Both the position numbers and the translations under genes were made by a program. Below, piece by piece: positions 1 to 64,000 of a DNA stretch of 64,000 bases. The DNA is from Bacteroidota bacterium. GTDB taxonomy: Bacteria; Bacteroidota; Ignavibacteria; Kryptoniales; JAKASW01. The stretch is from contig JAJZVO010000022.1 of the NCBI GenBank assembly GCA_021845665.1, positions 1 to 64,000 on the forward strand. The letters are read 5' to 3'. The notes under the pieces are model-generated. The model ran no database searches. It had not been told where the DNA came from and worked only from the letters and a program-made list of their open reading frames with translations. Numbering within the stretch: the first letter of the stretch is position 1; each line of letters begins with the position of its first letter.

Positions 1-557
1 TCTAGGTTGCCATATTTCCGAATCCAATAAAGTTTGGAATCGTTTCCTGGAATTCTTCCTTCAAAGCGACTCGTGCCAATTTGTTCAGCCACTGGGGAGA
101 TTCGATCACGAGCACGACGGCCCTCACCCAAACAGGCGCAAGCATCCAGCGGGTTCCAAACGGGAGATACTTCTATTTCTCAGCAGTGCCGGACTCGATG
201 TCATGTTTCATTCCTAGTGAGACAACAGTGAACACATTGACCGAGGGATATTACTTTCATTGCCTTTTGGAAAGCGATGGACCCGGCACCAGGCACGGCT
301 TTCAATGAAATCAAGGCGCAATTTCACGAAAGGGACGACTACGCCAATAAAGAATTTGATAGGATTGGGACGAGCGACTTGCGATGACGGACAGAGGAAA
401 GATGCACATCCCTTACGGAAAGCCCGATTCCACGAAGCGCGAAGACAGGGATGACGGGCCATTCCAGATTTGGAGTTATTTAGATCTGAAGAAAGGCCTT
501 GCATTCAGAGAGCAAGGATTTGGAGAATTCAAGCTGTATCGAACGGAGAATCTATGA
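1..557 (+). pseudogene. Decayed GWxTD-domain protein (C-terminal part, frameshifted)
   Basis: No single frame is open across this stretch, but parts of a GWxTD-domain protein can be read in two frames. From about 241 to 380 one frame reads FIAFWKAMDPAPGT, then NEIKAQFHERDDYANKEFD, matching the family pattern FW..rDP.PgT..NE....Y.R..yAN..F. From 384 to 557 the frame two bases on reads TDRGKMHIPYGKPD, then FQIWSYLD and GFGEFKLY, the usual TDRG-iyi-YG-PD, yEIW and GFG-y-L blocks at the C-terminus. The frame changes between 361 and 384, and the GW of GWxTD is not recognisable. Upstream (6-240) a third stretch is open without a clear match. The terminal TGA (555-557) overlaps the pdxA ATG as ATGA, which supports this as the original reading frame. 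GWxTD proteins are FCB-group proteins of unclear function. A sequencing error could give the same picture. Confidence 0.6.
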
Positions 558-1555
558 GTGTAATAGCAATAACTATCGGGGACTACAACGGCATCGGGCC
601 GGAAGTGGCCTTGAAAGCAGCGGCGAGTAGGTCGATCAGGGCAAATTGCACGCCGCTTCTTATCGGGCCTTACAAAGCGTTTGAGTTTTATGCAGACAAA
701 TACTCGTTGCGCAGGAAAATACTTAAGGTAGAGTCGCTGTCAGACGCGGTCGGCAGGAGTGAGATTACGATTCTCGATATTTGCCCGGACTTCAAGGAGA
801 AGATTAGGCCGGGAAAGCCGACAAAGGAGGCAGGCGGTTGGGCTGGCAAAGCGATCGAGCGTGCCGTGCAGCTTTGCGTTTCGGGTGACGCGGAGGCCAT
901 GGTAACCGCGCCGGTTTCGAAAGAGACGATGCGCCAGGCCGGCTACGATTTTCCCGGCCAGACAGAAATGGTGACGAAGCTTTCGGATTCTCAGGGCTCG
1001 ATAATGATCATGGTTTCGGGATTTGCGAGAATTGCGTTGGCGACGATACACATCCCGATTTCCGAAGTATCACGCTCCATCACGAAGGGCGGACTCGTCG
1101 AGAGACTTTCCGTCTTCAATGCCTCGATAAAGGACGACTTCGGCGTGAAGGCTCCAAAGATAGCGGTACTCGGTTTGAACCCGCACGCGGGGGAAAACGG
1201 TTACATAGGAAGCGAGGAGATTGAGACCATAAGGCCGGCAGTCGAGGAAATAAATTTGATGAAGATCGATGCAAGAGGTCCCTTCCCCGCGGATGCTTTT
1301 TTCGGAACATACAGAGACGGTATGTTCGACGGTATCTTTGCAATGTATCACGATCAGGGTTTGATCCCGCTCAAGATGAGGTCGTTCAGCACCGGAATAA
1401 ACTTCACTGCGGGGATCGACATAATCCGGACATCACCGGATCACGGGACGGCTTTCGACATCGCGGGAAAAGGGATAGCGAACCCTTCGAGCACAATCGA
1501 GGCAATAAAGCTGGCGCTCGATGTTTCAAAGAGCCGAAAGGCATCGAGAAGATAA
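554..1555 (+). CDS. pdxA: 4-hydroxythreonine-4-phosphate dehydrogenase PdxA
   Basis: Cytosolic NAD-dependent enzyme of the DXP-dependent vitamin B6 pathway; it oxidises 4-phosphooxy-threonine to the precursor that PdxJ condenses with deoxyxylulose phosphate. The open frame runs back to 470, but the ATG at 554 is chosen. It follows a GGAG site, and it places the three metal-ligand histidines at residues 166 (TIHIP), 211 (NPHAGENG) and 266 (YHDQGLIPLK), the same numbers as in E. coli PdxA. Length from this start is 333 aa, normal for the family. The ATG overlaps the stop of the decayed upstream gene by four bases. pdxJ is not in the window. Confidence 0.95.
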   Translation: MSVIAITIGDYNGIGPEVALKAAASRSIRANCTPLLIGPYKAFEFYADKYSLRRKILKVESLSDAVGRSEITILDICPDFKEKIRPGKPTKEAGGWAGKAIERAVQLCVSGDAEAMVTAPVSKETMRQAGYDFPGQTEMVTKLSDSQGSIMIMVSGFARIALATIHIPISEVSRSITKGGLVERLSVFNASIKDDFGVKAPKIAVLGLNPHAGENGYIGSEEIETIRPAVEEINLMKIDARGPFPADAFFGTYRDGMFDGIFAMYHDQGLIPLKMRSFSTGINFTAGIDIIRTSPDHGTAFDIAGKGIANPSSTIEAIKLALDVSKSRKASRR

Positions 1556-1580
1556 TCGAGGGCCTCCCACGAAAACGCTA

Positions 1581-2387
1581 ATGCACCATCAGGAAGAAGA
1601 TCTTTTTGAATTGCCGGCCGAACAGGTGCCTCCGTATACAGCTTCCGCAGAAATATACGATCACATGATGAAGGAAGTGAACTATCCCGGCTGGGCGAGG
1701 TATCTCACGCAGCTCATGAAAGCGGCAGGACTGGGCTCGCGCAGATCGAAGACAAAGGGAGAGAAGCTTTGCGAGTTCGGCTGCGGTACGGGGAATATCT
1801 GTCTTGTACTCTCAAGGCTCGGCTTCGAAGTCACGGGCGTCGACAGCTCGGGAGAGATGCTCCGGGTTGCAAAGGAGAAAGTTGCCAGGAGAGGGGCCAA
1901 CCTCCGGCTCGTCCTCAACAACATGGTCACCTATTCAGGTGAAGAGAGATTCGACCGCGCGGTCTGCGTCTACGACAGCATGAACTACATCTCGCCACAG
2001 GAGGCAGTGGGCCAATTTTTTCGCACCGTATTCGACAGCCTCAGACCTGGCGGAGTTTTCGTATTTGACGCCAGCCTAGAATCGAATTCCCTGAACGACG
2101 CTTCGCTTTTCGTACAAAGAGGGAGACATAAGGGTATTTATTATCACCGCAAATCGCATTATGATCCGAAGGAAAGGATACACACCACCTACGTCCGGCT
2201 GAAAAAAGACGGCAAGGTAGTCGAGGAAATCCACAGAGAGTACGTATACGATCTACATATCATAAGGAAGCTCTTCACCCGGGCCGGGTTCGAAGAAAGG
2301 TTCGCTGCCGGGGATTTCACTATGCTGGAGGCGAACAACAAGTCAGAAAGAGTCCACTTTGTATTGGTGAAACCATCACATGATTAA
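1581..2387 (+). CDS. Class I SAM-dependent methyltransferase
   Basis: Predicted soluble methyltransferase of 268 aa. Motif I (EFGCGTGN) is at about residues 65-72 and the acidic end of strand 2 (GVDSS) at about 86-90, the standard SAM-binding Rossmann signature. PGGVFVFD, typical of post-motif III, follows near 165. The substrate cannot be read from sequence. The ATG at 1581 is preferred over a frame that runs back into pdxA (1521), although no strong ribosome-binding site is visible. The 3' end overlaps the ftsE-like gene by eight bases, so the two are probably translated together. Confidence 0.8.
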   Translation: MHHQEEDLFELPAEQVPPYTASAEIYDHMMKEVNYPGWARYLTQLMKAAGLGSRRSKTKGEKLCEFGCGTGNICLVLSRLGFEVTGVDSSGEMLRVAKEKVARRGANLRLVLNNMVTYSGEERFDRAVCVYDSMNYISPQEAVGQFFRTVFDSLRPGGVFVFDASLESNSLNDASLFVQRGRHKGIYYHRKSHYDPKERIHTTYVRLKKDGKVVEEIHREYVYDLHIIRKLFTRAGFEERFAAGDFTMLEANNKSERVHFVLVKPSHD

Positions 2388-3048
2388 TTGCAAGAATGTT
2401 TCATTCGCATTTGACGATCACGTTATATTCACGGACGTCAACCTCTCGATTGAGAAGGGCGAGTTTGTCTATATAGTCGGTGAAACCGGCTGCGGAAAGA
2501 CCACTCTCATGAGATTGCTTTATATGGACGTCATGCCGACGTCCGGCGTCGTCAAAGTGGATACGTTTTCTTCCTCGCTGTTGAGGAAAAGAAAGTTGCA
2601 CCAGCTTAGGAGGAAGCTTGGGATAATATTCCAGGATTACAAGCTGCTGGACGACCGATGTGTGTACGAGAATATTACCTTTGCTCTTCAGGCGGTCGGT
2701 TTCTCGAGTCGCGACATGAAGATGCAAGCTATGCAAGCTTTGACGCAAGTCGGTCTCATCCACAGAAGAAATTCGCCGATCGGGGAACTATCGGGCGGAG
2801 AACAGCAACGGCTATCCATCGCCAGGGCGATATCGAAGGATCCTATAGCCATCTTTGCGGATGAGCCGACGGGCAACCTCGATCCGGCAACGTCTGCGGA
2901 CATTTTGACGCTCCTTAAGAAAATCAACTTAGGCGGGACGACTATTCTCCTTGCGACACACAATTACGAGCTTATCAGGAAGTTTCCGGCAAGGACGATC
3001 GCGATACGAAATTACAAATGCGAGGAGCTCGACCCTCTCTCACTCTGA
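2380..3048 (+). CDS. ftsE: FtsE-like ABC transporter ATP-binding protein
   Basis: 222-aa ABC ATPase with a complete nucleotide-binding set: Walker A GETGCGKT at residues 34-41, Q-loop near 85, signature LSGGEQQR at 137-144, Walker B AIFADEP near 157-163 and the H-loop ATHNYEL near 193. Length, start and the LLY-D---P--G pattern after Walker A match FtsE, the ATPase that with FtsX controls cell-wall hydrolases at the division septum. No ftsX lies beside it, because the next gene is on the other strand, so another MacB/LolD-type partner remains possible. The ATG overlaps the end of the methyltransferase gene. Confidence 0.8.
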   Translation: MINCKNVSFAFDDHVIFTDVNLSIEKGEFVYIVGETGCGKTTLMRLLYMDVMPTSGVVKVDTFSSSLLRKRKLHQLRRKLGIIFQDYKLLDDRCVYENITFALQAVGFSSRDMKMQAMQALTQVGLIHRRNSPIGELSGGEQQRLSIARAISKDPIAIFADEPTGNLDPATSADILTLLKKINLGGTTILLATHNYELIRKFPARTIAIRNYKCEELDPLSL

Positions 3049-3163
3049 CGCAGAAGAGACGCCCGGGGAAGTTGGAAAGCGGGAGTTACCGATTTCGACG
3101 GTACGTCGCGGCTCTTCAGGAATGATAGTGAGGTACCCGGGATGGACCGCGAGTAAAAGCGGT

Positions 3164-3412
3164 TCAATTCAAAACCAGCTCAACTCTTTTCACTTCTGCA
3201 ACCTTATGGAGCACTGCCCTTTCGACGCCTGCCCTTAGAGTCATCGGCCGAAGGGGACACACGGCACAGGATCCCAGGAATTTCACACGAAGAATGCCAT
3301 CCGGATCGAGCCGAACGTACTCCACGGCGCCATTGTCGATAGACAGGAAGCGGTTGGCTTCACCAAGGACTTCGTTGATCCTGGCGACGATATCGTCGGA
3401 GACACCAGTCAT
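3164..3412 (-). CDS. NifU-like C-terminal domain Fe-S protein
   Basis: Small 82-aa protein made of one NifU C-terminal (Nfu) domain. The family CxxC that binds a bridging Fe-S cluster is C49-A-V-C52, followed by the usual P--TL--G-E-A. Such stand-alone domains carry or transfer Fe-S clusters to apo-proteins. The gene starts four bases after the stop of the Mrp/NBP35 ATPase gene on the same strand, and Mrp proteins also carry Fe-S clusters, so a shared role in cluster delivery is a reasonable inference. Confidence 0.85.
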   Translation of the reverse strand: MTGVSDDIVARINEVLGEANRFLSIDNGAVEYVRLDPDGILRVKFLGSCAVCPLRPMTLRAGVERAVLHKVAEVKRVELVLN

Positions 3413-3416
3413 CTGT

Positions 3417-4505
3417 TCACATTTCTATTTCAATTTTAGGTTTGGCAGCTATCGACATATTTGAGATACTGATCTGCGCGGCCAATTTCCTGGCCACAGA
3501 TTGGATCAACTTCGCTTGCTCAGATTCGGGTTCGGTAAGCACGATCGGCCTTCCGGTATCGCCTCCGATCCTGATGGGGGTATATATCGGTATTTCGCCG
3601 AGGAAGGGGACACCGAAAGCCTCGGCAGTTTTCTTTCCGCCGCCGTGGCTGAAAATATCCTCCCTCTGGCCGCAATGCGAACAGACGAAGTAGCTCATAT
3701 TTTCCACAACGCCTGAGATGGGGACGTTCACTTTCTGGAACATCCTGACGCCGCGCCTGACATCGGCAAGCGACACGTCCTGTGGTGTTGTGACTATCAC
3801 CGCGCCGGTGAGCGGGATGGTCTGTACAAGTGTCAGCTGTACGTCGCCAGTACCCGGGGGGAGGTCGAAGATCATGTAGTCGAGTTCTCCCCAGATCACA
3901 TCGGTTAGGAACTGCTTCACGGCGCCGCTTGCCATCGGGCCACGCCAGATCATGGGAGTCTCGGTGTCGACGAGGAATCCGATCGACATCATTTTTATGC
4001 CGAACTTCTCAACCGGGCGGATCCTGAACCTGTTCTCATCCATTCGCTCGGTCTCAGGCTTATCCGTGACACCGAGCATCAGCGGAAGCGAAGGCCCATA
4101 GACATCCGCATCAACTATTCCAACTTTGGCCCCGTCTCTTGCGAGGGCGACGGCCAGGTTCACGGCTACCGTCGATTTTCCTACCCCGCCCTTTCCGCTC
4201 GCCACCGCAATCGTGTTCTTCACGCCCGGAAGGATCTGTTCCTTGATTTGGTTCGTTTGTCCAACGACCTGACTCGTCATCATGACATTGACGTCACCTT
4301 TGAAACCCAACCTCCTGACTTCTTCCACCGCCTGTCTCTTCATATCGTCTCTAACGGGACAAGCGGGGGTTGTCAGCTGAATCTCGATGTCCACTTTGTG
4401 GTCAGTCAACTGAACGTTCTTCACGAAGCCCAAAGATACGATGTCCTTGTGCAAATCGGGGTCTTTTATATTTGCGAGCGCTCCGATTATTTCATCTCTT
4501 GTCAT
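3417..4505 (-). CDS. Mrp/NBP35-family P-loop ATPase, Fe-S cluster carrier
   Basis: 362-aa ApbC/Mrp protein. Residues 1-85 form a MIP18 (DUF59) domain with a TPACP motif. The rest is a ParA-like NTPase with deviant Walker A GKGGVGKS at about residues 104-111, DADVYGPS just after it and the DLPPGTGD block. A C-terminal CSHCG supplies the CxxC that holds a bridging cluster at the dimer interface. Family role: ATP-dependent Fe-S cluster carrier in the cytosol. The ATG at 4505 is preferred over an in-frame TTG three bases earlier. It is co-directional with the NifU-like gene downstream. Confidence 0.92.
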   Translation of the reverse strand: MTRDEIIGALANIKDPDLHKDIVSLGFVKNVQLTDHKVDIEIQLTTPACPVRDDMKRQAVEEVRRLGFKGDVNVMMTSQVVGQTNQIKEQILPGVKNTIAVASGKGGVGKSTVAVNLAVALARDGAKVGIVDADVYGPSLPLMLGVTDKPETERMDENRFRIRPVEKFGIKMMSIGFLVDTETPMIWRGPMASGAVKQFLTDVIWGELDYMIFDLPPGTGDVQLTLVQTIPLTGAVIVTTPQDVSLADVRRGVRMFQKVNVPISGVVENMSYFVCSHCGQREDIFSHGGGKKTAEAFGVPFLGEIPIYTPIRIGGDTGRPIVLTEPESEQAKLIQSVARKLAAQISISNMSIAAKPKIEIEM

Positions 4506-4592
4506 CAAATATTCTCCAATCGTTCCTTTGGTTTGAAACTTTACAAATTTACCCTTCCCCTGTTACGATTACAAACCATGCGTTTGGAATGG

Positions 4593-5474
4593 TCAATCCG
4601 GGAACTTTCTGGTACTTCCCTGGGGTAGATTTATTTTCTGGATAGTATTTGTAAAGAGAGTATCAAGTTCGATCGTCCCCACGTAAGGAACAAATCCTAT
4701 CTGGCGCGATCTTACAATTATGTTGTCACGGGTCCTCGCATCTGAAGGGGCGGCGTAATCCAACTGGAATACGGTGAGCTTGAATTTTTTCGCCTCCGCG
4801 AGTAGCTCTGTCGATTGCCGATCCTCAAGGCTGTCGTTCCGAAGCCTGTAAGTGTCCGTCTGAAAATCATAATATCCCATAAGCCCTTCCACCGCAATAC
4901 CGTCGATGTAGTTCCCGATCCTCTGGATGATCGGGCGTACGCCATCGGCAATTATGTCGCCGTTGCCGACGGCGCGCCTCACCTGCCGGACAAGAGATAC
5001 CGCGCACGAGTCCATGCCAGGGTACTCATCCAGGGCGCCTGCAAAATCGATGAACACGCCGCAGAATCCTTTTCTCATGACTTCGGGTATTCGCTCCTGC
5101 GTGACAATTTTTGCCCAGTCCGGATTGCACAGATCGACGTAGTACCTATCGCGCCAATTGGGATCAGGTGAAAGCATCATCGAAGTGTCGACGAGGCTAA
5201 AGTAGCCTCTGTATGTTTCTACTTCGCCGACGTTGAGATAGGCTATCGGGATACACCCTTTGGATTTCAGCTTGGCGATATCGGCCGAATCATAATTGGC
5301 CGGGTCGAGCACAACCATATTAAACCCGGCAAGCTGGTCGATAGAACGATTCGCATAATAGACCACGGCATATGTCTCGACATCGCCGAGAGGTATGCTG
5401 CATAGAGACGCAGTCTTTACCTGTGCCAATGCAGGAAGCTGTATAAGCAGGAGAAAAAATGCCGTTCTCTTCAT
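4593..5474 (-). CDS. Secreted TM1410/GH114-like glycosidase family protein
   Basis: About 293 aa with an N-terminal signal peptide (MKRTAFFLLLIQLPALAQ). The mature part has the TIM-barrel pattern of the TM1410/GH114 (endo-alpha-1,4-polygalactosaminidase-like) family: VVLDPANYD near the start, the strand IAYLNVGEVE, DLCNPDW, and GVFIDFAGALDEYP. The acidic residues in those strands are candidates for the active site. Family members are secreted or surface hydrolases of galactosamine-containing polysaccharides, but most are uncharacterised. The ATG at 5474 is chosen because it gives a clean signal peptide; an in-frame TTG at 5504 overlaps the stop of the acyl-CoA dehydrogenase as TTGA. Confidence 0.7.
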   Translation of the reverse strand: MKRTAFFLLLIQLPALAQVKTASLCSIPLGDVETYAVVYYANRSIDQLAGFNMVVLDPANYDSADIAKLKSKGCIPIAYLNVGEVETYRGYFSLVDTSMMLSPDPNWRDRYYVDLCNPDWAKIVTQERIPEVMRKGFCGVFIDFAGALDEYPGMDSCAVSLVRQVRRAVGNGDIIADGVRPIIQRIGNYIDGIAVEGLMGYYDFQTDTYRLRNDSLEDRQSTELLAEAKKFKLTVFQLDYAAPSDARTRDNIIVRSRQIGFVPYVGTIELDTLFTNTIQKINLPQGSTRKFPD

Positions 5475-5500
5475 GAGACAGTGCAGATCCGTTCCATTGC

Positions 5501-6643
5501 TCAAATATCGAGTAAATTTCTTGAAATTACCATCTTTTGGATCTCACTGGTTCCCTCTCCTATTGTCAGAAGCTTGACATCCCTGTAAAACTTCTCGACG
5601 GGAAAGTCTTTGATAAAACCATAGCCGCCATGAATCTGGACAGCCTCTTCGGCGCATTTCACCGCTGTCTCGCTGGCAAAGTATTTGGCGGTGGCGGCGG
5701 AGAGATTTATATCTTTCCCGGAATCCTTTAGAAATGCGGCCTTGTAGGTCAGTAGTCTCGCAGCACTTATCCTGGTAGACATTTCAGAAATTTTCCACTG
5801 AATCGCTTGGAATTCTGAGAGAGTTTTTCCGAATTGCACGCGTTCGCAGGCATACTTCACACTTGCGTCAAGGGCTCCCTGTGCCAGGCCGACGGCAAGC
5901 GCAGCGATGCCGATTCGTCCCGAGTCAAGAACCTGCAGAGCCTGTGTAAACCCTTCCCCTTCAGAGCCGACCAGATTCTCTTTGTGTATTCTCAAGTTTT
6001 CAAGAATCAAGGTGGAAGTATCGCTGGCGCGCATACCGAGTTTATTTTCCTTATGCCCAACAGTGAAACCCGGTGTTCCTTTTTCAAAGACGAAGGCACT
6101 GATCCCCTTCTTCTTTCTCACTGGATCGGTCAATGCCATCACGACGATGATATCAGCCACCGAGCCGTGAGTAGTGAATTGTTTGCTTCCGTTCAACATG
6201 TAGTAGTCACCGTCTCGTATTGCAACGGTCCGCATTGAACCGGAGTCGCTTCCGCTTGAGGGTTCGGTTAGTCCCCATGCGCCGATCTTTCTACCCGAAG
6301 CCAGGTCGTGGAGATATCTCCGCTTGACGGCTTCTCCGGCGAAGTTGTATATATGTGCGGTACACAAGCCGTTATGGGCGGCCACCGAAAGTCCGATCGA
6401 TGGATCAACTCTGGAAATCTCTTCAACGATGGAGCAATAATCGACATAACTTAATGCGGCCCCGCCATACATTTCCGGTACGGTAACGCCGAGAAAGCCG
6501 AGGCTCCCCAGCTTACGCATCAACTCCAAAGGGAATTCCTGGGCCTCGTCGAATTTCATGACGACAGGCTTAATTTCGGTCTGTGCAAAATTCCGCGCCA
6601 GTTCGCGGACCTGTTCGTTCTCCTGCGTGAGTTTAAAGTCCAT
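5501..6643 (-). CDS. Acyl-CoA dehydrogenase (short-chain/butyryl type)
   Basis: 380-aa FAD enzyme catalysing the first, alpha-beta desaturating step of acyl-CoA oxidation, passing electrons to ETF. The family landmarks are present: GLTEPSSGSDSG (FAD and substrate loop), the QFGKTLSEFQAIQ segment, and the C-terminal IHGGYGFIKDFPVE followed by TIGEGTSEIQ. The glutamate of IGEGT (about residue 363) is the catalytic base position of short-chain and butyryl-CoA dehydrogenases. The start is a clear ATG. With meaB just upstream, a role in branched-chain amino-acid or fatty-acid breakdown is likely. Confidence 0.92.
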   Translation of the reverse strand: MDFKLTQENEQVRELARNFAQTEIKPVVMKFDEAQEFPLELMRKLGSLGFLGVTVPEMYGGAALSYVDYCSIVEEISRVDPSIGLSVAAHNGLCTAHIYNFAGEAVKRRYLHDLASGRKIGAWGLTEPSSGSDSGSMRTVAIRDGDYYMLNGSKQFTTHGSVADIIVVMALTDPVRKKKGISAFVFEKGTPGFTVGHKENKLGMRASDTSTLILENLRIHKENLVGSEGEGFTQALQVLDSGRIGIAALAVGLAQGALDASVKYACERVQFGKTLSEFQAIQWKISEMSTRISAARLLTYKAAFLKDSGKDINLSAATAKYFASETAVKCAEEAVQIHGGYGFIKDFPVEKFYRDVKLLTIGEGTSEIQKMVISRNLLDI

Positions 6644-6719
6644 GGGCCGATCCTCTTCTATTGAGACATCTCAAAGACTTTTTGTTCTTTGAAGGAGCTT
6701 CGCCTTTTGGGGAAAGCCC

Positions 6720-7676
6720 TCAGTCATTGACCAGTTCTTCGGCGAGCTGAATCGCGGACAACTTATTGGCTACTACGAGCTCAAGTTTATGATCCAGCTT
6801 CGAAAGACGGTCCTCCGTCCAGAATATCTTTTGCAAGTTTTCCCCGACAATATCAAGGACAATCCTTCTAAAGCGTTCTTTCCGTTTCGAAGCGAGCTTG
6901 CGAGTCTCGGTAAGGAAGCGGCGATGTTTATCGACTCCCCCGGCGACTTCATCGATACCCCTTCCTTCGCTTGCGACAGTCTTCACGACATAGGGAGTCC
7001 AGGTAATTCCGTCCACAGGCCGGCCAATGTCGCTGCGTGCAATTTGAAGCATTGTAAGCAATGCATTGCAGGACTGATCCACGCCGGGCCTGTCTGCTTT
7101 GTTGAGGACAAAGAGGTCGGCGATCTCCATCAGGCCGGCCTTCATAGCCTGGACCGAGTCTCCTGACTCGGGGGTAAGGACAACGATCGTGGTGTCAGCG
7201 GCCTCGACAATATCGAGTTCAGATTGTCCCACACCGACGGTCTCGAGAAAGACAAAATCATACCCTGCGGCATCGAGAACATCGGCCGCGAGCTGAGTGG
7301 TCTTGCTTAGTCCGCCAAGACTTCCTCTCGTAGCCATGCTGCGCACGAAAATCCCCGGGCGAGAACTCAGTTCCATCATCCTGACCCGATCTCCGAGCAA
7401 TGCGCCTCCCGTGAACGGGCTTGTCGGATCTACGGCAATAATGCCGACCCGGCTCCCCTTATCATTCAGATATTTCGCAAGCTTGCTGACGAGAGTACTC
7501 TTCCCCGCTCCCGGCGGGCCTGTAATCCCGACCCGGTATGCATTTCCAAGATGTGATTGTATTGAATTTAGTAACTCAAGGTGGTGCTCATCCTGGTTCT
7601 CCACAGAAGAGATGGCCTTTGCAACCGCGATCCTGTCGGCAGCGAAGAGTTTCCGGATGAGCTCAGTCTCAGGCAT
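6720..7676 (-). CDS. meaB: MeaB/ArgK-family GTPase, methylmalonyl-CoA mutase chaperone
   Basis: 318-aa G3E-type GTPase. Walker A GPPGAGKS is at residues 53-60, the metal-coordinating DPTSPFTGGALLGDR block follows, then ETVGVGQSE (switch/Walker B region) and the base-specificity motif NKAD. MeaB proteins gate adenosylcobalamin loading and protect methylmalonyl-CoA mutase. The mutase genes are not in this window. The gene overlaps the epimerase gene upstream by eight bases, and an acyl-CoA dehydrogenase follows, fitting propionyl/methylmalonyl-CoA metabolism. Confidence 0.93.
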   Translation of the reverse strand: MPETELIRKLFAADRIAVAKAISSVENQDEHHLELLNSIQSHLGNAYRVGITGPPGAGKSTLVSKLAKYLNDKGSRVGIIAVDPTSPFTGGALLGDRVRMMELSSRPGIFVRSMATRGSLGGLSKTTQLAADVLDAAGYDFVFLETVGVGQSELDIVEAADTTIVVLTPESGDSVQAMKAGLMEIADLFVLNKADRPGVDQSCNALLTMLQIARSDIGRPVDGITWTPYVVKTVASEGRGIDEVAGGVDKHRRFLTETRKLASKRKERFRRIVLDIVGENLQKIFWTEDRLSKLDHKLELVVANKLSAIQLAEELVND

Positions 7677-8601
7677 CGCCCTTGATCTTACGACTGAAGA
7701 AGTCCACGGTCAGTTTGATCCCTTCGTCGAGCCCGACCTTGGGCTCCCATCCGAGGATTTTCCTGGCTTTTGAATAATCGATGACACTTCTCAGCTGCTC
7801 GCCGGCTTTGGCGGGGCCATGCTTCTCTGGCGCCGAAGATCCGACGGCATTTCTCAACTTAGTGTAAAGGGCGTTGACATCGGTTTCCCTACCGGTACCG
7901 ATATTGAATATGTCCGATTTCGGATAGTCAAGTGCAAGGACATTTGCGCTCACTACGTCGCCGACGAAGGTATAGTCACGAGTTTGCCTGCCGTCTCCGT
8001 TTATGACAGGTTCTTCACCATTCAGAAGCTTGCTCGAGAAAATAGCGACAACTCCCGCCTCGCCATGCGGGTTCTGTCTCGGGCCATATACGTTCGCATA
8101 TCGCAGAACCACGTAGCCCATGGTATGCACGGCGTTGTAGAAGAACAAATATTTCTCGACGGCCAGTTTGGCAATTCCGTATGGAGAGAGCGGGCGGGTC
8201 GGATGATTTTCATCTGCCGGGAAATAATCCTGCTCGCCGTATATCGCTCCTCCCGTCGAAGAGAAGATCACTTTCTTAACGCCATGTTTGCGGCAGTTCT
8301 CGAGAAGATTCAGCGTGCCGGTCACATTAACGGTGGAATCGAAAACCGGATCGGCGACAGATTTTCTGACGTCCATTTGCGCCGCAAGATGATTCATGAC
8401 GTCAAACTTATTCTCTACGAATATCTTTTCAACTTTCGGATCGCGGATATCCATTTGGAAGGATTTCGCCTTCTGGCTGAGATTATCGAGAGATCCAGAG
8501 CTGAGGTCATCCAGGACGAACACTTCATGACCGGCGGCCAAATATGCATCGACAATGTTCGAACCAATAAATCCGGCTCCCCCGGTCACAAGAATTTTCA
8601 C
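7669..8601 (-). CDS. NAD-dependent sugar-nucleotide epimerase (GalE-like)
   Basis: 310-aa short-chain dehydrogenase of the extended (epimerase/dehydratase) type. The Rossmann GGAGFIGS is at the N-terminus, DDLSSG binds the NAD ribose, and the catalytic pair is Y-x-x-x-K in SPYGIAK, with the preceding SSTGGAIYGE. It most resembles UDP-glucose/UDP-N-acetylglucosamine 4-epimerases; the exact sugar cannot be assigned. It starts with GTG at 8601, overlapping the purD stop as GTGA. It may feed the polysaccharide locus at 24-40 kb. Confidence 0.85.
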   Translation of the reverse strand: MKILVTGGAGFIGSNIVDAYLAAGHEVFVLDDLSSGSLDNLSQKAKSFQMDIRDPKVEKIFVENKFDVMNHLAAQMDVRKSVADPVFDSTVNVTGTLNLLENCRKHGVKKVIFSSTGGAIYGEQDYFPADENHPTRPLSPYGIAKLAVEKYLFFYNAVHTMGYVVLRYANVYGPRQNPHGEAGVVAIFSSKLLNGEEPVINGDGRQTRDYTFVGDVVSANVLALDYPKSDIFNIGTGRETDVNALYTKLRNAVGSSAPEKHGPAKAGEQLRSVIDYSKARKILGWEPKVGLDEGIKLTVDFFSRKIKGDA

Positions 8602-9896
8602 AGTTTATTTCCTTTCTTAGCTTCATTTTCTATTGCACTCTTTCCGATATCGTGGCGATAAAACATGCCGTCGAAGCGGACCTGTCTCAGGTGTCCGTAC
8701 GCGGTCTGTGCCGCTTTAGAGATGCTGCCGGCCGGATCGGTTCCCGTCACCCCCAGTACTCTCCCTCCGGACGTAACGACTTTGCCGTCCGATCTCGTCG
8801 ACCCCGAGTGGAGTACCTTCACGTTTTCACCCTTCACATCCAGGCCGGTAATTTCCTTCCCACTCTCATGATAATCGGGATATCCTTTGGATGCCGCGAT
8901 AACACAGACCGATGCGGCGCCATTCAAGCTCAATTTATAGGAAGAGATCGACCGGTTAGCGCTTGCTTCAAGCAGGCCAAGGACGGATGAATCGATCAGC
9001 TGAAGCACCGCCTGAGTCTCGGGATCACCGAACCGGACATTGAACTCGACCACCTTCGGCCCTTCCGGAGTAAGCATCATTCCGCAGTAAAGGCAGCCTT
9101 TGAACGGGAAGCCTTCCGCGGCGGTTCCCTCAAGGACCTTCTCGATGACTTCGGATTTTATCACCGCCATCTCGCGGTCGCCGACAAACGGCGTGGGTGC
9201 AAATGCGCCCATGCCGCCGGTATTCTTGCCGGTGTCGTTATCGCCCGAGCGTTTGTGGTCTTGCGCAGGCGGGAGGACGAGATAGTCCTTTCCGTCTGTG
9301 ATGGCGAAGACGGAGGCTTCCAGGCCGGTCATAAACTCTTCGACTACGACTCTCTCACCGGCTCCGCCGAATATTTTCTTGACGAAAAGTCTATCCAGTT
9401 CTCCCTCGGCGTCCTTCGCCGACTCGACGATCGAGACGCCCTTGCCGGCCGCGAGTCCGTCAGCCTTCAACACCCGTGGGTAAGAAGAGCGTTTCAAGTA
9501 GTCGAGAAGATCGTTCTGCTGCTGGATTGTGAACGACTGGAAAGCGGCGGTTGGGATCTTCCATCTTTTCATGAACTCTTTGGCAAACACCTTGCTCGTC
9601 TCGAGACGCGCAGCGAGCTTCTTCGGGCCGAAGACCGTTTTTCCCCGCGACTCAAAGGCATCGACGATTCCGGCAGCAAGGGGAACCTCCGGGCCGACCA
9701 CGGTGAAGTCGATCCGACGGTCGTCGACAAATCTAAGTAGCGGCAAGATGTCGTTGGCTTTGATATCGACAAGCTCTGCCTGATTTCCAATGCCGGCGTT
9801 TCCGGGGGCACAAAAGACTTTGGCATCCTTCTCGCGAGAGATCGCGTCCACGATGGCATGCTCGCGCCCGCCGCTTCCGATAACCATGACCTTCAA
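8598..9896 (-). CDS. purD: Phosphoribosylamine-glycine ligase PurD
   Basis: 432-aa ATP-grasp ligase that joins glycine to 5-phosphoribosylamine in step 2 of purine synthesis. It shows the N-terminal GSGGREHAI, the ATP-grasp segments LKADGLAAGKGV and VVEEFMTGLEASVF, the HKRSGDNDTGKNTGGMGA loop, and the C-terminal NVRFGDPETQ. The TTG at 9896 gives the family-typical start MKVMVIGSGG and overlaps the stop of the glycosyltransferase upstream as TTGA; a later ATG (9887) would cut into the first strand. A G-rich site precedes the TTG. guaB, another purine gene, lies 2.5 kb upstream on the same strand. Confidence 0.95.
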   Translation of the reverse strand: MKVMVIGSGGREHAIVDAISREKDAKVFCAPGNAGIGNQAELVDIKANDILPLLRFVDDRRIDFTVVGPEVPLAAGIVDAFESRGKTVFGPKKLAARLETSKVFAKEFMKRWKIPTAAFQSFTIQQQNDLLDYLKRSSYPRVLKADGLAAGKGVSIVESAKDAEGELDRLFVKKIFGGAGERVVVEEFMTGLEASVFAITDGKDYLVLPPAQDHKRSGDNDTGKNTGGMGAFAPTPFVGDREMAVIKSEVIEKVLEGTAAEGFPFKGCLYCGMMLTPEGPKVVEFNVRFGDPETQAVLQLIDSSVLGLLEASANRSISSYKLSLNGAASVCVIAASKGYPDYHESGKEITGLDVKGENVKVLHSGSTRSDGKVVTSGGRVLGVTGTDPAGSISKAAQTAYGHLRQVRFDGMFYRHDIGKSAIENEAKKGNKL

Positions 9897-11209
9897 TGTA
9901 CCACCCCCATTTTTGCATAGGATCCCCTATAGTCGAGCTGGCTGGACAACTCTCTGGCAAGCTCGCCGGTCAGTTTGATTCTGTCGTAGTAATGTGCGAA
10001 CTCGGGATCGATCTCGGGGAGCTGATTTTTTTCCCAGAGGGCATAATACTCGATTATCGCCTTCTTGATGCCCTGGACATCGTCCGGATTTACCACTCTT
10101 CCCGCTTTCGATTCAGTAATGGTGCTTCTTGCCACACCGTTCGGCACGAGTCCGAAGATCGGCTTCCTGCTTCCGATATACTCGAACAGCTTTCCGGTCG
10201 ATACCATATCTTCACCTCGGCCGTTGCCGATGGTCAACCAAAGGACGTCGCTGGTAAGAAGATACCGCATTGCCGACTTATGGTCTAAGTAACCGAAGAT
10301 CTTCACAACATCCTGAAGCTCGAGCGACTCGATAAGCGCGAGGTTCTCTTTTCTAAAGGTGCCGATAAACACGGCCTCGATCTTTTTTCTGTACCCGGGA
10401 TGCTCTTTCAAGACTTCAGACAGCGCCCTGAGGAAATATTTCGGAGTCCTGTTCCTGTAAAACGTTCCGGAATAGGTGAACCGCATCCTGTCGGAATAAG
10501 GAAGTTTCAGAGCGTCCTCGACCTGGAAGTCGGCAGGATCATATCCCTGCGGTATGATTGCGATGTCATTATAGTCCAGGAAACGGTACCGCCTGATCAT
10601 AAGTTCTTTGATTCTGCGATTGATGGTGATGATCTTGCTTGACGCCCTGAGCACTTTTTTTTCAAGTTTCTGATGAAGGACTTTATGGTACGGCGTAAGG
10701 TAAAAGTGGAGCGGGTTATCCACCCATGCGTCGCGGTAATCGACGACGAGCGGGATTCCGAACTCATTTGAGAGTGCCATGCCGATAAGGTGGCACGTAT
10801 AAGGGGGGGCGGTAGATAGGATCACATCGAATTTCTCTTCCCGCATGAGCTTTCTTGCGGCCTTCAACGCTTCGTGCTTCCAGCCGACCTTGTTGTCGGG
10901 AATGAACACGGCCTGACTGACGCCACTCATGAAATTTCGCAGTTTCTCATGGGGCATTTTCACGGGCTTGCCCGCTTCGAAAAGGCGAGTGGGATCGATA
11001 GAGTTGGTCCTAATTGTCCTGATCTTATTCTCGTTCATCTCTCTGAGCATTCCGTAGTCGAGTGCGTAGTAAGCGGTCGGTGTCACGGTCAATACCGTCG
11101 GTTCCCAATCATATTTTGGCAGGTATTTGACAAACTTCAACGTTCTTTGCACGCCGCTTAACCCCATCGGAGGGAAATAGTAGGCGATCACGAGTACTTT
11201 ATTTTCCAT
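9893..11209 (-). CDS. Glycosyltransferase, GT4-like (GT-B fold)
   Basis: 438 aa. It begins with the GT-B pattern VLVIAYYFPPMGLSGVQR, which includes the donor/acceptor glycine loop of GT4-type enzymes. It has an N-terminal Rossmann half (DVILSTAPPYTCHL, VVDYRDAWVDNP) and a C-terminal half with YSGTFYRNR-P, KIFGYLDHKSA and the GKLFEYIGSRKPIFG donor-binding segment. Predicted cytoplasmic or membrane-associated sugar transferase; donor and acceptor are unknown. It shares a four-base overlap with purD and follows the Xaa-Pro peptidase gene after 47 bases. Confidence 0.82.
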   Translation of the reverse strand: MENKVLVIAYYFPPMGLSGVQRTLKFVKYLPKYDWEPTVLTVTPTAYYALDYGMLREMNENKIRTIRTNSIDPTRLFEAGKPVKMPHEKLRNFMSGVSQAVFIPDNKVGWKHEALKAARKLMREEKFDVILSTAPPYTCHLIGMALSNEFGIPLVVDYRDAWVDNPLHFYLTPYHKVLHQKLEKKVLRASSKIITINRRIKELMIRRYRFLDYNDIAIIPQGYDPADFQVEDALKLPYSDRMRFTYSGTFYRNRTPKYFLRALSEVLKEHPGYRKKIEAVFIGTFRKENLALIESLELQDVVKIFGYLDHKSAMRYLLTSDVLWLTIGNGRGEDMVSTGKLFEYIGSRKPIFGLVPNGVARSTITESKAGRVVNPDDVQGIKKAIIEYYALWEKNQLPEIDPEFAHYYDRIKLTGELARELSSQLDYRGSYAKMGVVH

Positions 11210-11256
11210 TCTCCCTAATTCCTTTATTCAGCCAACAGGCAGACGACATGAAAAAT

Positions 11257-12375
11257 TCAATGTCTGCCGTAGGCTGAAATATAGTAATCTGCTTCCTTAG
11301 AAAAATGTGAAAGTTGTTCCACTCCATCTTTGGTTACAAGGAAGTCGTCTTCGATTCTTACTCCACCAAGCCGTGGGACATAAATGCCCGGTTCGATAGT
11401 AATCACATTTCCTTCTTCCAGCACATCTTCACTAACCCTTGACACTCTCGGCAGTTCATGAATTCTTAGTCCGACACCGTGTCCGGTGCCGTGTCCAAAA
11501 AATTTCCCGTATCCTTTTCTTTCGATGTAATCCCGGGCGGCCTTATCGACTTTATTCGCTTTTATGCCGGCACGGGCCGCTGCGATTCCTCTAGACTGTG
11601 CATCACGGACGACGCTGTAAATCTTCACGAGTTCGGGTTTCGACTTCAGTCCGGTCAGGAAGGTGCGGGTGATATCGGAGGCGTAACCGTCGTAAAGGCA
11701 TCCAAAGTCTATGGTGACGAATTCACCGGCGTTCACTTCTTTGCCGGAAGCCACGCCGTGCGGCATTGCGCCGCGAACTCCACTCGCAACTATGGTCTCG
11801 AACGAAATCCCAGATGCGCCGATGATCTTCTGGTTGAACTCCAGCATAGCGGCAATGTCGGTCTCAGTTTTGCCCCGCCAATCTTCCTGTACCAGCACAT
11901 CGAGTGCATTACTACTGATAGTACATGCCTGACGGATTCTCGAGACTTCCGCTTTTGTTTTCACGGCCGCAAGTTTCTCCAGCACCTGAGATGTCCTGAC
12001 AAATTTGCATCCGGCGATTTTCTCCTGCAGTTCAGCGAACATCCCGACTTGGAGAGTATCTTCGATGCCGATCGAAAGCTGCCTCGATTTCCGGAAGAAC
12101 CGTCGTCCAATGAAGTCAAACAGGTTACCGGAATAGATGACAGTTTCGCAGCTAACCACCTGGTGCGATGCCTGCGTTTTGTACCTGAAATCGGTAAGGA
12201 AGAAGGCGCTGTCACGGAAAACAAGGCAGAACCCGGAAGTTCCGGTGAAAGTCGTCAGGTAGCGGACGTTCGGTAATTCGGCCACGAAGAACGCGTCGAG
12301 TGAATTCCTTCTCATATTGGCTTGAATATCCGCGACGAATCCGCGGGAGTCTTTCTGCAAGTCAGTAGGTTTCAT
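11257..12375 (-). CDS. Xaa-Pro aminopeptidase/dipeptidase (M24 family)
   Basis: 372 aa with the creatinase-like N-terminal domain and the pita-bread M24 catalytic domain. The metal ligands are visible in order: [19 protein letters not shown] (two Asp), [14 protein letters not shown] (His), TIEPGIYVP (Glu) and GVRIEDD (Glu). The enzyme removes N-terminal residues next to proline in the cytosol, using two metal ions. Its ATG overlaps the guaB stop as ATGA, so it is probably co-translated with IMP dehydrogenase. Confidence 0.92.
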
Positions 12376-13838
12376 AGATGGTAATTCGGTGGTTCTTTGA
12401 CAATCTCGACATCGTGCGGGTGGCTTTCGGTAAGTCCGGCAGAGGTTATCTTCACAAACCTGCCGTTCTTTTTCAATTCAGCCACCGTCCTACACCCTTC
12501 GTAGCCCATAGCAGCTCTCAATCCTCCCACCATCTGGTAGACGGTGTCGCTGAGAGGTCCGCGGTAAGGGACACGCCCCTCGATTCCCTCAGGGACAAGC
12601 TTCTTGATATCATCCTCGACGTCTTGGAAATATCGGTCGCTGCTTCCGGCTTTCATAGCTTCGAGCGAGCCCATGCCACGATAAGCTTTATAAGCTCTCC
12701 CTTCGTAAAGCACCTTCTCGCCGGGACTTTCCTCGACTCCCGCAAACAAGTTTCCAACCATCACGCTATCTGCACCGGCGGCAATTGCCTTGGCTATATC
12801 GCCAGTCTGTTTGATGCCGCCATCGGCAATGATCGGTACTCCGTATTTTGCCGCAGCCGCAGAGCACTCCATGACGGCGGTGATTTGCGGAACGCCAATA
12901 CCGGCCACGATCCGGGTCGTACAAATGCTCCCCGGTCCGATTCCGACCTTCACCGCATCGGCACCTGCCTTGATCAGAGCCAGAGTGGCTTCTTTTGTGC
13001 CGACATTACCGGCGACGACCTGCAATTCGGGGAATTTCTTTTTGACAGTTTTTACCATTTCGAGGACACCGTGAGAGTGGCCGTGAGCGGTATCAACGAT
13101 AACGACATCCACGCCCGCCTTCGCAAGTGCCTCGACTCGCTCGATAGTCTCAGCCTTCACACCCACGGCGGCTCCAACCCTCAACCTTCCGCGGTCATCT
13201 TTGCAAGCATTCGGGTGACGTTTCTTCTTCTGAATATCTTTGAATGTGATCAACCCACGCAGTCTTCCCGTGCTGTCGACTACCGGCAGTTTCTCGACCT
13301 TGTGCTTTTGAAGAATCTTTTCCGCGTCTTCGAGTGTCGTCCCGACTTTCGCCGTAACGAGATGCTCGGTTGTCATGAACTCAGAGACTTTCCGGTCATG
13401 ATCGTCGACAAACCTGAGATCCCTGTTCGTAAGTATGCCGACAAGGAGTTCTCCTTTCACAATCGGGATTCCCGAGATATGGTAATTATTCATGAGCGCG
13501 ACTGCCTCGCGGACCGTATGGTCCGGGCCGAGAGTAACCGGGTCCGAGATCATTCCGCTTTCCGAGCGCTTAACATGGTCGACCTCATCGGCCTGGTGAG
13601 CAATCGAGAAATTTTTGTGAATTATCCCGATTCCTCCCTCGCGTGCGAGTGCGATAGCCAAATCGCTTTCAGTGACCGTATCCATGGCTGCGCTCACGAG
13701 TGGGATATTAAGTTCTATACCGCGCGTGAACTTTGTGCGCACGTCGGTATCCCGCGGCAAAACCCTGGAATAACTTGGGACCAACAAAACATCATCAAAC
13801 GTCAATGCATCACCAATGATCTTACCATTCGTCTTCAT
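12372..13838 (-). CDS. guaB: Inosine-5'-monophosphate dehydrogenase
   Basis: 488-aa enzyme that oxidises IMP to XMP, the committed step to GMP. The catalytic cysteine sits in GSICTTR at about residue 306. Two CBS domains occupy about residues 95-215, and the IMP-binding ADGGI and YRGMGSL segments follow. Length and layout are those of bacterial IMPDH. The ATG at 13838 is preceded by GGAGAAGAG. It heads the purine part of this minus-strand run. Confidence 0.96.
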
Positions 13839-13941
13839 TTATCTCTTCTCCGATTGCTTTCTGAATATTACTTTCTAAAACTCATTCCAGCCGCGCTCCC
13901 GCCCTTCATGCACGAGCATCGTGGATATCGCGAGGGATGCC

Positions 13942-15111
13942 TCACGAAAACGCCTGTATTCCGGTAATGTCGGCGCCGATCACAAGTGTATGAATATCAT
14001 GTGTACCTTCGTAAGTGTACACGCTTTCGAGATTAGCCATGTGTCTCATAACAGGATATTCATCGAGAATTCCGTTCGCGCCGAGTATGGTTCTCGCAAG
14101 GCGGGCTATCTCGAGAGCGAAATGGACATTGTTGCGTTTGGCCATGGATACCTGTACCGGCTTATGCTTGTCCTGATCTTTCAGTCTTCCAAGCTGGAGG
14201 ACGAGAAGCTGCGCCTTCGTGATCTCGGTAAGCATGAAGACAAGTTTTTCCTGTGTGATCTGGAAAGCGGCGATAGGTTTGTCAAATTGTATTCTTGACT
14301 TCGCATAGTTGAGTGCAGTGTCATAGCACGCCATTGCAGAACCGATTGCTCCCCACGCAATGCCGTAACGGGCCTGGTCCAGACACATAAGCGGCGATCT
14401 CAGTCCGACGGTTTTGGGAAGGAGGTTCTCTGCGGGGATCTCGCAATCCTGGAACACCAATTCACTCGTCACCGACGCGCGGAGGGAGTGCTTCCCTTTC
14501 ATTTCGGGTGCGCTGAAACCGTTCGTCCCTTTTTCAACGAGGAAACCTCTGACTTTCCCATCGAGCTTTGCCCAAACCACAGCGACATCGGCAATGGTGC
14601 CGTTGGTAATCCACATCTTGGCGCCGTTCAGGATATACCTATCCCCTTTTTTCTCCGCGCGAGTTTTCATTCCTCCCGGATTCGAGCCGAAGTCAGGTTC
14701 AGTTAGACCGAAGCATCCGATGGCCTCGCCCCTGGCAAGTTTTGGAAGCCATTTGTCCTTTTGCTGGTCGGTACCGAAAACAAAGATCGGGTACATCACG
14801 AGACCGCTCTGTACTGAAGCGAAGCTTCTGATGCTTGAATCGCCGCGCTCGAGTTCCTGCATGATAAGACCGTAGGAAATGTTGTTCATCTCCGCACAAC
14901 CATATTTTGATGGGAGTGTCGGTCCGAGGAATCCGAGATCGCCCATTCTCTTGACCAAATGGACTGGAAAGGCTCCCTCCCTGAAGTGTCTCTCGATAAT
15001 CGGTACAACTTCTCTGGAGACAAAGTCGCGCACGGTATCCCTGACAAGTCTTTCTTCTGCGGTAAGGAGACTTTCAGTATTGAAATAGTCAACGCCGCCA
15101 AACTGTACCAT
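13942..15111 (-). CDS. Acyl-CoA dehydrogenase (glutaryl-CoA dehydrogenase-like)
   Basis: 389-aa FAD-dependent acyl-CoA dehydrogenase. It carries GCFGLTEPDFGSNPG and the FAD-dimer segment SRIQFDKPIAAFQ, and ends with the catalytic glutamate in YTYEGTHDIH (about residue 368). The YEGT context and the phrases SGLVMYPI and GNGFSAPE-like surroundings resemble glutaryl-CoA dehydrogenases more than short-chain enzymes, though the decarboxylating activity cannot be confirmed by eye. A 103-base gap separates it from guaB. Confidence 0.88.
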   Translation of the reverse strand: MVQFGGVDYFNTESLLTAEERLVRDTVRDFVSREVVPIIERHFREGAFPVHLVKRMGDLGFLGPTLPSKYGCAEMNNISYGLIMQELERGDSSIRSFASVQSGLVMYPIFVFGTDQQKDKWLPKLARGEAIGCFGLTEPDFGSNPGGMKTRAEKKGDRYILNGAKMWITNGTIADVAVVWAKLDGKVRGFLVEKGTNGFSAPEMKGKHSLRASVTSELVFQDCEIPAENLLPKTVGLRSPLMCLDQARYGIAWGAIGSAMACYDTALNYAKSRIQFDKPIAAFQITQEKLVFMLTEITKAQLLVLQLGRLKDQDKHKPVQVSMAKRNNVHFALEIARLARTILGANGILDEYPVMRHMANLESVYTYEGTHDIHTLVIGADITGIQAFS

Positions 15112-15662
15112 CGCAACCTCTAGATTCTGGTGGGTTCATTCCGGCGGCGCGTCGGCTGTAAACGGCGCCCGGCGGAACATATGTTTAGATAATTACGAGC
15201 CCGCTTGTGGCAGGCTTGGTTGGCTGAAAAATTAGCCAAGAAGTGGCTCAGAATCAAGGTTCAGAGGAAAAACGGGGGTGCGACAAAAATATAACGCACC
15301 ATCGGCATCCATTAAAAATGGACGCCTGTGAAGGTGCCCGAAACCCCGAATGGGGTTTTGAGACTTTTTGAGCCCTTCATTTTAATGAATGGCGATAGTT
15401 TCACAAATTTGTCGCACACCCAGAGAAAACCATAACATCGGCAACCGATAGTGAGGAGAATCCGCAGCCGTTCGTTCAACTCAGATCTCAATTTCAGGCA
15501 TTCGCGTTCCAGATGGGGCACTCATTTTCCGACCCAGGAGTGAGCCGTGCATCGCGTTCGTGAGTTTCCTGCCCGCCCTTATGGATGAACGGTCGCCACC
15601 TGTTTCCCATGCATCAGATGGACACCGTACTCACCTTTACGAATTACCAACCAAGCGCGCTG
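15112..15662. other. Intergenic region, 551 bases, no credible gene
   Basis: This stretch separates the acyl-CoA dehydrogenase gene from the GH18 gene, both on the minus strand. It holds a small hairpin at 15220-15239 (TTGGCT, 8-base loop, AGCCAA) and a larger inverted-repeat element at 15277-15420. The only open frame of note, about 69 codons on the minus strand over 15312-15521, is made largely of the hairpin sequences and shows no known domain. Confidence 0.7.
15277..15420. repeat. 144-bp element with terminal inverted repeats and three inner hairpins
   Basis: The left end (15277-15290) reads GGTGCGACAAAAAT and the right end (15405-15420) reads AAATTTGTCGCACACC, so GTGCGACAAA is mirrored as TTTGTCGCAC. 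Between them are three palindromes: TCCATT-AAA-AATGGA near 15309, AAACCCC-GAAT-GGGGTTT near 15344, and TTCATT-TT-AATGAA near 15377. The whole element could fold on itself in either strand. It looks like a miniature inverted-repeat element or a structured RNA/terminator block. No flanking target duplication is obvious, and no second copy was seen in the window. Confidence 0.55.
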
Positions 15663-16748
15663 TCAGTTGATCCTCTCTGTCTTCACTTGCTTACGGAGAA
15701 TCGGCCAGATCTTCGGGTCGCCGAGGCCGAGAAGCCACACAGATATCCCGCGAAGATGATATTTCTTCACGAGGGCGAGCTTTGGAGCAAACGATCTCGC
15801 GTTTTCCATGAAGAGCCAGTTGAAGGCTCCTCCTTCTTCCCAATATGCATAATTGACTTCCTGGCTTTTCATCCACCGCTCCTTTGCGCCGAACTCGTCG
15901 AGCAGGTTCTTTGCATCCGCATAACTTATCTCACTCCGGGTAGACCTTGCTCCTTCTTTCCCGTAAGCAACCGGATACCAGTAATCAGAATAGTTGGGTA
16001 TGCCGAGCGATATTTTGTCCGGAGGGACGCCGATGCTTAAGAGGTATTTGATCATTCCTATCATCCACGGAATTCCCGCAACGGGTCCAGGAGGCGTAAG
16101 GCTTGTGTTCTGATCATATGTCATGAACGATATGAAATCCCCCGCCGCTGCAATCGCGGGTATGTCGAAAGCGCCGCGCGTATTCTCATACCTGTTCCGC
16201 CAATAAGATGGATTGCCCGGTTCAGGTACAGGTTGATCCGATTTCACAATCGCCATCGAGATCTTGAAGCCATATTTGTGCAGGCTGTCGGCCGCCTGCC
16301 GGTAGAATGATGTGTAATTATCCCGATCGGTGAAAAAAATATTCTCGAGATCAAGCTGCCAACCGTAGTAATGGTACTGGCGGCCATAGAAGAGCATAAG
16401 TCTAATCGCCTCTCTCCTCGCTGCGGGATTGATCAGGAGTTTATGGATTCCCTTCTGATCTCCGGAAGCGACGAGCGGCATCACCTTTATGCCTTTCTCG
16501 CTGGAGATTCTCAGGACCCGGGGATCCACGAATCCCGACACGACGCCGTACTGATCGACGCCGTAAGCCGCCGGACAGATTATCGAAATCTGGTCTGCAT
16601 TTCGTACGAAGCTTTCATAGCTTTGTGGCGATCCAACAAGATAGAAGAGATTCTCGGAGGTGCATTTCTGAGCAAACGCCGGGGAGCTGACAAAGACGGA
16701 CATGATAAAGAAGAAAAGAGGGGGCAACTTGTGCTTCTGCAACATCAT
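15663..16748 (-). CDS. Secreted GH18-family (YaaH-like) glycoside hydrolase
   Basis: About 361 aa with a signal peptide (LPPLFFFIMSVFVSSPAFA). The GH18 catalytic strand reads GWQLDLENI: of the canonical DxxDxDxE, the last Asp and the catalytic Glu are kept while the first two positions are Tyr and Gln. This pattern resembles spore-germination YaaH-type GH18 enzymes more than true chitinases. FMTYDQN and the C-terminal ISVWLLGLGDPKIW are typical GH18 late-barrel segments. The ATG at 16748 is chosen because AGGAGA lies 8 bases before it; an in-frame GTG at 16781 lacks this. It follows the exporter operon on the same strand after 94 bases. The likely target is cell-wall or surface N-acetylglucosamine polymers. 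Confidence 0.78.
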   Translation of the reverse strand: MMLQKHKLPPLFFFIMSVFVSSPAFAQKCTSENLFYLVGSPQSYESFVRNADQISIICPAAYGVDQYGVVSGFVDPRVLRISSEKGIKVMPLVASGDQKGIHKLLINPAARREAIRLMLFYGRQYHYYGWQLDLENIFFTDRDNYTSFYRQAADSLHKYGFKISMAIVKSDQPVPEPGNPSYWRNRYENTRGAFDIPAIAAAGDFISFMTYDQNTSLTPPGPVAGIPWMIGMIKYLLSIGVPPDKISLGIPNYSDYWYPVAYGKEGARSTRSEISYADAKNLLDEFGAKERWMKSQEVNYAYWEEGGAFNWLFMENARSFAPKLALVKKYHLRGISVWLLGLGDPKIWPILRKQVKTERIN

Positions 16749-16842
16749 TTTGTATCTCCTGTAACCGATTGGTGGATTCACTAACTAAATAGTCAAATCG
16801 CACCAAATATCCAATCACTGCGTTCTGAAGTGAGATCTCCCG

Positions 16843-17985
16843 TCAGCGAAGCGAACGTCTGAAAGTATAGACGCTTAGCGAGAGGACGAGCGTACCAATT
16901 CCGAATAGGGCAAGAGTCTGGGGCCAGAGATCGGCAAAACCGTCTCCTTTCAGGAATATTCCACGGACGATTTCCATGAAATACCTGACCGGGACAAGGT
17001 ACGTAATGTATTGGAAAAATTTCGGCATGTTCTCGATCGGGAAAATGAAACCGGAGAGGATGAGCATCGGCATCATGACAAAGAACTGGGCAGTCATCGT
17101 CGCCTGCTGCTGAGTCTTGGAAATGGAAGAGACGAAGAGCCCGAGGCCCAGAGCCACCATAACGAATAACAAGCTCAAGATCACGAGCGTTAGGACATTT
17201 CCCCTGAGAGGGACATGAAAAACGTAGACGCTTACGAAAAGGACAAGGAACACTTCGACGATGCCAATCAACGTGAACGGGATCATCTTGCCGAGAATGA
17301 ACTCCAGATCGTGGAGGGGCGTAACGACTATCTGCTCGATGGTGCCATTCTCCTTTTCCTTCACTATGGCGAGAGAAGTAATCGTAAGAGTTATAACCAT
17401 GAGTACCATCACAAGGACCGCAGGCACCATGAAATTGACACTCTTAAGTTCCGGGTTGAACCATGCACGGGTCTGGGCAGTAACTTGAGGAAGATCGTTG
17501 ACATTTCTGATGAGGTCAAACTGCTCCGCCCTTTTGACGATAATATTGCGCGCATAGTTGAGGGCGATGACGCTCGCATAACTAAGTCCTATCCCGCTGG
17601 TGTTTGAATCGGAACCATCTGCTATCACGGCAAGCTGCGGAGTCCGTCCCGCCAGAATGTCTCTTCCGAAGTGCACCGGCACAATGATAGCCATGCCGGC
17701 AATTCCGCTTTTCAGGTAGTAGTCAATCTTATCGATGTTGTCGACGTGGGCGACAGGCTTGAAGTAGTCGGAGCTGGTATAGTGCGAGATCAGCTCCCTG
17801 CTTTGCTTTGTATTGTCCAGGTCGCAGATAACTATCGGGATATTCCTTACATCCACCGTTGCCGCATAGCCGAGAAGGACAAGCTGCAATACCGGAGCGA
17901 TGAAAAGCATGCCGAACATTCTCTTATCGCGCCTCAGCTGGAGGAATTCTTTTTTCACGACTCTCAAAATTCTTTTGACATTCAT
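16843..17985 (-). CDS. ABC-2 type permease of exporter (YbhR-like)
   Basis: 380-aa inner-membrane permease of the ABC-2 family. One membrane segment near residue 25-45 is followed by a large periplasmic domain (to about 175), then five more segments, including the ABC-2 core around EKENGTIEQIVVTPL and the PVRYFMEIVRGIFLKG loop near the C-terminus. It is paralogous to the permease upstream. The two probably form the heterodimeric membrane channel of a YbhFSR-like tripartite exporter. It is the last gene of the seven-gene run starting at the TetR gene. Confidence 0.88.
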   Translation of the reverse strand: MNVKRILRVVKKEFLQLRRDKRMFGMLFIAPVLQLVLLGYAATVDVRNIPIVICDLDNTKQSRELISHYTSSDYFKPVAHVDNIDKIDYYLKSGIAGMAIIVPVHFGRDILAGRTPQLAVIADGSDSNTSGIGLSYASVIALNYARNIIVKRAEQFDLIRNVNDLPQVTAQTRAWFNPELKSVNFMVPAVLVMVLMVITLTITSLAIVKEKENGTIEQIVVTPLHDLEFILGKMIPFTLIGIVEVFLVLFVSVYVFHVPLRGNVLTLVILSLLFVMVALGLGLFVSSISKTQQQATMTAQFFVMMPMLILSGFIFPIENMPKFFQYITYLVPVRYFMEIVRGIFLKGDGFADLWPQTLALFGIGTLVLSLSVYTFRRSLR

Positions 17986-17986
17986 C

Positions 17987-19117
17987 TCAGAATCCTTTCC
18001 TGCTCAATCTGAACGATGCAAAAGCGGGGACAACGACGGCGAATATAGCGAGCGGATAAATTTGGTTGTAGATTTCCGCGAAATCGGATCCCTTCAACAT
18101 AATTGCCCTCAAGGCCGACAAGAAATACCGTCCGGGAAGAAGATACGTTAGGAACTGGAGAGCGGGCGCCATGCTGTTTATCGGGAATACAAAACCAGAT
18201 AGTATGAACGTCGGGAGAATAGAGAGAAGACTCGCGACGAGGAATGCCATCTGCTGTGAGTTAGTGAAAGTCGAAATCAGGATTCCTATGCTCAGGGTGC
18301 CGATCAGGAAAATAACTATGGTGACTGCGAGGAGTAGAATACTGCCCCGGACAGAGACGCCGAAGAGAATGAAGCTTACCGAGATGACCAACACTGCCGC
18401 GAAGAGTGACAGTACGAAATAGAGCGTAGTCTTGCCGAGTATTATTTCGAGCGGTGTGGTTGGAGCCATGCTTATGTGTTCGAGGGTGCCTCGTTCTTTT
18501 TCGCGAACTACGGAGATTGCGGGTGTGACTATACTGAGGATCATCAGGATAAAGCCGATAAGTCCGGGTACGAGGAACTTAGCGCTTTTCAGCTCGGCGT
18601 TGAAGTAGACCCGCGGCCTGTAATCGATGCCGGCTGCCGAGAGATGGAGTCCCTTCTGCTCGATGTAATGGGCAGTAAGGTCGGCCGAATAGTTTTGGAG
18701 AACTCCGTCAACATACCCCATGACGATCGTTGCGGTATTAGAATTTGCTCCGTCAATCAGCACCTGGACGCTAACTTTGCGGCCGAGCAGAATCATTTTG
18801 GCATAATCCCGAGGGATCACGAGGACTGCCCTTGCTTTTCCGTCCTGTATGAACTTGTCGATGGCGCGCTCATCGGGCACGTTGCCGGCGAAATCGAAGT
18901 ATTCGGTACTGAAGAATTTTTGCTGGAGCTCCCTGCTCTGTTCGGTCATGGACTCGTCCAGGACACCCATCCTGACATGCTTGACGTCGAAGTTCAGGGC
19001 ATATCCATACAGTAGGAGCATGAGCGTCGGCACGAGGATGATAGCCGAGAGCGAGAGCTTGTCCCTCTTCAATTGACGGTATTCCTTCACATAAATGGTG
19101 AGGATGTTTTCAATCAC
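17987..19117 (-). CDS. ABC-2 type permease of exporter (YbhS-like)
   Basis: 376-aa ABC-2 permease with the same plan as its downstream paralogue: one N-terminal membrane helix, a periplasmic domain, then a cluster of helices containing EKERGTLEHISMAPTTPLE and LPGRYFLSALRAIMLKG. It begins with GTG at 19117 and overlaps the end of the ATPase gene by eight bases; the next permease starts one base after its stop. It is inferred to be half of the permease pair of a drug or lipid exporter. Confidence 0.88.
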   Translation of the reverse strand: MIENILTIYVKEYRQLKRDKLSLSAIILVPTLMLLLYGYALNFDVKHVRMGVLDESMTEQSRELQQKFFSTEYFDFAGNVPDERAIDKFIQDGKARAVLVIPRDYAKMILLGRKVSVQVLIDGANSNTATIVMGYVDGVLQNYSADLTAHYIEQKGLHLSAAGIDYRPRVYFNAELKSAKFLVPGLIGFILMILSIVTPAISVVREKERGTLEHISMAPTTPLEIILGKTTLYFVLSLFAAVLVISVSFILFGVSVRGSILLLAVTIVIFLIGTLSIGILISTFTNSQQMAFLVASLLSILPTFILSGFVFPINSMAPALQFLTYLLPGRYFLSALRAIMLKGSDFAEIYNQIYPLAIFAVVVPAFASFRLSRKGF

Positions 19118-20048
19118 CGGAATTGCTCCTTGAAGGACGCGTCTGATTCACAAAAATGTCCTCAAGTGTCGGCAGTGCTTTCGTGATCTTGTACTGCGAA
19201 AGGGAGTTTTTCTTCAAAACTTCCTCGAGCGCGTGCAGCGGCTGGTTCGTCTCGACGTAGACGTGGACGTTGTTTCCGTAAGTCGCGGCATCCGAAATCC
19301 ACGGTTCCCGCTCGAGTAAGTTGAAAAGGGTCAACGGCTGAGCGGTTTCGATCTCAAAGAGCGGGAGATCCGAAAATTTCCTTCTTATTCCTTCCGGGGA
19401 GCCGTTTACGACTATCCTGCCGAGATGCATCATGATGATGTTCTCACAAAACTCGGCCTCTTCGAGATGGTGGGTCGTGACTATGATAGTGGCTCCCTCG
19501 CCGGAGAGTTGTCCAATAAGCTGCCAGAATTTATCACGTACAACAGGATCGACGCCGCTTGTAGGTTCGTCAAGAAACACAATACGCGGATGGTGGAGCA
19601 CCGCACAGCCGAGTGCCAGCCGCTGTCGCCATCCGAGCGGGAGGTCACTCGTCAGAAGGTTCTCTCTCCCTTTCAAGTCGGCAACCTCCACGACCCACGA
19701 AAATCTGTCTTTAAGCTCGCTCTTGCTCAGCCCGTAAACTCCGCCATAGAATTCTATATTCTCTTTGACGGTTAGGTCGCTGTACAGGGAGAACTTCTGC
19801 GACATGTAACCGATATTCTCGCGGACCTTATCAGGATGCGCGGCCGCATCGAACCCGGCCACGTGCATCAGACCGGAGGTCGGCATCATCAACCCGCACA
19901 GCATTTTTATGGTGGTAGATTTTCCGGCACCGTTTGCACCGATGAAGCCGACGATCTTCCCTTCCTCTATCTCGAAGGATATCGAGTCGACGGCAGTGAA
20001 GCTGCCGAACTTTTTGGTGAGTCCTTCTGCTTTTATTGCGAGGGCCAT
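19110..20048 (-). CDS. ABC exporter ATPase, degenerate signature half
   Basis: 312-aa ABC ATPase. Walker A GANGAGKS and Walker B IVFLDEPTSGVDP are intact, and the H-loop histidine is present in VTTHHLEEA. The signature is LPLGWRQRL, not LSGGQ-type, as in the C-terminal half of YbhF-like proteins. In a head-to-tail dimer this subunit would supply the working Walker A/H-loop and rely on the partner (21396-22304) for a canonical signature. It sits between tolC and the two permease genes. Confidence 0.9.
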   Translation of the reverse strand: MALAIKAEGLTKKFGSFTAVDSISFEIEEGKIVGFIGANGAGKSTTIKMLCGLMMPTSGLMHVAGFDAAAHPDKVRENIGYMSQKFSLYSDLTVKENIEFYGGVYGLSKSELKDRFSWVVEVADLKGRENLLTSDLPLGWRQRLALGCAVLHHPRIVFLDEPTSGVDPVVRDKFWQLIGQLSGEGATIIVTTHHLEEAEFCENIIMMHLGRIVVNGSPEGIRRKFSDLPLFEIETAQPLTLFNLLEREPWISDAATYGNNVHVYVETNQPLHALEEVLKKNSLSQYKITKALPTLEDIFVNQTRPSRSNSGD

Positions 20049-20057
20049 TTTTTAGCC

Positions 20058-21380
20058 TTACAGTTCTCCTGTCGCTTTTTCCAGACCGACCCTTGCAATT
20101 TCCAGGTCTGTCAGAGCCTGCGAGTAATTCAGTTTGGCCTGAAGTAGTGCGACTTCAGAATCCATCAGGTCTGTATTCGTGACGAGACCTACTTTGAATT
20201 TCTGGTCCGATATCCTGTAGCTTTCCTCGGCATCTTTAACGGTGGCGGCGGCAACTCTTATCCTATCGATCGATTGTTTGAAATTCAGGTAGCTCTGTGT
20301 GACGTCGAGGTAGACGTTATCGGCGGCCTGCTGCTCCGCAAGCTGTGCCTGCTCGCTTTGCGCTTTGGCTTCGTCGACCTTCGATTGCGTCTGTCCCCAG
20401 TTCCAAATCGGCAGGCTCACCACGAGGCTGGCGTCCCAGGTATCCTTGAACACATTCTCGGTCGGAAATATCCTCTGATTCGGTTTCTGGTAATAGAAGT
20501 TGCCGACAATAGAAACCTGGGGAAGATAAGCGCCCCATGCCGCAGCAGCCATGGCGCCTGCCGCCCTGGCCTTCAACCCGAGGGATCGAAGCTCGCTCCT
20601 GTGCTCAAGCGCCTGATTCAGCAACCGGCCAAGCTTCGGCAGCGTTGTATCCCCCGCCTGAGGAATGGACTTTATCTGGAATTTTGTGTCGAGCGGAACA
20701 CCGAGAACGTTGTTCAGGGAGACCTCGGCAAGCTTCACGTTGTTCTGCGCGTTCAAAAGCATAAGTTCCCCGTTAGAGACCTGGACCTTGGCACTGAGAA
20801 CGTCGCTCTGGGTCAGCATTCCCTGTGCCATCATGTTCTCGGCCTGCTGGTAGTGCGACCTTGTCCTGTCGAGATTCTCCCGCATGAACTCCTCGGCCTG
20901 CTCGGCGTTATATACGTTCCAGTACGCGGTTGCGATCTGCACCTTCAGGTTCGCCTTGTCGGTTTTGGTGTCGTATCCGGCGGCCTCCGCGTTTTCTTTC
21001 GCGGCCTTAGAAGAGTTGAGCAGTTGGAATCCAGTGAAGATAGGTTGCTTCACACTCAGCTCGAGATCATAGTTATTAAAAACGTTCGGTGAAATCTGGA
21101 AGGAATTTCCGAACCCGGGGATGCTCACCGGAAGAGTAAGAAGTGATGGCGGGATCTCAGACAGACGAGTATATCTTCCTTGAAACGCGAGGCTGGCCCA
21201 CCTGTTCGCATTCACTTCATGGTATTTCGCTTCCGCCGAGATGGAGCTCAATTCCGAAATCTTCAGTGATTTGGAATTCTCGAGCCCTACCTTCAGCGCT
21301 TCCTGCAAGGTTAGCGGGGTCTGCGCCAGCGCGGCGGTTGCCATACCCACAATTGCCATCATGACCAGTAATTTCCGCAC
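20058..21380 (-). CDS. TolC-family outer-membrane efflux protein
   Basis: 440 aa with a signal peptide ending near ALAQ and the two-repeat outer-membrane efflux layout: TPLTLQEALKVGLENS at the start of repeat one, coiled coils around residues 130-230 and 330-400, and the YLNFKQSIDRIRVA and KVGLVTNTDLMDSEVALLQA segments of repeat two. It would form the trimeric outer-membrane channel for the exporter. It lies between the two ATPase genes, 9 bases before the downstream ATPase. GTG start. Confidence 0.9.
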   Translation of the reverse strand: MRKLLVMMAIVGMATAALAQTPLTLQEALKVGLENSKSLKISELSSISAEAKYHEVNANRWASLAFQGRYTRLSEIPPSLLTLPVSIPGFGNSFQISPNVFNNYDLELSVKQPIFTGFQLLNSSKAAKENAEAAGYDTKTDKANLKVQIATAYWNVYNAEQAEEFMRENLDRTRSHYQQAENMMAQGMLTQSDVLSAKVQVSNGELMLLNAQNNVKLAEVSLNNVLGVPLDTKFQIKSIPQAGDTTLPKLGRLLNQALEHRSELRSLGLKARAAGAMAAAAWGAYLPQVSIVGNFYYQKPNQRIFPTENVFKDTWDASLVVSLPIWNWGQTQSKVDEAKAQSEQAQLAEQQAADNVYLDVTQSYLNFKQSIDRIRVAAATVKDAEESYRISDQKFKVGLVTNTDLMDSEVALLQAKLNYSQALTDLEIARVGLEKATGEL

Positions 21381-21395
21381 TTTCAGTATCCTCCT

Positions 21396-22304
21396 TTATG
21401 TCTTTATCAGACTTGCAAATACATTATCTAGTGATGCACTAATTTCTTTCAGCTCTGCTTTTTCGTCGATCCGGCTTCTGACGGCATTCAATATTGTGCC
21501 GACCTTGTCGAGGAAATCCTCAGCGACGAGAAACGTTATCCTGTCGCCGATAACCACGAGATTCCGTGCCAAGTCGAATTCCGAGACGACATCGAATGCT
21601 CCTTTAAGATTTCCTGAATGGATCTCGAAAACATGGAGCGACATTCCCGAGATGAGAACCGGGACAGAGTCATACCGAAGTAGTTTCCCTTGGCTGAAGA
21701 GGGCAACCCGGTTACACCTGCCGGCCTCGTTGAGGTAGGGAGTGGCTACTAGAATGGTCATCTCATTCCTTAGGAATGAGGCAAGAATGAGCCACAACTC
21801 CCTTCTCGATACCGGGTCGACGCCTGTCGTGGGCTCGTCCAATATCAGGATCTTCGGCTGGTGGATGACCGCGCAGCAAATGCCGAGTTTCTGTCTCATG
21901 CCTCCGGAAAGCTGATCGGCAAGCCTTCCCTTGAATTCGGTCAATCTCGCGAATTCGAGAAGGCGTTCGCCGCGTTCCTTCCAGTCACGGACTTTCCTGA
22001 TCTTACCGAAGAACTCTATATTCTCCCACACCGTCAGGTCGCCGTAGGCCTGGCTGACCTGCGAGAGGTAGCCGACCTCCTCTTTGAGCTCACGCCGATT
22101 CTTCTCGAAAGTCTTGTCGTTGACCACGATGTTCCCGGCGGTCGGCTCCAGTGCACCCGCTAGCATTCTAAGGAACGTCGTCTTGCCTGCTCCATCCGGA
22201 CCGATTACCCCGACGAGCTCGCCGCGCTCCACGCTGAGCGACACTCTGTCGACTGCAATCAGGTCGCCGTATTTCTTCGTAAGCTCAGTTGCCTGTATGA
22301 TCAT
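21396..22304 (-). CDS. ABC exporter ATPase, degenerate H-loop half
   Basis: 302-aa ABC ATPase with Walker A GPDGAGKTT, signature LSGGMRQKL and Walker B ILILDEPTTGVDP. The H-loop position reads VATPYLNEA, with proline where the histidine is expected, as seen in N-terminal halves of YbhF-type proteins. It is complementary to the ATPase at 19110-20048, which keeps the histidine but has a changed signature. Together they look like a split YbhF. It lies 64 bases after the HlyD gene. Confidence 0.9.
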   Translation of the reverse strand: MIIQATELTKKYGDLIAVDRVSLSVERGELVGVIGPDGAGKTTFLRMLAGALEPTAGNIVVNDKTFEKNRRELKEEVGYLSQVSQAYGDLTVWENIEFFGKIRKVRDWKERGERLLEFARLTEFKGRLADQLSGGMRQKLGICCAVIHQPKILILDEPTTGVDPVSRRELWLILASFLRNEMTILVATPYLNEAGRCNRVALFSQGKLLRYDSVPVLISGMSLHVFEIHSGNLKGAFDVVSEFDLARNLVVIGDRITFLVAEDFLDKVGTILNAVRSRIDEKAELKEISASLDNVFASLIKT

Positions 22305-22368
22305 GTGTTCTCTAATAGAGAAGCCATCTTCAGCGCTGAGCGCAAACGGCTTAGCGCGTAAGTTGCCT

Positions 22369-23331
22369 CTACTCTGTATAGATTGTCGCGTCCGCGGGGA
22401 GTCCGGCCTTCAGGTAGCCCTGTGGATTGGCTATCTCCAACTTCACCGCAAATACAAGTTTGATACGGTCCTGCTTGGTCTCCACATTCTTCGGCGTAAA
22501 TTCAGCCGTCGGGGAAATGTAAATTACTTTACCGTCGAACGGATGATTGGGCATACCATCAAGGACGACCCTGGCCTTGTCTCCGAGTCTGATTCGGGCA
22601 AGGTCCACCTCACCGATGTAAACCGTCATCTTCATTCTCTTGAGGTTGGCAATAGTGTAGAGGGGGGTACCGATGGTTGCAAAATCACCCGGCTCCTGAA
22701 GCTTATCGAGGACCGTACCGCTGAACGGAGCCCTCACATAAGAGTGCTCGAAGGCGATATTCGCGTTGTTGAGTGCGGCCTGTGCCTCTTCGACCTGGGC
22801 GGCGGCACTTCTAATTTCCTGCGGCCTGGCGTAATGGCGAAGTTTCTCGAGCGTCTGGCGGGCCGATTTCAACTGGGCCTGAGCGACGTCGTATTGTGCC
22901 TGGGCGGCATCCATTTGCGACTGAGAGATACTGCGCTCCTTGTAGAGACGGCTCGTGCGGTCAAAGGCCAGCTGGGCAAGATTGAAATTTGCCTCTGCCT
23001 GCTTCACTCCTTCTTCACCGACCCTGACATCTTCGCTTCGCGCACCCGCCATGACGAGATCGTATTGCTGTTTTGCCATCACCAGTGCGGCTTGTGCCTG
23101 TTTGACCTGCTGGACGAGAGACCTGTGATCTATCTCGGCGAGGGTATCTCCCTGTCGGACCAATGCGCCTTCCTCGAAATTCATCCTGATAATTCTGCCG
23201 GGCACCTGTGCGGCCATGGAACTCTCCGTCGCTTCAACTGTGCCCGTACCGGTAACCTCATTCCTTTTACCGTTGCTCCCGCATCCATACAGGAGTAGAG
23301 CGAGAGCGAGCAATCCGGCAAATTTTCCCAT
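22369..23331 (-). CDS. HlyD-family membrane fusion lipoprotein
   Basis: 320-aa periplasmic adaptor. The N-terminus has a lipobox (LLLYGC) after a hydrophobic segment, so it is probably lipid-anchored. Then come the first half of a lipoyl/barrel domain (VPGRIIRMNFEEGALVRQGD), a long Ala/Gln-rich coiled-coil hairpin (about residues 70-190), and the returning half (YVRAPFSGTVLDKLQEPGDF). It would bridge the inner-membrane ABC permeases and TolC. It begins two bases after the TetR stop region, so the two are co-transcribed. Confidence 0.9.
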   Translation of the reverse strand: MGKFAGLLALALLLYGCGSNGKRNEVTGTGTVEATESSMAAQVPGRIIRMNFEEGALVRQGDTLAEIDHRSLVQQVKQAQAALVMAKQQYDLVMAGARSEDVRVGEEGVKQAEANFNLAQLAFDRTSRLYKERSISQSQMDAAQAQYDVAQAQLKSARQTLEKLRHYARPQEIRSAAAQVEEAQAALNNANIAFEHSYVRAPFSGTVLDKLQEPGDFATIGTPLYTIANLKRMKMTVYIGEVDLARIRLGDKARVVLDGMPNHPFDGKVIYISPTAEFTPKNVETKQDRIKLVFAVKLEIANPQGYLKAGLPADATIYTE

Positions 23332-23332
23332 A

Positions 23333-23959
23333 CTATCTCTTTCTTCCTTTCTCGGTAAGAACTCCTTCGGTGAACATTCTGAAGACCTGTTTTGGAACTT
23401 CCGATTCAGTCAGTGCATGCTTGGAAAGGAAATCGGTCTTCATCAATTCCCTGACCACGCCGATGTAGGCCGTGGTGAAGACGACCGGATCGATATCTTT
23501 CCTGATCCAGCCTCCTTTTTGTCCTTCGACGAACAGCTTCTGCCATCCGAGGGCGAGCTGTTTCTGGATGATCGCATCTATTTCCCGGAAGAGATTGGGC
23601 GCATTCAGCCTGACTTCAGTAAGTATGCGCTGCCATTGTTCGTTGATGTGAGTGCCGACGATCTCAGAAATTGCCTGTATCTTGTCGACCGAGGACTCCT
23701 TCATCGATTGAATTTTCTCGAACGCTTCGAGGAGGAGCTTCATCCTTAGGAGTACGACCTCCCTTAGTAACTCCTCCTTGCTCGAAAAGAACTTGTAAAC
23801 TGTTTTCTTGCTGATTCCGAGTTCTGCGGCGATCTCGTCGATGGTCACCTTTTTGAACCCGAAATCAGCGAATCTCCTGTAAGCGACATCGAGTATATCC
23901 AGACGAACATTTTCCGTGCGTGGCACCATGGACACCAATTTAGTATTTTCAGTTTCCAT
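23333..23959 (-). CDS. TetR-family transcriptional regulator
   Basis: About 208 aa. The N-terminal helix-turn-helix reads TIDEIAAELGISKKTVYKFFSSKEEL, typical of TetR (AcrR) repressors; the C-terminal ligand domain is not classifiable by eye. It is the first gene of the exporter operon and probably represses it in the absence of the exported compound. The start is uncertain: the ATG at 23959 is used, an in-frame TTG is at 23965 and another ATG at 23926. No clear operator palindrome was found upstream. Confidence 0.88.
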   Translation of the reverse strand: METENTKLVSMVPRTENVRLDILDVAYRRFADFGFKKVTIDEIAAELGISKKTVYKFFSSKEELLREVVLLRMKLLLEAFEKIQSMKESSVDKIQAISEIVGTHINEQWQRILTEVRLNAPNLFREIDAIIQKQLALGWQKLFVEGQKGGWIRKDIDPVVFTTAYIGVVRELMKTDFLSKHALTESEVPKQVFRMFTEGVLTEKGRKR

Positions 23960-24032
23960 TGTCAAGAGGAGGAAAAAGGGATTAAGGAATAGCGGAGTAA
24001 TGGAATGGCGGAATTGCTGCCGGATAGATGAT

Positions 24033-26000
24033 TCAGCTGAAGAGCTGGAGGAAGCTCTTAGCGATTATTTCGAGATCGAGCCAGACAGATTGGTTCCGGG
24101 CGTAATAGATATAGAGCTTCTCGACTTCTTCAGTAGATAGCGACTGCCCGCGGTTCAGCTGTACCACCCCGGTCACGCCCATCTTTCCGAAGAGCTCGTC
24201 GCTTCCCTGCATGTAGTATTCAGAGCGTCCTACCGTGCTCATCTTTCCCGTAAGGACTTTCGGCAATTTCCTGTACACCCTTCTCAACGCGTTGTCCCTG
24301 CCGCTCATGAGCGACGGCCACAACAACGCCAGGCCGGTCAACGCAAACAGGATATCGAGCGCTCGTTTTGCCTTCACGTTCCGGGTCCTATTGAGGTGAT
24401 AATCGATGTCCACGAACGGAATGTCCGCGAGGCCGTCGACATAAGTCTTGCCGATAATTACGTCCATTGTATCCGGGACCAATTTGAAGCTGACTGAAGG
24501 GTCCTTCACGCTCCCAACCGCCTGAAGCACTTGCGAATAAGATACCTTACCCGATGCGAAGATGACGTCGTCGATCTTCCGTTCGCGGATGAGCCTGGGA
24601 AGTTCGGCGAGGTTCCCGACGACTTTTATTCCAAGAAGGCGCTGCTCGGATGTACCTCCTTCCGACACGATACCGACGATATCATAGCCCATAGACACTT
24701 TGGAGCGAATCTTTTTTATAAGCTGCACGGAGCGCTCATCCATACCCACGACGAGCGTCTTCCTTCCGAAGAAAGGATGCCTTGAAGTCCCGACCGAAGT
24801 CCTGAGCTGGTACAGGAGGCGCCAGCCCGGAAGAATAACGAACATCATGGCACTCGCTATCAGGACTATTAATCTTGAAAAGGCAAATTCCTTGAAGAAA
24901 AAAGTAAGCGAAGAGAAAAGGAGAAACGTGAGGAATGCCGTAAGAAGAGAAAGTCTGAAAGAGAATTTGTTCTCGCCGTAGACTCCAACAGAGGAGCCGA
25001 AGAGTACGAACGCGATCGCTGGAGCGATGTAAAAATAGGGCTTGCCGTATGACGGAATGGCATAGATTTTATGTGTGCGGACGAACTCTCCGACGAACAT
25101 TGCGATCATGATGACGACAAAATCGACCACCATCGGCCAGACTTTGCCGAGCCAGAGGACGGCGGAGCGCATCTGACGGTTAAGGAGAATCGCCAGCCTG
25201 AGGAGGCGGGACAAAAGCGTATTCATACCGTATCGTTTTTCCACGAAAACGCTCATCGCCCGGTAGAACTCGTAAGTCTGATTGATGTTGCTTCGCCGCG
25301 TGCTCTCCCCTTTGAAGTGGATTGCCGATGTACTCGGCGTATAATACACTTTGTACCCGGCCCTTTTGATCTTGTAGCAAAGGTCGATGTCCTCGCCATA
25401 CATGAAGTAATCTTCGTCGAAACCGCTTACTTCCTCGAAAACATGCCTCGGAATGAACATGAAGCTACCTCCGATGGCGTCGACTTCATGGTCTTCTTCA
25501 GGATTGAGGTAAGTAAGATTATATCTGCCGAACAGGCGTGTACGAGGGAATACGGCGCTGAGACCTGATATTTTTGTGAAGGCTACCCACGGCGTCGGGA
25601 ATCCTCTCCTGCAAGTCTTCTGGAGTGTGCCGTCCGCGTTCAATACCTTGCAGCTCGTCGCGCCGGCATCCGGATGCTCCTTCGAGAAGGCGAGCATTTC
25701 CCGGATGGTATTCTCGCCGACAACAGCATCAGGGTTTATGAGGAGCAGGTATTCACCCGACGATGCTTCAACTCCCTGATTGTTCGCTTTCCCGAACCCG
25801 AGGTTCAAATGGTTCTCGATGAGCTTCACATCCTGGAAGTTCTTCTTCAGGAACTCGACCGTATCGTCATCCGAGGAGTTGTCTACCACTACGATCTCCG
25901 ACTCAATTCCTTCAAGTGAACGCCTTAGAGAATTGATCAGGCTTTCGAGGAAACCGCGGACATTGAAGCTGACGATGACTACGGAGACGAGTTTATTCAA
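24033..26000 (-). CDS. GT2 glycosyltransferase fused to a core-deleted polyprenyl sugar-phosphate transferase
   Basis: 655 aa in three parts. Residues 1-270 are a GT2 rhamnosyltransferase-like domain (VVIVSFN, VVDNSSDDDT, the INPDA metal motif near 90, YFMYGEDIDLCYK near 203). Residues 285-395 hold several membrane helices, and 410-530 are the nucleotide-binding-like domain of WbaP/WcaJ-type proteins (GRKTLVVGM, DVIFASG). Residues 543-655 resemble both ends of the bacterial sugar transferase domain: KAKRALDILFAL at the start, then LTGKMSTVG and GVTGVVQLN with WLDLEIIAKS. The catalytic middle (the R-ERVG and KFRSM blocks, and DE-PQ-LNV) is absent. TTG start overlaps the upstream stop as TTGA. 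Phosphotransferase activity is therefore unlikely; GT2 activity is plausible. Confidence 0.85.
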   Translation of the reverse strand: MNKLVSVVIVSFNVRGFLESLINSLRRSLEGIESEIVVVDNSSDDDTVEFLKKNFQDVKLIENHLNLGFGKANNQGVEASSGEYLLLINPDAVVGENTIREMLAFSKEHPDAGATSCKVLNADGTLQKTCRRGFPTPWVAFTKISGLSAVFPRTRLFGRYNLTYLNPEEDHEVDAIGGSFMFIPRHVFEEVSGFDEDYFMYGEDIDLCYKIKRAGYKVYYTPSTSAIHFKGESTRRSNINQTYEFYRAMSVFVEKRYGMNTLLSRLLRLAILLNRQMRSAVLWLGKVWPMVVDFVVIMIAMFVGEFVRTHKIYAIPSYGKPYFYIAPAIAFVLFGSSVGVYGENKFSFRLSLLTAFLTFLLFSSLTFFFKEFAFSRLIVLIASAMMFVILPGWRLLYQLRTSVGTSRHPFFGRKTLVVGMDERSVQLIKKIRSKVSMGYDIVGIVSEGGTSEQRLLGIKVVGNLAELPRLIRERKIDDVIFASGKVSYSQVLQAVGSVKDPSVSFKLVPDTMDVIIGKTYVDGLADIPFVDIDYHLNRTRNVKAKRALDILFALTGLALLWPSLMSGRDNALRRVYRKLPKVLTGKMSTVGRSEYYMQGSDELFGKMGVTGVVQLNRGQSLSTEEVEKLYIYYARNQSVWLDLEIIAKSFLQLFS

Positions 26001-26728
26001 TGCTTCCTCAAGCCGAAGAAATTCAGTACCCTGCCGATTCCCAGTATGAGGACTATTTTCACCCCTTCGAAGACGATTTTCTTCGACATCTTGCTTGTTC
26101 CGACGCGGCGCTCGGTGAAGACGATCGGGACCTCGACGATCTTGAAACCTTTCCTGTAAGCGCGGACGTTCATCTCGACCTGGAACGCGTAGCCATTCGA
26201 CCTGATCGTCTGAAGGTTTATGGATTTCAGGACTTCAACTCTGAAAGCCTTGAAGCCGCTGGTCATGTCGTTGACAGGGACGCCCGTAACGACCCTCGCA
26301 AATATGTTTCCACCATAGCTCAGGAGAAGTCGTTTCATTGGCCAGTTAAGGACCGAAACGCCGAAGGCATAGCGTGAGCCGATCGCAAGGTCCGCATGGT
26401 CCGTGAGAGCTTTGCAGAACCGTGGTATCTCACCGGGCTCATGCGAAAGGTCGGCGTCCATTTCAATCACATAGCCATAATCGTTGTCGATGGCATACTT
26501 GAACCCTGCGATGTATGCCGTGCCGAGTCCGCCCTTTCCTTCCCTTCTCATCAGTTTAACGCGTTGATCGGTCTGAGAAATTCTCTCTACTATCTTTTGA
26601 GTCCCGTCGGGGGAATTGTCGTCGACAACAAGAATATTCGATTCAGGGCATGCATACAGCACGCGTGGTATTACGGCGCCAATGTTCTCGGCTTCGTTAT
26701 ACGTCGGAATAATCACAAGCACTTTCAT
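25997..26728 (-). CDS. Polyprenol-monophosphomannose synthase-like GT2
   Basis: About 243 aa from the ATG at 26728, which gives the family-typical start MKVLVIIPTYNEAENI. In-frame starts further up are an ATG at 26743 and a GTG at 26776. GT2 motifs: VVDDNSPDGT, the DxD in IEMDADLSH, and the DPM1-like segments MTSGFKAFR and EVPIVFTERRVGTSKMSK. Such enzymes move mannose or glucose from GDP/UDP-sugar onto a polyprenyl phosphate for later use outside the membrane. The stop overlaps the fused GT2 gene by four bases. Confidence 0.85.
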   Translation of the reverse strand: MKVLVIIPTYNEAENIGAVIPRVLYACPESNILVVDDNSPDGTQKIVERISQTDQRVKLMRREGKGGLGTAYIAGFKYAIDNDYGYVIEMDADLSHEPGEIPRFCKALTDHADLAIGSRYAFGVSVLNWPMKRLLLSYGGNIFARVVTGVPVNDMTSGFKAFRVEVLKSINLQTIRSNGYAFQVEMNVRAYRKGFKIVEVPIVFTERRVGTSKMSKKIVFEGVKIVLILGIGRVLNFFGLRKH

Positions 26729-26821
26729 GACGGCTTCAGACATCGGATCGCTCGCACTCTGAGTCACTTGACTCACTACGGGGGCCGCAGCTATGCGGCA
26801 GATTATGAGAAATGTTGGTGA

Positions 26822-28255
26822 TCACGCGTGCCCTTTCCCAAGCATTACGTGGAATATCGTCCAGAATAATATTTGAAAATCCAACCTCAACGACATATTC
26901 TCGATGTAATAGAGGTCATACTGCAGGTCTATCTTAACATCCTCAATACTTTCATCGTACTTGTACTTGACCCTGGCAAGGCCCGTCAGTCCCGGTTTGA
27001 CCTTGTACCTTCTCTTATAAAGCGGGATCTCCTTCGAAAGTTTCTCGACAAAGAAAGGTCTTTCCGGACGCGGCCCGACAAGGCTCATCTCGCCTTTAAG
27101 CACATTCAGGAATTGAGGGGTCTCGTCAAGATGCGACTTACGGAGAAATCTCCCAACCTTGGTTACGCGAGGATCGTTCTTCGATGCCCAGACAGGCCCT
27201 GTATGCTTCTCGGCGTCCACGTACATCGAGCGAAATTTTCTAAGCGTAAAATTCTTGAGGTCTTTTCCGACCCTCTCCTGCCTGTAAATTATCGGCCCCT
27301 TAGAATCTATCTTAATCGCGATGGCGATAATTACCCAGAGCGGGAGCCCCGCGATCAGGCATATCGCGGAGACCATGATATCCATAAGGCGTTTCGTCAC
27401 AACCTGCCACTGCTGCATAAGCTGCGGGACGACGTCGATAAGCGGGAAGCCATACAGCTGTGAGGTTCGGACCTGGCCGGCTATCGAGTCATAAAGGTCG
27501 GGGACGATCTTGATGTCGGCATCCGCCCCGTTTATACTCGTTATGATACCGGGAATATTCTCCTTTTCGTTCTCTTCGAGGGCAATTATTACTTCCTTCG
27601 CCTTGTATTTTTCGATCGTATCGTTCAGGTCGGCAGACTTCGAAAGGAGCGGAGCGGGGAGACCTTCTGCCGCAACTGAAGCTCCGACGCCGACAAAGCC
27701 GAGCGGTTCGTAGCCAAGGCTTCTGTATTTCTTCGCGAGATCATAGACCGATCTTGCTCTCTCACCGCAGCCGACTATTATCGCCTTCTTGAGTCCGATG
27801 CCGCGCAACAACAGGCGTTTCTGCACTGTCCTGAAAAGCACGCGTGAGAAGGAGGCGAAGAACACGATGACACACCAATAAAAGAGAAGGAACATTCGAA
27901 TATGGGGAATTCTCCCGGAAGTGGCATCGTCAAAGAAGATAGCGAAGAACAAGATGGCCACGCCAAGCGTGGTTATTTTGAGTATTGCGATAATTTCTTC
28001 AAGGCGTGAGCTCAAATAGCTGAACTTGTAGAGTCCCCAGAACCAAAAGAGGAACATCAGGAAAAGGGACAGAAGGACAACAGGTCCCCAGAAATCAGGA
28101 ACGGCCATAACCCTGAAGAGGCCGCTGCGGACGCGGACATAATAGTAAAATGCATTCGCGGCAAGCATGGCGACGAAATCGCTGGTGACGAGGAAGAACA
28201 GATTCCCTTGCTTGGTAGTTAACTTCTCGAGGCTACCCAAGATCCCTGCGCCCAT
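26822..28255 (-). CDS. Polyprenyl glycosylphosphotransferase (WbaP/WcaJ family), initiating enzyme
   Basis: 477 aa. The N-terminal third has about five membrane helices. The middle has the nucleotide-binding-like domain (KKAIIVGCGERA). The C-terminal sugar transferase domain is complete: a re-entrant helix after TKRLMDIMVSA, YRQERVGKDLKNF, LRKFRSM, SHLDETPQFLNVLKGEMSLVGPRPERP and KPGLTGLARV. It would put the first sugar-1-phosphate on undecaprenyl phosphate at the cytoplasmic face, starting the polymer made by this locus. It is the intact counterpart of the degenerate domain at 24033-26000. Confidence 0.92.
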   Translation of the reverse strand: MGAGILGSLEKLTTKQGNLFFLVTSDFVAMLAANAFYYYVRVRSGLFRVMAVPDFWGPVVLLSLFLMFLFWFWGLYKFSYLSSRLEEIIAILKITTLGVAILFFAIFFDDATSGRIPHIRMFLLFYWCVIVFFASFSRVLFRTVQKRLLLRGIGLKKAIIVGCGERARSVYDLAKKYRSLGYEPLGFVGVGASVAAEGLPAPLLSKSADLNDTIEKYKAKEVIIALEENEKENIPGIITSINGADADIKIVPDLYDSIAGQVRTSQLYGFPLIDVVPQLMQQWQVVTKRLMDIMVSAICLIAGLPLWVIIAIAIKIDSKGPIIYRQERVGKDLKNFTLRKFRSMYVDAEKHTGPVWASKNDPRVTKVGRFLRKSHLDETPQFLNVLKGEMSLVGPRPERPFFVEKLSKEIPLYKRRYKVKPGLTGLARVKYKYDESIEDVKIDLQYDLYYIENMSLRLDFQILFWTIFHVMLGKGHA

Positions 28256-28678
28256 CTACAGGAGAATTGAATTCGGCCGCCAATATCGGAAGCGAAAAAA
28301 GTTTACGAATGCGACCTCCTTGAGGCAAAAACGAAGAAATTGCCACTGAAAGCCTCGAGCGTTTCTTCCGCGACACTGCTTTTGGACGACACTTGCCTCA
28401 TAATCTAAAATATTAAAAGTTACGTTTAGAAACGAGAAACAACTTTAGAGAATCGGCAAAAATGGCCAGCAGTCATTCGGCGGCGAGAATCACAACCATC
28501 CACTCGGTAAGGTGGGACCGGTACATTCCGAGTTTCAAGGGTTTAGATAAGACCGAATCTACTTGAGGGGCATCGTGGACGGGAAGCTGAGTTAGACGCA
28601 TCATGCAAAACATCAGTGCTCCATTGACCTGGCTGTATTATATTTTCTTTGTATGGATGCATCGAGATTTAAAGACTG
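28256..28678. other. Intergenic region between divergent polysaccharide genes
   Basis: 423 bases separating the initiating transferase (minus strand) from a GT2 gene (plus strand). The middle (around 28400-28450) and the end before 28679 are AT-rich and must contain the promoters for the two directions, but no pair of boxes with good spacing stood out. No RNA gene or repeat was recognised. Confidence 0.5.
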
Positions 28679-29647
28679 ATGACCCAGGACTTCACACCTG
28701 GGAGAACCCCGTTAGTTGTAGCTGTCATATTGAACTGGAACGGATGGGCCGATTCCCTTCCGTGCGTTCAGTCACTACTCGATTCAAGTTACGAGAACCT
28801 CAGGATCATCGTTGTTGATAACGGTTCAACCGACGGATCAGTGGGACGTTTACGAGGAGCTTTTCCTGATTTGACAATTCTTGAAACCGGAGCTAATCTA
28901 GGCTTTGCTGCTGGGAACAACCGCGGTATTCATTATGCGCTGGATAACGGCGCGGAATACGTCCTGGTGCTCAATAACGACACGACAGTCCCGCAACACA
29001 CCGTGCGAGAGCTCATCGATTTCGCAGAGAGAAACCCGGGTGTAGCTCTCATCGGGCCTGAGATAAGCGATGCCGCCACGGGAGAGTTTATTGATTTACC
29101 CATGCTACACCCAATAAACGTTTGGTCTATACTCCTTACCAAAAGCCCCATTCAGAGAGTTATCCGCCGCACACGACTCTACAAGCTTTTTTTTTACCGG
29201 GGCAGAATTCCAAACGAGGTATATGCAATTCACGGCAGTGCAATGCTCCTTCCGGCGTCGACCATAAGCAAGATCGGATTCTTCGATGAAGAGACCTTCA
29301 TTTATTGGGAAGAATTCATCCTCGCGGAGAAACTGAGGAAGGCCGGATTACGCACATACGTACTACCTTCAACGCGGATAATTCACAAAGGGAGTTCAAG
29401 CATCGCGAAGATCGGGGCGTCCAGGTTTTTGGAAAACATGAAGAGCGAGAAGTATTTCTTCGATAACTACCTTGACCTCTCGATCGCGTCCAGATTTGTA
29501 ATAAACACAGTAAGGTTTGTAGGGTACATCGGCAGAACGGTTGTACAAGGCGACTACAGGAGACGCCTTCCCGAATTCTTACGGCTTCTCTTTACCAATA
29601 AAAATCCGAGAGTAGGGGACGACGATAAGGATCTTCCTACCAAGTAG
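28679..29647 (+). CDS. GT2 rhamnosyltransferase-like glycosyltransferase
   Basis: 322 aa. GT2 fold motifs: VILNWNGW, VVDNGSTDGS, GFAAGNNRG and the metal-binding LVLNNDT near residue 100; later IHGSAMLLP and FFDEETFIYWEE correspond to the acceptor/catalytic region of WbbL-type rhamnosyltransferases. ATG start with no strong ribosome-binding site. It is the first gene of a two-gene plus-strand block inside an otherwise minus-strand locus. Confidence 0.88.
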   Translation: MTQDFTPGRTPLVVAVILNWNGWADSLPCVQSLLDSSYENLRIIVVDNGSTDGSVGRLRGAFPDLTILETGANLGFAAGNNRGIHYALDNGAEYVLVLNNDTTVPQHTVRELIDFAERNPGVALIGPEISDAATGEFIDLPMLHPINVWSILLTKSPIQRVIRRTRLYKLFFYRGRIPNEVYAIHGSAMLLPASTISKIGFFDEETFIYWEEFILAEKLRKAGLRTYVLPSTRIIHKGSSSIAKIGASRFLENMKSEKYFFDNYLDLSIASRFVINTVRFVGYIGRTVVQGDYRRRLPEFLRLLFTNKNPRVGDDDKDLPTK

Positions 29648-29711
29648 GGCCGGAATTGCATAAATTAAACGCGTTCGATCCATACATTAACGTTCTTGAT
29701 GGAGCACAAGG

Positions 29712-31976
29712 TTGAGAATTGCTTTCTTAGTGGATAGTCCTCCTTCCGACATATCGAATGCTTGCGGTGTCGGTGATTATACACATCAACTATCCCGTTC
29801 TCTACAAAATAACTCTTTGCAGACGAGAGTCTTTGACAGGATCGAATGGAACAAAAGAGGGACAATTGGTCTCATAAGAGAACTGAAAGCATCTAGCCCC
29901 GATATTCTTCATTTGCAATATCCAACGATCGGTTACATACGATCATTCCTTGTGCCTTTGATTGCGCTCTTCCCGCCAGCACCCCACGTCGTCTTGACGG
30001 TTCACGAATTTACCCCCGCTCACCCTGTCAGGAAAATCTTAATAGGCCTTATGGCAAGACATGCTGGCGACATTATTTTCACGTCTGACTTTGAGCGACG
30101 GGCCTTTCTGACGCGCCATCCCGAACACGAGGAGATTTCACGAGTAATTCCGATCGGAAGCAATATCGACCTGCCCGCAGACGGCGATACAACGGAAAGG
30201 GATGCGGCCTCTGTAGTTTATTTCGGCCTCATAAGACCCGAGAAGGGCATCGAGGATTTCATTGACCTCGTTAAATTGAGCACCGGGCAAGGACGGAGAT
30301 TCAGGTTCAGGATTGTCGGGACCCCTCATCCGAATCAGATTTCGTATTACAAAGGGTTGAGAGAGGAAACAGCACGGCTCCCGATCCAATGGGACGTCGG
30401 CTGTCCGGCGGATGAAGTGGCGCAGATACTCAGAGGCTCGACATTTGCCTACCTTCCCTTCCCTGACGGTGCTTCAGATCGAAGAGGCTCGCTCCTCGCG
30501 GTCCTCGGGAACGGGTTGGCGACCGTAACCACATCCGGAACTCAAACGCCTCCGGAATTGGCGCAAGCAGTCTCGTTCGCGTCCTCACCCGCCGAAGCGC
30601 TTCGAGAGCTGGATGGACTGTCCAATTCTCCTTTTGAAAAATCAAGTAAGGTAGAATCTGCTGTCAGGTTTGCCCGTGCTCGTTCATGGGACGACATTGC
30701 TGCCAGTCACCTCTCTGAATATGAAAGGATGCGGTACATCAAACCTGACACAAGCACTGTCGGAGTTCGATGTTCTCACTTGCGCGAGCCTAGGGTGAAG
30801 TCCGGGATGCAGTCTGAAGACAGGTTTCACCCAGAGAGGGCCAGTACACTCCTCAGGTTTTCGGACAAGTACTTGGGAATCCCGATCGCTTTCTTGATTG
30901 GCCTAATGAAAAAGAAGGCGAACGTCCCGGAGAATCTGGAAAGGATTGCACTTTTGAAGACTGCAGCCATCGGAGACACCATACTCACGTCCGCCGTCAT
31001 AAGAGACATCAGGGATAGGTACCCAAAATCCGAAATAGTGATGTTCGCCGGTTCGAGCAACATTGAAGCCGCGGAAATGCTTGAAGGACTCAACAAGGTA
31101 ATTGAACTCCCAATACGTAATCCCTTCGCTTCAGGCAGGCTCATACGAAGCGAAGGAGAGTTCGACGCTCTAATCGAATTCGGTCCCTGGCCCAGAATAG
31201 ATGCTATTCTAACTTCATTCGCCAGAGCAAAGTACAAGATAGGATTCAAAACAAAAGGCCAGTTCCGACACTATGTATATAGCGTTGCAGTTCCACATTC
31301 GTCTTACACGCATGAGGTGTTCAACTTCAAGAAATTGCTAAGGCCGCTCGGCATCTCCGGTGCAAATCTCCCAAATATTTCCATCGAAGGTGAATTCGAA
31401 GATTCAAACTATGTGGTAGTTCACATGTTTCCGGGAGGATCGAGATCATATCTTAAGGAGTGGGGCGAGGACAACTGGATCGCGCTCGTCGGCTCGTTGG
31501 CAAGGTTGGGATTGAAAGTGTATTTGACAGGGGCTAAGTCCGACGGCAAGAGAGCAATGCGAATAAAAGATGAAGTGGGAAGTGAAAAGGTCGTAGTAAC
31601 TGCGGGGATGTTTTCGCTGCGCGGTACAGCTTTGCTGCTTAAGTCTTCTAAGCTCGTGATATCGGTGGACACTGGTGTCATGCATTTGGCTTCAGCTCTC
31701 GGTTGCAATCTCATCGCGCTTCACGGCCCTTCTTCACCATGGCGGTGGGGCCCATTATCCGATAACGCAACAGTCTTTTACAGGAACAGGATCGGGCCTT
31801 GTATCGATCTCGGATTTGAGAGTAGGTGCGGAATTAATCGGTGTATGAATGAGATTACCGTGGAGGAGGTCATGGAAAAAACGCGATCTCTGGTGGGGAT
31901 GCACGAAGGACGCGATTCCGAAGGTCCTTGCCGGACCTCAGATAAGGATGCGGAGAAGTTTGAGGGACATTTCTGA
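29712..31976 (+). CDS. Fused GT4-GT9 glycosyltransferase
   Basis: 754 aa with two complete GT-B enzymes in one chain. Residues 1 to about 345 are GT4-like: MRIAFLVDSPPS, the glycine loop GVGDYTHQLSRSL, YFGLIRPEKGIEDF and PFPDGASDRRGSLLAVLGNG. A linker of about 60 residues follows. Residues from about 412 are GT9 (ADP-heptose transferase-like): LLKTAAIGDTILTSAVIRD, HMFPGGSRSYLKEW, the VSVDTGVMHLASALGCNLIALHGPSSPWRWGP-type donor site (read as ISVDTGVMHLA then LHGPSSPWRWGP). Start is TTG at 29712 with GGAG eight bases upstream. The acceptors are unknown, but the fusion suggests two successive sugar additions to one lipid-linked chain. Confidence 0.88.
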   Translation: MRIAFLVDSPPSDISNACGVGDYTHQLSRSLQNNSLQTRVFDRIEWNKRGTIGLIRELKASSPDILHLQYPTIGYIRSFLVPLIALFPPAPHVVLTVHEFTPAHPVRKILIGLMARHAGDIIFTSDFERRAFLTRHPEHEEISRVIPIGSNIDLPADGDTTERDAASVVYFGLIRPEKGIEDFIDLVKLSTGQGRRFRFRIVGTPHPNQISYYKGLREETARLPIQWDVGCPADEVAQILRGSTFAYLPFPDGASDRRGSLLAVLGNGLATVTTSGTQTPPELAQAVSFASSPAEALRELDGLSNSPFEKSSKVESAVRFARARSWDDIAASHLSEYERMRYIKPDTSTVGVRCSHLREPRVKSGMQSEDRFHPERASTLLRFSDKYLGIPIAFLIGLMKKKANVPENLERIALLKTAAIGDTILTSAVIRDIRDRYPKSEIVMFAGSSNIEAAEMLEGLNKVIELPIRNPFASGRLIRSEGEFDALIEFGPWPRIDAILTSFARAKYKIGFKTKGQFRHYVYSVAVPHSSYTHEVFNFKKLLRPLGISGANLPNISIEGEFEDSNYVVVHMFPGGSRSYLKEWGEDNWIALVGSLARLGLKVYLTGAKSDGKRAMRIKDEVGSEKVVVTAGMFSLRGTALLLKSSKLVISVDTGVMHLASALGCNLIALHGPSSPWRWGPLSDNATVFYRNRIGPCIDLGFESRCGINRCMNEITVEEVMEKTRSLVGMHEGRDSEGPCRTSDKDAEKFEGHF

Positions 31977-31990
31977 AATGAAGACAGAGC

Positions 31991-32935
31991 TCATAGGAAC
32001 AGAAGTTGCTTTAGAGCTTTAATGTAATTGCGTGATAGCATCCGATAATGTATAAGGCACCATTTCCGGTTAATGAAGTTTGTACTAGCGCAAAATCGGC
32101 TCAAAGGTACCGTCACTTCGGCATCAAGAACTTGATATTCCTGGGTGCGTTTGAGGAGTTCGCCGGCCTGTCTGCGGACCTGGGCGGCCTTGGCAGTGGA
32201 CCTCATGAAGACTCCAAACGGCGAACCGATGAATTTTCTTGAACGAGCAGCAGGGCTAAAGTCCACTGCCCCGGTGTCGTTCATATCGTGCTGCCTGTAT
32301 AAGATGGTTGGCTCGCTCAGGAAGCTCATACTTCCATAGATGGAACACATCAGAGTCATCCACCAATCATGCATAATCACATTACCGGGTATCGGACTAG
32401 AGATATCTTTCAACTTCCTGTTGAAAATCATCGTACAGCCCGTTGCTACGTTATCGGCGATTAGAAGATTGAGGGAGTTATCGGTCGGATTAATTCTCTG
32501 ATAACGCCAGAATGAGTCGGATCGCAGCCTTAGATTCTGATCAACAACTGAGAGCTCGGTGAATACCATAGCAGGCTTACCGGGATTCAATTTCTCAAGC
32601 CTCCTGATTTCACTCAGCGACCTTTCAATTTTCTCCGGCAGCCACACATCATCCTGATCACAAAACATGATGTAGTCCGCTCCTGTGTTAGAAAGGAGCA
32701 TTCCAAATGACTGACAGGCGCCCAACTGTCCATGGTCATCTGCCATTATGCTGACCTTCTCAGGATAACGGCGTACGTACTCCTCGACAATGTTGACGGA
32801 ACCGTCAGCAGAGTTGTCGTCTCTCACTGACAAATGCCAGTTGAGATAAGTCTGGTTCAAGAGCGAGTCTAATTGTTCCCGAAGGAAGCGCTCTCCGTTG
32901 TGGACAGACATAAGGATGTTGACCAGAGGGTCCAT
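31991..32935 (-). CDS. GT2 family glycosyltransferase
   Basis: 314 aa beginning VNILMSVHNGERFL, then VRDDNSADGS and the DxD motif in MFCDQDDVW near residue 97, which are the GT2 landmarks of O-antigen rhamnosyl/glucosyltransferases. VMHDWWMTLMCSIYGS and LYRQHDMNDTGA match the conserved C-terminal part of that subgroup. It converges with the GT4-GT9 gene (14 bases between the stops) and is the last gene of the wzx/wzy/wzz run. Confidence 0.88.
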   Translation of the reverse strand: MDPLVNILMSVHNGERFLREQLDSLLNQTYLNWHLSVRDDNSADGSVNIVEEYVRRYPEKVSIMADDHGQLGACQSFGMLLSNTGADYIMFCDQDDVWLPEKIERSLSEIRRLEKLNPGKPAMVFTELSVVDQNLRLRSDSFWRYQRINPTDNSLNLLIADNVATGCTMIFNRKLKDISSPIPGNVIMHDWWMTLMCSIYGSMSFLSEPTILYRQHDMNDTGAVDFSPAARSRKFIGSPFGVFMRSTAKAAQVRRQAGELLKRTQEYQVLDAEVTVPLSRFCASTNFINRKWCLIHYRMLSRNYIKALKQLLFL

Positions 32936-32990
32936 TAGTGCATTCCGCCCATGTTGAAAAGATGAATCAGATGTGACTGCAATCTCACTA

Positions 32991-34316
32991 TTAACCCCCT
33001 TTGAATACTTTGTTTAGCCACTCTTTGTAGAAAGCAAAATTTAGTATACCGATCCCGCTTCTTTGCATTATCACAGTGAACGCACAGGCGATGTAGATTT
33101 CCGTTACAAGCCATGCTATCGCGGTTCCAATCTCCTGCAACCTTCCAGCCAATATAACATTCAGTAGAATGTTGAGGGCGACTGCAACTGCCATGACGGC
33201 GAAGAATTTCCTGTCCATATTAAGATTCAGAACTCCTTGATAACCGAACACTGTTGTAAGTCCAACCATGACAGGAAATGGAGAGACTATTTTCAGAAGC
33301 GGTACGGAAGGGAGGAACGCACTCCCCAGTACGATTTTCACTATTAGAGGAGCGAAAGCAAAAAGCCCAATGCTTGCCGGAAGAGTAATTAGCATAACAA
33401 GGAAAGCAATCTTCTTAAGGTATTCACCGCCTTTCGTGCGGTCTTCCGCCATCAATTTTCCTATGTGAGGATAAGTAGCCTGTGCTATTGGAGTCAGCAT
33501 TAGAGCCTGTAGCGCCATTACAATCTTTGTCGCACCAGCAAAGTAACCGACCTTCTCCTGGGTCGCGAAAAATCCAAGGATGACAACATTAGAGCTTGTA
33601 TAGAAGCTAACGAAGATCGTAGCCAGGAAAATGGCTGACCCCGATCTTATTTCGGACCACATACGCCTGAGACTTGGCGGTCTTATCCCTTTTACCAATT
33701 TTACCCTTGCATAGGCGAAAGATAGAACTCCCGCGACGATCTGACCGAGAGATGCGAGAAGCGGCACCACCCAAAAGTCTCCCCTTTCCCTGACAAACGC
33801 AAAAATACCAGCCGTAAAGATGACTTTTATTAAGAAATAGAAAACGGCAGTAAGCTCAAGTTTCTCAAGCCCTTGGAAAAGCCATGTCGGGAAAGCGACA
33901 TAGCCTATGAGAATGAGAAAAGTCACTGCCATCACCCGCCAGTCTTCCTGAACGCGCTTGACGGTCAGAAGTAGCGAGAAGAAGACGACAAAGGATATGA
34001 CAAACAGGACAGACTTTGTCCACATAACTGACCAAAAGGTATCAGTTAATTTGGCTTTGTCCTCTCTGATTCTAGCGATCTCTCGCGAGGCGCTAAGATC
34101 AAAGCCGTAGTTGACAAGGAGCACAAAGTAGGTCACAAAGGCCTGGGCAAAGGCAATCGTACCGTAATCCCGCGGACCGATCACGCGGACAATGTATGGC
34201 ACCGCGATCAATGGCAAAATCGCGTTGGCCACCTGGAGGGCCGAGAGCGAAAAGACGTTGGACACGACTTGCCGGTTACCGTCTCTACTGGCAATATGTA
34301 GTAGCTTTTTGATCAC
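32991..34316 (-). CDS. Polysaccharide flippase, Wzx-like
   Basis: 441-aa MATE/MOP-superfamily membrane protein with about 12-14 hydrophobic helices. The N-terminal phrase RVIGPRDYGTIAFAQAF, and GFFATQEKVGYFAGATKIVMALQAL in the middle, are typical of Wzx O-antigen/teichuronic flippases. It would move undecaprenyl-linked repeat units across the inner membrane. Start is GTG at 34316. It lies 240 bases after the polymerase gene, in a gap where nothing else is supported. Confidence 0.88.
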   Translation of the reverse strand: MIKKLLHIASRDGNRQVVSNVFSLSALQVANAILPLIAVPYIVRVIGPRDYGTIAFAQAFVTYFVLLVNYGFDLSASREIARIREDKAKLTDTFWSVMWTKSVLFVISFVVFFSLLLTVKRVQEDWRVMAVTFLILIGYVAFPTWLFQGLEKLELTAVFYFLIKVIFTAGIFAFVRERGDFWVVPLLASLGQIVAGVLSFAYARVKLVKGIRPPSLRRMWSEIRSGSAIFLATIFVSFYTSSNVVILGFFATQEKVGYFAGATKIVMALQALMLTPIAQATYPHIGKLMAEDRTKGGEYLKKIAFLVMLITLPASIGLFAFAPLIVKIVLGSAFLPSVPLLKIVSPFPVMVGLTTVFGYQGVLNLNMDRKFFAVMAVAVALNILLNVILAGRLQEIGTAIAWLVTEIYIACAFTVIMQRSGIGILNFAFYKEWLNKVFKGG

Positions 34317-34556
34317 TTTGCAAAGAGGCAGATTTTGAAATAGCGATAGGAGCCAAAATAAGAAGCGGCACTTGAGGAAGTCCCGCCTGTATCAACCCTG
34401 TTTGCCCTCGTTTTCATGAGAATTACCGCACAAGTACTTTTAATTGCGTCGCTCTTCTGCAAAACCCCACGTTGAAAGAAGATCACCACGGAAGATACCG
34501 GCGGGACCCGGCACATCATCCTGCCTCACCCAGCTAATGTACCCCGGCGCTGTCGG

Positions 34557-35867
34557 TCACGCATTTAGCATCGGAGATTCAGTTCCGCCTCTGCGACGAC
34601 CTATACCGGCAGCCACTCCCCAAAGCACAGACATTATAAGAACCGGGACCTTGTCATCGAACTGTGGGGATGTGACATTGACGACAAGCATCGCCGACAG
34701 AATCGCGGCAAAACTAGTCAACATCGACGCTAGTTTTTCTTCTTTCGTCGTTCTGGCGGTCTTTATTGTTGCAATCAGTTTGGAAAAATAGTAATACAGG
34801 TACATTAAAGCCCCAACTATGCCCAACTTGAAAAAGAGGAATAGATATCCGTTATGTATGTACCACGTTGTCTCCGTGAATCCCTTCAATATCTCATAGA
34901 AGGTAAAGTTGGATCCAAATCCGTTTCCGATTATCGGGCTTCTCTTTATTCCCTCTATCACTGCGGCAGATTCTATAAGCCTGTCCTTTAGAGATTCGCT
35001 GGCGAGTGTTATAGAAGATGCGCGAGCTGAAATAACGTCGACTAAGAGTCCAAAGATGCGTGGGAATACCACGGCAGCTCCCGCTATCATAGCAGCAAGC
35101 GCACCTCCAAGAAAACCGACCAGTCTTCCTCTCACGCCACTTCCAAGGAAGAAGACCATGAAAACAACACCAAGCGCCGTTGCAACCCAATATCCCCTGG
35201 TGAAGGTCAATCCCAGCGCAAGGATGTTGACTCCAAGCAGAGGAAATGTCAGCCACCTCTTGCTGGTTTTCGACGCTATCATCGCAAGCAGGATAATGAT
35301 TGCAGTCATGTAAAGTGGCTCGCTCAGATTCTTCCTTCCCCACAGCACGTTGATGATATGGGTAGCGCCACTGGTTGCGCTCTTGAACTGATAGATGACG
35401 TACACGGCCCCTATGGTGCATGTGATAAGAAGCGTCCAAATGACCTCGTTTAGCCTCTTCTCATCGTCAACGTAATCTCTGATCGGGAAATAGAAAAGAT
35501 AAGGAATGAAGATGTAGAATTCGCGAAACCCACGAAAAAGCGTCCCTGGATCGCGATAATCACCCACAAAAATACTGGCAAATCCGAAGAGCAAAAACAG
35601 TATGAATACAAGCTCTTCTTTGCCTTCTATGATTCGTTCTTTCCTTAACCATTTCCTCACGAACCAAAGGAACAGCGCAGGAAAAAAGAAGCCAGTATAA
35701 ATCAGTTTCTGGAGATCGATCTTATCCGACCTCTCGAGAAATACAATCAGATGCACGGGTATCGAGGTAAGAATCCATCGCCGATCGTTTCTGAGAATGA
35801 ACACATAAGCGACTACGCCAAGGATTCCGACCGGTATTGAAATGAGAATGTAGGTTGAATTAATCAC
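34557..35867 (-). CDS. O-antigen ligase/polymerase family protein (Wzy-like)
   Basis: 436-aa membrane protein with about 11 hydrophobic helices. A periplasmic loop near residues 280-335 contains RLIESAAVIEGIKRSPIIGNGFGS and TTWYIHNGYLF; the G-G-GS-HN pattern is the hallmark of the Wzy_C/WaaL family. Ligase and polymerase cannot be told apart by eye, but the position between wzz and wzx favours polymerase. GTG start, 20 bases after the wzz-like stop. Confidence 0.82.
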   Translation of the reverse strand: MINSTYILISIPVGILGVVAYVFILRNDRRWILTSIPVHLIVFLERSDKIDLQKLIYTGFFFPALFLWFVRKWLRKERIIEGKEELVFILFLLFGFASIFVGDYRDPGTLFRGFREFYIFIPYLFYFPIRDYVDDEKRLNEVIWTLLITCTIGAVYVIYQFKSATSGATHIINVLWGRKNLSEPLYMTAIIILLAMIASKTSKRWLTFPLLGVNILALGLTFTRGYWVATALGVVFMVFFLGSGVRGRLVGFLGGALAAMIAGAAVVFPRIFGLLVDVISARASSITLASESLKDRLIESAAVIEGIKRSPIIGNGFGSNFTFYEILKGFTETTWYIHNGYLFLFFKLGIVGALMYLYYYFSKLIATIKTARTTKEEKLASMLTSFAAILSAMLVVNVTSPQFDDKVPVLIMSVLWGVAAGIGRRRGGTESPMLNA

Positions 35868-35887
35868 TTACGTCTCGCCGCAGGGTC

Positions 35888-37126
35888 TTACTCGTTTGCA
35901 CACCGGGGGTTCAACTTTTTTCTTAGCCGAACCGACAGCTCAGAATATCTGTTCTCAAGAGGACCCAGAGATCCTGAGTGCTTGACGCCGTTTTCTACAA
36001 ACAGACTGAAAAGAACCGAGAGCACAAAGCCCAACACCAATCCAGAAATCACGATCAGCGCCCTCATGGGATATGTCTTCTTTTCCGGCGGCACGGCCTT
36101 GTCCAGAACTAAAACGGTAGGAGTTTCCCTTGCCTCTTCAAGCTTGGTTTGCTCGTACATCGGGTAAATCATCTCCAGAAGCTTCGTCTGTATCTCGACG
36201 TCGGTGTAGAGCTGAAGGTAGCGCATCGCCTTCCCCGGAACTTCTTTATAAGGGAGAAAGACGCCCGATTCCCGATTTCCGGTTAGGTCCTGACCTGACC
36301 TGAGGTCACCCATCTTGTTCTTCAATGCCGCGATCTGCTGCTCTGCGGCCATAATCTCGGGAGATCTGTTACCGAATTGTTTCCTCAAAACTGAGAGTCT
36401 TACCTGCGCGAGTATCATCTGCGATTCCAGCTCGGCCCCGACTTCAACTGAAGCCTTCGCCTGGTCGGGAAGAGAGAAGACTCCGTACTTTTCCTGGAAG
36501 ACTTTCATACTGTCCTCCGCGGCACTCAGATCGCTGAGGTTTTTCTCGTACCGGGCCTGGATCACAACTCTCAAGTTCCTGGCGTCTTCGGATGAGAGGT
36601 TCGCATTAATTTCGTTGAGGAGATGCACAAAATAATTCGCCATCGCGGCTGCTCTTTCAGGACTTCGGTCAAAGACCTTCACTGTGACAGCGCCAAATCT
36701 GTCGAGAGCAAAGTCCGTGTTGCTGCTAAGCTTTTTTATTGCCGCATCAATGGAAGAATCCTTGATTCCATAAACTCTGATTAGGTCGAATTTTTTGATC
36801 ACCTTCCCCATAGCCTCGCGGCTGTTCAGAATTGCAAGGTAACTAAATCCCGAGCCTATCTGAGATTCGCTTCCACCTACGAGCGATCCAAACTTCTCAG
36901 CAAGGTTCGAAACCGTAGAGGTTACCCCGCCTCCCATCATATTGAGAAGTGCGCTCTTCTGGGAAGGAAGCACGGAAGCGTATCCTTCGAACTTGTTCGG
37001 CATCAGTAAGGACAGGATGACCGCGAGGACGGTGAATGTACCGGTCACAATGAGAATCAATTTCTTCCATGAGTAGCATAATTCCAGAAATAGCCATGTC
37101 GCAGATTTTTTTTCGTCAACGCTCAC
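35888..37126 (-). CDS. Wzz/polysaccharide co-polymerase chain-length regulator
   Basis: 412 aa. One membrane helix near residues 17-40 is followed by a proline/small-residue pattern (LLMPNKFEGYASVLPSQ), a large periplasmic coiled-coil domain, and a second helix near 355-378 after AVPPEKKTYPMRAL, the classic Wzz motif before TM2. It sets the length of the exported chain together with Wzy. It starts with GTG overlapping the wecB stop as GTGA. There is no C-terminal kinase domain. Confidence 0.88.
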   Translation of the reverse strand: MSVDEKKSATWLFLELCYSWKKLILIVTGTFTVLAVILSLLMPNKFEGYASVLPSQKSALLNMMGGGVTSTVSNLAEKFGSLVGGSESQIGSGFSYLAILNSREAMGKVIKKFDLIRVYGIKDSSIDAAIKKLSSNTDFALDRFGAVTVKVFDRSPERAAAMANYFVHLLNEINANLSSEDARNLRVVIQARYEKNLSDLSAAEDSMKVFQEKYGVFSLPDQAKASVEVGAELESQMILAQVRLSVLRKQFGNRSPEIMAAEQQIAALKNKMGDLRSGQDLTGNRESGVFLPYKEVPGKAMRYLQLYTDVEIQTKLLEMIYPMYEQTKLEEARETPTVLVLDKAVPPEKKTYPMRALIVISGLVLGFVLSVLFSLFVENGVKHSGSLGPLENRYSELSVRLRKKLNPRCANE

Positions 37127-38277
37127 TTATCGGACTCCTTTATGTTTCCGCCGCTCATCACGGCTTCCTTCTTACCGAATGCATTCAATAACACTTCCGC
37201 AATTCTCTCCGCAGCGCGCCCATCGAGAATATCGGGGACTCTGCTACTCTTCCACTTTCCGCCGTAACACTCCGCGGTCAGTCCGGCAACCCTTTCAACA
37301 TCCAGTCCGGCCAGGACATTCGTGCCATCCGCGACCGTCGCGGGCCGCTCGGTCGTATCCCGCAATGTCAAGCATGGAACATTGAAGAAAAACGTTTCCT
37401 CCTGGATTCCACCTGAATCCGTCATGACAAGTCGTGCGTCCATCATTAGATTCATGAAATCGAGATATCCCAGCGGCTCGGCCAGCAGCAATCCTTTCAC
37501 CGTCTGAAAATGATCCATTAATCCGAATTCTTCAATACGCTTCCTCGTCCTCGGATGGATCGGGAAAATGATCGTTCCGTATTTCTCAATACGCTCCAAT
37601 ATTTCAAGTATCTTCCCGAGATTCAGCCTGTCATCAACATTCGAAGGCCGGTGAAGTGTAACGAGTGTGTATGCCTTCGGGGTCACGCCAAGAGCGCTCT
37701 TCACCCGTGAAGCTTTCGCTTTCTCACAATATGTCACCAGCGAATCGACCATCACATCGCCGACAAGAAACACTTTTTCTTCAGCTAATCCCTCGTGGAT
37801 CAGGTTCTCAACGCCGACCTCCTCCGTCACAAAAAGGAAGTCGCTTAATGCATCCGTGACTATCCTGTTAAGCTCCTCCGGCATTGTCCGGTCGAAACTC
37901 CGGAGACCTGCCTCGACATGCGCGACTGGGACCTGGAGCTTCGCAGCGGTCAGGCTGCATGCGATGGTCGAATTGACATCGCCGACAACGATGACGAGAT
38001 CGGGCCTTTCTTTGAGAAGGACTTTTTCAAACTCGATCATTATGCGGGCGGTCTGCTCCGCGTGAGATCCCGACCCGACTCCAAGATAAATGTCAGGTTT
38101 CGGGAGCTCAAGATCGTCGAAGAACACCTTAGACATATTTTCATCGTAATGCTGGCCGGTGTGGACGATGAGGTGCCGTACGCCTTCTATATTCCTGAAG
38201 GCCCGGTGAAGCGGCGCTACTTTCATGAAATTCGGGCGCGCACCGACAACACTTATGAACTTCAGATTCCGGCTCAC
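37123..38277 (-). CDS. wecB: UDP-N-acetylglucosamine 2-epimerase (non-hydrolysing)
   Basis: 384 aa. Family motifs: SVVGARPNFMKVAP, HTGQHYDENMS, VVGDVNSTIA, HVEAGLRSFDRTMPEE, TLHRPSNVD and TDSGGIQEET. It converts UDP-GlcNAc to UDP-ManNAc in the cytosol. The frame is open to 38355, but the GTG at 38277 is chosen: it gives the normal N-terminus just before the first strand and overlaps the dehydrogenase stop as GTGA. With the neighbouring dehydrogenase it should make UDP-ManNAc uronic acid. Confidence 0.93.
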   Translation of the reverse strand: MSRNLKFISVVGARPNFMKVAPLHRAFRNIEGVRHLIVHTGQHYDENMSKVFFDDLELPKPDIYLGVGSGSHAEQTARIMIEFEKVLLKERPDLVIVVGDVNSTIACSLTAAKLQVPVAHVEAGLRSFDRTMPEELNRIVTDALSDFLFVTEEVGVENLIHEGLAEEKVFLVGDVMVDSLVTYCEKAKASRVKSALGVTPKAYTLVTLHRPSNVDDRLNLGKILEILERIEKYGTIIFPIHPRTRKRIEEFGLMDHFQTVKGLLLAEPLGYLDFMNLMMDARLVMTDSGGIQEETFFFNVPCLTLRDTTERPATVADGTNVLAGLDVERVAGLTAECYGGKWKSSRVPDILDGRAAERIAEVLLNAFGKKEAVMSGGNIKESDK

Positions 38278-39608
38278 TTCCCGTCCCCGAGCAGGACAAT
38301 CTTCTCTCTGCCCTTCTTGACATTCCTCGTGGCATTCCTCGCATCTATCACGCATTTCGAATGCTTGACGATCGACTCGTAATCGTAAGACGAGTGATCG
38401 GTCGTAATAAGGACGCAGTCTGCAGCCTTCAACAAACGCGGAGTCAGCTTCACCGAGCTGAAAGTCTTACCGTCCACGTTTGCAGTCGGCACGTGTGGGT
38501 CGTTGTAAGAAATGTTTCCGGCGCCGTCCTGGAGCAGAAGCTCCATGACTTTCAACGCGGGCGAATGCCTCGTGTCGTCGACATCCCTCTTAAAGGCGAC
38601 GCCCAATATGAGGATCTTCGCCTTCTTGAAGCTTATCGGTTTGAAACTCAACTCGCGCTGGATCATGTTGCGCACGTAGAAAGGCATGCTTTCATTTACT
38701 TCGGCAGCGAGAGATATGAAATTCGTCTGGAAATCGTAAGCCTTAGCCAGCCATTCGAGATAGTGGGGGTCAATTAAGATACAGTGACCGCCGATGCCGG
38801 GACCGGGATAGAACGGCATGAACCCGAACGGCTTGGTAGCTGCCGCGTCAACGACCTCCCAGATATTTATCCCGCCCATTCTGTCGCAAAGCTGTGCCAG
38901 CTCGTTGACCAGCGCTATGTTCACGCTCCGGAAAATATTCTCGAGAAGCTTCTCCATTTCCGCAACGCGCGGACTGGAAACCTTCACCACTTCCGAGACA
39001 CTCTGACCAACCACCAGCGCCGTCAGCTCGGTGCTCGTTTCATCGATGCCGCCGACTACTGTGGGGATGTTTTTTGTCTTGAATTTCTGATTTCCCGGAT
39101 CTATACGTTCCGGAGAAAACGCGAGATAGAAATCCTTACCGGCTTTGAGTCTCGATTTCTCGAGTATCGGGAGCACATGCTTCTCGGTCGTGTTCGGAAA
39201 AGTGGTGCTCCTCAGGACAACAAGTTGTCGTCTCCGCAGTCTCTTCGCAATCTCTTTCGATGAACCGACAATGTAGGAGATGTCCGGCTCTTTGTTCGGG
39301 GTGAAGGGTGTCGGGACGCAAATGAAGACCGCGTCGCAGGTTCCAATTGAATCGTAGTTGTCTTCGGCTACTAGCATTCCCGATCTCACGTAGGCAGCCA
39401 ATTCGGAATCGTCGACATCGTCGATATAGTTCCTGCCTTCTCTTACGCTATCGACCTTTCTCTTATCGATATCTATCCCGAGTGTGGCGAACCCGCGGCT
39501 TGCGAACTCGACCGCGAGAGGAAGTCCCACATACCCGAGGCCGACAACTGCAACTTTCAGGCTCTTATCTTCAATCCTGCTCCGGAAATGTCCGACCGGA
39601 TCCTTCAT
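38274..39608 (-). CDS. UDP-HexNAc (UDP-ManNAc/GlcNAc) 6-dehydrogenase, WecC/WbpA type
   Basis: 444 aa nucleotide-sugar dehydrogenase. It has N-terminal Rossmann VVGLGYVGLPLA, CVPTPFT, the NELAQLCDRMGG helix, the catalytic cysteine in GPGIGGHCILIDPHYL, and the C-terminal GVAFKRDVDDTRHSPAL. GGHCIxIDPxYL with this length fits the UDP-HexNAc (WecC/WbpA) subgroup rather than UDP-glucose dehydrogenase. It oxidises C6 twice with NAD. The ATG at 39608 overlaps the rfbB stop as ATGA and is preferred to the longer frame. Confidence 0.9.
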   Translation of the reverse strand: MKDPVGHFRSRIEDKSLKVAVVGLGYVGLPLAVEFASRGFATLGIDIDKRKVDSVREGRNYIDDVDDSELAAYVRSGMLVAEDNYDSIGTCDAVFICVPTPFTPNKEPDISYIVGSSKEIAKRLRRRQLVVLRSTTFPNTTEKHVLPILEKSRLKAGKDFYLAFSPERIDPGNQKFKTKNIPTVVGGIDETSTELTALVVGQSVSEVVKVSSPRVAEMEKLLENIFRSVNIALVNELAQLCDRMGGINIWEVVDAAATKPFGFMPFYPGPGIGGHCILIDPHYLEWLAKAYDFQTNFISLAAEVNESMPFYVRNMIQRELSFKPISFKKAKILILGVAFKRDVDDTRHSPALKVMELLLQDGAGNISYNDPHVPTANVDGKTFSSVKLTPRLLKAADCVLITTDHSSYDYESIVKHSKCVIDARNATRNVKKGREKIVLLGDGK

Positions 39609-40633
39609 CTTCCCCCGTACTGGAGTTTGTAGTAATCCTGGTACTCTCCGGAAATGATCCTCTTCCACCATTTTTCATTATCGAGGTACCATTTCACGGT
39701 CAACTCAATACCCTCGCTGAACAACCTGGCGGGTTTCCAACCGAGTTCCTTTTCAATTTTCGAGGAGTCCATGGCGTAGCGCCTGTCATGACCGGGTCGG
39801 TCTTTGACATATTCGAGGAAGGTCTCCGGCTTTCCCAGTTTCGACAATATGAGCTTCGCCATTTCAATGTTCGGAATCTCGTTGCCGCCGCCGATATTGT
39901 AGATTTCCCCGATCATTCCCTTGGAAAGGACCGCGTCGATGGCGTCACAGTGATCCTCGACGTAAATCCAGTCACGCACGTTCATCCCGTCACCGTAGAT
40001 GGGGAGCTTCTTGTCCTGCATCGCGTTCGCAATCATCAGCGGGATGAACTTCTCAGGAAACTGGTACGGCCCGTAATTGTTCGAGCAGCGAGTAATGAGT
40101 ATCGGCAGGTCGAAGGTTTTCCACCAGGCCCTGGCCAGAAAGTCGGCACTCGCTTTGCTCGCGGAGTAAGGGCTGTTCGGCGCAATGTGAGTCGACTCTG
40201 TGAACCTCCCTGTCGGCCCAAGCGACCCGTAGACCTCGTCCGTCGAAACCTGGAGGAACCTCCCGACGCCGAATTCTCTTGCCACTTCGAGAAGTGTCAT
40301 GGTTCCGCGAACGTTGGTATCTACAAAGGCAGACGGGCCGAGTATGCTTCGGTCGACGTGCGACTCGGCGGCGAAATTCACGACGGCATCGAAATGCCAT
40401 TCAAGAAAGAGGCGCCGCACGAAAGAGTCGTCGGCAATATCTCCTTTGTAGAAATGGTATGAAGGATTCGACTGGATATCCAGAAGGCTTTCAAGATTGC
40501 CGGCATAAGTCAGCTTGTCGAGGTTGACTACCTCGAGACCCTTGTGCCTTTCGAGGAACATTCGAATGAAATTACTCCCGATGAATCCGGCTCCTCCGGT
40601 AATCAGGATCGTCTTGATATTGGTATCGGTCAA
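39605..40633 (-). CDS. rfbB: dTDP-glucose 4,6-dehydratase
   Basis: 342 aa. Motifs: GGAGFIGSNFIR, NLDKLTYAGNLESL, AAESHVDRSI, STDEVYGSLG, the catalytic YSASK, NNYGPYQFPEKFIPLMI, YGDGMNVRDWIYVEDHC and DRPGHDRRYAMD. All are diagnostic for RmlB/RfbB, which makes the 4-keto-6-deoxy intermediate of dTDP-rhamnose and related sugars. The start is TTG at 40633 with AGGTGGG about 10 bases upstream; no ATG precedes the nucleotide-binding motif. rmlA, rmlC and rmlD are not in the window. Confidence 0.95.
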   Translation of the reverse strand: MTDTNIKTILITGGAGFIGSNFIRMFLERHKGLEVVNLDKLTYAGNLESLLDIQSNPSYHFYKGDIADDSFVRRLFLEWHFDAVVNFAAESHVDRSILGPSAFVDTNVRGTMTLLEVAREFGVGRFLQVSTDEVYGSLGPTGRFTESTHIAPNSPYSASKASADFLARAWWKTFDLPILITRCSNNYGPYQFPEKFIPLMIANAMQDKKLPIYGDGMNVRDWIYVEDHCDAIDAVLSKGMIGEIYNIGGGNEIPNIEMAKLILSKLGKPETFLEYVKDRPGHDRRYAMDSSKIEKELGWKPARLFSEGIELTVKWYLDNEKWWKRIISGEYQDYYKLQYGGR

Positions 40634-40705
40634 TGGAAGAAACCCACCTGTCGATGTAATGGCTGGTTAGAATTCAGGATTTTTGATTTTCGCATGTGAT
40701 TGAAA

Positions 40706-40734
40706 AATATATCATTACAAGGACGGAGTTTCAA
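40706..40734 (-). promoter_or_regulatory. Sigma70-like promoter for the rfbB polysaccharide operon
   Basis: On the minus strand, -35 TTGAAA (40729-40734) and -10 TATATT (40706-40711) are separated by exactly 17 bases. This predicts a transcript starting near 40699 with a leader of about 66 bases before the rfbB TTG. It would drive rfbB, the dehydrogenase, wecB and wzz, which are linked by four-base overlaps, and perhaps on through wzy, wzx and GT2. Confidence 0.55.
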
Positions 40735-40970
40735 TATAAAACTTCGGCGGGTAGAACAGGTGGCACGTGGTACACTTCAAGTTCGTGGCTCCCCCGGGAT
40801 CTTCGGTGGTCGATTAGATAAACAAAGAAGCAGCACACTGATAATACGGGTATCATCATCCCTTCAGGTTTTAGAAATTCGGATGGATTCCGATTTTGCA
40901 GTCATATCACCGCTTCGCCGTTCGGATTCATCAAAAAACAAAACGCGTCATTACCAGGTCTTTCGTAGAG

Positions 40971-40999
40971 TTGTAAAATTGGCATTCTTCCGTTAAATT
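40971..40999 (+). promoter_or_regulatory. Sigma70-like promoter for rpmB
   Basis: -35 TTGTAA (40971-40976) and -10 TAAATT (40994-40999) have a 17-base spacer. The predicted start near 41006 leaves a 16-base leader holding GGAG (41012-41015) before the rpmB ATG at 41022. Confidence 0.55.
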
Positions 41000-41021
41000 G
41001 TGTAAAATTTCGGAGCATTAA

Positions 41022-41213
41022 ATGGCAAAAGTATGTGAAGTCTGCGGCAAGAAACCGGTTTATGGACATAACGTCAGTCATGCGCACAACGTCACCAACC
41101 GCAGATGGAATCCGAACCTTCAGAGTGTTCGCGCTGTGGTTGATGGAAAAGTAAAGCGCATGAGAGTCTGCGCATCCTGCATCAAGCAGGGGCGTGTAAG
41201 AAAAGCTGCCTGA
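41022..41213 (+). CDS. rpmB: 50S ribosomal protein L28
   Basis: 63-aa protein with the L28 core ([23 protein letters not shown], then [13 protein letters not shown] near the C-terminus). It has a zinc-ribbon form: CEVC near the N-terminus and CASC near the C-terminus give four cysteines. It binds 23S rRNA in the large subunit. It is a single-gene unit with its own promoter and a hairpin terminator, and not next to rpmG as in many bacteria. Confidence 0.96.
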
Positions 41214-41216
41214 TAG

Positions 41217-41236
41217 AGCGGGAGAGCCGCTTTTAT
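41217..41236 (+). terminator. Probable rho-independent terminator after rpmB
   Basis: Starting three bases after the rpmB stop codon, AGCGG-GAGAG-CCGCT forms a 5-bp stem with a 5-base loop, followed by TTTATT. It reaches the stop codon of the converging AI-2E exporter gene, so the two genes leave only 19 bases between them. Confidence 0.5.
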
Positions 41237-42333
41237 TCCCGGCTTCCCCGGCCGGGTTCGCCTGAGCTAACCGTTCTACTTCTCGTTTCCAGTTTCGTAA
41301 TCCCATAGGATTCGAGGCCCCAATAAGTTTCACGAGCGATCACTTTGAATACAGTGTAAAGCGGCATGGCCAAAACCATGCCGAGCACACCCTTCAGCTC
41401 TGCGGCGATCAATATCAGCAACACCACAGTCAGAGGATGCATTGATGCTCCGCGCGAATAGACCGCCGGGACTACCAGCACGTCATCGACGATTCGTATC
41501 GATGCGAAAAGGACAACTATCGGGATGAGCATACTCAGATTTCCGGTTTGCACAACCGATACGACCATGGCCGGCACCGCTCCGACGACGGGGCCGAGAT
41601 AAGGAATCAGGTTGGCGATACCCGCCACTATTCCGATGATGACCGCGTACTTCACTCCCATTACGGCGAGACCGATAATCGAAAGCGCGCCGACGATGGC
41701 GGCCTCTGTGAGCCACGCGCGTATGTACCGGCCAAGCTGCTCACCTATCTTGTGCAACACGTTCAGTGTCATTTCGAAATACCGGTTCGGAACGAGCGCG
41801 ACGAACGCACGGACAAATCTGTCTCCGTCCTTGAGAAGGAAGAAAGCTACGAAGGGTCCTATCACGAGAATCATAAGCGCGGAACCGGCACTTGTCACTA
41901 TCTCGAGCCATCGGCCAGCCAGCTGCACCAGCGCCCGGCTCACCCTATCCGAAATATCGCCGAAATTTATGAATGGGACCTTGTTCTGCAAGCCTTCCTG
42001 AATTGCCTCAATCTGCTTTCCGAAGCCGGGAGACCTTATCGCGCTCTCGAGGCTTACTACCTGATCTATGAGCGGCGGCAAAAGAGTGCGCAGCAAGCCG
42101 TAGATTATGATCGCGATGGAAGCATAAACGATGAGTATACCTGCGGTCCGGTTTACGCCTCTCATCTCGAGCATTTCGACGACTGGTGACAGAAGGAACG
42201 TCACGAGAATCGAAAAGATCAGTATGACAAAAACCCCGCCGAGAAGAGAAAGGAACCAGAACAAAAGAAGGAGGAACACGACTAGAACGAAGACCTTGAA
42301 AGTGTTCTTCTTAAAGATCGACGGCATCCGCAT
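41233..42333 (-). CDS. AI-2E family transporter (PerM-like permease)
   Basis: 366-aa membrane protein with about eight helices: one N-terminal cluster, a cytoplasmic/amphipathic stretch in the middle (about residues 85-140), then the conserved ANLIPYLGPVVGAVPAM segment and a C-terminal GVLGMVLAMPLYTVFKVI. These are the signature regions of the AI-2E/UPF0118 family, which includes autoinducer exporters and Na+/H+ antiporters; the substrate here is unknown. The ATG at 42333 is used; a GTG lies one codon before it. The start overlaps the end of recX by about 23 bases. Confidence 0.88.
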   Translation of the reverse strand: MRMPSIFKKNTFKVFVLVVFLLLLFWFLSLLGGVFVILIFSILVTFLLSPVVEMLEMRGVNRTAGILIVYASIAIIIYGLLRTLLPPLIDQVVSLESAIRSPGFGKQIEAIQEGLQNKVPFINFGDISDRVSRALVQLAGRWLEIVTSAGSALMILVIGPFVAFFLLKDGDRFVRAFVALVPNRYFEMTLNVLHKIGEQLGRYIRAWLTEAAIVGALSIIGLAVMGVKYAVIIGIVAGIANLIPYLGPVVGAVPAMVVSVVQTGNLSMLIPIVVLFASIRIVDDVLVVPAVYSRGASMHPLTVVLLILIAAELKGVLGMVLAMPLYTVFKVIARETYWGLESYGITKLETRSRTVSSGEPGRGSRE

Positions 42334-42955
42334 CACCTTTGAAGATTTTACGAGTCGCCTTTTTGATTACATCCCAATCAAAGCCTCTTCGCGCGAGGAA
42401 GGCCACAATTTTTTCCTGCCTTTTTCGCGGCTCGAACCTGCGCAGCGATCGCATTTTTGTTCTCGCCGCCTTCATTGCAAGCTCAAGCTGCGTGTCTTCG
42501 TCGCTAACCTGCAATACTGCAGTCTGTGCAGCTTCCTTAGAGATTCCCTTTTCCCTGAGCCCCCTCTCGAGTTCTCTTCTTCCGATCGGCTTGGCTGCTA
42601 TTTTGGACGCGATGAAAGCGTCCGCGAATCGTGAATCGTCTATTAGTCCAAGCTGACTCATCTTCTCGATGACTTTTTCAACTACTTTTATTGGATAGCC
42701 TTTTTTCAGAAGCCGTTGATCAAGCTCGCTCCTCGTCCTCATTCTGTAGTCGAGGAGTCGTCCGGCTGCATAATAAGCATTATGATACAACTGAGCCTCA
42801 GTTATAGAAGCTACCATTTCGCGGTTAAGCTCGTCGTTCTTTCGAAGTCCGAAATCTACTATCACTTCGCGGCTCAGGAGAAGCGCGGTCCCGTCATCAA
42901 GCGAGACCGAGTACTTTACCCCCTTGCGCGCTTTTTCAATAGATTCGATTCGCAT
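42311..42955 (-). CDS. recX: Regulatory protein RecX
   Basis: 214 aa built from three-helix repeats, with the RecX landmarks LLDYRMRTRSELDQRLLKKGY, GLIDDSRFADAF and RGFDWDVIKKA. RecX binds the RecA filament and usually inhibits it. The N-terminal 60 residues form an extra beta-rich segment (VKYSVSLDDGTALLLSREVI style) found in longer RecX proteins. It lies 22 bases after recA on the same strand, the usual recA-recX arrangement. Confidence 0.9.
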   Translation of the reverse strand: MRIESIEKARKGVKYSVSLDDGTALLLSREVIVDFGLRKNDELNREMVASITEAQLYHNAYYAAGRLLDYRMRTRSELDQRLLKKGYPIKVVEKVIEKMSQLGLIDDSRFADAFIASKIAAKPIGRRELERGLREKGISKEAAQTAVLQVSDEDTQLELAMKAARTKMRSLRRFEPRKRQEKIVAFLARRGFDWDVIKKATRKIFKGDADAVDL

Positions 42956-42977
42956 GCTCGGGAGAGCCGTCCAGGTT

Positions 42978-44054
42978 CTACTCTTTGGCTTTCTTAGTTT
43001 CCTTGTTCTTCTCGGGTTTCTCCGAAGGCGTGGGAGCGTTCGCGCCGTTCTTGGGCTGCGCGAGACCCAACTTGACGCGGATCTCGTTCTCTACTTCCGC
43101 GAGAGCCTGCCGGTTCTCCTGGAAATACTTCTTAGCGGCCTCTCTCCCCTGGCCAAGTCTCTCAGTTTTGTACGAGAACCACGTCCCGCTCTTCTGAACA
43201 ACGCCCTGGTCTACGCTGACATCGAGAAGATCGCCGATCCTGGAGATCCCTTCACTGTACGCGATATCGAACTCGACTTCCTTGAAAGGCGGCGCCACTT
43301 TGTTTTTCACGACTTTAACACGAACCCTGTTCCCTATCACTTCCTGACCTTCTTTAATTTGGTCACGCCGCCTGATGTCCAGCCTGAGGGCAGCATAGAA
43401 TTTCAGAGCGTTGCCGCCCGTGGTCGTCTCGGGATTACCATAGACTATCCCGATCTTGCTTCTGAGCTGGTTGGTAAAAATGACGGAAGTGTTACTCTTG
43501 TTGATAGCCGCTGTGAGCTTTCTCAGAGCCTGAGACATCAGCCTGGCCTGGGCACCCATCTGTGCGTCGCCCATCTCACCTTCGATCTCGGCTCGCGGTG
43601 TCAACGCGGCAACCGAGTCAATGACAACTACATCTATCGCGCCGCTGCGGACGAGCGTCTCGACGATATCGAGAGCCTGCTCACCGAACTCCGGCTGAGA
43701 AAGAAGAAGGTTGTTGGTGTCGACACCAATTCTCTTGGCATAATTAAGGTCCAGCGCGTGCTCCGCGTCGATGAACGCTGCGATGCCGCCGCGTCGCTGC
43801 GCTTCGGCTATTACACTGAGGCAGAGGGTCGTCTTACCGGAACTTTCGGGCCCGAATATTTCGGTGATCCTTCCTCTCGGAATACCGCCAATTCCGAGAG
43901 CCCAGTCGAGAGAGATTGAACCGGTAGAGATTGCGTCTATCTTCGCGATGGGCCCCTCTCCCATCTTCATAACAGCACCTTTGCCGTAGTCACGCTCGAT
44001 TTGATTCAGCGCAATATCCAGCGCCTTCAGCTTAGCTTCTTTCTCTTCAGCCAT
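42978..44054 (-). CDS. recA: Recombinase RecA
   Basis: 358 aa. Walker A GPESSGKT is at residues 68-75, Walker B is [10 protein letters not shown], loop L2 lies around [26 protein letters not shown], and [11 protein letters not shown] is present. No intein. The C-terminus is a Lys/Glu/Pro-rich tail. The ATG at 44054 with AAAGGA upstream is chosen over a TTG at 44060. RecA forms the DNA-strand-exchange filament and triggers LexA cleavage. I could not establish an SOS box in front of it. Confidence 0.97.
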
Positions 44055-44056
44055 TT

Positions 44057-44722
44057 TCAAATTCCTTTCCCGTCCGACGTCCCCTCCCGGGTGTTTTCCT
44101 CTTCGGACTTTTCTAGTGAATACTCGTACAGTATCTTATATTCAGAGCCCGAGGGCTTCAAAGTGCTTTCAAAAAGTGCAACGCTTTTGGGGAAGAATCG
44201 CTCCACCGATAATTTACCCCCGCTCACTAACTTCTGCAAGTCTTCGGGGAAGTGTGCTCCGCCACGGTCATAACTTTTGCGCGAATGGCCTCTTCTCTCA
44301 CCGGGGTCGAAGCGCCGAGGTATGCGAGCTATCGTTATGTGAGATTTGAAATCACGTGACTCCGGAACCACACCATACGCTGAGGATGCCTTCTTAATCA
44401 CTTCGGAAAGGCGGGCAAGCGCCCCATCGTCACGACAGTCGAGCCAAATACCATTCCTTACCCTGTAATTAGGAAAATAGTTTATGGCCGTTATATCGGT
44501 CTGAGATGCTCTGGCGTGCAGCTTCGCGAGTCGAGCTGCTGCAAAATCGAAAAGCTCACGCGTCCGATCGGCCGGGAAGTCACCGATAAACTGAAGCGTG
44601 ATATGAAGCTTGTCCCTTCCCTCGAACCTTACACTTCTCAACGATGGACGGAGAGAATTCGCCAGCTCTACAATTTCGTTTTTGGTGATTTCCGGGAGCG
44701 TCGCACCGAAGAAAACTCTCAT
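44057..44722 (-). CDS. thpR: RNA 2',3'-cyclic phosphodiesterase (2H family)
   Basis: 221 aa with the two HxTx motifs of the 2H phosphoesterase superfamily: HITL at residue 40 and HITI at residue 128, plus the N-terminal RVFFGATLP. ThpR/LigT enzymes open 2',3'-cyclic phosphates on RNA ends. The C-terminal 50 residues are charged and extend beyond typical length (about 180 aa). It ends two bases before the recA ATG, so it is co-transcribed with recA. Confidence 0.88.
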
Positions 44723-44822
44723 GCTATGATACTGTCGTTGTCGGTATTGTCCTATTCAGCGGCACGTGGGCTCCATTTTCGCAAGGGATTCAAGGAATAC
44801 CTGCGTTCGAAGCAGGCAGGAA

Positions 44823-46070
44823 TCACGCGAGCCCAAGGACACGGCGCCTCACGAGCTCCAGCGCGGCCTGGGAAGTCCTGTCTTTGAAGCGAACGCGCTC
44901 GTCGGGAAAATTATGCTTATTGACTACCATCCCGCGCGAATCCGAAATGCCGATGTAGACAAGCCCGACTGGCTTCTCTTCAGTGCCGCCCGTCGGACCT
45001 GCAATGCCGGTTACGGATAGCCCGATATCTGTCCTTGAAATAGCTCTGACTCCTTCAGCCATTGCCGCGGCGACCTCTTGACTTACAGCGCCGAACTTCC
45101 GAATAAGTTCTCCCGGGACATGAAGGATCTCGACTTTGGCTTCATTGCTGTACGATACCACTCCTCTTTCAAAGTAGGCAGTACTTCCGGAGATGTTCGT
45201 CAGGCGATTGGATATTAATCCGCCGGTGCAACTTTCGGCAAGTGCTATCGTGAGTCCCTTCTCCTTAAGGAGTTTTCCCAGCGCCTCTTCAAGTTCGACT
45301 TCGCCTTCCGAGTAAATGAACTTCCCTGCTTTGTCGTGAATCTTCGCCGCGACTCCGGCCGCAATCGCGTCTGCTTCCTCCGCTGTGCCGGCCTTGACAC
45401 TAATCCGAAGCCTTACGCCGAATTGACTCGGCAGGAACGCGAGCCTGGCCTTCCCGCCCAGGATGTCGTCGAGATTCCCGAGTAGCTCGAAGAGGCTCGA
45501 CTCGGCGATACCGGTCGTTTTCAACACCCTGTGCCTGATGACCTGCCCGACGACTTTCTGCTTGAGGAGCGGGACGAGGTACTCCGTCGTTATGTTTCGC
45601 ATCTCGTGCGGGACGCCGGGCATGACTGCAAAGAGCTTACCGTCCCTATCGAAAAGCATTCCCGGGGCGGTCCCCCAATGGTTCATCAAAACTGTGCATC
45701 CTTCAGGGACGAGCGCCTGGTCGCGATTGACCTGCCTGAGCGGAATGTTCCTCTTTGCGAGCCGGTCCCTGACATTCTCAAATACATCCCTGTCCTCGAC
45801 GAGCTTTGCGCCGAAGAAATCGGCGACAACCTTCTTCGTGATATCGTCGTGGGTCGGGCCGAGTCCGCCTGTCACGAATACAGCGTCGAAGCTGTCGGAG
45901 TACTCTTTGAACGCCCGCATGATCTCGTCATAGACGTCGCCCACGACGACGGTTCGGACGACTTCGAGCCCGACTTCGGAAAGCCGTTGTCCTAAGAACG
46001 AAGCGTTGGTATTCACAACCTGGCCGATCAAGACTTCATCGCCGATTGTTATTATTGAAGCTGTTTTCAT
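44823..46070 (-). CDS. cinA: CinA-family protein (damage-inducible, NMN deamidase domain)
   Basis: 415 aa with two domains. The N-terminal MoaB/MogA-like domain (IITIGDEVLIGQVVNTNASF, VFVTGGLGPTHDDIT, MPGVPHEM) has ADP-ribose pyrophosphatase activity in homologues. The C-terminal CinA domain (LAESCTGGLISNRLT, YSNEAKVEIL, SVTGIAGPTGG) deamidates nicotinamide mononucleotide for pyridine nucleotide recycling. cinA beside recA is a widely conserved arrangement. A 100-base gap precedes thpR. Confidence 0.94.
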   Translation of the reverse strand: MKTASIITIGDEVLIGQVVNTNASFLGQRLSEVGLEVVRTVVVGDVYDEIMRAFKEYSDSFDAVFVTGGLGPTHDDITKKVVADFFGAKLVEDRDVFENVRDRLAKRNIPLRQVNRDQALVPEGCTVLMNHWGTAPGMLFDRDGKLFAVMPGVPHEMRNITTEYLVPLLKQKVVGQVIRHRVLKTTGIAESSLFELLGNLDDILGGKARLAFLPSQFGVRLRISVKAGTAEEADAIAAGVAAKIHDKAGKFIYSEGEVELEEALGKLLKEKGLTIALAESCTGGLISNRLTNISGSTAYFERGVVSYSNEAKVEILHVPGELIRKFGAVSQEVAAAMAEGVRAISRTDIGLSVTGIAGPTGGTEEKPVGLVYIGISDSRGMVVNKHNFPDERVRFKDRTSQAALELVRRRVLGLA

Positions 46071-46103
46071 CTTAAACTTCCCGTATAAGATCAGGGAGCC
46101 CGG

Positions 46104-46631
46104 TCACTTTCCGAAGTGTAAATAAAGTTGAAGCAGGATGTTAGTATACACGCCGCAAACGACATCGTCCATCATAATAGAAATTCCCCGGTCCCGCTTG
46201 TCGAAATAATTAGCGGGAAATGGTTTGAAGATATCCAACACTCTGAAAATAACAAACGCCATCAGCGCGAGGATGAGGCGCTGTGGAAGAAAGAGAAGCG
46301 AAATCCACATCGCCACTATTTCATCGATCACCACTCTCGATGGATCGTGGCCGTAGGCTTTCTCCATCCTGTCAGCCGCGAGAGTGCCCCAGGCGAAGAA
46401 GAGAACAATCGCAGGCAACATGATGGATGTGTTATGGAATCCGGGGATGAAATATATGATGAGTGCGAGCAGGGAGCCGGCGGTGCCTGGTGCAAAAGGC
46501 GATAATCCGGTACCCAGTCCGGTAGAGATCAATTTGTCAAGAAAACCGGGACGGCCTTCCGGCGCGACACGCGGGGCGCCTCCCTCTTCCGCTTCTCCTG
46601 TTACGGAGTCACTCCGATTGTGTTCTTCCAC
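46104..46631 (-). CDS. pgpA: Phosphatidylglycerophosphatase A
   Basis: 175-aa inner-membrane protein. PgpA motifs: GTGLSPFAPGTAGSL, VVIDEIVAMW and RVLDIFKPFPANYFDK with MMDDVVCGVY near the end. It removes phosphate from phosphatidylglycerophosphate, the step after PgsA. The GTG at 46631 gives a roughly 28-residue acidic N-terminal extension and overlaps pgsA by 23 bases; no better start was found. Confidence 0.9.
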   Translation of the reverse strand: MEEHNRSDSVTGEAEEGGAPRVAPEGRPGFLDKLISTGLGTGLSPFAPGTAGSLLALIIYFIPGFHNTSIMLPAIVLFFAWGTLAADRMEKAYGHDPSRVVIDEIVAMWISLLFLPQRLILALMAFVIFRVLDIFKPFPANYFDKRDRGISIMMDDVVCGVYTNILLQLYLHFGK

Positions 46632-47214
46632 TGAAAGCCCGCAGCGAGGAATAGAGTATCCTGTAATTTCCGATTATGTACTGGAGACCTGTACCGAACG
46701 TGATTATCGTGATGACCAGCATGGAATAATAGACGACATTTCGGTCGAGCACAAAGTTGAAAACCGGGTGGAAACCGGGGAGCATATCTTTCAATACTAT
46801 CGCGAGAAGGATGGCATAAATGAATACCATTTGCGCGAACGTTTTCACCTTCGCACTGAAATTCGTTTGCAAGGTTCTCCCGCGTAATTCCGCAAATGAA
46901 CGCAGCAATGTGATCGAGATATCGCGTACGACTATTACCCAGACCATCCACCACTCGACGAGTCCGAGCCAGGCGAAAGCCACGAAGGCGGCAGATGTAA
47001 GAATTTTGTCTGCGAGCGGATCAAGGAAGATGCCCCATCTCGATACGGTTCCAAACTTTCTCGCCACCCAGCCATCATACCAGTCGGTTAATGCAGCGAC
47101 AGCAAACACCAGCACCGATACTTGTTTGAAGAGGAGTCGCTCACTAATAAATAGCACGACAAATATCGGCGTCAAAAGAATTCTAAGAATAGTCAGCTGG
47201 TTTGGTACGGTCAT
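46609..47214 (-). CDS. pgsA: CDP-diacylglycerol-glycerol-3-phosphate 3-phosphatidyltransferase
   Basis: 201 aa membrane enzyme. The CDP-alcohol phosphatidyltransferase signature D-G-AR-G-D-D is seen at about residues 44-69 (DWYDGWVARKFGTVSRWG then FLDPLADK), preceded by the PNQLTILRI start typical of PgsA. It makes phosphatidylglycerophosphate. ATG start, directly followed by pgpA, so both steps of phosphatidylglycerol synthesis are together. Confidence 0.93.
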   Translation of the reverse strand: MTVPNQLTILRILLTPIFVVLFISERLLFKQVSVLVFAVAALTDWYDGWVARKFGTVSRWGIFLDPLADKILTSAAFVAFAWLGLVEWWMVWVIVVRDISITLLRSFAELRGRTLQTNFSAKVKTFAQMVFIYAILLAIVLKDMLPGFHPVFNFVLDRNVVYYSMLVITIITFGTGLQYIIGNYRILYSSLRAFSGRTQSE

Positions 47215-47453
47215 CTTGCCACAATTTAATTGGGATTGGATTGGAGGTCAAGTCCGAGGGCGCGGCCCGCATGACAATCCCTTGCCCCTATTCAGGCAGG
47301 TATGAAGACAAGCCGACAGATTTTTCAGGAGTATGGCTATCCCGGTAGTCTTTCCGGCTTGCCGGCATTGTCCTTTTCTATTTAAACAAGGCCATAATAC
47401 TTTGAACCAGCAAAGCAATTGAATTTAAGGCCCGTACGGAATATTTTGAGGAA

Positions 47454-48671
47454 ATGACTGATAAAATCCTTTCACTCTCAAAGAAAATCCTCCCGGATGT
47501 AATTAAAATCAGGCGAGCGTTACACGAGCGGCCCGAGCTTGCATTCGAGGAGGTAGCCACCGGTAAATTCATCGCATCCGAACTGACGCGCCTTGGAATC
47601 AAAGTCCGGCGCGGCATCGGGAAGACGGGACTCGTAGGAATTTTGAACGACAGCGGAAAATCCGGCGTCGTCGGGCTCCGCGCCGATATGGATGCACTTC
47701 CGATAACGGAAGAGACCGGATTGAGCTTCGCGAGCCGCAACAAAGGCGTCATGCACGCATGCGGCCACGATTCACACATGGCGATGCTTCTCGGAGCGGC
47801 GAGGATCCTTTCTGCGCTGAAGGATGAAATACCGGGGACGGTGAAGTTCATCTTCCAGCCGAGCGAGGAGAAGAATCCCGGCGGCGCGCCCGCGATGATC
47901 AGGGACGGCGCCCTGGCCGATCCGAAAGTCGACGCGATTTTCGGCCAGCACATCACGACGGACCTCCCTACCGGGAAGCTCGGTTTCAGGCAGGGACCTC
48001 TTATGGCGTCAGCCGACGAGATTTATGTTACGGTATTCGGCCGGGGCGGGCATGGAGCGAAGCCTCACAACGCCGTCGACCCGATTGTCATCAGCGCCCA
48101 GATCATACTCGAGCTTCAGACGGTGATCAGCCGCATGAAAGATCCTATCGAGCCTTCGGTCCTCACCATCGGCTCGATACATGGCGGCACGGCGACGAAT
48201 ATCATCCCCGATTCCGTCAAACTGTCCGGAACGCTCAGGACCATGAACGAGGAATGGCGAAAGAGAGCCCTGGTTCTGATAGAAAAAACGGCAGTCCAGT
48301 GCGCGCGTGGTTTCGGGGGCGATTGTAAAGTTGAAGTAAGCCACGGTTATCCGGTCTTAGTGAATTCCGAGGGCGAGACTAACCTTGCGTATGAGACGGC
48401 ATCGGCCCTCTTCGGCAAAGCCGCGGCGAAGATCGTGCCGCCTCAAATGGGAGCGGAGGATTTTGCATATTATCTGCAGGAGGTTCCAGGGAGCTTCTGG
48501 TGGATCGGAGCGGCAAACAAGGAATTAGCCGCTACGGCATCGATTCACAGCGCAAGATTTAAGATCGACGAGGCCGCGTTGATGTACGGAGCGGCACAGC
48601 TTGCGTCCGTAACCATCGGGTATCTCGAGAGTAAAAATGCAACCGGAAAGAAACGTGGACCCGGCCGCTAA
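47454..48671 (+). CDS. M20-family amidohydrolase/peptidase
   Basis: 405 aa. Metal-binding landmarks: RRALHERPELAFEE, GLRADMDALPI (Asp), MHACGHDSHMAMLLGAA (His), QPSEEKNPGGAP (two Glu) and the late MGAEDFAYY with SIHSARFKID. The insert dimerisation domain carries GRGGHGAKPHNAVDP. This is the hippurate hydrolase/IAA-amino-acid amidohydrolase group; the natural substrate, probably an N-acyl amino acid, is unknown. GAGG precedes the ATG. Its 3' end overlaps glnE by 35 bases. Confidence 0.92.
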   Translation: MTDKILSLSKKILPDVIKIRRALHERPELAFEEVATGKFIASELTRLGIKVRRGIGKTGLVGILNDSGKSGVVGLRADMDALPITEETGLSFASRNKGVMHACGHDSHMAMLLGAARILSALKDEIPGTVKFIFQPSEEKNPGGAPAMIRDGALADPKVDAIFGQHITTDLPTGKLGFRQGPLMASADEIYVTVFGRGGHGAKPHNAVDPIVISAQIILELQTVISRMKDPIEPSVLTIGSIHGGTATNIIPDSVKLSGTLRTMNEEWRKRALVLIEKTAVQCARGFGGDCKVEVSHGYPVLVNSEGETNLAYETASALFGKAAAKIVPPQMGAEDFAYYLQEVPGSFWWIGAANKELAATASIHSARFKIDEAALMYGAAQLASVTIGYLESKNATGKKRGPGR

Positions 48672-51522
48672 GGAGAGCATCGCAGCCCTACTTAAGAAGA
48701 TTTTCGAGCTGATTATCAACTCCGGTGCATCGTTGAACCCGGCGGAGTTTACTGACAGACTCGAACAAACTACCGGCGTGCTCCCCGACCAGTTCATGAC
48801 CCTGAACAATTTCGAGCGGTTCCTTGATGTGACGCCGAACTCCGCATCCGTGCTTTCCGACCTGTCGCGTGACCAGAAACTCTTCACGGACTTTCTAAAG
48901 ATCATTTCAACCAGTCAGTACCTGGCCGACATCTTTGTGCGCCACCCTTCGTATTTCCGGTTTCTATTCTCCCCTTCGGGAATCGAGACACAAATCTCAC
49001 CCGAATTTCTGTACGGCGAGATCTACAACCAAACAGGTATTTACAAAGAAGCGGCTCATAAGAACGATTACATCCGCAGGATCTACAAGCGCGAGATTTT
49101 GAGAATCGGCGCCCGCGACATTTGCGGGAGAGATAATCTCGAAGAGACGACGCTGCAGATCTCACAGCTTGCCGAATGCATGCTCAGGATCTCCTTCGAG
49201 ATTGCCGCGAAGGAAGTGAAATCCAAACGCGGCCCGGTCGCATCATCTATTAGTTGCATCGCCCTCGGCAAGTTCGGCGGGAACGAGCTGAACTACAGCT
49301 CGGATATCGACCTCATATTCCTTTACGCAAAGGGGAAAGGCCAGGGAGACGTCGAGGCGGCACAGGAGGCCAACTACTTCGTCGCCGAGCTGATGAAGCA
49401 TCTGACCGGAGAATCTGCTGAGGGACATCTATACAGGATCGACCTTAGGCTGAGGCCTGACGGTTCCTCGAGTGCCGCAGCGCAGAGCCTCGAGGGGATG
49501 ATAGCTTACTACGAGTCGAGGGGCGAGCTCTGGGAGAGGCAGATGCTGATTAAGGCACGCCACATAGCCGGAGATGACTCGCTCAGCCACACATTTCTAA
49601 ATCACCTCCGTCCGTTCATTTACCCGAGGACGTGGCTTGAAAACCCGATCGACGAAATTCCCAGGATGAAAATCCGCATCGAAACCGCGAATCCAAACGA
49701 GTTCAATATTAAACTGAGGCGGGGCGGAATACGGGATATTGAATTTATCGTCCAGGCTTTGCAGCTCCTGAACGGCGGATCGACACCGGAAGTTCAGACG
49801 GGCAACACGCTCAACACGATAAAACTTCTCGGCAAGAACAAGATACTCAACAAGCAGGAGGCGACTCTCCTTTCAAACGCCTACAGGTTCTACAGGCTGG
49901 TGGAGCACCGCCTTCAACTTTTCAGCAACCTGCAGACGCACACTCTTCCGTCCGATGCCGTGGAATTCAGGAATCTCTCGAAACGCTGCGGGTACAAGAA
50001 CGAGCGGAGATTCAGAAACGAGATCTTCGGCTACTTCGAAAGCGTCGCAGATCTATTCGACAACATCTTCAGGATAGAGCAGCCGATAGAGCGAAGCGAG
50101 ATCGAACAGATACTGGAAGGTTCGATGAACGACGACAGAACTCGAAAGGTACTCGAGAATTACGGCTTCGAAAGAATCGACGAAAGCTACAGGAACGTCC
50201 AGTTCCTGTCGCGGGGTGTCACACGGACCGGGGACATTGAATTTCCAACCGGCGTGACGAAAGCGTTTCGTGAGGTCGCGCCGTCGTTGTTTGAAGACAT
50301 CAAGCTTACAGTCGACCAGGACCTGACTCTCAAGAACCTTTCACGCGTTGTGACGGCAGTGAAGAGCCTCGAGGTCTTCTACAAATCGATGGAAGACGAG
50401 ACGTTCAGGCGCCTCATACTGACGCTCTGCTCGAAAGCAACAAGGTTCGTCGAATACCTGACCGCCGAGCCGCTTTTACTGGATCTCCTTATCTCTCCGG
50501 AGAGACTCCTCGATGTAGACACTTATTATCCGAAGACGCTGTCGCTTTCCTTCGTGCGCCAGTTCAACGAGATAAAGCTCGGAATGCTTTACCTGCTCGA
50601 GGATTTGACGTTGTCACAAATCCAGGAGAAATGGACTGCGGTAGCGGAGACATTCCTTATCGACGCAGTCGAGAAAATATTCCCGAAGAGCAGACCGGTG
50701 GTCATAGCGGGCGGGAAATTCGGTTCGCGCGAGATGTCATTCATGTCGGATATCGACGTTGTATTTATTCTTCCCGATAAGTCGAAAAAGAACAAACCGT
50801 CTTTCGAGAAGAAGATACCGGAAATTCAGAAGGGACTTCTCGACACGAACGAAAAGCCGATATTCAGCGTGGACCTGAAGCTTCGTCCGGAGGGAAAGAG
50901 CGCTCCCCTGCTAATGACTGAGTCGGAGTACGAGGTCTATCTCGAAAAGCGACTCTCCGTCTGGGAAGTGATGGCCATGACGAGATTCAGAAGCATAATT
51001 CCTTCCGAGAAAATCGACGACGCTATTTCCAGGACTCTCGGCAATTTCCGTCTGACCCGCACCGCAATCGATGAAATCTCACTGATATACGCCAAGGTGA
51101 TCCAGAGTAAGAGCTATTTCCGCGAAACGGACGTCAAGTCTGGCGACGGCGGCATGTTCGCAGTGGAGTTCCTGGTCCAGACGCTCGTGCTGGCTCATCT
51201 CGACAAGATGCGCACATTCCTACCGGGTAAAGCCACCGACCTCCTCGACCGTCTCGCCCGGATCGGAGCCCTGCCCGAAGAATCGGCACAGGAGGCAAAG
51301 GAGAGTTACGAATTCTACAGGATGATAGAGTTTTCCAATTATGCTTCATTGTCCAAGACCAATCACAAGATTCCTCACGACGAGCATGAACTCGCTTCCC
51401 TCTCGGCGCACCTTGATTTCAAGAATTCAGATGAGTTCCTCGACAGCCTTAAATCGAGAATGCGGAGGATGAGCTCGCTTTTCAAGAAGGTCATCTCAGA
51501 ACTTGCCGAAGCGACGGATTAG
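48637..51522 (+). CDS. glnE: Glutamine synthetase adenylyltransferase GlnE-like
   Basis: 961 aa with two nucleotidyltransferase domains. The first has GKFGGNELNYSSDIDLIFLY near residue 210 and RIDLRLRPDGSSS; the second has GKFGSREMSFMSDIDVVFI near 695 and DLKLRPEGKSAPL. Each is followed by a helical GlnD-UR_UTase region. This bipartite plan is that of GlnE, which adenylylates and de-adenylylates glutamine synthetase according to nitrogen status. Both domains keep the D-x-D metal pair, so both activities may be present. It overlaps the M20 gene by 35 bases. glnA and glnB are not in the window. Confidence 0.88.
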   Translation: MQPERNVDPAAKESIAALLKKIFELIINSGASLNPAEFTDRLEQTTGVLPDQFMTLNNFERFLDVTPNSASVLSDLSRDQKLFTDFLKIISTSQYLADIFVRHPSYFRFLFSPSGIETQISPEFLYGEIYNQTGIYKEAAHKNDYIRRIYKREILRIGARDICGRDNLEETTLQISQLAECMLRISFEIAAKEVKSKRGPVASSISCIALGKFGGNELNYSSDIDLIFLYAKGKGQGDVEAAQEANYFVAELMKHLTGESAEGHLYRIDLRLRPDGSSSAAAQSLEGMIAYYESRGELWERQMLIKARHIAGDDSLSHTFLNHLRPFIYPRTWLENPIDEIPRMKIRIETANPNEFNIKLRRGGIRDIEFIVQALQLLNGGSTPEVQTGNTLNTIKLLGKNKILNKQEATLLSNAYRFYRLVEHRLQLFSNLQTHTLPSDAVEFRNLSKRCGYKNERRFRNEIFGYFESVADLFDNIFRIEQPIERSEIEQILEGSMNDDRTRKVLENYGFERIDESYRNVQFLSRGVTRTGDIEFPTGVTKAFREVAPSLFEDIKLTVDQDLTLKNLSRVVTAVKSLEVFYKSMEDETFRRLILTLCSKATRFVEYLTAEPLLLDLLISPERLLDVDTYYPKTLSLSFVRQFNEIKLGMLYLLEDLTLSQIQEKWTAVAETFLIDAVEKIFPKSRPVVIAGGKFGSREMSFMSDIDVVFILPDKSKKNKPSFEKKIPEIQKGLLDTNEKPIFSVDLKLRPEGKSAPLLMTESEYEVYLEKRLSVWEVMAMTRFRSIIPSEKIDDAISRTLGNFRLTRTAIDEISLIYAKVIQSKSYFRETDVKSGDGGMFAVEFLVQTLVLAHLDKMRTFLPGKATDLLDRLARIGALPEESAQEAKESYEFYRMIEFSNYASLSKTNHKIPHDEHELASLSAHLDFKNSDEFLDSLKSRMRRMSSLFKKVISELAEATD

Positions 51523-51534
51523 CAGGGAGATCTG

Positions 51535-53514
51535 TTGAAGGATATGAGGAAGGGCGTCCCGGAGTCACACAGCTTTGGGAAGGGAAACGAAGCAAGTCCA
51601 TCGATAGCGGTCGGGCGATTGGATCTTATTATCTCGGCTATCGTGGCTGCCTTCTCTTTCCTGATCTATATCCAGACGATGTCGAAAAGCATCCCCTATA
51701 TCGACGGAGGGGAGCTGACGACCGACCTCTGGACCCTCGGCATCGCACATCCCACCGGTTACCCGCTGTACACAATGCTCGGCTATCTGTTCGTGCACAT
51801 TCCGATACTACCCGAAGTTGCCATGAGGGCGAATCTCTTCGCGGCTTTATGTACGTCGATCGCCGCGGGCTTAGCATACCTCGTCTTCTTCAGGGCCCAG
51901 ATTGTTATGGCACCCTGGGATACCAAGCGCGCGCAAAAATCCGGACACGGAAAGGATACGCAAACTGCTCGTGTTCCGACCAGCGAAGGCCAAAACATCA
52001 TACGATGGAGCTCACTGATCGCAGCCTTCACACTCGTTTTCTCCATGACATTCTGGGAGGAAAGCACGCGGGTAGAATCATATTCGCTCCAGCTTATACT
52101 CTTCTCGCTGATCATGTTCACATGGTTAGGCCTTTACGCCATCCCTGCGAAGTCGCGTGCGTTTATCGCCGGCCTTGCCCTCGGCCTCGGCTTCACGAAC
52201 CACATGACCACGATTCTCACTTTACCTGCGCTCATTTTCCTCGCGATTCTGAAATACAGGACCGCAAGGTTCAACCCAAAACTCATCCTTTATACCGTTT
52301 GCGGAGGGTTACTTGCAGGACTACTATATATCTATCTGCCCATTCGAGCATCGCAGCACCCGCTGATGGATTGGGGAAACCCGGACACACTTAAGAGGTT
52401 CATCTGGCAGGTAACGGGAAAACAATTCAACACATGGATGTTTAGCTCGTTCGCGGTTTTCAAACACCAGTTCTGGGTGTTCTTCTCGTCGCTGTATGCC
52501 GAATACAGGATTTCCCTTGCCCTCGTGATTGTCGGAATGATAGTTTCGTTCGCTTACTACAGGAAGCTATTTTGGTGGACAATCTTTTTCATAATCGGCG
52601 ATCTGATTTATGCGACGAACTACAGTATCCACAACATATCGAGTTACTTTCTCCTGACTTATATATCCCTCGCATTGTTTTCTGCGGCCGGATTCAGGTT
52701 CGTACTCCAACGCTTCGTGCCGCAGAAGCGGCTGACAGCTGTGGCTCTGGCCGCTCTTCTCATCTTCCCGGGCATTTCCGCTGCGATGAATTTTTCCAAA
52801 GTGGACAGCCACGACGATTTCACCGTAGAGATGTACACGAGAGACATACTTACGAGTGTCCCTCACAATTCGGTGATCCTTTCGTTCCAGTGGGACGATT
52901 GGGTATCCGGCTCACTGTACTACCAACATGTCGACGATGTCCGTCCGGACGTGATCGTCATTGATAAGGAGCTCCTGAGGCGTTCATGGTACGCGGCACA
53001 GGTACACCAAAGATATCCATTCCTCTTCCCCGCTGTCGATCCCATATACAGAGCTTACAGGGATAACCTCCGGTTTTTCGAGAACGGACTGCCGTACGAT
53101 CCGAACAGCATCCAGCACACATATGCAGAATATATAAGGGAAATCATTTCCGGGGCGCTCCGCGATGGCCGCCAGGTATTTGTCGGACCGGAGATAGAGA
53201 ACAAGTACTTGTACGGCTACGACAAAGTACCTTACGGGTTGCTCTACGAGCTGACCAAAGACACGACATACGTCCCTTTCGGCTCCGGCGGATTAAATGG
53301 GTTCAGGGCCGCTCAGAAGATACACAACGATTATACTCAGCAGATATTGGGTTTCTACACGAGGATGTTCATCGCCCGGGCCCGGTACGAATACTCATTC
53401 GAGCATCCACACCGCACGCTTGCGTGGCTCAGGAAGACGCTTGAGGTGGATCCGTCTCTGCAGGCAGTCCAGACAGCCGAAACGCAAATAATGGAGCAGC
53501 TCCGGAAGAAGTGA
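51535..53514 (+). CDS. DUF2723 multi-pass membrane protein
   Basis: 659 aa with about ten membrane helices in the N-terminal 420 residues and a soluble C-terminal part. The conserved DUF2723 block IPYIDGGELTTDL, then GIAHPTGYPLYTMLGY, sits after the first helix, and EESTRVESYSLQLIL further on. The family looks like GT-C glycosyltransferases and is common in FCB bacteria; its activity is unproven. The start is uncertain: TTG at 51535 after GGGAGA, or ATG at 51544. The stop overlaps the next gene as TGATG, so the two are coupled. Confidence 0.85.
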   Translation: MKDMRKGVPESHSFGKGNEASPSIAVGRLDLIISAIVAAFSFLIYIQTMSKSIPYIDGGELTTDLWTLGIAHPTGYPLYTMLGYLFVHIPILPEVAMRANLFAALCTSIAAGLAYLVFFRAQIVMAPWDTKRAQKSGHGKDTQTARVPTSEGQNIIRWSSLIAAFTLVFSMTFWEESTRVESYSLQLILFSLIMFTWLGLYAIPAKSRAFIAGLALGLGFTNHMTTILTLPALIFLAILKYRTARFNPKLILYTVCGGLLAGLLYIYLPIRASQHPLMDWGNPDTLKRFIWQVTGKQFNTWMFSSFAVFKHQFWVFFSSLYAEYRISLALVIVGMIVSFAYYRKLFWWTIFFIIGDLIYATNYSIHNISSYFLLTYISLALFSAAGFRFVLQRFVPQKRLTAVALAALLIFPGISAAMNFSKVDSHDDFTVEMYTRDILTSVPHNSVILSFQWDDWVSGSLYYQHVDDVRPDVIVIDKELLRRSWYAAQVHQRYPFLFPAVDPIYRAYRDNLRFFENGLPYDPNSIQHTYAEYIREIISGALRDGRQVFVGPEIENKYLYGYDKVPYGLLYELTKDTTYVPFGSGGLNGFRAAQKIHNDYTQQILGFYTRMFIARARYEYSFEHPHRTLAWLRKTLEVDPSLQAVQTAETQIMEQLRKK

Positions 53515-54617
53515 TGCCGACGTATTTCCTTCTGATCTTCGGAATTCTTTATCTGATCGAACTTGCATATTATTCCTTTGCCGGCCGCAGGGCAAGGAAG
53601 CCCCACAAGGGTCCCTATCCGTTTCAGAAGCTTCCGAAAGTGTCAGTGGTCGTGGCAGCAAAGGATGAAGAGCAAAATCTCCCGGCATGTCTTAATTCGC
53701 TCGTCAAGGTCGACTATCCGCGCGATCTGCTGGAGATAATAATCGTCGACGATCAATCGGAAGACGGCACCCCAGCAATTGTAGACCGCTTCGCCAAGGA
53801 GTATGGTTTTGTCAGGCGAGTCGACGCAGTGGAGGGTACCGACATGCGTGGAAAGGCGAATGCCCTCAGCCAGGGAATCGATAGCGCAGGAGGTGAAATC
53901 ATCTTCCTCACGGATGCCGATTGTTCTGTACCTGTGACATGGATAAGCGGGACGTTGAAACATTTCGAAGCGAAGACCGGCATCGTCGGCGGAGTGACGC
54001 TTATTTCAAAACCGGAAAGCGTGCTTCAAGGTATCCAGTCACTCGACTGGGATTTTCTTCTGAGTATCGGGTCTGCGGCCGCGACTATCGGGAAACCTCT
54101 TGCATGCCTTGGAAACAACCTCGCGTTCAGGAAGAAGGCCTACGAGGATGTCGGAGGTTACCGTAGAATAAGGTTCAGCGTCACCGAAGACTATGCGCTC
54201 TTCAAAGCGATTGCGGAATCCGGCCGGTGGGATTATCGCTATCCGATGGACAGGCAAACGCTCGTCGAGACGCTTCCGTTAAAGACACTCAAGGAAGTCT
54301 TCGCGCAAAGGAAGCGATGGGCAACCGGAGGAAAGGACACAGGCTTCTTCGGTGTCGTGACCCTCGCTCCGGGGTTCCTTTTCCATTGGAGCATGATCGT
54401 CACAGCCGTCCTCGCACCCTCCATGTTTCCTCTTCTTCTCCTGGTCAAACTGGTCCTGGATGCTTTCTTCGTATTCCCCGTTTTGAAATTCTATGGAAAG
54501 ATTGTTCACTTGAAATTCATAGTTTATTTTGAGATTTATTATCTGATATACGTAGCGATTTTGCCGTTCTCTGTATACCTGGGGAAGGCAATTACATGGA
54601 AGGGACGAAAATACTGA
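53514..54617 (+). CDS. Membrane-bound processive-type GT2 glycosyltransferase
   Basis: 367 aa. One membrane helix near the N-terminus is followed by a GT2 domain (VVVAAKDEEQNLPACL, IIVDDQSEDGT, the metal motif LTDADCSVP, and AFAQRKRW, i.e. the Q-x-x-R-W motif near residue 265) and then three C-terminal helices. This D,D,D,QxxRW layout is that of BcsA/HAS/IcaA-type or ceramide glucosyltransferases. The product is unknown. ATG at 53514 shares a base with the previous stop; a GTG one codon earlier is the alternative. Confidence 0.88.
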   Translation: MPTYFLLIFGILYLIELAYYSFAGRRARKPHKGPYPFQKLPKVSVVVAAKDEEQNLPACLNSLVKVDYPRDLLEIIIVDDQSEDGTPAIVDRFAKEYGFVRRVDAVEGTDMRGKANALSQGIDSAGGEIIFLTDADCSVPVTWISGTLKHFEAKTGIVGGVTLISKPESVLQGIQSLDWDFLLSIGSAAATIGKPLACLGNNLAFRKKAYEDVGGYRRIRFSVTEDYALFKAIAESGRWDYRYPMDRQTLVETLPLKTLKEVFAQRKRWATGGKDTGFFGVVTLAPGFLFHWSMIVTAVLAPSMFPLLLLVKLVLDAFFVFPVLKFYGKIVHLKFIVYFEIYYLIYVAILPFSVYLGKAITWKGRKY

Positions 54618-55613
54618 ATGTCGGAATATTGGCAGAGACTGGAAGACCTGGATACGTTTTCTATCTCATGGCGCGAGTTGAAGATTCCCCTTCACGCCGG
54701 CTTGTTCCTGATAACATTTTTCACCACTACGCTTGCGGGAGTGGATTGGATCGGAAAGGATCCTCTCAATCTTCTAAACTTCGCATACGGTTTGACCTAC
54801 AGTGTCTCGCTTCTTGCGATACTCGGATCGCATGAGTTCGGACATTTTTTCTACTCGTTGAAACATAAGGTCCGCGCCACGCTGCCGTATTTTATCCCCT
54901 TTCCATTTATTCCCGGAATGCTGAACTTCGGAACGCTAGGTGCGATCATCCGAACAAAGACCCCGGTGCCCTCCAGGAAAGCGGTCTTCGATATCGGCGT
55001 TTCCGGCCCGATAGTAGGATTCATCGTCAGCGTCGCAGTCCTTATAGTCGGCTTCACCCTTTTACCATCGCGCGAGTATATCCTTCAGATTCACCCGAAC
55101 TATAATTTCACGACGAACTCTTCCGGCGTACTGGACGGTCTTCCGTTGGCTTTTGGGAATACGATACTCTTCAAGATTCTAGAAATCATATTCACGAACC
55201 CTCACACCCAATTTGTCCCGCCGATGACGGAGATTTATAATTACCCCCTTCTCTGCACGGGATGGTTCGGACTGTTCGTGACAGCGATGAACCTTCTTCC
55301 GATCGGACAGCTCGACGGCGGTCACATGATTTACGCGATGTTCGGCAGAGCCCACAGGAAGGTCGCGCGGATATTCTTCTACATTATCCTGGCGATAGGA
55401 ATTCTCGGGCTCCTTCCGCTGGTAGGCGTTAACATCGACTTCGGATGGACCGGGTGGTTATTCTGGTCCGCGATCCTCTTCTTCGTGGTCAAGCTCGATC
55501 ATCCCCCGGTCATGGACAGCACGCCGCTCGACAAGAAAAGAATGATTATCGGGTGGCTGACGATACTGATATTCATAGTCTCTTTTTCACCGACACCTTT
55601 CACAATATCATAA
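54618..55613 (+). CDS. Site-2 protease family membrane metalloprotease (M50)
   Basis: 331 aa with about seven membrane helices. The zinc-binding HEFGH is at residues 72-76, and the third-ligand motif NLLPIGQLDGGH occurs near residue 233. This is the core of S2P/M50 intramembrane proteases, here without a PDZ domain, as in the archaeal/plant EGY-like short form. It starts immediately after the GT2 stop. Its substrate is unknown; such enzymes usually release anti-sigma factors or signal-peptide remnants. Confidence 0.9.
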   Translation: MSEYWQRLEDLDTFSISWRELKIPLHAGLFLITFFTTTLAGVDWIGKDPLNLLNFAYGLTYSVSLLAILGSHEFGHFFYSLKHKVRATLPYFIPFPFIPGMLNFGTLGAIIRTKTPVPSRKAVFDIGVSGPIVGFIVSVAVLIVGFTLLPSREYILQIHPNYNFTTNSSGVLDGLPLAFGNTILFKILEIIFTNPHTQFVPPMTEIYNYPLLCTGWFGLFVTAMNLLPIGQLDGGHMIYAMFGRAHRKVARIFFYIILAIGILGLLPLVGVNIDFGWTGWLFWSAILFFVVKLDHPPVMDSTPLDKKRMIIGWLTILIFIVSFSPTPFTIS

Positions 55614-55622
55614 GAGGCACAC

Positions 55623-56441
55623 TTGAAAAAAGTCCTCCTTCTCATCCTGCTCAGCCTGATTGTAAGCGCGTGTCAGAAAGCGAGCAACGCGGTGATCGAC
55701 AATTCAAGGCTCATCAATCCACAGCTCGCCTATTTCTCGGGCGACAGCGTAGACATCGCTTCCTACATCAACAACGACTCATCCCAACTTGTGCTGACCG
55801 ACAGCTTCAGTGTTAATGTCGATTTCCCTCAAGGGTTCAGTTACCTTATGGTGAATGTTCAGAACGATTCAAACAATATGATCGCTTCAAACCGCTACAA
55901 AACCATAGTGGACAGCACCATCAGTGGAACGATCACCTTTGCCCCGCCGAGCGTCTACGTCGGCGATCTGACTTATACTTTCACACCTTACAACCAGATT
56001 GCCGAGCCGGGTAATTCTGTATCGGCTATCGTGAAGCTATATAATTCAAAGAACTTACCTCCCATAATCGACAGCGTGTCGGCTCCCGACTCGATACAAG
56101 TAGACAGCACTCACGCCATCCTGTTTGACCTGTACGCGACTGCAAGCGATCCCAACGGGTTAAACGATATAAAGTACGTCTACTTCGACACGTTCAAGCC
56201 GGACGGCCAACCGTCGACCGGCAATCCGTTTTATATGTACGATGACGGCGGCGCGAGCGGCAATCCTGCGGACAACGACTCAGTGGCTAATGACGGTATT
56301 TACACACTGAGGGTCCAACTCCCGGCTCTTGACGCCCCTACACCACCAGCTTTAGGGACATACGTCTTCAAGTTCTATGCTGAAGACAGAAGCGGCGCGA
56401 TAAGCAAACCAGTTTCACATGATATCAAGGTATACCAATGA
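55623..56441 (+). CDS. Secreted lipoprotein with Ig-like/choice-of-anchor-type domain
   Basis: 272 aa. A type II signal peptide ends in the lipobox VSAC at residue 17, so the mature protein is lipid-anchored. The C-terminal half contains the calcium-loop-like stretch YDDGGASGNPADNDSVANDG followed by IYTLRV, and VFKFYAEDRSGAIS, an Ig-like fold seen in FCB surface proteins. TTG start with GAGG upstream. It opens a run of four genes joined by four-base overlaps; its TGA overlaps the ATG of the next gene. Confidence 0.8.
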   Translation: MKKVLLLILLSLIVSACQKASNAVIDNSRLINPQLAYFSGDSVDIASYINNDSSQLVLTDSFSVNVDFPQGFSYLMVNVQNDSNNMIASNRYKTIVDSTISGTITFAPPSVYVGDLTYTFTPYNQIAEPGNSVSAIVKLYNSKNLPPIIDSVSAPDSIQVDSTHAILFDLYATASDPNGLNDIKYVYFDTFKPDGQPSTGNPFYMYDDGGASGNPADNDSVANDGIYTLRVQLPALDAPTPPALGTYVFKFYAEDRSGAISKPVSHDIKVYQ

Positions 56442-57976
56442 GAATCACGATTGCCATTTCAATTTTGTTCTTAAGCGCCACCGCCTTCGGGCAGACCGCC
56501 ATCAGGACATACAAGCTGGACGGCGCGCCGACTCAGACGATGCCATCCAGCAACTCAGTCAGCCAGATACTGATAAAGAACGGCATAGTTTACCTCGCGA
56601 CAAACAAGGGGCTGAATGTTTCCACCAATGGTGGCGTGTCATTTCAAACCAACTGGGGAACGAACGGCCCGACTGGCGTCAGCACCAACGCTCTCGCCGT
56701 TAAAGGCGATACAATTGTTGTCGCTGCATCGACAAGCCTGAACCAGAACGGCAACTCTCTCCCGGTCGGCCAAGGGTTGTACGTTTCGACAGACAACGGT
56801 GCGACGTGGGTCCACGAGCCACAGGATGTCGACTCGACTTACGATACGACGGTCGTCTTCGGCAAGAACACGCTTCGCGCGCTCCCGATCACTACGGACG
56901 TCAACAACATTTCCTACGCGCTCGCCTTCTACGGAGGTTACCTTTATGCAGCAAACTTCGCAGGCGGCCTGAGGAGAAGCAACGACCTCGGCAAGACCTG
57001 GCACAGAGTCGTCATGCCGCCCGATTACCTGGAGTATATTACACAGAACCCCGACAGTACTTATACCTTCCAGCTGTCGCCGATAGCCGGACGACTCACG
57101 CAGGAGACAAACTACAACCACGAGGCATTCTCGCTTTACTGCGACGGGGACAGCGCACTTTACGTCGGCACCGCGGACGGCATCGACAAGACAACAGATA
57201 ACGGTTACTCCTGGCACAAGTTCAATCATCAAAACGACCCGGGGATTTCCGGCGACTTCGTCGTCTGGATAGCCGCACAGAATTACGGCGGTGTCCATAA
57301 CATATGGGCCGCGACAGTGAACGCGAACGACCCTACCGAAGTCCCGGCGCTAAGTTACACTACAGACGAAGGCGCAACATGGCAAAACATCCTGCAGGGC
57401 CATTTCTTCCACAGCATAAGTTTCAACGGTCAGATAGTCTACGGCGCGTCGGATGACGGTCTGTTCAGGGCACCAGATTTCGGCAAGTCAAGCACCGTCA
57501 TAACCAACATTTACGACCAGGCTAATCAGCAGTCGATACTCTCGAAAGCATTCTATGCAGTAGCCGCAACCGGCGATACAGTCTGGCTTGCGTCAGGCGA
57601 CGGCAATGCGATCGGCGTCGATCCAGGAACCGGCTTCATCCAGAGCGCGTGGGATGTACTGAGGACTTACGTCCCCGTCGGCACGTCGAACACCACCTAT
57701 TTTTATCCAAACCCATTCTCACCGAATCTTGACGTAGGCCGCGTACACTTCGATGTCAGGAATCCAAACAGTACCGTAACCATCAGGATATACGACTTCT
57801 CGATGCATGTCGTGCGGACTCTCCTGCAGAATGCGCCCCGGCCCACCGGTGAAACCGACGTCCCGTGGGACGGTAAGGATGATACCGGCAACCTGGTAGA
57901 TAACGGCGTTTACTTTTATAGTGTAGTTGTCAACAACAAGCCCCCGATCTGGGGAAAGATTTTGGTGGCAAGATGA
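56438..57976 (+). CDS. Secreted Asp-box beta-propeller protein with FlgD/T9SS-type C-terminal domain
   Basis: 512 aa. Signal peptide (cleavage after AFGQ near residue 19). At least five Asp-box (BNR) motifs of the form S/T-x-D-x-G-x-T/S-W are visible: STNGGVSF, STDNGATW, SNDLGKTW, TTDNGYSW and TTDEGATW, indicating a beta-propeller. The last 95 residues form a FlgD-like Ig domain beginning FYPNPFSP and ending W-GKILVAR, the form used as a type IX secretion sorting signal in FCB bacteria. Predicted surface-exposed or released. ATGA overlaps on both sides. Confidence 0.88.
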   Translation: MRITIAISILFLSATAFGQTAIRTYKLDGAPTQTMPSSNSVSQILIKNGIVYLATNKGLNVSTNGGVSFQTNWGTNGPTGVSTNALAVKGDTIVVAASTSLNQNGNSLPVGQGLYVSTDNGATWVHEPQDVDSTYDTTVVFGKNTLRALPITTDVNNISYALAFYGGYLYAANFAGGLRRSNDLGKTWHRVVMPPDYLEYITQNPDSTYTFQLSPIAGRLTQETNYNHEAFSLYCDGDSALYVGTADGIDKTTDNGYSWHKFNHQNDPGISGDFVVWIAAQNYGGVHNIWAATVNANDPTEVPALSYTTDEGATWQNILQGHFFHSISFNGQIVYGASDDGLFRAPDFGKSSTVITNIYDQANQQSILSKAFYAVAATGDTVWLASGDGNAIGVDPGTGFIQSAWDVLRTYVPVGTSNTTYFYPNPFSPNLDVGRVHFDVRNPNSTVTIRIYDFSMHVVRTLLQNAPRPTGETDVPWDGKDDTGNLVDNGVYFYSVVVNNKPPIWGKILVAR

Positions 57977-58902
57977 AAACGATAATCGTAAGTCTGCTAT
58001 TTTGCTCCGCTGCCTTTGCACAAAGCTACCCCGGGAGTTTTTCCAGAGTCGGATTGAACGCCAAGGGGATGGCTCTCGGCAATTCGATCTCGGCAATGCC
58101 GGAGGGCAACGTGTATACGTACTACAACCCTGCCCTCGCTTCATTTCAAATGGGAGGAAGCGTTTCCGGGTCGGTCGCACTCATGTCTCTCGGAAGGCAG
58201 CTGAACGTGATCACTTACACTCAGGGTTTGAAGCCCGGTGCCGGAATGTCGTTGGGCCTTATCAATGCCAATGTGACCAATATTGACGGCAGAGACGCGG
58301 ACGGAGCTCCTACGGGCAATTTCTCGACAAGCGAGTATCTCGCGTATTTCAGTTTCTCCAATGAGTTCTTTCCCGGATTCTCGCTCGGAGTAAATCTTAA
58401 GATGTACTATAACAACCTTTACTCAGGGTTGACTTCAACTGCGCTGGGATTTGATATCGGTGGGCTCTACAGGGTTACTAACGACCTATCGGTCGGCGCA
58501 GTCGTGACCGATCTCGGTGTCAAGTACCACTGGGATTCATCAACGCTGTACGGGACAGACGGCTCCAGCTTCACTTCACCTTTTCCGCACATCGTGAAGA
58601 TTGGTGCTTCGTACGACCTGCCGATAATGAATTCATGCATAACCGCCGAATACGACATCGCTCCCGGTCCTCTCAGCGGCATACACGCGGGGCTGGAAGT
58701 CTCGCCAATTTCGCTTCTCGCGCTTAGAGCCGGCTTATACACATCTAACGAGATCAACCTTGGTACCGTCGTCACGCCTTCGTTCGGCTTCGGGGCAAAG
58801 ATAGAACTCCTTGATTTTGCGCCCGAGATAAATTACGCTTATGTGTTTGAACCATTTTCTCCTTACGGGATACAGACTGTATCATTAATGTTCGGATTTT
58901 GA
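57973..58902 (+). CDS. PorV/PorQ-family outer-membrane barrel protein (first copy)
   Basis: 309 aa. A signal peptide ends near AAFAQ; the family's N-terminal motif is VGLNAKGMALGN, then YYNPALAS, followed by alternating beta strands and a C-terminal phenylalanine (LMFGF), the outer-membrane insertion signal. PorV/PorQ proteins are FadL-like barrels; PorV ferries cargo from the type IX secretion pore to the surface-attachment complex. ATG overlaps the cargo-like gene as ATGA, and the stop overlaps the next barrel gene. Confidence 0.83.
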   Translation: MKTIIVSLLFCSAAFAQSYPGSFSRVGLNAKGMALGNSISAMPEGNVYTYYNPALASFQMGGSVSGSVALMSLGRQLNVITYTQGLKPGAGMSLGLINANVTNIDGRDADGAPTGNFSTSEYLAYFSFSNEFFPGFSLGVNLKMYYNNLYSGLTSTALGFDIGGLYRVTNDLSVGAVVTDLGVKYHWDSSTLYGTDGSSFTSPFPHIVKIGASYDLPIMNSCITAEYDIAPGPLSGIHAGLEVSPISLLALRAGLYTSNEINLGTVVTPSFGFGAKIELLDFAPEINYAYVFEPFSPYGIQTVSLMFGF

Positions 58903-59813
58903 AAGACATGAAATCTATAGCGCTGGCTTTTGCCACGACTCTGCTAATCACTTCGCAGGCGTACTCCCAGGCGGGGAGCGCCGGGTTCCAGATATTGCGG
59001 CTCGGTTACTCCGCGCGCGACCTTGCGCTCTCGGCGTCTGGAGATGCTCTCTCGAATGAACCAGTGGCAGTCTATCTCAACCCGGCAGGCCTCGCCAGGA
59101 GTGAGAGCCAGGGAGGAATCGGACTTGACGTGATGCTGACACATCGAACCTACATAGCAGGGACCACTATAGACATGTTCGGTACAAGGTTTCAGGCGGG
59201 GACGATGTCGTTCGGGACAAGCCTGCTTCTTTCAAGTGTGCCGGACATCGAAGTAAGGACGGTGCCCGGAGCCGCTCAGGCGACATTTTCCGCAAAGGAT
59301 TTTGCCTTTGCTGCAGGTATGGCGAGGCGATTCGGGAACGTAGATATCGGCGTATCGGGAATGTTCCTTTATGAGAAACTCTTCGTGTATGAATCAACAG
59401 GATATGCTTTCAACGCAGGCGTCCAGTTTTCTCCACTTGAGAATACCGAAGTCGGCATTTCCGCGGGCAACCTGGGATCTTCCTCCGCTATGGTAGCACA
59501 GAAGATCGATCTTCCGGCGTACCTGCGGGCTGGCGGGAGCTATACCGCTACCATGGATAATAATTTCTCACTCACCGGCTTTCTCGGAGTCGTAACGTTT
59601 AAGTCCGGAGGAATCACTCCAAGCCTCGGCGCCGATCTGAATTTCCAGAACTTGCTCCAGCTTCGCGCCGGCTACGGATCAGGAAACGACCTGACAGGCT
59701 TTTCGTACGGAGCGGGCATTCACTACGGATTCCTGGAACTCGACTACTCCTACATACCGATGAAACTCGACTTCGGAAACAGTCAGACATTCACACTCTC
59801 TTTTCTCCTATAA
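58899..59813 (+). CDS. PorV/PorQ-family outer-membrane barrel protein (second copy)
   Basis: 304 aa. The signal peptide (SIALAFATTLLITSQAYSQ) is followed by the clearer family motif LGYSARDLALSASGDALSN, then VYLNPAGLA, and by beta strands to the C-terminus (FTLSFLL). It is a diverged paralogue of the preceding gene. The start is either TTG 58899, overlapping the previous stop as TTGA, or ATG 58908, which gives the same signal peptide. It is the last gene of the four-base-overlap run; the GT gene follows one base after the stop. Confidence 0.83.
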   Translation: MKDMKSIALAFATTLLITSQAYSQAGSAGFQILRLGYSARDLALSASGDALSNEPVAVYLNPAGLARSESQGGIGLDVMLTHRTYIAGTTIDMFGTRFQAGTMSFGTSLLLSSVPDIEVRTVPGAAQATFSAKDFAFAAGMARRFGNVDIGVSGMFLYEKLFVYESTGYAFNAGVQFSPLENTEVGISAGNLGSSSAMVAQKIDLPAYLRAGGSYTATMDNNFSLTGFLGVVTFKSGGITPSLGADLNFQNLLQLRAGYGSGNDLTGFSYGAGIHYGFLELDYSYIPMKLDFGNSQTFTLSFLL

Positions 59814-59814
59814 G

Positions 59815-60936
59815 ATGTCGGCCGGACACTTCGAACCTGACGTACTCATAATCGTCAGCTCGGATCCAAGGTACGACACGAGGAGCACAAAATTCCTTAA
59901 GACCCTTACGGAAGCCGGTCACCGGGCAATGGTAGTTGGTGTCTGTAGCGACGGCAAGAACGACGAAATGCCGGGAATTCTCCGTGTATCGGTAAATGCG
60001 AAATCGGGCAAGCGTTTCTTCAAGGAATTCTACCAGGGTGTTATCCCGCACGCATTGAAGGCATCTGCGAAAGTGGTAATTGCAGGCGATCTCTTCTCAC
60101 TCCCACCGGCAATATTGAACAAAGTCCGGCACAACCGAAAAGCATCTTCGGTTAAGCTTATCTACGACTCCAAGGAATTGTATGATGAGCTCCCGAGCCT
60201 CAAGAGAAAGAAGAGCAGTTTCGCTTTCTGGAATCTTGTGGAGAAGAGTTCGATACGATATGTAGATTCAGCTTTCACGGTGAACGATTCGATTGCGGAG
60301 ATACTCCGCCAAAGATGGATGCTGCCATTCACTGTCGTCAGGAATGTTCCGGACAGAAGCGAATCCCCGCCTGTCCAGAGAACTTTCGAGAAAATCACAC
60401 TCGCGTTCTCCGGGGGACTGCAGCCGGGACGGGGGTTACACAACCTAATCAGGCTCCTGACGTTTCTCCCCGAAAAATATCAGCTAAAAATCATAGGCGA
60501 TGGACTCCTTCGCGAGGAGCTGGAGGAACTGGCCTCGTCACTTAAGCTGACGGACAGAATTCATTTCACGGGAAGAGTCGAAAGCGGGAATGTTGTTGCC
60601 GAATTATCGATGGCACACATCGGGATATACCTTATGGAAAACTCGGGCCTATGTCACTACCTGGCATTGCCGAACAAGTTTTTCCAGTTCATATCCGCCA
60701 GATTGCCGGTTATCGTGCCTGCATTTCCGGAGATGGAGAAGATAGTAAATGGGTACGGTATCGGCGCGGCGGTTGACCCATCGGATCTGAAGCGTACGGC
60801 CGAACTAGTTTTGGAATTTACTGGCGATCGGGAATTGTACAACAAGCTGCGTGAGAACTGTGAAAAAGCCGCTCTTGAACTGAATTGGCAGGTTGAAAAG
60901 ATGAGATTCCTCGACGCTGTAGAACGGCTAATTTAG
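59815..60936 (+). CDS. GT4-family glycosyltransferase
   Basis: 373 aa, GT-B fold. The C-terminal donor domain is clear: ITLAFSGGLQPGRGLHNLI, LKIIGDGLLREELEEL, IHFTGRVESGNVV and IGIYLMENSGLCHYLALPNKFF, with the E-x7-E-like region degenerate. The N-terminal acceptor domain is diverged (LIIVSSDPRYDTRSTKFLKTL). Its position directly behind the barrel genes suggests it may glycosylate surface material, but this is only context. Its 3' end overlaps the converging sigma54 regulator gene by 9 bases. Confidence 0.82.
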   Translation: MSAGHFEPDVLIIVSSDPRYDTRSTKFLKTLTEAGHRAMVVGVCSDGKNDEMPGILRVSVNAKSGKRFFKEFYQGVIPHALKASAKVVIAGDLFSLPPAILNKVRHNRKASSVKLIYDSKELYDELPSLKRKKSSFAFWNLVEKSSIRYVDSAFTVNDSIAEILRQRWMLPFTVVRNVPDRSESPPVQRTFEKITLAFSGGLQPGRGLHNLIRLLTFLPEKYQLKIIGDGLLREELEELASSLKLTDRIHFTGRVESGNVVAELSMAHIGIYLMENSGLCHYLALPNKFFQFISARLPVIVPAFPEMEKIVNGYGIGAAVDPSDLKRTAELVLEFTGDRELYNKLRENCEKAALELNWQVEKMRFLDAVERLI

Positions 60937-62289
60937 AAGGCCGTACTTCTTCCGTTTCTCCCAAAGTGTTTTTCTCGTCACGCCCAGTTGTCTGGCCGTT
61001 TCTTCCAGGTTGAAGTTGTTCCACTCGAGGACTTTCTTCAGGTATTCGCCTTCGACCTGGTCCAGGGAGAGTCCTTTGGCGAGATGCAACCCATCGTCCA
61101 TCGTTGGGATCTGTGCAATATTCGAAAGGTATATCTCGTCGCCGTCGATATACTCGTTCTCCGCGAATATCATCGCACGCTCTACGACGTTGCGAAGCTC
61201 GCGAACGTTCCCGGACCAGTTATGCGACAACAGTTTGCGCTCCGCGGAGTTCGTGAATCCTTTGACGTGCTTCTTGAATTTCGTGTTGAAGTCGTCGATG
61301 AATTTTCTGCCGATAAGGATGACGTCTCTTCCACGCTCCCGGAGAGGCGGAACCACAATCGAGACAACGTTGACCCTGTAGAAGAGGTCGCTTCTGAATT
61401 TTCCGGATGCGACGTCGGCTTCGAGCTCGGAATTCGTCGCCGAGATAACACGGAGGTCGACCGGAATCTCTTCAAGTCCGCCGACTCGTCGGATCCGACG
61501 GTTCTCGATGAACGACAGGAATTTTGCCTGAAGAGCAAGGTCCATGCTCGTAATCTCATCCAGAAGGACCGTTCCACCGCTTGCAACCTCAAGCAATCCC
61601 TTCTTGGAATTCTTGGCGTCGGTGAAGGCCCCTTTTTCATAGCCGAACAACTCGGCCTCCAGGAGGTTGGAAGGGAGAGAGGCACAGTTGATCTCAAGAT
61701 ATCGCTTATCCGAAATCGGACTAGTATAGTGTATGACGCGAGCCACAAGATTTTTTCCGACACCGCTTTCTCCCCGGAGAAGGATCACCGCCTCCGAGAC
61801 GGTCGAGAGTCGTTTTATCAAATCGCGCATTGCGTTTATGGGCTCGCTCTCGCCAATCAGGTTGTCGAACGAGTACCGCGATTTGAATCCGGATTTTATC
61901 TCGTCCACTTCGGAGCGCAGCCTCCCGACTTCAACGGCTCGCCCAATCGCAAGCTTCAGCTCATCGAAGTTTATCGGCTTGGTAAGATATTCGAATGCGC
62001 CCGCTTTCATTGCCCTGACCGCAGTGTCAACTGCCGCCCTCGCGGTTACCAAAATGACCGGCATCGACCTGGACAGTCCCCTCATCTTATCTATCAGTTC
62101 GATTCCGTCCATATCAGGCATCATGACATCGCTGATCACAACGTCCGGATACTCAACCTTAATGGCTTCGATCAGAGCCGTCGGCCTGGAAAAATACTTT
62201 ACACTGAATTGCTCGTTCCGCAATCCGTATTTAACGAGCTTGATGATGTTTTCATCATCGTCAAGAAAATAAATCAATGGTACAGCCAT
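60928..62289 (-). CDS. NtrC-family sigma54-dependent response regulator
   Basis: 453 aa in three domains. The receiver domain has FLDDDE and the phospho-acceptor D54 in ISDVMMPDMDG. The AAA+ sigma54 activation domain has Walker A GESGVGKN at residues 173-180, the sigma54-contacting loop GAFTDA near 220 and the RERGRDV region. The Fis-type helix-turn-helix at the C-terminus reads NLEETARQLGVTRKTLW. It should activate sigma54 promoters when phosphorylated. No partner kinase is adjacent. The stop lies inside the end of the converging GT4 gene. Confidence 0.94.
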   Translation of the reverse strand: MAVPLIYFLDDDENIIKLVKYGLRNEQFSVKYFSRPTALIEAIKVEYPDVVISDVMMPDMDGIELIDKMRGLSRSMPVILVTARAAVDTAVRAMKAGAFEYLTKPINFDELKLAIGRAVEVGRLRSEVDEIKSGFKSRYSFDNLIGESEPINAMRDLIKRLSTVSEAVILLRGESGVGKNLVARVIHYTSPISDKRYLEINCASLPSNLLEAELFGYEKGAFTDAKNSKKGLLEVASGGTVLLDEITSMDLALQAKFLSFIENRRIRRVGGLEEIPVDLRVISATNSELEADVASGKFRSDLFYRVNVVSIVVPPLRERGRDVILIGRKFIDDFNTKFKKHVKGFTNSAERKLLSHNWSGNVRELRNVVERAMIFAENEYIDGDEIYLSNIAQIPTMDDGLHLAKGLSLDQVEGEYLKKVLEWNNFNLEETARQLGVTRKTLWEKRKKYGLLN

Positions 62290-62298
62290 CTTGACTTA

Positions 62299-62327
62299 AA
62301 TATAAACTTCCCCCCGCTACCGCACAA
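62299..62327 (-). promoter_or_regulatory. Sigma70-like promoter just before the sigma54 regulator gene
   Basis: On the minus strand, -35 TTGTGC (62322-62327) and -10 TATATT (62299-62304) are 17 bases apart. The -10 box ends only nine bases before the ATG at 62289, so the transcript would have a leader of a few bases and no ribosome-binding site. The -35 box is weak, so this may be chance. Confidence 0.35.
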
Positions 62328-62489
62328 TAGTTCAGGTCGCAGCGGGTGGAAAAAGCGAACCGATACAGGAGGCGATAAAGCTACACCTTTAATGGCACAT
62401 TTGAGACTCGTCTTCGGATCGTGTGGAGAGATCAAGAAGAATGGAGTCGCGCCTCGGTTACTCCCCCATCAAGGCGGAGGAAGAATGGG

Positions 62490-63566
62490 CTACAACTTTC
62501 CCAGACAAGATTTCACCGACTCGACAAAGTAGCGGCTCTCTTCCTCGGAACCCACGTTGACCCTCAGATAATTGTCGAGCATCGGATACGAAGTCACATC
62601 CCGAATGAGGACGCTCTTCTTTTCAAGAAGTTGTTCGAAGAGTTTCGTGGCAGGCACGGGCGTCGAAAAGAGAAAGAAGTTGGCGTCCGAGTCGACGACA
62701 TTGACCCCGGAGATTTCTCTTAGTGCATCAGCCATGATGACTCTCTGGCGTTTCAGAAAATCCACCCGCTCTGCAAAAAGGCGCTTATCCTCAAGGAGTT
62801 TCATCGCCGTGAATTCAGACAACGGATTGACCGTGAAAGGAATCTTGACCTTGAGCACTTGGTACGCAGTATCGGGATGCGCGACAAGATATCCGACCCT
62901 CAGACCCGCGAGACTATATGCCTTGGAGAGGGTTCTCAACACTATAAGATTCTTCGCATTTCTCGTAAGGCCGATCACGCTTTCTCTCGGGGAAAACTCG
63001 ATGTACGCCTCGTCGACGAGAACCATCGCCGCGGTCGATTTCAAAAGCTCGGCGATGAATCCGTCGGAGACCGATTGTCCCGTGGGGTTGTTCGGCGATC
63101 CGAGGATAACGAGGCCCGACGAGATTGACTTCGCGGTACGGAGGATTTCCTCTTCGTCAAACTTCAGTGAAGGCCCGGCGTACAGCTTCCGCACGTCGCC
63201 GCCTAGGATGCGTGCCACTTTTTCAAACAGGTAGAACGTCGGCTGCGGTATAAGCACCTTCCTTCCCTGTTCCACAATCGCCATCTCGACAGTATATATC
63301 AGTTCATTGGAACCGTTCGAGGCGATGAACGAATCGACCGGGAGGTCATACATTTGAGCAAATCGCTCCGGGAGTATTTTCGAGAATACATCCGGATACC
63401 TGTTCCAGTATATGCGAACGAACTCTTCTATTATTTTCCTCTTGAGTTCATCCGGAATGTCGAAGGGGCTTTCATTCTGATTGAGCTTAATCTTGGCCGG
63501 GTGGCCTGAAACGCTGTAAGCCGAGATATCTAATACTGATTTCCTGAAATTATTTACTACGTCCAC
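62490..63566 (-). CDS. hisC: Histidinol-phosphate aminotransferase
   Basis: 358 aa PLP-dependent class I/II aminotransferase. Motifs: KLNQNESPFDIP at the N-terminus, ASNGSNELI, GSPNNPTGQS, VLVDEAYIEFSP, the PLP-binding lysine in RTLSKAYSLAGLRVGY, and LRVNVGSEEE at the end. It makes histidinol phosphate in histidine biosynthesis. GTG start, overlapping the hisD 3' end by 17 bases, the usual hisD-hisC order. Confidence 0.94.
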   Translation of the reverse strand: MDVVNNFRKSVLDISAYSVSGHPAKIKLNQNESPFDIPDELKRKIIEEFVRIYWNRYPDVFSKILPERFAQMYDLPVDSFIASNGSNELIYTVEMAIVEQGRKVLIPQPTFYLFEKVARILGGDVRKLYAGPSLKFDEEEILRTAKSISSGLVILGSPNNPTGQSVSDGFIAELLKSTAAMVLVDEAYIEFSPRESVIGLTRNAKNLIVLRTLSKAYSLAGLRVGYLVAHPDTAYQVLKVKIPFTVNPLSEFTAMKLLEDKRLFAERVDFLKRQRVIMADALREISGVNVVDSDANFFLFSTPVPATKLFEQLLEKKSVLIRDVTSYPMLDNYLRVNVGSEEESRYFVESVKSCLGKL

Positions 63567-64000
63567 GTTTTTCTCTTATGCTGATTGACAAGGCATGAGC
63601 CGTAAGGCCCTCATTTTCGGCAAAGACCTGGATTTTTCGGGCATCGCGCTCAAATGCCTCTTTCGAATAATGAATTACACTCGACCGTTTCACAAATGCG
63701 TCCACGCTCAAAACCGAGGAAAAGCGGGCAGTGCCGCCTGTAGGGAGTACGTGGCTCGGGCCGGCAAAGTAATCGCCGACGGGCTCGGGGGAATAGTCAC
63801 CGATAAAGACTGCGCCTGCGTTCCTTATCCGCCCGAGGAGTTCCCAGGCAGACTCGGATTCTATTTCGAGATGTTCAGGCGCAATGTCGTTGACAAGATT
63901 AACGGCATCGTTCATATCCTGTACTAAGAATGCTGCGCCGTTCCGCCGGATCGATTCCGCTGCTATCTTTCTCCGCGACATGGTGCCAAGGAACTCGGTC
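63550..64000 (-). CDS. hisD: Histidinol dehydrogenase, C-terminal part (cut by window end)
   Basis: The frame is open through the window edge, so only about the last 150 residues are seen. HisD landmarks present: NDIAPEHLEIE, NAGAVFIGDYSPEPVGDYFAGPSHVLPT (the substrate and zinc region) and GLTAHALSISIRE at the C-terminus. The enzyme oxidises histidinol to histidine in two NAD-dependent steps. It is followed directly by hisC, so a his operon probably extends beyond the window. Confidence 0.92.
   Translation of the reverse strand, partial: TEFLGTMSRRKIAAESIRRNGAAFLVQDMNDAVNLVNDIAPEHLEIESESAWELLGRIRNAGAVFIGDYSPEPVGDYFAGPSHVLPTGGTARFSSVLSVDAFVKRSSVIHYSKEAFERDARKIQVFAENEGLTAHALSISIREKRGRSK

Follow-up and report, generated by a model that had tools for sequence, protein, structure and literature searches.

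A GT2 glycosyltransferase fused to an ancient, inactive shell of a large phosphoglycosyl transferase

Introduction

Among the monotopic enzymes that initiate the synthesis of bacterial surface sugars, large phosphoglycosyl transferases (PGTs) form the most abundant class, and the role of their non-catalytic parts is still under study. Fusions of PGTs with glycosyltransferases (GTs) were reportedly described by O'Toole et al. 2021. PGTs joined to other enzymes of their pathways are known as bifunctional PGTs, or Bi-PGTs (PMC10942596). The window analysed here, a stretch of 64,000 nucleotides, carries a gene in which a GT2 domain precedes a large-PGT module that seems to lack its catalytic core, which raises the question of what such a module is and what it could still do. 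In the open-licence literature we found no account of a PGT pseudoenzyme or of an architecture combining a GT2 with an inactive PGT. The best reading of the evidence is that the 655-residue fusion is a membrane-associated GT2 with an ancient, inactive transferase shell as its dock or scaffold.

Results

The fusion gene (24033-26000, reverse strand, as are all of its parts described below) encodes 655 residues from a TTG start at 26000, upstream of which lies a GAGG-type ribosome site. Its product begins with a GT2 domain (residues 1-260; 25221-26000) and continues with four predicted membrane helices (24786-25148; residues about 288-309, 317-338, 348-368 and 376-402 in the model of residues 285-655), a CoA_binding_3 domain, the 'DUF' of large PGTs (24393-24785; residues about 406-536), and a Bac_transf remnant that forms a shell without an active site (24036-24392; residues 537-655). 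Pfam places Glycos_transf_2 at 6-129 (1.3e-21), CoA_binding_3 (PF13727) at 348-509 (6.1e-14) and Bac_transf at 579-654 (4.9e-11), the last match lying above the gathering score and covering only positions 94-178 of the 179 in the profile. The Pfam matches, the model and a profile match to WbaP agree on a large-PGT architecture, with a four-helix bundle and PF13727 ahead of the PGT part. Bundle, CoA_binding_3 domain and re-entrant helix follow in the same order as in large monotopic PGTs of the WbaP/WcaJ type (PDB 8t53), but unlike these the fusion has no Asp-Glu, PRP, ERVG or FRSM and carries a GT2 domain in front.

Upstream of the fusion lies a DPM1-like GT2 gene encoding 259 residues (25997-26776, reverse strand), a conserved partner gene in Ignavibacteria and Fibrobacter loci. 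Its stop overlaps the fusion start by four bases (TTGA; 25997-26000, reverse strand), an overlap from which translational coupling of the two genes is probable. Further upstream is an intact large PGT of 477 residues (26822-28255, reverse strand), which matches positions 1-178 of the Bac_transf profile (5.6e-68). A Bac_transf search of the window's genome (95.6% complete) found two places: this neighbour and a second that is taken to be the remnant, which itself passes the Pfam cut-off. The genome thus appears to have no other intact monotopic PGT.

The sequence-only reading of this locus had described the C-terminal part as a WbaP-type domain with both flanks kept and the catalytic core lost. 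The partial Pfam profile, alignment with the neighbour and the WbaP profile comparison confirm this, and the flanks are all present (LTGKMSTVG at about 583-591, GVTG...LN at 608-616 and WLDLEII at 640-646). As to the three blocks given as missing, R-ERVG and KFRSM are truly deleted: the 71 residues from P305 to L376 of the neighbour correspond to 11 from P562 to R573 of the fusion, a deletion of about 60 residues. The helix of the DE-PQ block, however, persists with other residues: R574-V575 (24276-24281) stand where the neighbour has the catalytic Asp-Glu (D377-E378), and R577-K578 where it has P380-Q381. A further change, absent from the earlier account, affects the uridine-binding motif PRP (neighbour 395-397), which has become RSE. 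The fusion thus retains none of the Asp-Glu dyad, PRP, ERVG and FRSM that mark a monotopic PGT enzyme. When compared with the structures of WbaP and PglC, as had been suggested, the C-terminal family profile of the fusion matched both (1.5e-27 for the solved WbaP, 8t53, and about 1e-17 for PglC), aligning across the gap with the catalytic block skipped.

These losses extend through the family. The Q-x-R-V-G and K-F-R-S-M columns of the alignment, 82-100% conserved in the neighbouring PGTs, are deleted in 91% of fusions, and the remaining fusions, mainly WOR-3 members, have degenerate residues there. Asp-Glu is kept in none of 103 scorable fusions; at the former Asp-Glu columns these carry R (28), K (14) or H (5) in the first position and K (33) or R (3) in the second. 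DExPQ is intact in all 45 neighbouring stand-alone PGTs recovered from relatives, and D377-E378 is 100% conserved in the neighbours. Bi-PGTs also combine a pathway enzyme with a PGT module, but the PGT module of the fusion family is dead in every scored member. That the remnant is still a phosphoglycosyl transferase, acting through other residues of the fold shell and KPGxTG loop that remain, is hardly credible with Asp-Glu, PRP, ERVG and FRSM all gone and an intact PGT sitting in the operon. Judged by its sequence, the fusion is not a PGT enzyme; it has the architecture of a large PGT and is a GT2, and the loss of the four motifs supports the earlier proposal that the remnant is not itself an enzyme. 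A regular-expression match to FRSM in one sequence (L094) proved to be a chance occurrence elsewhere in the protein. In the fusions L121, L123 and L129 and those of WOR-3 (L052, L055, L058, L060 and L093), the middle segment that links the re-entrant helix to the GxxSxVG motif is longer and degenerate; these fusions may represent intermediate stages in losing the catalytic block.

The shell itself is well preserved. In PglC, Lys7-Arg8 and Ser23-Pro24 determine the re-entrant topology of the membrane helix (PMC6133551). The fusion has the same spacing, with K545 and R546 standing 17 and 16 residues ahead of the helix-breaking P562 (determinants K545-R546, D549 and P562; 24315-24368), and the Lys-Arg pair and the Pro are 91-99% conserved. 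Among fusions, K545, R546, D549, P562, G591, Y633 and D642 are retained in 91-100%, and conservation of D549, G585, G591, K/R606, G608, Y633, N636 and D642 is 92-100%. Alignment with the neighbouring PGTs also identifies a retained KPGxTG loop (K606-x-G-x-T-G611; 24168-24185), the basic residue of which is K or R in 95% of fusions.

With AlphaFold2 the mean pLDDT was 83 for the whole fusion. A model of residues 285-655 reached 77 and contains four membrane helices. With the whole protein, the Foldseek match list was taken up by GT2 structures and is silent on the C-terminal part, which was modelled alone; with this model of residues 285-655, WbaP was the top match (1.8e-11). VIA-align superposed model residues 253-371 (protein 537-655) on PglC over 114-117 residues, with an rmsd of 2.9-3.1 Å and Z of 10.6-10.9. 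Alignment with WbaP over the whole modelled C-terminal part has an rmsd of 16 Å, at which the relative placement of the domains is unreliable, and the dimerisation hairpin region has a pLDDT under 50. A VPD...IIGK...GLADIPF segment of the CoA_binding_3 domain occupies the place of the WbaP β-hairpin, with low model confidence at 513-532. The suggestion of a membrane dock fits these results: conservation is among the highest at the residues that set the re-entrant topology, and the model reproduces the shell of PglC.

In the GT2 domain, NPD (89-91), GED (202-204) and H228 are invariant or nearly so in 58 aligned members, the catalytic columns themselves (NPD, ED) being invariant, and the model has a GT-A fold that superposes on 6p61 with Z 23.3 and rmsd 1.9 over 185 aligned residues. 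Because the catalytic columns are present, the domain is probably active. No NCBIfam GT2 model reached its cut-off with the fusion; the TIGR01556 rhamnosyltransferase model scored 48.0 bits against a cut-off of 200.55. With GT2 enzymes that use a lipid-linked acceptor (TIGR01556 and the EpsD model NF041875), the fusion shares the GT2 fold and the catalytic columns, but the profile matches are weak and fall below all curated cut-offs, and any analogy with GtfC/GtfD of P. gingivalis would be functional only. The operon and the fusion itself suggest a polyprenyl-PP-sugar as the acceptor, and the GT2 probably adds its sugar after the adjacent initiating enzyme.

How old is the inactive form? A full-length fusion is present in 55 of 61 relatives; of the other six, one is truncated by the end of its contig and several are incomplete. 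End-to-end fusions occur in at least 121 of 296 sampled genomes of the phylum, and the fusion with its deletion was also found in candidate phylum WOR-3, so that the same fusion and the same deletion are indeed conserved across relatives, the pattern that had been expected of a functional module. Relatives with a full-length transferase domain in the fusion, which would have pointed to a recent internal deletion, were looked for and none was found. Nor was an ancestor with an intact PGT: the longest frames of the phylum (G319, G315, G086, G180, G226, G150, G281 and G158) are all without the core, the WOR-3 and Calditrichota searches gave no clear intact-domain candidate among the matches listed, and a plasmid search for an intact-domain fusion gave only GT2-domain matches among the records listed. 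In pairwise comparisons of the window with near relatives, dN/dS (omega) comes to about 0.05-0.06 for the remnant and 0.02 for the GT2, values that are approximate with dS near saturation, and the remnant is under purifying selection in the window's genus. As read from these sequences, the catalytic loss is ancient and the inactive form has been kept across several phyla. Three simpler origins were rejected: a recent internal deletion or assembly artefact, as the same architecture occurs in many genomes; a pseudogene in the window's genus, as omega is about 0.05 and the frames are open; and a recent duplicate of the neighbour at 26822-28255, with which identity over the shared part is 23%.

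The usual order in the window's class is PGT, (DegT-type aminotransferase), DPM1-like GT2 and fusion, often followed by accA and murA, and an intact PGT lies upstream on the same strand within 0.7-3.6 kb of the fusion in 46 of 55 cases. Seven loci retain the remnant without an adjacent PGT (G020, G022, G025, G030, G039, G048 and G057). Of the loci examined in other lineages, those of WOR-3, Saprospiraceae, Chitinophagaceae and Calditrichota have no PGT in the fetched flanks, and those of Fibrobacter have no intact PGT adjacent to the gene. The WOR-3 fusion is surrounded by lptE, a peptidase gene and a priA-like gene, the Saprospiraceae fusion adjoins recR, and the intact PGTs of the WOR-3 and Saprospiraceae genomes checked are located elsewhere. 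At four Ignavibacteria loci (L068:311-1294, L073:1006-2325, L086:3857-5236 and L110:1577-2896), the large PGT that stands alone upstream of the fusion is itself missing catalytic residues, with D-G, D-K, D-V or N-E for D-E and PEP or PRA for PRP. Both PGT modules of these pairs may therefore be inactive; the four genomes also contain other full-length matches to Bac_transf.

Remnant length is graded across lineages, being longest in WOR-3 and some Bacteroidota and shorter in Ignavibacteria, and KPGxTG is absent from the Saprospiraceae and Chitinophagaceae fusions. The whole PGT part is missing from Calditrichota members, which extend at most to the beginning of the re-entrant helix, and from Fibrobacter members, in which the bundle persists together with a reduced CoA_binding_3 domain. 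In several Bacteroidota families the GT2 is followed by a short tail that repeatedly, though weakly, matches the final portion of the CoA_binding_3 profile (with the database size set to 100,000, E is mostly 1.5e-5 to 0.5; three give no match). Bacteroidota GT2 proteins of about 390-430 residues are nested in the fusion family and share the recR synteny at some loci but, unlike the fusion, have lost the membrane bundle and PGT remnant. The GT2-domain tree, in which these short forms fall inside the full-length fusions, is a quick tree with a long outgroup branch and an unsure root, and the Calditrichota form may be truncated or ancestral. Because a single clade of GT2-only forms is rejected (p-AU 7.8e-5), the module has probably been lost more than once. 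Since several lineages keep the GT2 without remnant or module, the dock is not essential to the GT2 everywhere; likewise, module loss with the GT2 kept in several Bacteroidota lineages means that coupling through the module would be no general requirement.

Discussion

We consider it fairly probable that a module derived from a large monotopic PGT (Lg-PGT) keeps a working GT2 at the inner membrane. This proposal is built on the loss of the active site, its age, the selection on the remnant and the predicted fold, and from these we infer docking, acceptor and sugar order. The most economical account would have a bifunctional ancestor lose its PGT activity, with initiation passing to a separate PGT and the shell being retained as a means of keeping the GT2 on the membrane, close to its lipid acceptor. 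The four-helix bundle, nucleotide-fold domain and re-entrant helix would place the GT2 at the cytoplasmic face of the membrane, where it would extend the undecaprenyl-PP-sugar produced by the operon's intact PGT with one more sugar, probably the second. More loosely, the bundle and CoA_binding_3 domain may let the fusion pair with itself or with the PGT.

This last step leads to a reading in which the module serves the neighbouring PGT as a specific partner or regulator, forming a mixed dimer through the bundle and the CoA_binding_3 domain and coupling or tuning initiation and second-sugar transfer. Physical coupling of the fusion to the initiating enzyme is possible by analogy: WbaP dimerises mainly through its DUF, the CoA_binding_3 domain, which makes a mixed dimer plausible (PMC10942596), and is inhibited by UMP, and for another large PGT, activation by a dimer-promoting protein has been proposed (PMC12802240). 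The operon with the PGT is conserved in the window's class, and at L068, L073 and L086 the neighbour has lost catalytic residues yet remains beside the fusion, as a structural partner might. However, operons also persist for reasons besides contact, adjacency is absent in the other lineages examined, and the remnant is retained at the seven loci where no PGT is adjacent, so that we hold this role to be possible rather than probable. It is doubtful, too, that the remnant is a vestige, either a passive part of the membrane anchor or useless and on its way out. The graded shortening across lineages, down to a CoA_binding_3 fragment in several Bacteroidota, is what decay would produce, but the purifying selection is strong, particular residues are highly conserved in the window's genus and class, and the model of the fusion is confident and compact.

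The inactive site might instead bind the lipid acceptor, undecaprenyl-PP-sugar, and present it to the GT2. Basic residues bind UndP in PglC (PMC10519829), the former Asp-Glu columns of the fusions are often basic and the basic residue of KPGxTG is kept; but K606 is only the presumed counterpart of the UndP-binding Arg145 of PglC, and basic residues would also suit a membrane surface, which leaves acceptor binding an unlikely role as it stands. Taking acceptor binding and pairing together, we tentatively entertain a pseudo-PGT family of Bacteroidota, Ignavibacteria and WOR-3, in which the dead module would either hold the lipid acceptor or serve as a mixed-dimer partner that passes Und-PP-sugar from the initiator to the GT2.

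Whichever role applies, a module from which catalysis has been removed, whose other parts are kept in many lineages and then lost stepwise in others, amounts to a set of matched natural constructs, with which the functions of membrane bundle, nucleotide-fold domain and re-entrant helix can be probed. The family also calls for caution in annotation, as its members exceed the Bac_transf gathering score but are not to be counted as initiating enzymes.

Additional observations

Beside the fusion of L195 (G040:C40), a reverse-strand frame from position 696 encodes an 828-residue PGT in which a polytopic transferase, WecA/MraY-like by eye, is joined to a complete large monotopic PGT. In the window, a forward-strand gene at 29712-31976 encodes a 754-residue protein with a GT4-like region and a GT9 heptosyltransferase domain. 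In place of the accA and murA genes found in most relatives, the fusion is followed directly downstream by an efflux-like cluster (17987-23965, reverse strand) comprising a TetR regulator, an HlyD-type subunit, two ABC ATPases, a TolC-like protein and an ABC-2 permease, some of them assigned by eye.

Follow-up and report, generated by a model that had tools for sequence, protein, structure and literature searches.

A four-gene set conserved among Bacteroidota, predicted to encode a lipoprotein, a propeller protein and two PorV/PorQ-family barrels: a candidate surface complex

Organization of the locus

In the window (the whole 64,000-nucleotide stretch of an Ignavibacteria contig that was analysed), four co-directional open reading frames follow one another on a single strand (Table 1; the fourth frame is open over 58899-59813). 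They encode a predicted lipoprotein, a propeller protein with a C-terminal sorting-type domain (the cargo), and two outer-membrane barrels. The four frames described in an earlier note on this DNA are real, and their order is conserved beyond local accident. The limits that it had set, 55623-59813, do not bound the run, which continues on both sides, adjacent genes overlapping or lying 0 to 12 bases apart: upstream genes that include GT2 and M50 lead into the four, after which comes a GT4 gene. The genes further upstream in the run are presumably glnE and a DUF2723-like gene.

Table 1. Predicted genes of the locus and its immediate neighbours
Gene	Coordinates	Strand	Features
M50 membrane metalloprotease, directly 5' of lipoprotein	54618..55613	+	PF02163 73.6 bits
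Lipoprotein, outer-membrane (predicted)	55623..56441	+	272 aa, TTG start, lipobox Cys17, two Ig-like domains
Cargo, T9SS-type surface protein	56438..57976	+	512 aa; signal peptide, one propeller, C-terminal Ig-like sorting domain
Barrel 1, PorV/PorQ-family outer-membrane barrel	57973..58902	+	309 aa; NF033709, PDB 6h3i profile, own orthologous group
Barrel 2, PorV/PorQ-family outer-membrane barrel	58908..59813	+	301 aa counted from conserved ATG
GT4 glycosyltransferase, directly 3' of barrel 2	59815..60936	+	PF00534 58.4 bits

Every junction had been described as an exact NTGA overlap, from which a fixed ratio of the products was proposed. Two of the three overlaps stand: among the same-genus loci that carry the unit, the ATGA overlap of lipoprotein and cargo recurs at 10 of 12, and that of cargo and barrel 1 at all 12. 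The TTGA overlap of the two barrels is doubtful, because it occurs (in the window with the TTG at 58899) at four of the 12 loci but an ATG 3 to 5 bases past the barrel 1 stop (58908 in the window) occurs at 12 of 12. The TTG start of the lipoprotein is backed by a TTG at +2 to +11 at 12 of 12 same-genus loci. Overlap-type starts are on offer in 13 of the 44 co-directional gene pairs of the window, and the overlaps were therefore rejected as evidence; being so common, and doubtful at one junction of three, they do not carry the fixed ratio either.

Conservation of gene content and order

Full-length counterparts of the cargo are present in 47 of 61 relatives; across the phylum, strong matches were found in 167 of 395 genomes, and the gene is single-copy in 165 of these. 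All four genes lie together at 43 of the relatives' 47 loci (one of the exceptions is a second, solitary cargo copy) and at 56 of the 57 named loci whose flanks leave room, the 80 named loci overlapping with the genomes of the 61-relative set. Outside the class, 20 of 105 genomes were sampled, picked to span families: the lipoprotein is present at 18 of the 20 loci, barrel 1 also at 18 and barrel 2, less constant there, at 12. Barrel 2 was not found at the other eight outside-class loci, some of which are limited by the contig. Barrel 1 lies upstream of the lipoprotein at three of its 18 outside-class loci and was not found at two of the 20, and both observations count against the explanation favoured below. 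The four genes are thus not a peculiarity of this contig: their order is kept across the class and more loosely across the phylum, which places the arrangement beyond chance, and they constitute an old, widely conserved set within one phylum. No description of this four-gene set was found within the literature searched, which concerned PorV in Ignavibacteria, T9SS in Kryptonia, FlgD tails in connection with PorV, cargo-shuttle pairs, and PorZ/PorQ together with a lipoprotein and a propeller.

The M50 gene lies upstream at 54 of the 57 named loci with room and at 40 of the relatives' 47 loci. Within the class its constancy is close to that of barrel 2, so that partners and neighbours are not separable by gene order alone. 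The GT4 gene is directly 3' of barrel 2 at nine of 59 named loci; it is kept in the same genus, in the order and in two outside families (L225, L227), is not general, and was rejected as a member of the unit, being constant in its own genus and order only.

Secretion machinery encoded elsewhere in the genome

The earlier note had held that an absence of T9SS core genes, or a gene order unique to this contig, would speak against its proposal. Neither is the case, since T9SS genes are present and the order is conserved. Outside the unit the genome encodes SprA (1031 bits), PorU (905.6 bits), PorZ, a PorV-like protein (242 of 250 bits) and PorQ (240.8 of 220 bits), together with 150 matches to Por_Secre_tail, from a type A count in which 150 of 171 candidates scored. 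SprA exceeds its cut-off in all 20 of the outside-class genomes with a cargo locus. Conversely, from 12 class genomes without the cargo barrel 1 is missing as well (best match 89 bits, versus 412 and 429), and SprA, PorU and PorZ were matched in all nine of these that were checked. Because class genomes without cargo and barrel 1 keep T9SS, the unit is accessory; a requirement of the unit for T9SS was rejected.

The cargo and its C-terminal domain

The Asp-box propeller and FlgD-like sorting domain that had been read from the cargo sequence were recovered by Pfam (PF02012, BNR, 36.3 bits; C-terminal FlgD_ig, PF13860, 38.4 bits). The AlphaFold2 model (pLDDT 92.5) contains one propeller at about residues 33-411, with seven blades by strand count, and a C-terminal Ig-like domain at about 420-512, with seven strands between 421 and 510. 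The best Foldseek match is PorZ (5m11, E 1.9e-14), and fold comparison gave VIA Z scores of 24.2 to PorZ and 26.2 to GH74; the listed GH74 chains have about 700-750 residues, and the cargo is matched over their first part only. The PorZ N-propeller model PF21544 stays below its cut-off (21.6 of 27 bits). Although its propeller is PorZ-like, the cargo is not PorZ: its identity as the PorZ of this genome was rejected, a separate PorZ being encoded elsewhere.

The type A sorting domain has been described as a seven-stranded Ig-like fold (PMC12618676, in excerpt). On the cargo tail both type A models fall below cut-off (TIGR04183, 17.9 of 23 bits; PF18962, 14.5 of 27 bits), as does the type B model CHU_C (17.7 of 27 bits), and PF18962 is matched by five of 24 cargo homologues at E 0.01. 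NF033707 matches the tail over the PorU C-terminus (E 2.9e-7), and its PDB profile match is 6za2, residues 1057-1139; the PorZ C-terminus model finds no match on it at E up to 1. Among home-made profiles, that of PorU tails was the top scorer in nine of 10 cargos, with scores on cargo tails of 29-43 bits, versus 23-41 for type A and 21-33 for barrel-linked tails; assignment of the tail to the barrel-linked type was not borne out by these profiles. By these scores the tail appears nearest, weakly, to that of PorU and a clear member of none of the scored classes. The tails of PorU and PorZ are not cleaved off but remain on PorV and PorQ, respectively (PMC10202324, PMC5562754, both in excerpt), and since the cargo tail fits no scored class clearly, its retention can be proposed only weakly.

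The lipoprotein

All 72 aligned lipoprotein sequences share the lipobox Cys17. At least two acidic residues occupy the six positions after this Cys in 46 of the 72, and the window lipoprotein has none there. Its AlphaFold2 model (mean pLDDT 92.7) consists of two Ig-like domains, at about 33-140 and 148-271, for which the PDB fold matches are generic Ig/FnIII folds; a PorE-like part is absent among the matches listed, which excludes nothing.

The two barrels

Two diverged PorV/PorQ barrels had been proposed. Against the family model NF033709 (cut-off 90 bits) barrel 1 scores 86.3 bits, just under, and barrel 2 scores 108.7; all 20 homologues of each match it at E 0.01, and the profile of each barrel retrieves the PorV structure 6h3i (barrel 2 at 5.9e-25). 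Barrels 1 and 2 stay below the cut-offs of both equivalog models, scoring 22.9 and 44.1 of 250 bits for PorV (NF033710) and 59.7 and 68.8 of 220 bits for PorQ (NF033711). In a tree they form two clean groups apart from eight paralogues of the same genome, including the PorV-like protein and PorQ; both are ancient, and they are separate from each other as well as from PorV and PorQ. Neither window barrel is among the matches to the PorP/SprF model TIGR03519, which is matched by two of 20 barrel 2 homologues. The BamG model NF053685 has three matches in this genome, the best (C66, 160.8 bits) being encoded elsewhere; neither unit barrel is among the three, and their identification as BamG was rejected.

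Pairing of PorV-family barrels with sorting-domain genes

In eight relatives, 60 of 80 PorV-family barrels lie directly 3' of a gene with a sorting-type terminal domain. The 80 are the best of 119 matches, with the unit's own barrels left out, and coming from eight related genomes they are not independent; the count is also partly circular, because the tail seed was picked by a short motif and the profile then used for rescoring was built from those very tails. The porU gene is directly 5' of porV in eight of eight relatives. With PorU left out, 49 of 52 barrel-linked tails match the PorZ C-terminus (NCBIfam) at E 0.05, versus three of 14 free type A control tails, which were also motif-picked. 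The cargo tail falls outside this commoner barrel-linked class, which counts against the explanation favoured below.

The idea of a dedicated cargo-barrel set is supported in part: the pairing itself fits both precedent and the pattern in the relatives, but the fixed ratio, the assignment of one barrel to each step and the role of the lipoprotein as anchor of the cargo are not supported. For one barrel per step no evidence was found, and barrel 2 is less constant outside the class than barrel 1. Tentatively, and with rather less than even confidence, the PorV family in T9SS lineages outside the well-studied bacteria may have multiplied into many cognate barrels, each beside one protein with a retained C-terminal domain. 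This operon would be an old member, a third conserved surface complex (barrel-bound propeller, second barrel and lipoprotein) next to PorU-PorV and PorQ-PorZ.

Proposed function and alternatives

The explanation to which we give somewhat better than even odds is an accessory surface complex assembled via T9SS, in which a PorV-family barrel of its own would hold the propeller at the cell surface and a lipoprotein would be a further partner. All four products would be exported by Sec, and the propeller protein, recognised by its C-terminal domain, would then pass through the SprA translocon. Barrel 1 would take and keep the uncleaved C-terminal domain, as PorQ does with PorZ and PorV with PorU, and the propeller would therefore be a fixed surface part, not a released cargo. 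Barrel 2 may be a second, auxiliary barrel partner, and the Ig-domain lipoprotein, anchored in the membrane, may associate with the propeller or with a barrel, placed as PorE is towards PorP and PG1035.

A transport relay is improbable, at something over one chance in five. The barrels would be dedicated shuttles, one per step, that take the propeller over at SprA and deliver it to the PorU sortase, where it would be cleaved and anchored, the lipoprotein being the final anchor. PorV is a shuttle in P. gingivalis (PMC5562754, in excerpt), in F. johnsoniae there are shuttles that each specialise in one type B substrate (PMC12618676, in excerpt), and barrels paired with sorting-domain genes are common in the relatives (60 of 80). 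Against these stand the presence in the genome of a PorV-like protein and of 150 matches to Por_Secre_tail, which leaves two extra relay barrels for one single-copy protein without clear reason, the nearness of the cargo tail to that of PorU, which P. gingivalis keeps, and the loci outside the class at which barrel 2 was not found (eight of 20, some contig-limited). A retained complex, as for PorZ-PorQ, accounts better for the nearly single-copy co-conservation than does a relay.

Quite unlikely is a dome on another outer-membrane machine, such as the Bacteroidota BAM, in which surface lipoproteins, among them the propeller BamI, sit on BamG, a barrel of the FadL family (PMC12578637, in excerpt). 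The part list is alike (FadL-family barrel, lipoprotein and propeller), the set is conserved and its propeller is seldom present in more than one copy; but the best BamG match lies elsewhere, the unit propeller carries a sorting-type end domain and is not the lipoprotein, and some families of the class are without the unit. Equally unlikely is an exported enzyme or glycan-binding propeller whose neighbours are merely co-expressed with cell-envelope genes (M50, glycosyltransferases): GH74 xyloglucanases are among the closest folds and glycosyltransferase genes flank the unit in its own genus, but the cargo is one propeller matching the first part of the longer GH74 chains, GT4 follows barrel 2 at few named loci, and lipoprotein and barrel 1 accompany the cargo phylum-wide.

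Comparison with known systems

Judged from sequence, the unit is a conserved, nearly single-copy predicted surface module across a large part of the phylum. Together with the wider pattern it offers natural pairs of sorting-domain proteins and PorV-family barrels with distinguishable tail classes, and tail-to-barrel specificity is therefore directly testable.

The Bacteroidota BAM dome (BamG with BamH-K), known here from excerpted text, resembles the unit in its FadL-family barrel, lipoproteins and propeller, but its barrel belongs to another family, the unit propeller has a sorting-type domain, and a BamG candidate lies elsewhere. PorE-PorP-PG1035, a complex of lipoprotein, barrel and C-terminal-domain protein (PMC9143113, in excerpt), and SprF-SprB likewise share with the unit a set of lipoprotein, FadL-family barrel and C-terminal-domain protein, with the barrel gene adjoining the substrate gene, as far as the excerpts go; they differ in having PorP/SprF barrels (TIGR03519) and not the PorV family, in the two Ig domains of the unit lipoprotein, and in the cargo's sub-threshold CHU_C score (17.7 of 27). 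With PorU-PorV the unit shares a PorU-near sorting domain and a sorting-domain gene directly 5' of a PorV-family barrel, but the cargo is without a C25 protease domain and the unit barrels score 22.9 and 44.1 of 250 bits to PorV. In PorQ-PorZ of the P. gingivalis T9SS attachment complex, as in the unit, a propeller with a C-terminal sorting domain goes with a barrel of the PorV/PorQ family; PorZ has two propellers versus one in the cargo (PF21544, 21.6 of 27 bits), the genome has separate PorZ and PorQ, and the unit operon contains two barrels and a lipoprotein.

Gene content and conservation of the unit

The window corresponds to contig C114 in a draft genome of 4.64 Mb. Among its named relatives, metagenome-assembled 'Bacteroidetes' and Candidatus Kryptoniota stand closest; Kryptonium, Ignavibacteria and Melioribacter are farther away. 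ORF reading of the window confirmed the placement of the four genes proposed in an earlier note. The genes that flank the unit lie with it on a single strand with scarcely any gaps, so the transcription unit probably extends beyond four genes, judging from gene layout. Farther upstream are presumably glnE and a gene for a large membrane protein.

Features of the window and coordinates of related loci
Feature	Location	Strand	Assignment
GT2 glycosyltransferase	window, 5' of unit	+	Pfam
M50 protease	window 54618-55613, 5' of unit	+	Pfam
Lipoprotein	window 55623-56441	+	no named domain (Pfam, NCBIfam)
Cargo	window 56438-57976	+	BNR/Asp-box protein, FlgD_ig at C-terminus (Pfam, NCBIfam)
Barrel 1	window 57973-58902	+	PorV/PorQ family (NCBIfam)
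Barrel 2	window 58908-59813	+	PorV/PorQ family (NCBIfam)
GT4 glycosyltransferase	window 59815-60936, 3' of unit	+	Pfam
GT4 in two outside-class families	L225:11404-12438; L227:11584-12717		
Second cargo copy, genome G010	L067:6547-8547		
Short cargo copy, genome G009	L058:5870-6577		
C25-peptidase locus, own genome (contig C9)	L109:3593-10349		

At E 2.7e-85 or better, 47 of 61 genomes, counting the own genome, carry a full-length homologue of the cargo, at 48 places in total. Of the 47 places besides the window, 43 hold the complete four-gene unit; within the fetched stretch the lipoprotein was found at 44, barrel 1 at 46, barrel 2 at 45 and M50 at 40. Among the exceptions, L067 is a second cargo copy that stands alone and L074 reaches the end of its contig; in three loci, 0.4 to 1.3 kb separate cargo and barrel 1. 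Among the 57 of 80 named loci with at least 2.5 kb on each side, which overlap the 61-genome set, the lipoprotein and barrel 1 each occur in 57, barrel 2 in 56 and M50 in 54. Of 395 genomes sampled across the phylum, 167 (62 from the own class and 105 from outside it) match the cargo at E 1e-30, 165 of them just once. In 20 of the 105 outside-class genomes, some represented by stretches that stop early, the lipoprotein lies upstream in 18. Barrel 1 is likewise found in 18, 15 times downstream and three times ahead of the lipoprotein gene; barrel 2 is found in 12 and M50 nearby in seven. The unit is real and conserved, and by these phylum-wide counts its core is lipoprotein, cargo and barrel 1, barrel 2 being somewhat less constant.

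Within the class, M50 is about as constant a neighbour as barrel 2, with no evident T9SS link. In the own genus and order, as well as in two outside-class families, GT4 is the gene immediately after barrel 2. The second full-length cargo copy of G010 adjoins neither lipoprotein nor barrels, and a 235-residue copy directly 5' of the full cargo gene in G009, matching cargo residues 2-137 and 417-512, looks like a cargo without its mid-propeller.

Exact overlaps had been claimed for all junctions. They hold at the first two, the ATGA overlap of lipoprotein and cargo being kept in 10 of 12 same-genus loci and that of cargo and barrel 1 in all 12, but the overlap between barrel 1 and barrel 2 is doubtful: an ATG lies 3-5 bases past the stop in 12/12 loci and the required TTG occurs in four. 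Since 13 of the window's 44 co-directional gene pairs have a start allowing an exact four-base overlap, the overlaps carry little information.

Relation to the T9SS

Among 61 relatives, SprA (59), PorU (56) and the PorZ propeller (53) score above cut-off, as does SprA in 20/20 outside-class genomes fetched. The barrel 1 profile, which scores 412 and 429 bits in two unit-bearing genomes, found no comparable match in 12 class genomes lacking the cargo (best 89 bits); with regard to cargo and barrel 1, the unit thus occurs or is missing as a whole. Nine of these 12, those in the 61-genome set, have SprA and PorU above cut-off and a PorZ match. On gene content, the T9SS has no need of the unit.

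Predicted products

The AlphaFold2 model of the cargo (80 sequences, mean pLDDT 92.5) shows a single propeller, with seven blades by strand count, between a signal peptide and seven C-terminal strands. Foldseek ranked PorZ first (E 1.9e-14); VIA-align gave Z 26.2 with 300 aligned positions for a GH74 xyloglucanase (rmsd 3.2) and Z 24.2 with 285 for PorZ (rmsd 3.3), both mostly over the propeller. Values so close together among propellers are evidence of the modelled fold, not of function. Mean pairwise identity in the C-terminal domain, at 0.53, is similar to that in the propeller (0.41 to 0.58 for its thirds). This domain did not reach the type A cut-offs of Pfam or NCBIfam, and its closest tail is that of PorU by NCBIfam, PDB and tail profiles.

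The lipoprotein's Cys17 is invariant in 72 sequences, and its model (pLDDT 92.7, AlphaFold2) has two Ig-like domains, the second more conserved than the first (0.41 versus 0.20). At least two acidic residues, a surface signal according to the BAM paper (PMC12578637), lie within six positions of the Cys in 46 of 72 sequences; that of the window has none, so this lipoprotein may lie on either side of the membrane.

One barrel scores slightly below the family cut-off, the other above. In a tree of 17 homologues of each barrel and eight other own-genome PorV-family proteins, the two barrels fall into one group each (mutual split support 100/100; branch with barrel 2 alone, 98/94). Both profiles find solved PorV 6h3i (barrel 2, 91 bits; barrel 1, 29.5 bits). 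Elsewhere the genome encodes PorV-like (242 of 250 bits), PorQ (240.8 of 220 bits) and PorV2-like proteins.

PorV-family barrels behind sorting-type domains

In the own genome, barrel 1 and PorV-family genes on contigs C75, C72 and C9 lie directly 3' of a gene with a sorting-type C-terminal domain (CTD); the remaining barrels looked at have no such gene directly upstream. In the best 80 of 119 PorV-family matches from eight relatives in eight families (unit barrels left out, 1.7 kb upstream read), 60 have one directly 5' (L238-L317), a partly circular count because the tails were picked by motif and rescored with their own profile. Eight of these are PorU before PorV, leaving 52 of 72 barrels; chance adjacency is estimated at a few per cent, given a density of about 150 matches to Por_Secre_tail in 4.6 Mb. 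At E 0.05, 49 of the 52 barrel-linked tails match the PorZ C-terminus, 43 match TIGR04183 and 41 match PorU. Of 14 free type A tails from the own genome, likewise motif-picked, all match TIGR04183 and three the PorZ C-terminus. Barrel-linked tails thus form a recognisable class. Tail profiles place the unit's cargo outside it, which speaks against simply grouping the cargo there despite the common arrangement.

Side by side on C9 stand genes for a second C25-peptidase protein whose tail is of FlgD type, for a PorV2-like barrel and for a small lipoprotein-like product, another combination of CTD protein, barrel and lipoprotein.

Possible function and comparison with known systems

PorV holds PorU and PorQ holds PorZ (PMC5562754). 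According to a review, PorU and PorZ tails remain uncleaved, and a tail may be protected by a cognate PorV-like barrel (PMC10202324). A type B protein has been described in complex with a lipoprotein and a PorP barrel (PMC9143113), and PorP/SprF shuttles of their own serve type B substrates (PMC12618676). By analogy, SprA would probably export the propeller and barrel 1 would probably keep it on the surface; putative partners are the lipoprotein and barrel 2. The relay in which the barrels shuttle cargo, proposed in the earlier note, is possible but has less support than a retained propeller. A dome like that of the BAM complex ranks third and is weaker.

No description of this gene set was found in a non-exhaustive search of literature on PorV in Ignavibacteria, T9SS in Kryptonia, PorV with FlgD tails, cargo-shuttle pairs and PorZ/PorQ. 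The unit is a variation on a known arrangement, in which a CTD protein comes with a lipoprotein and a cognate barrel of the FadL family; here the barrels belong to the PorV family.
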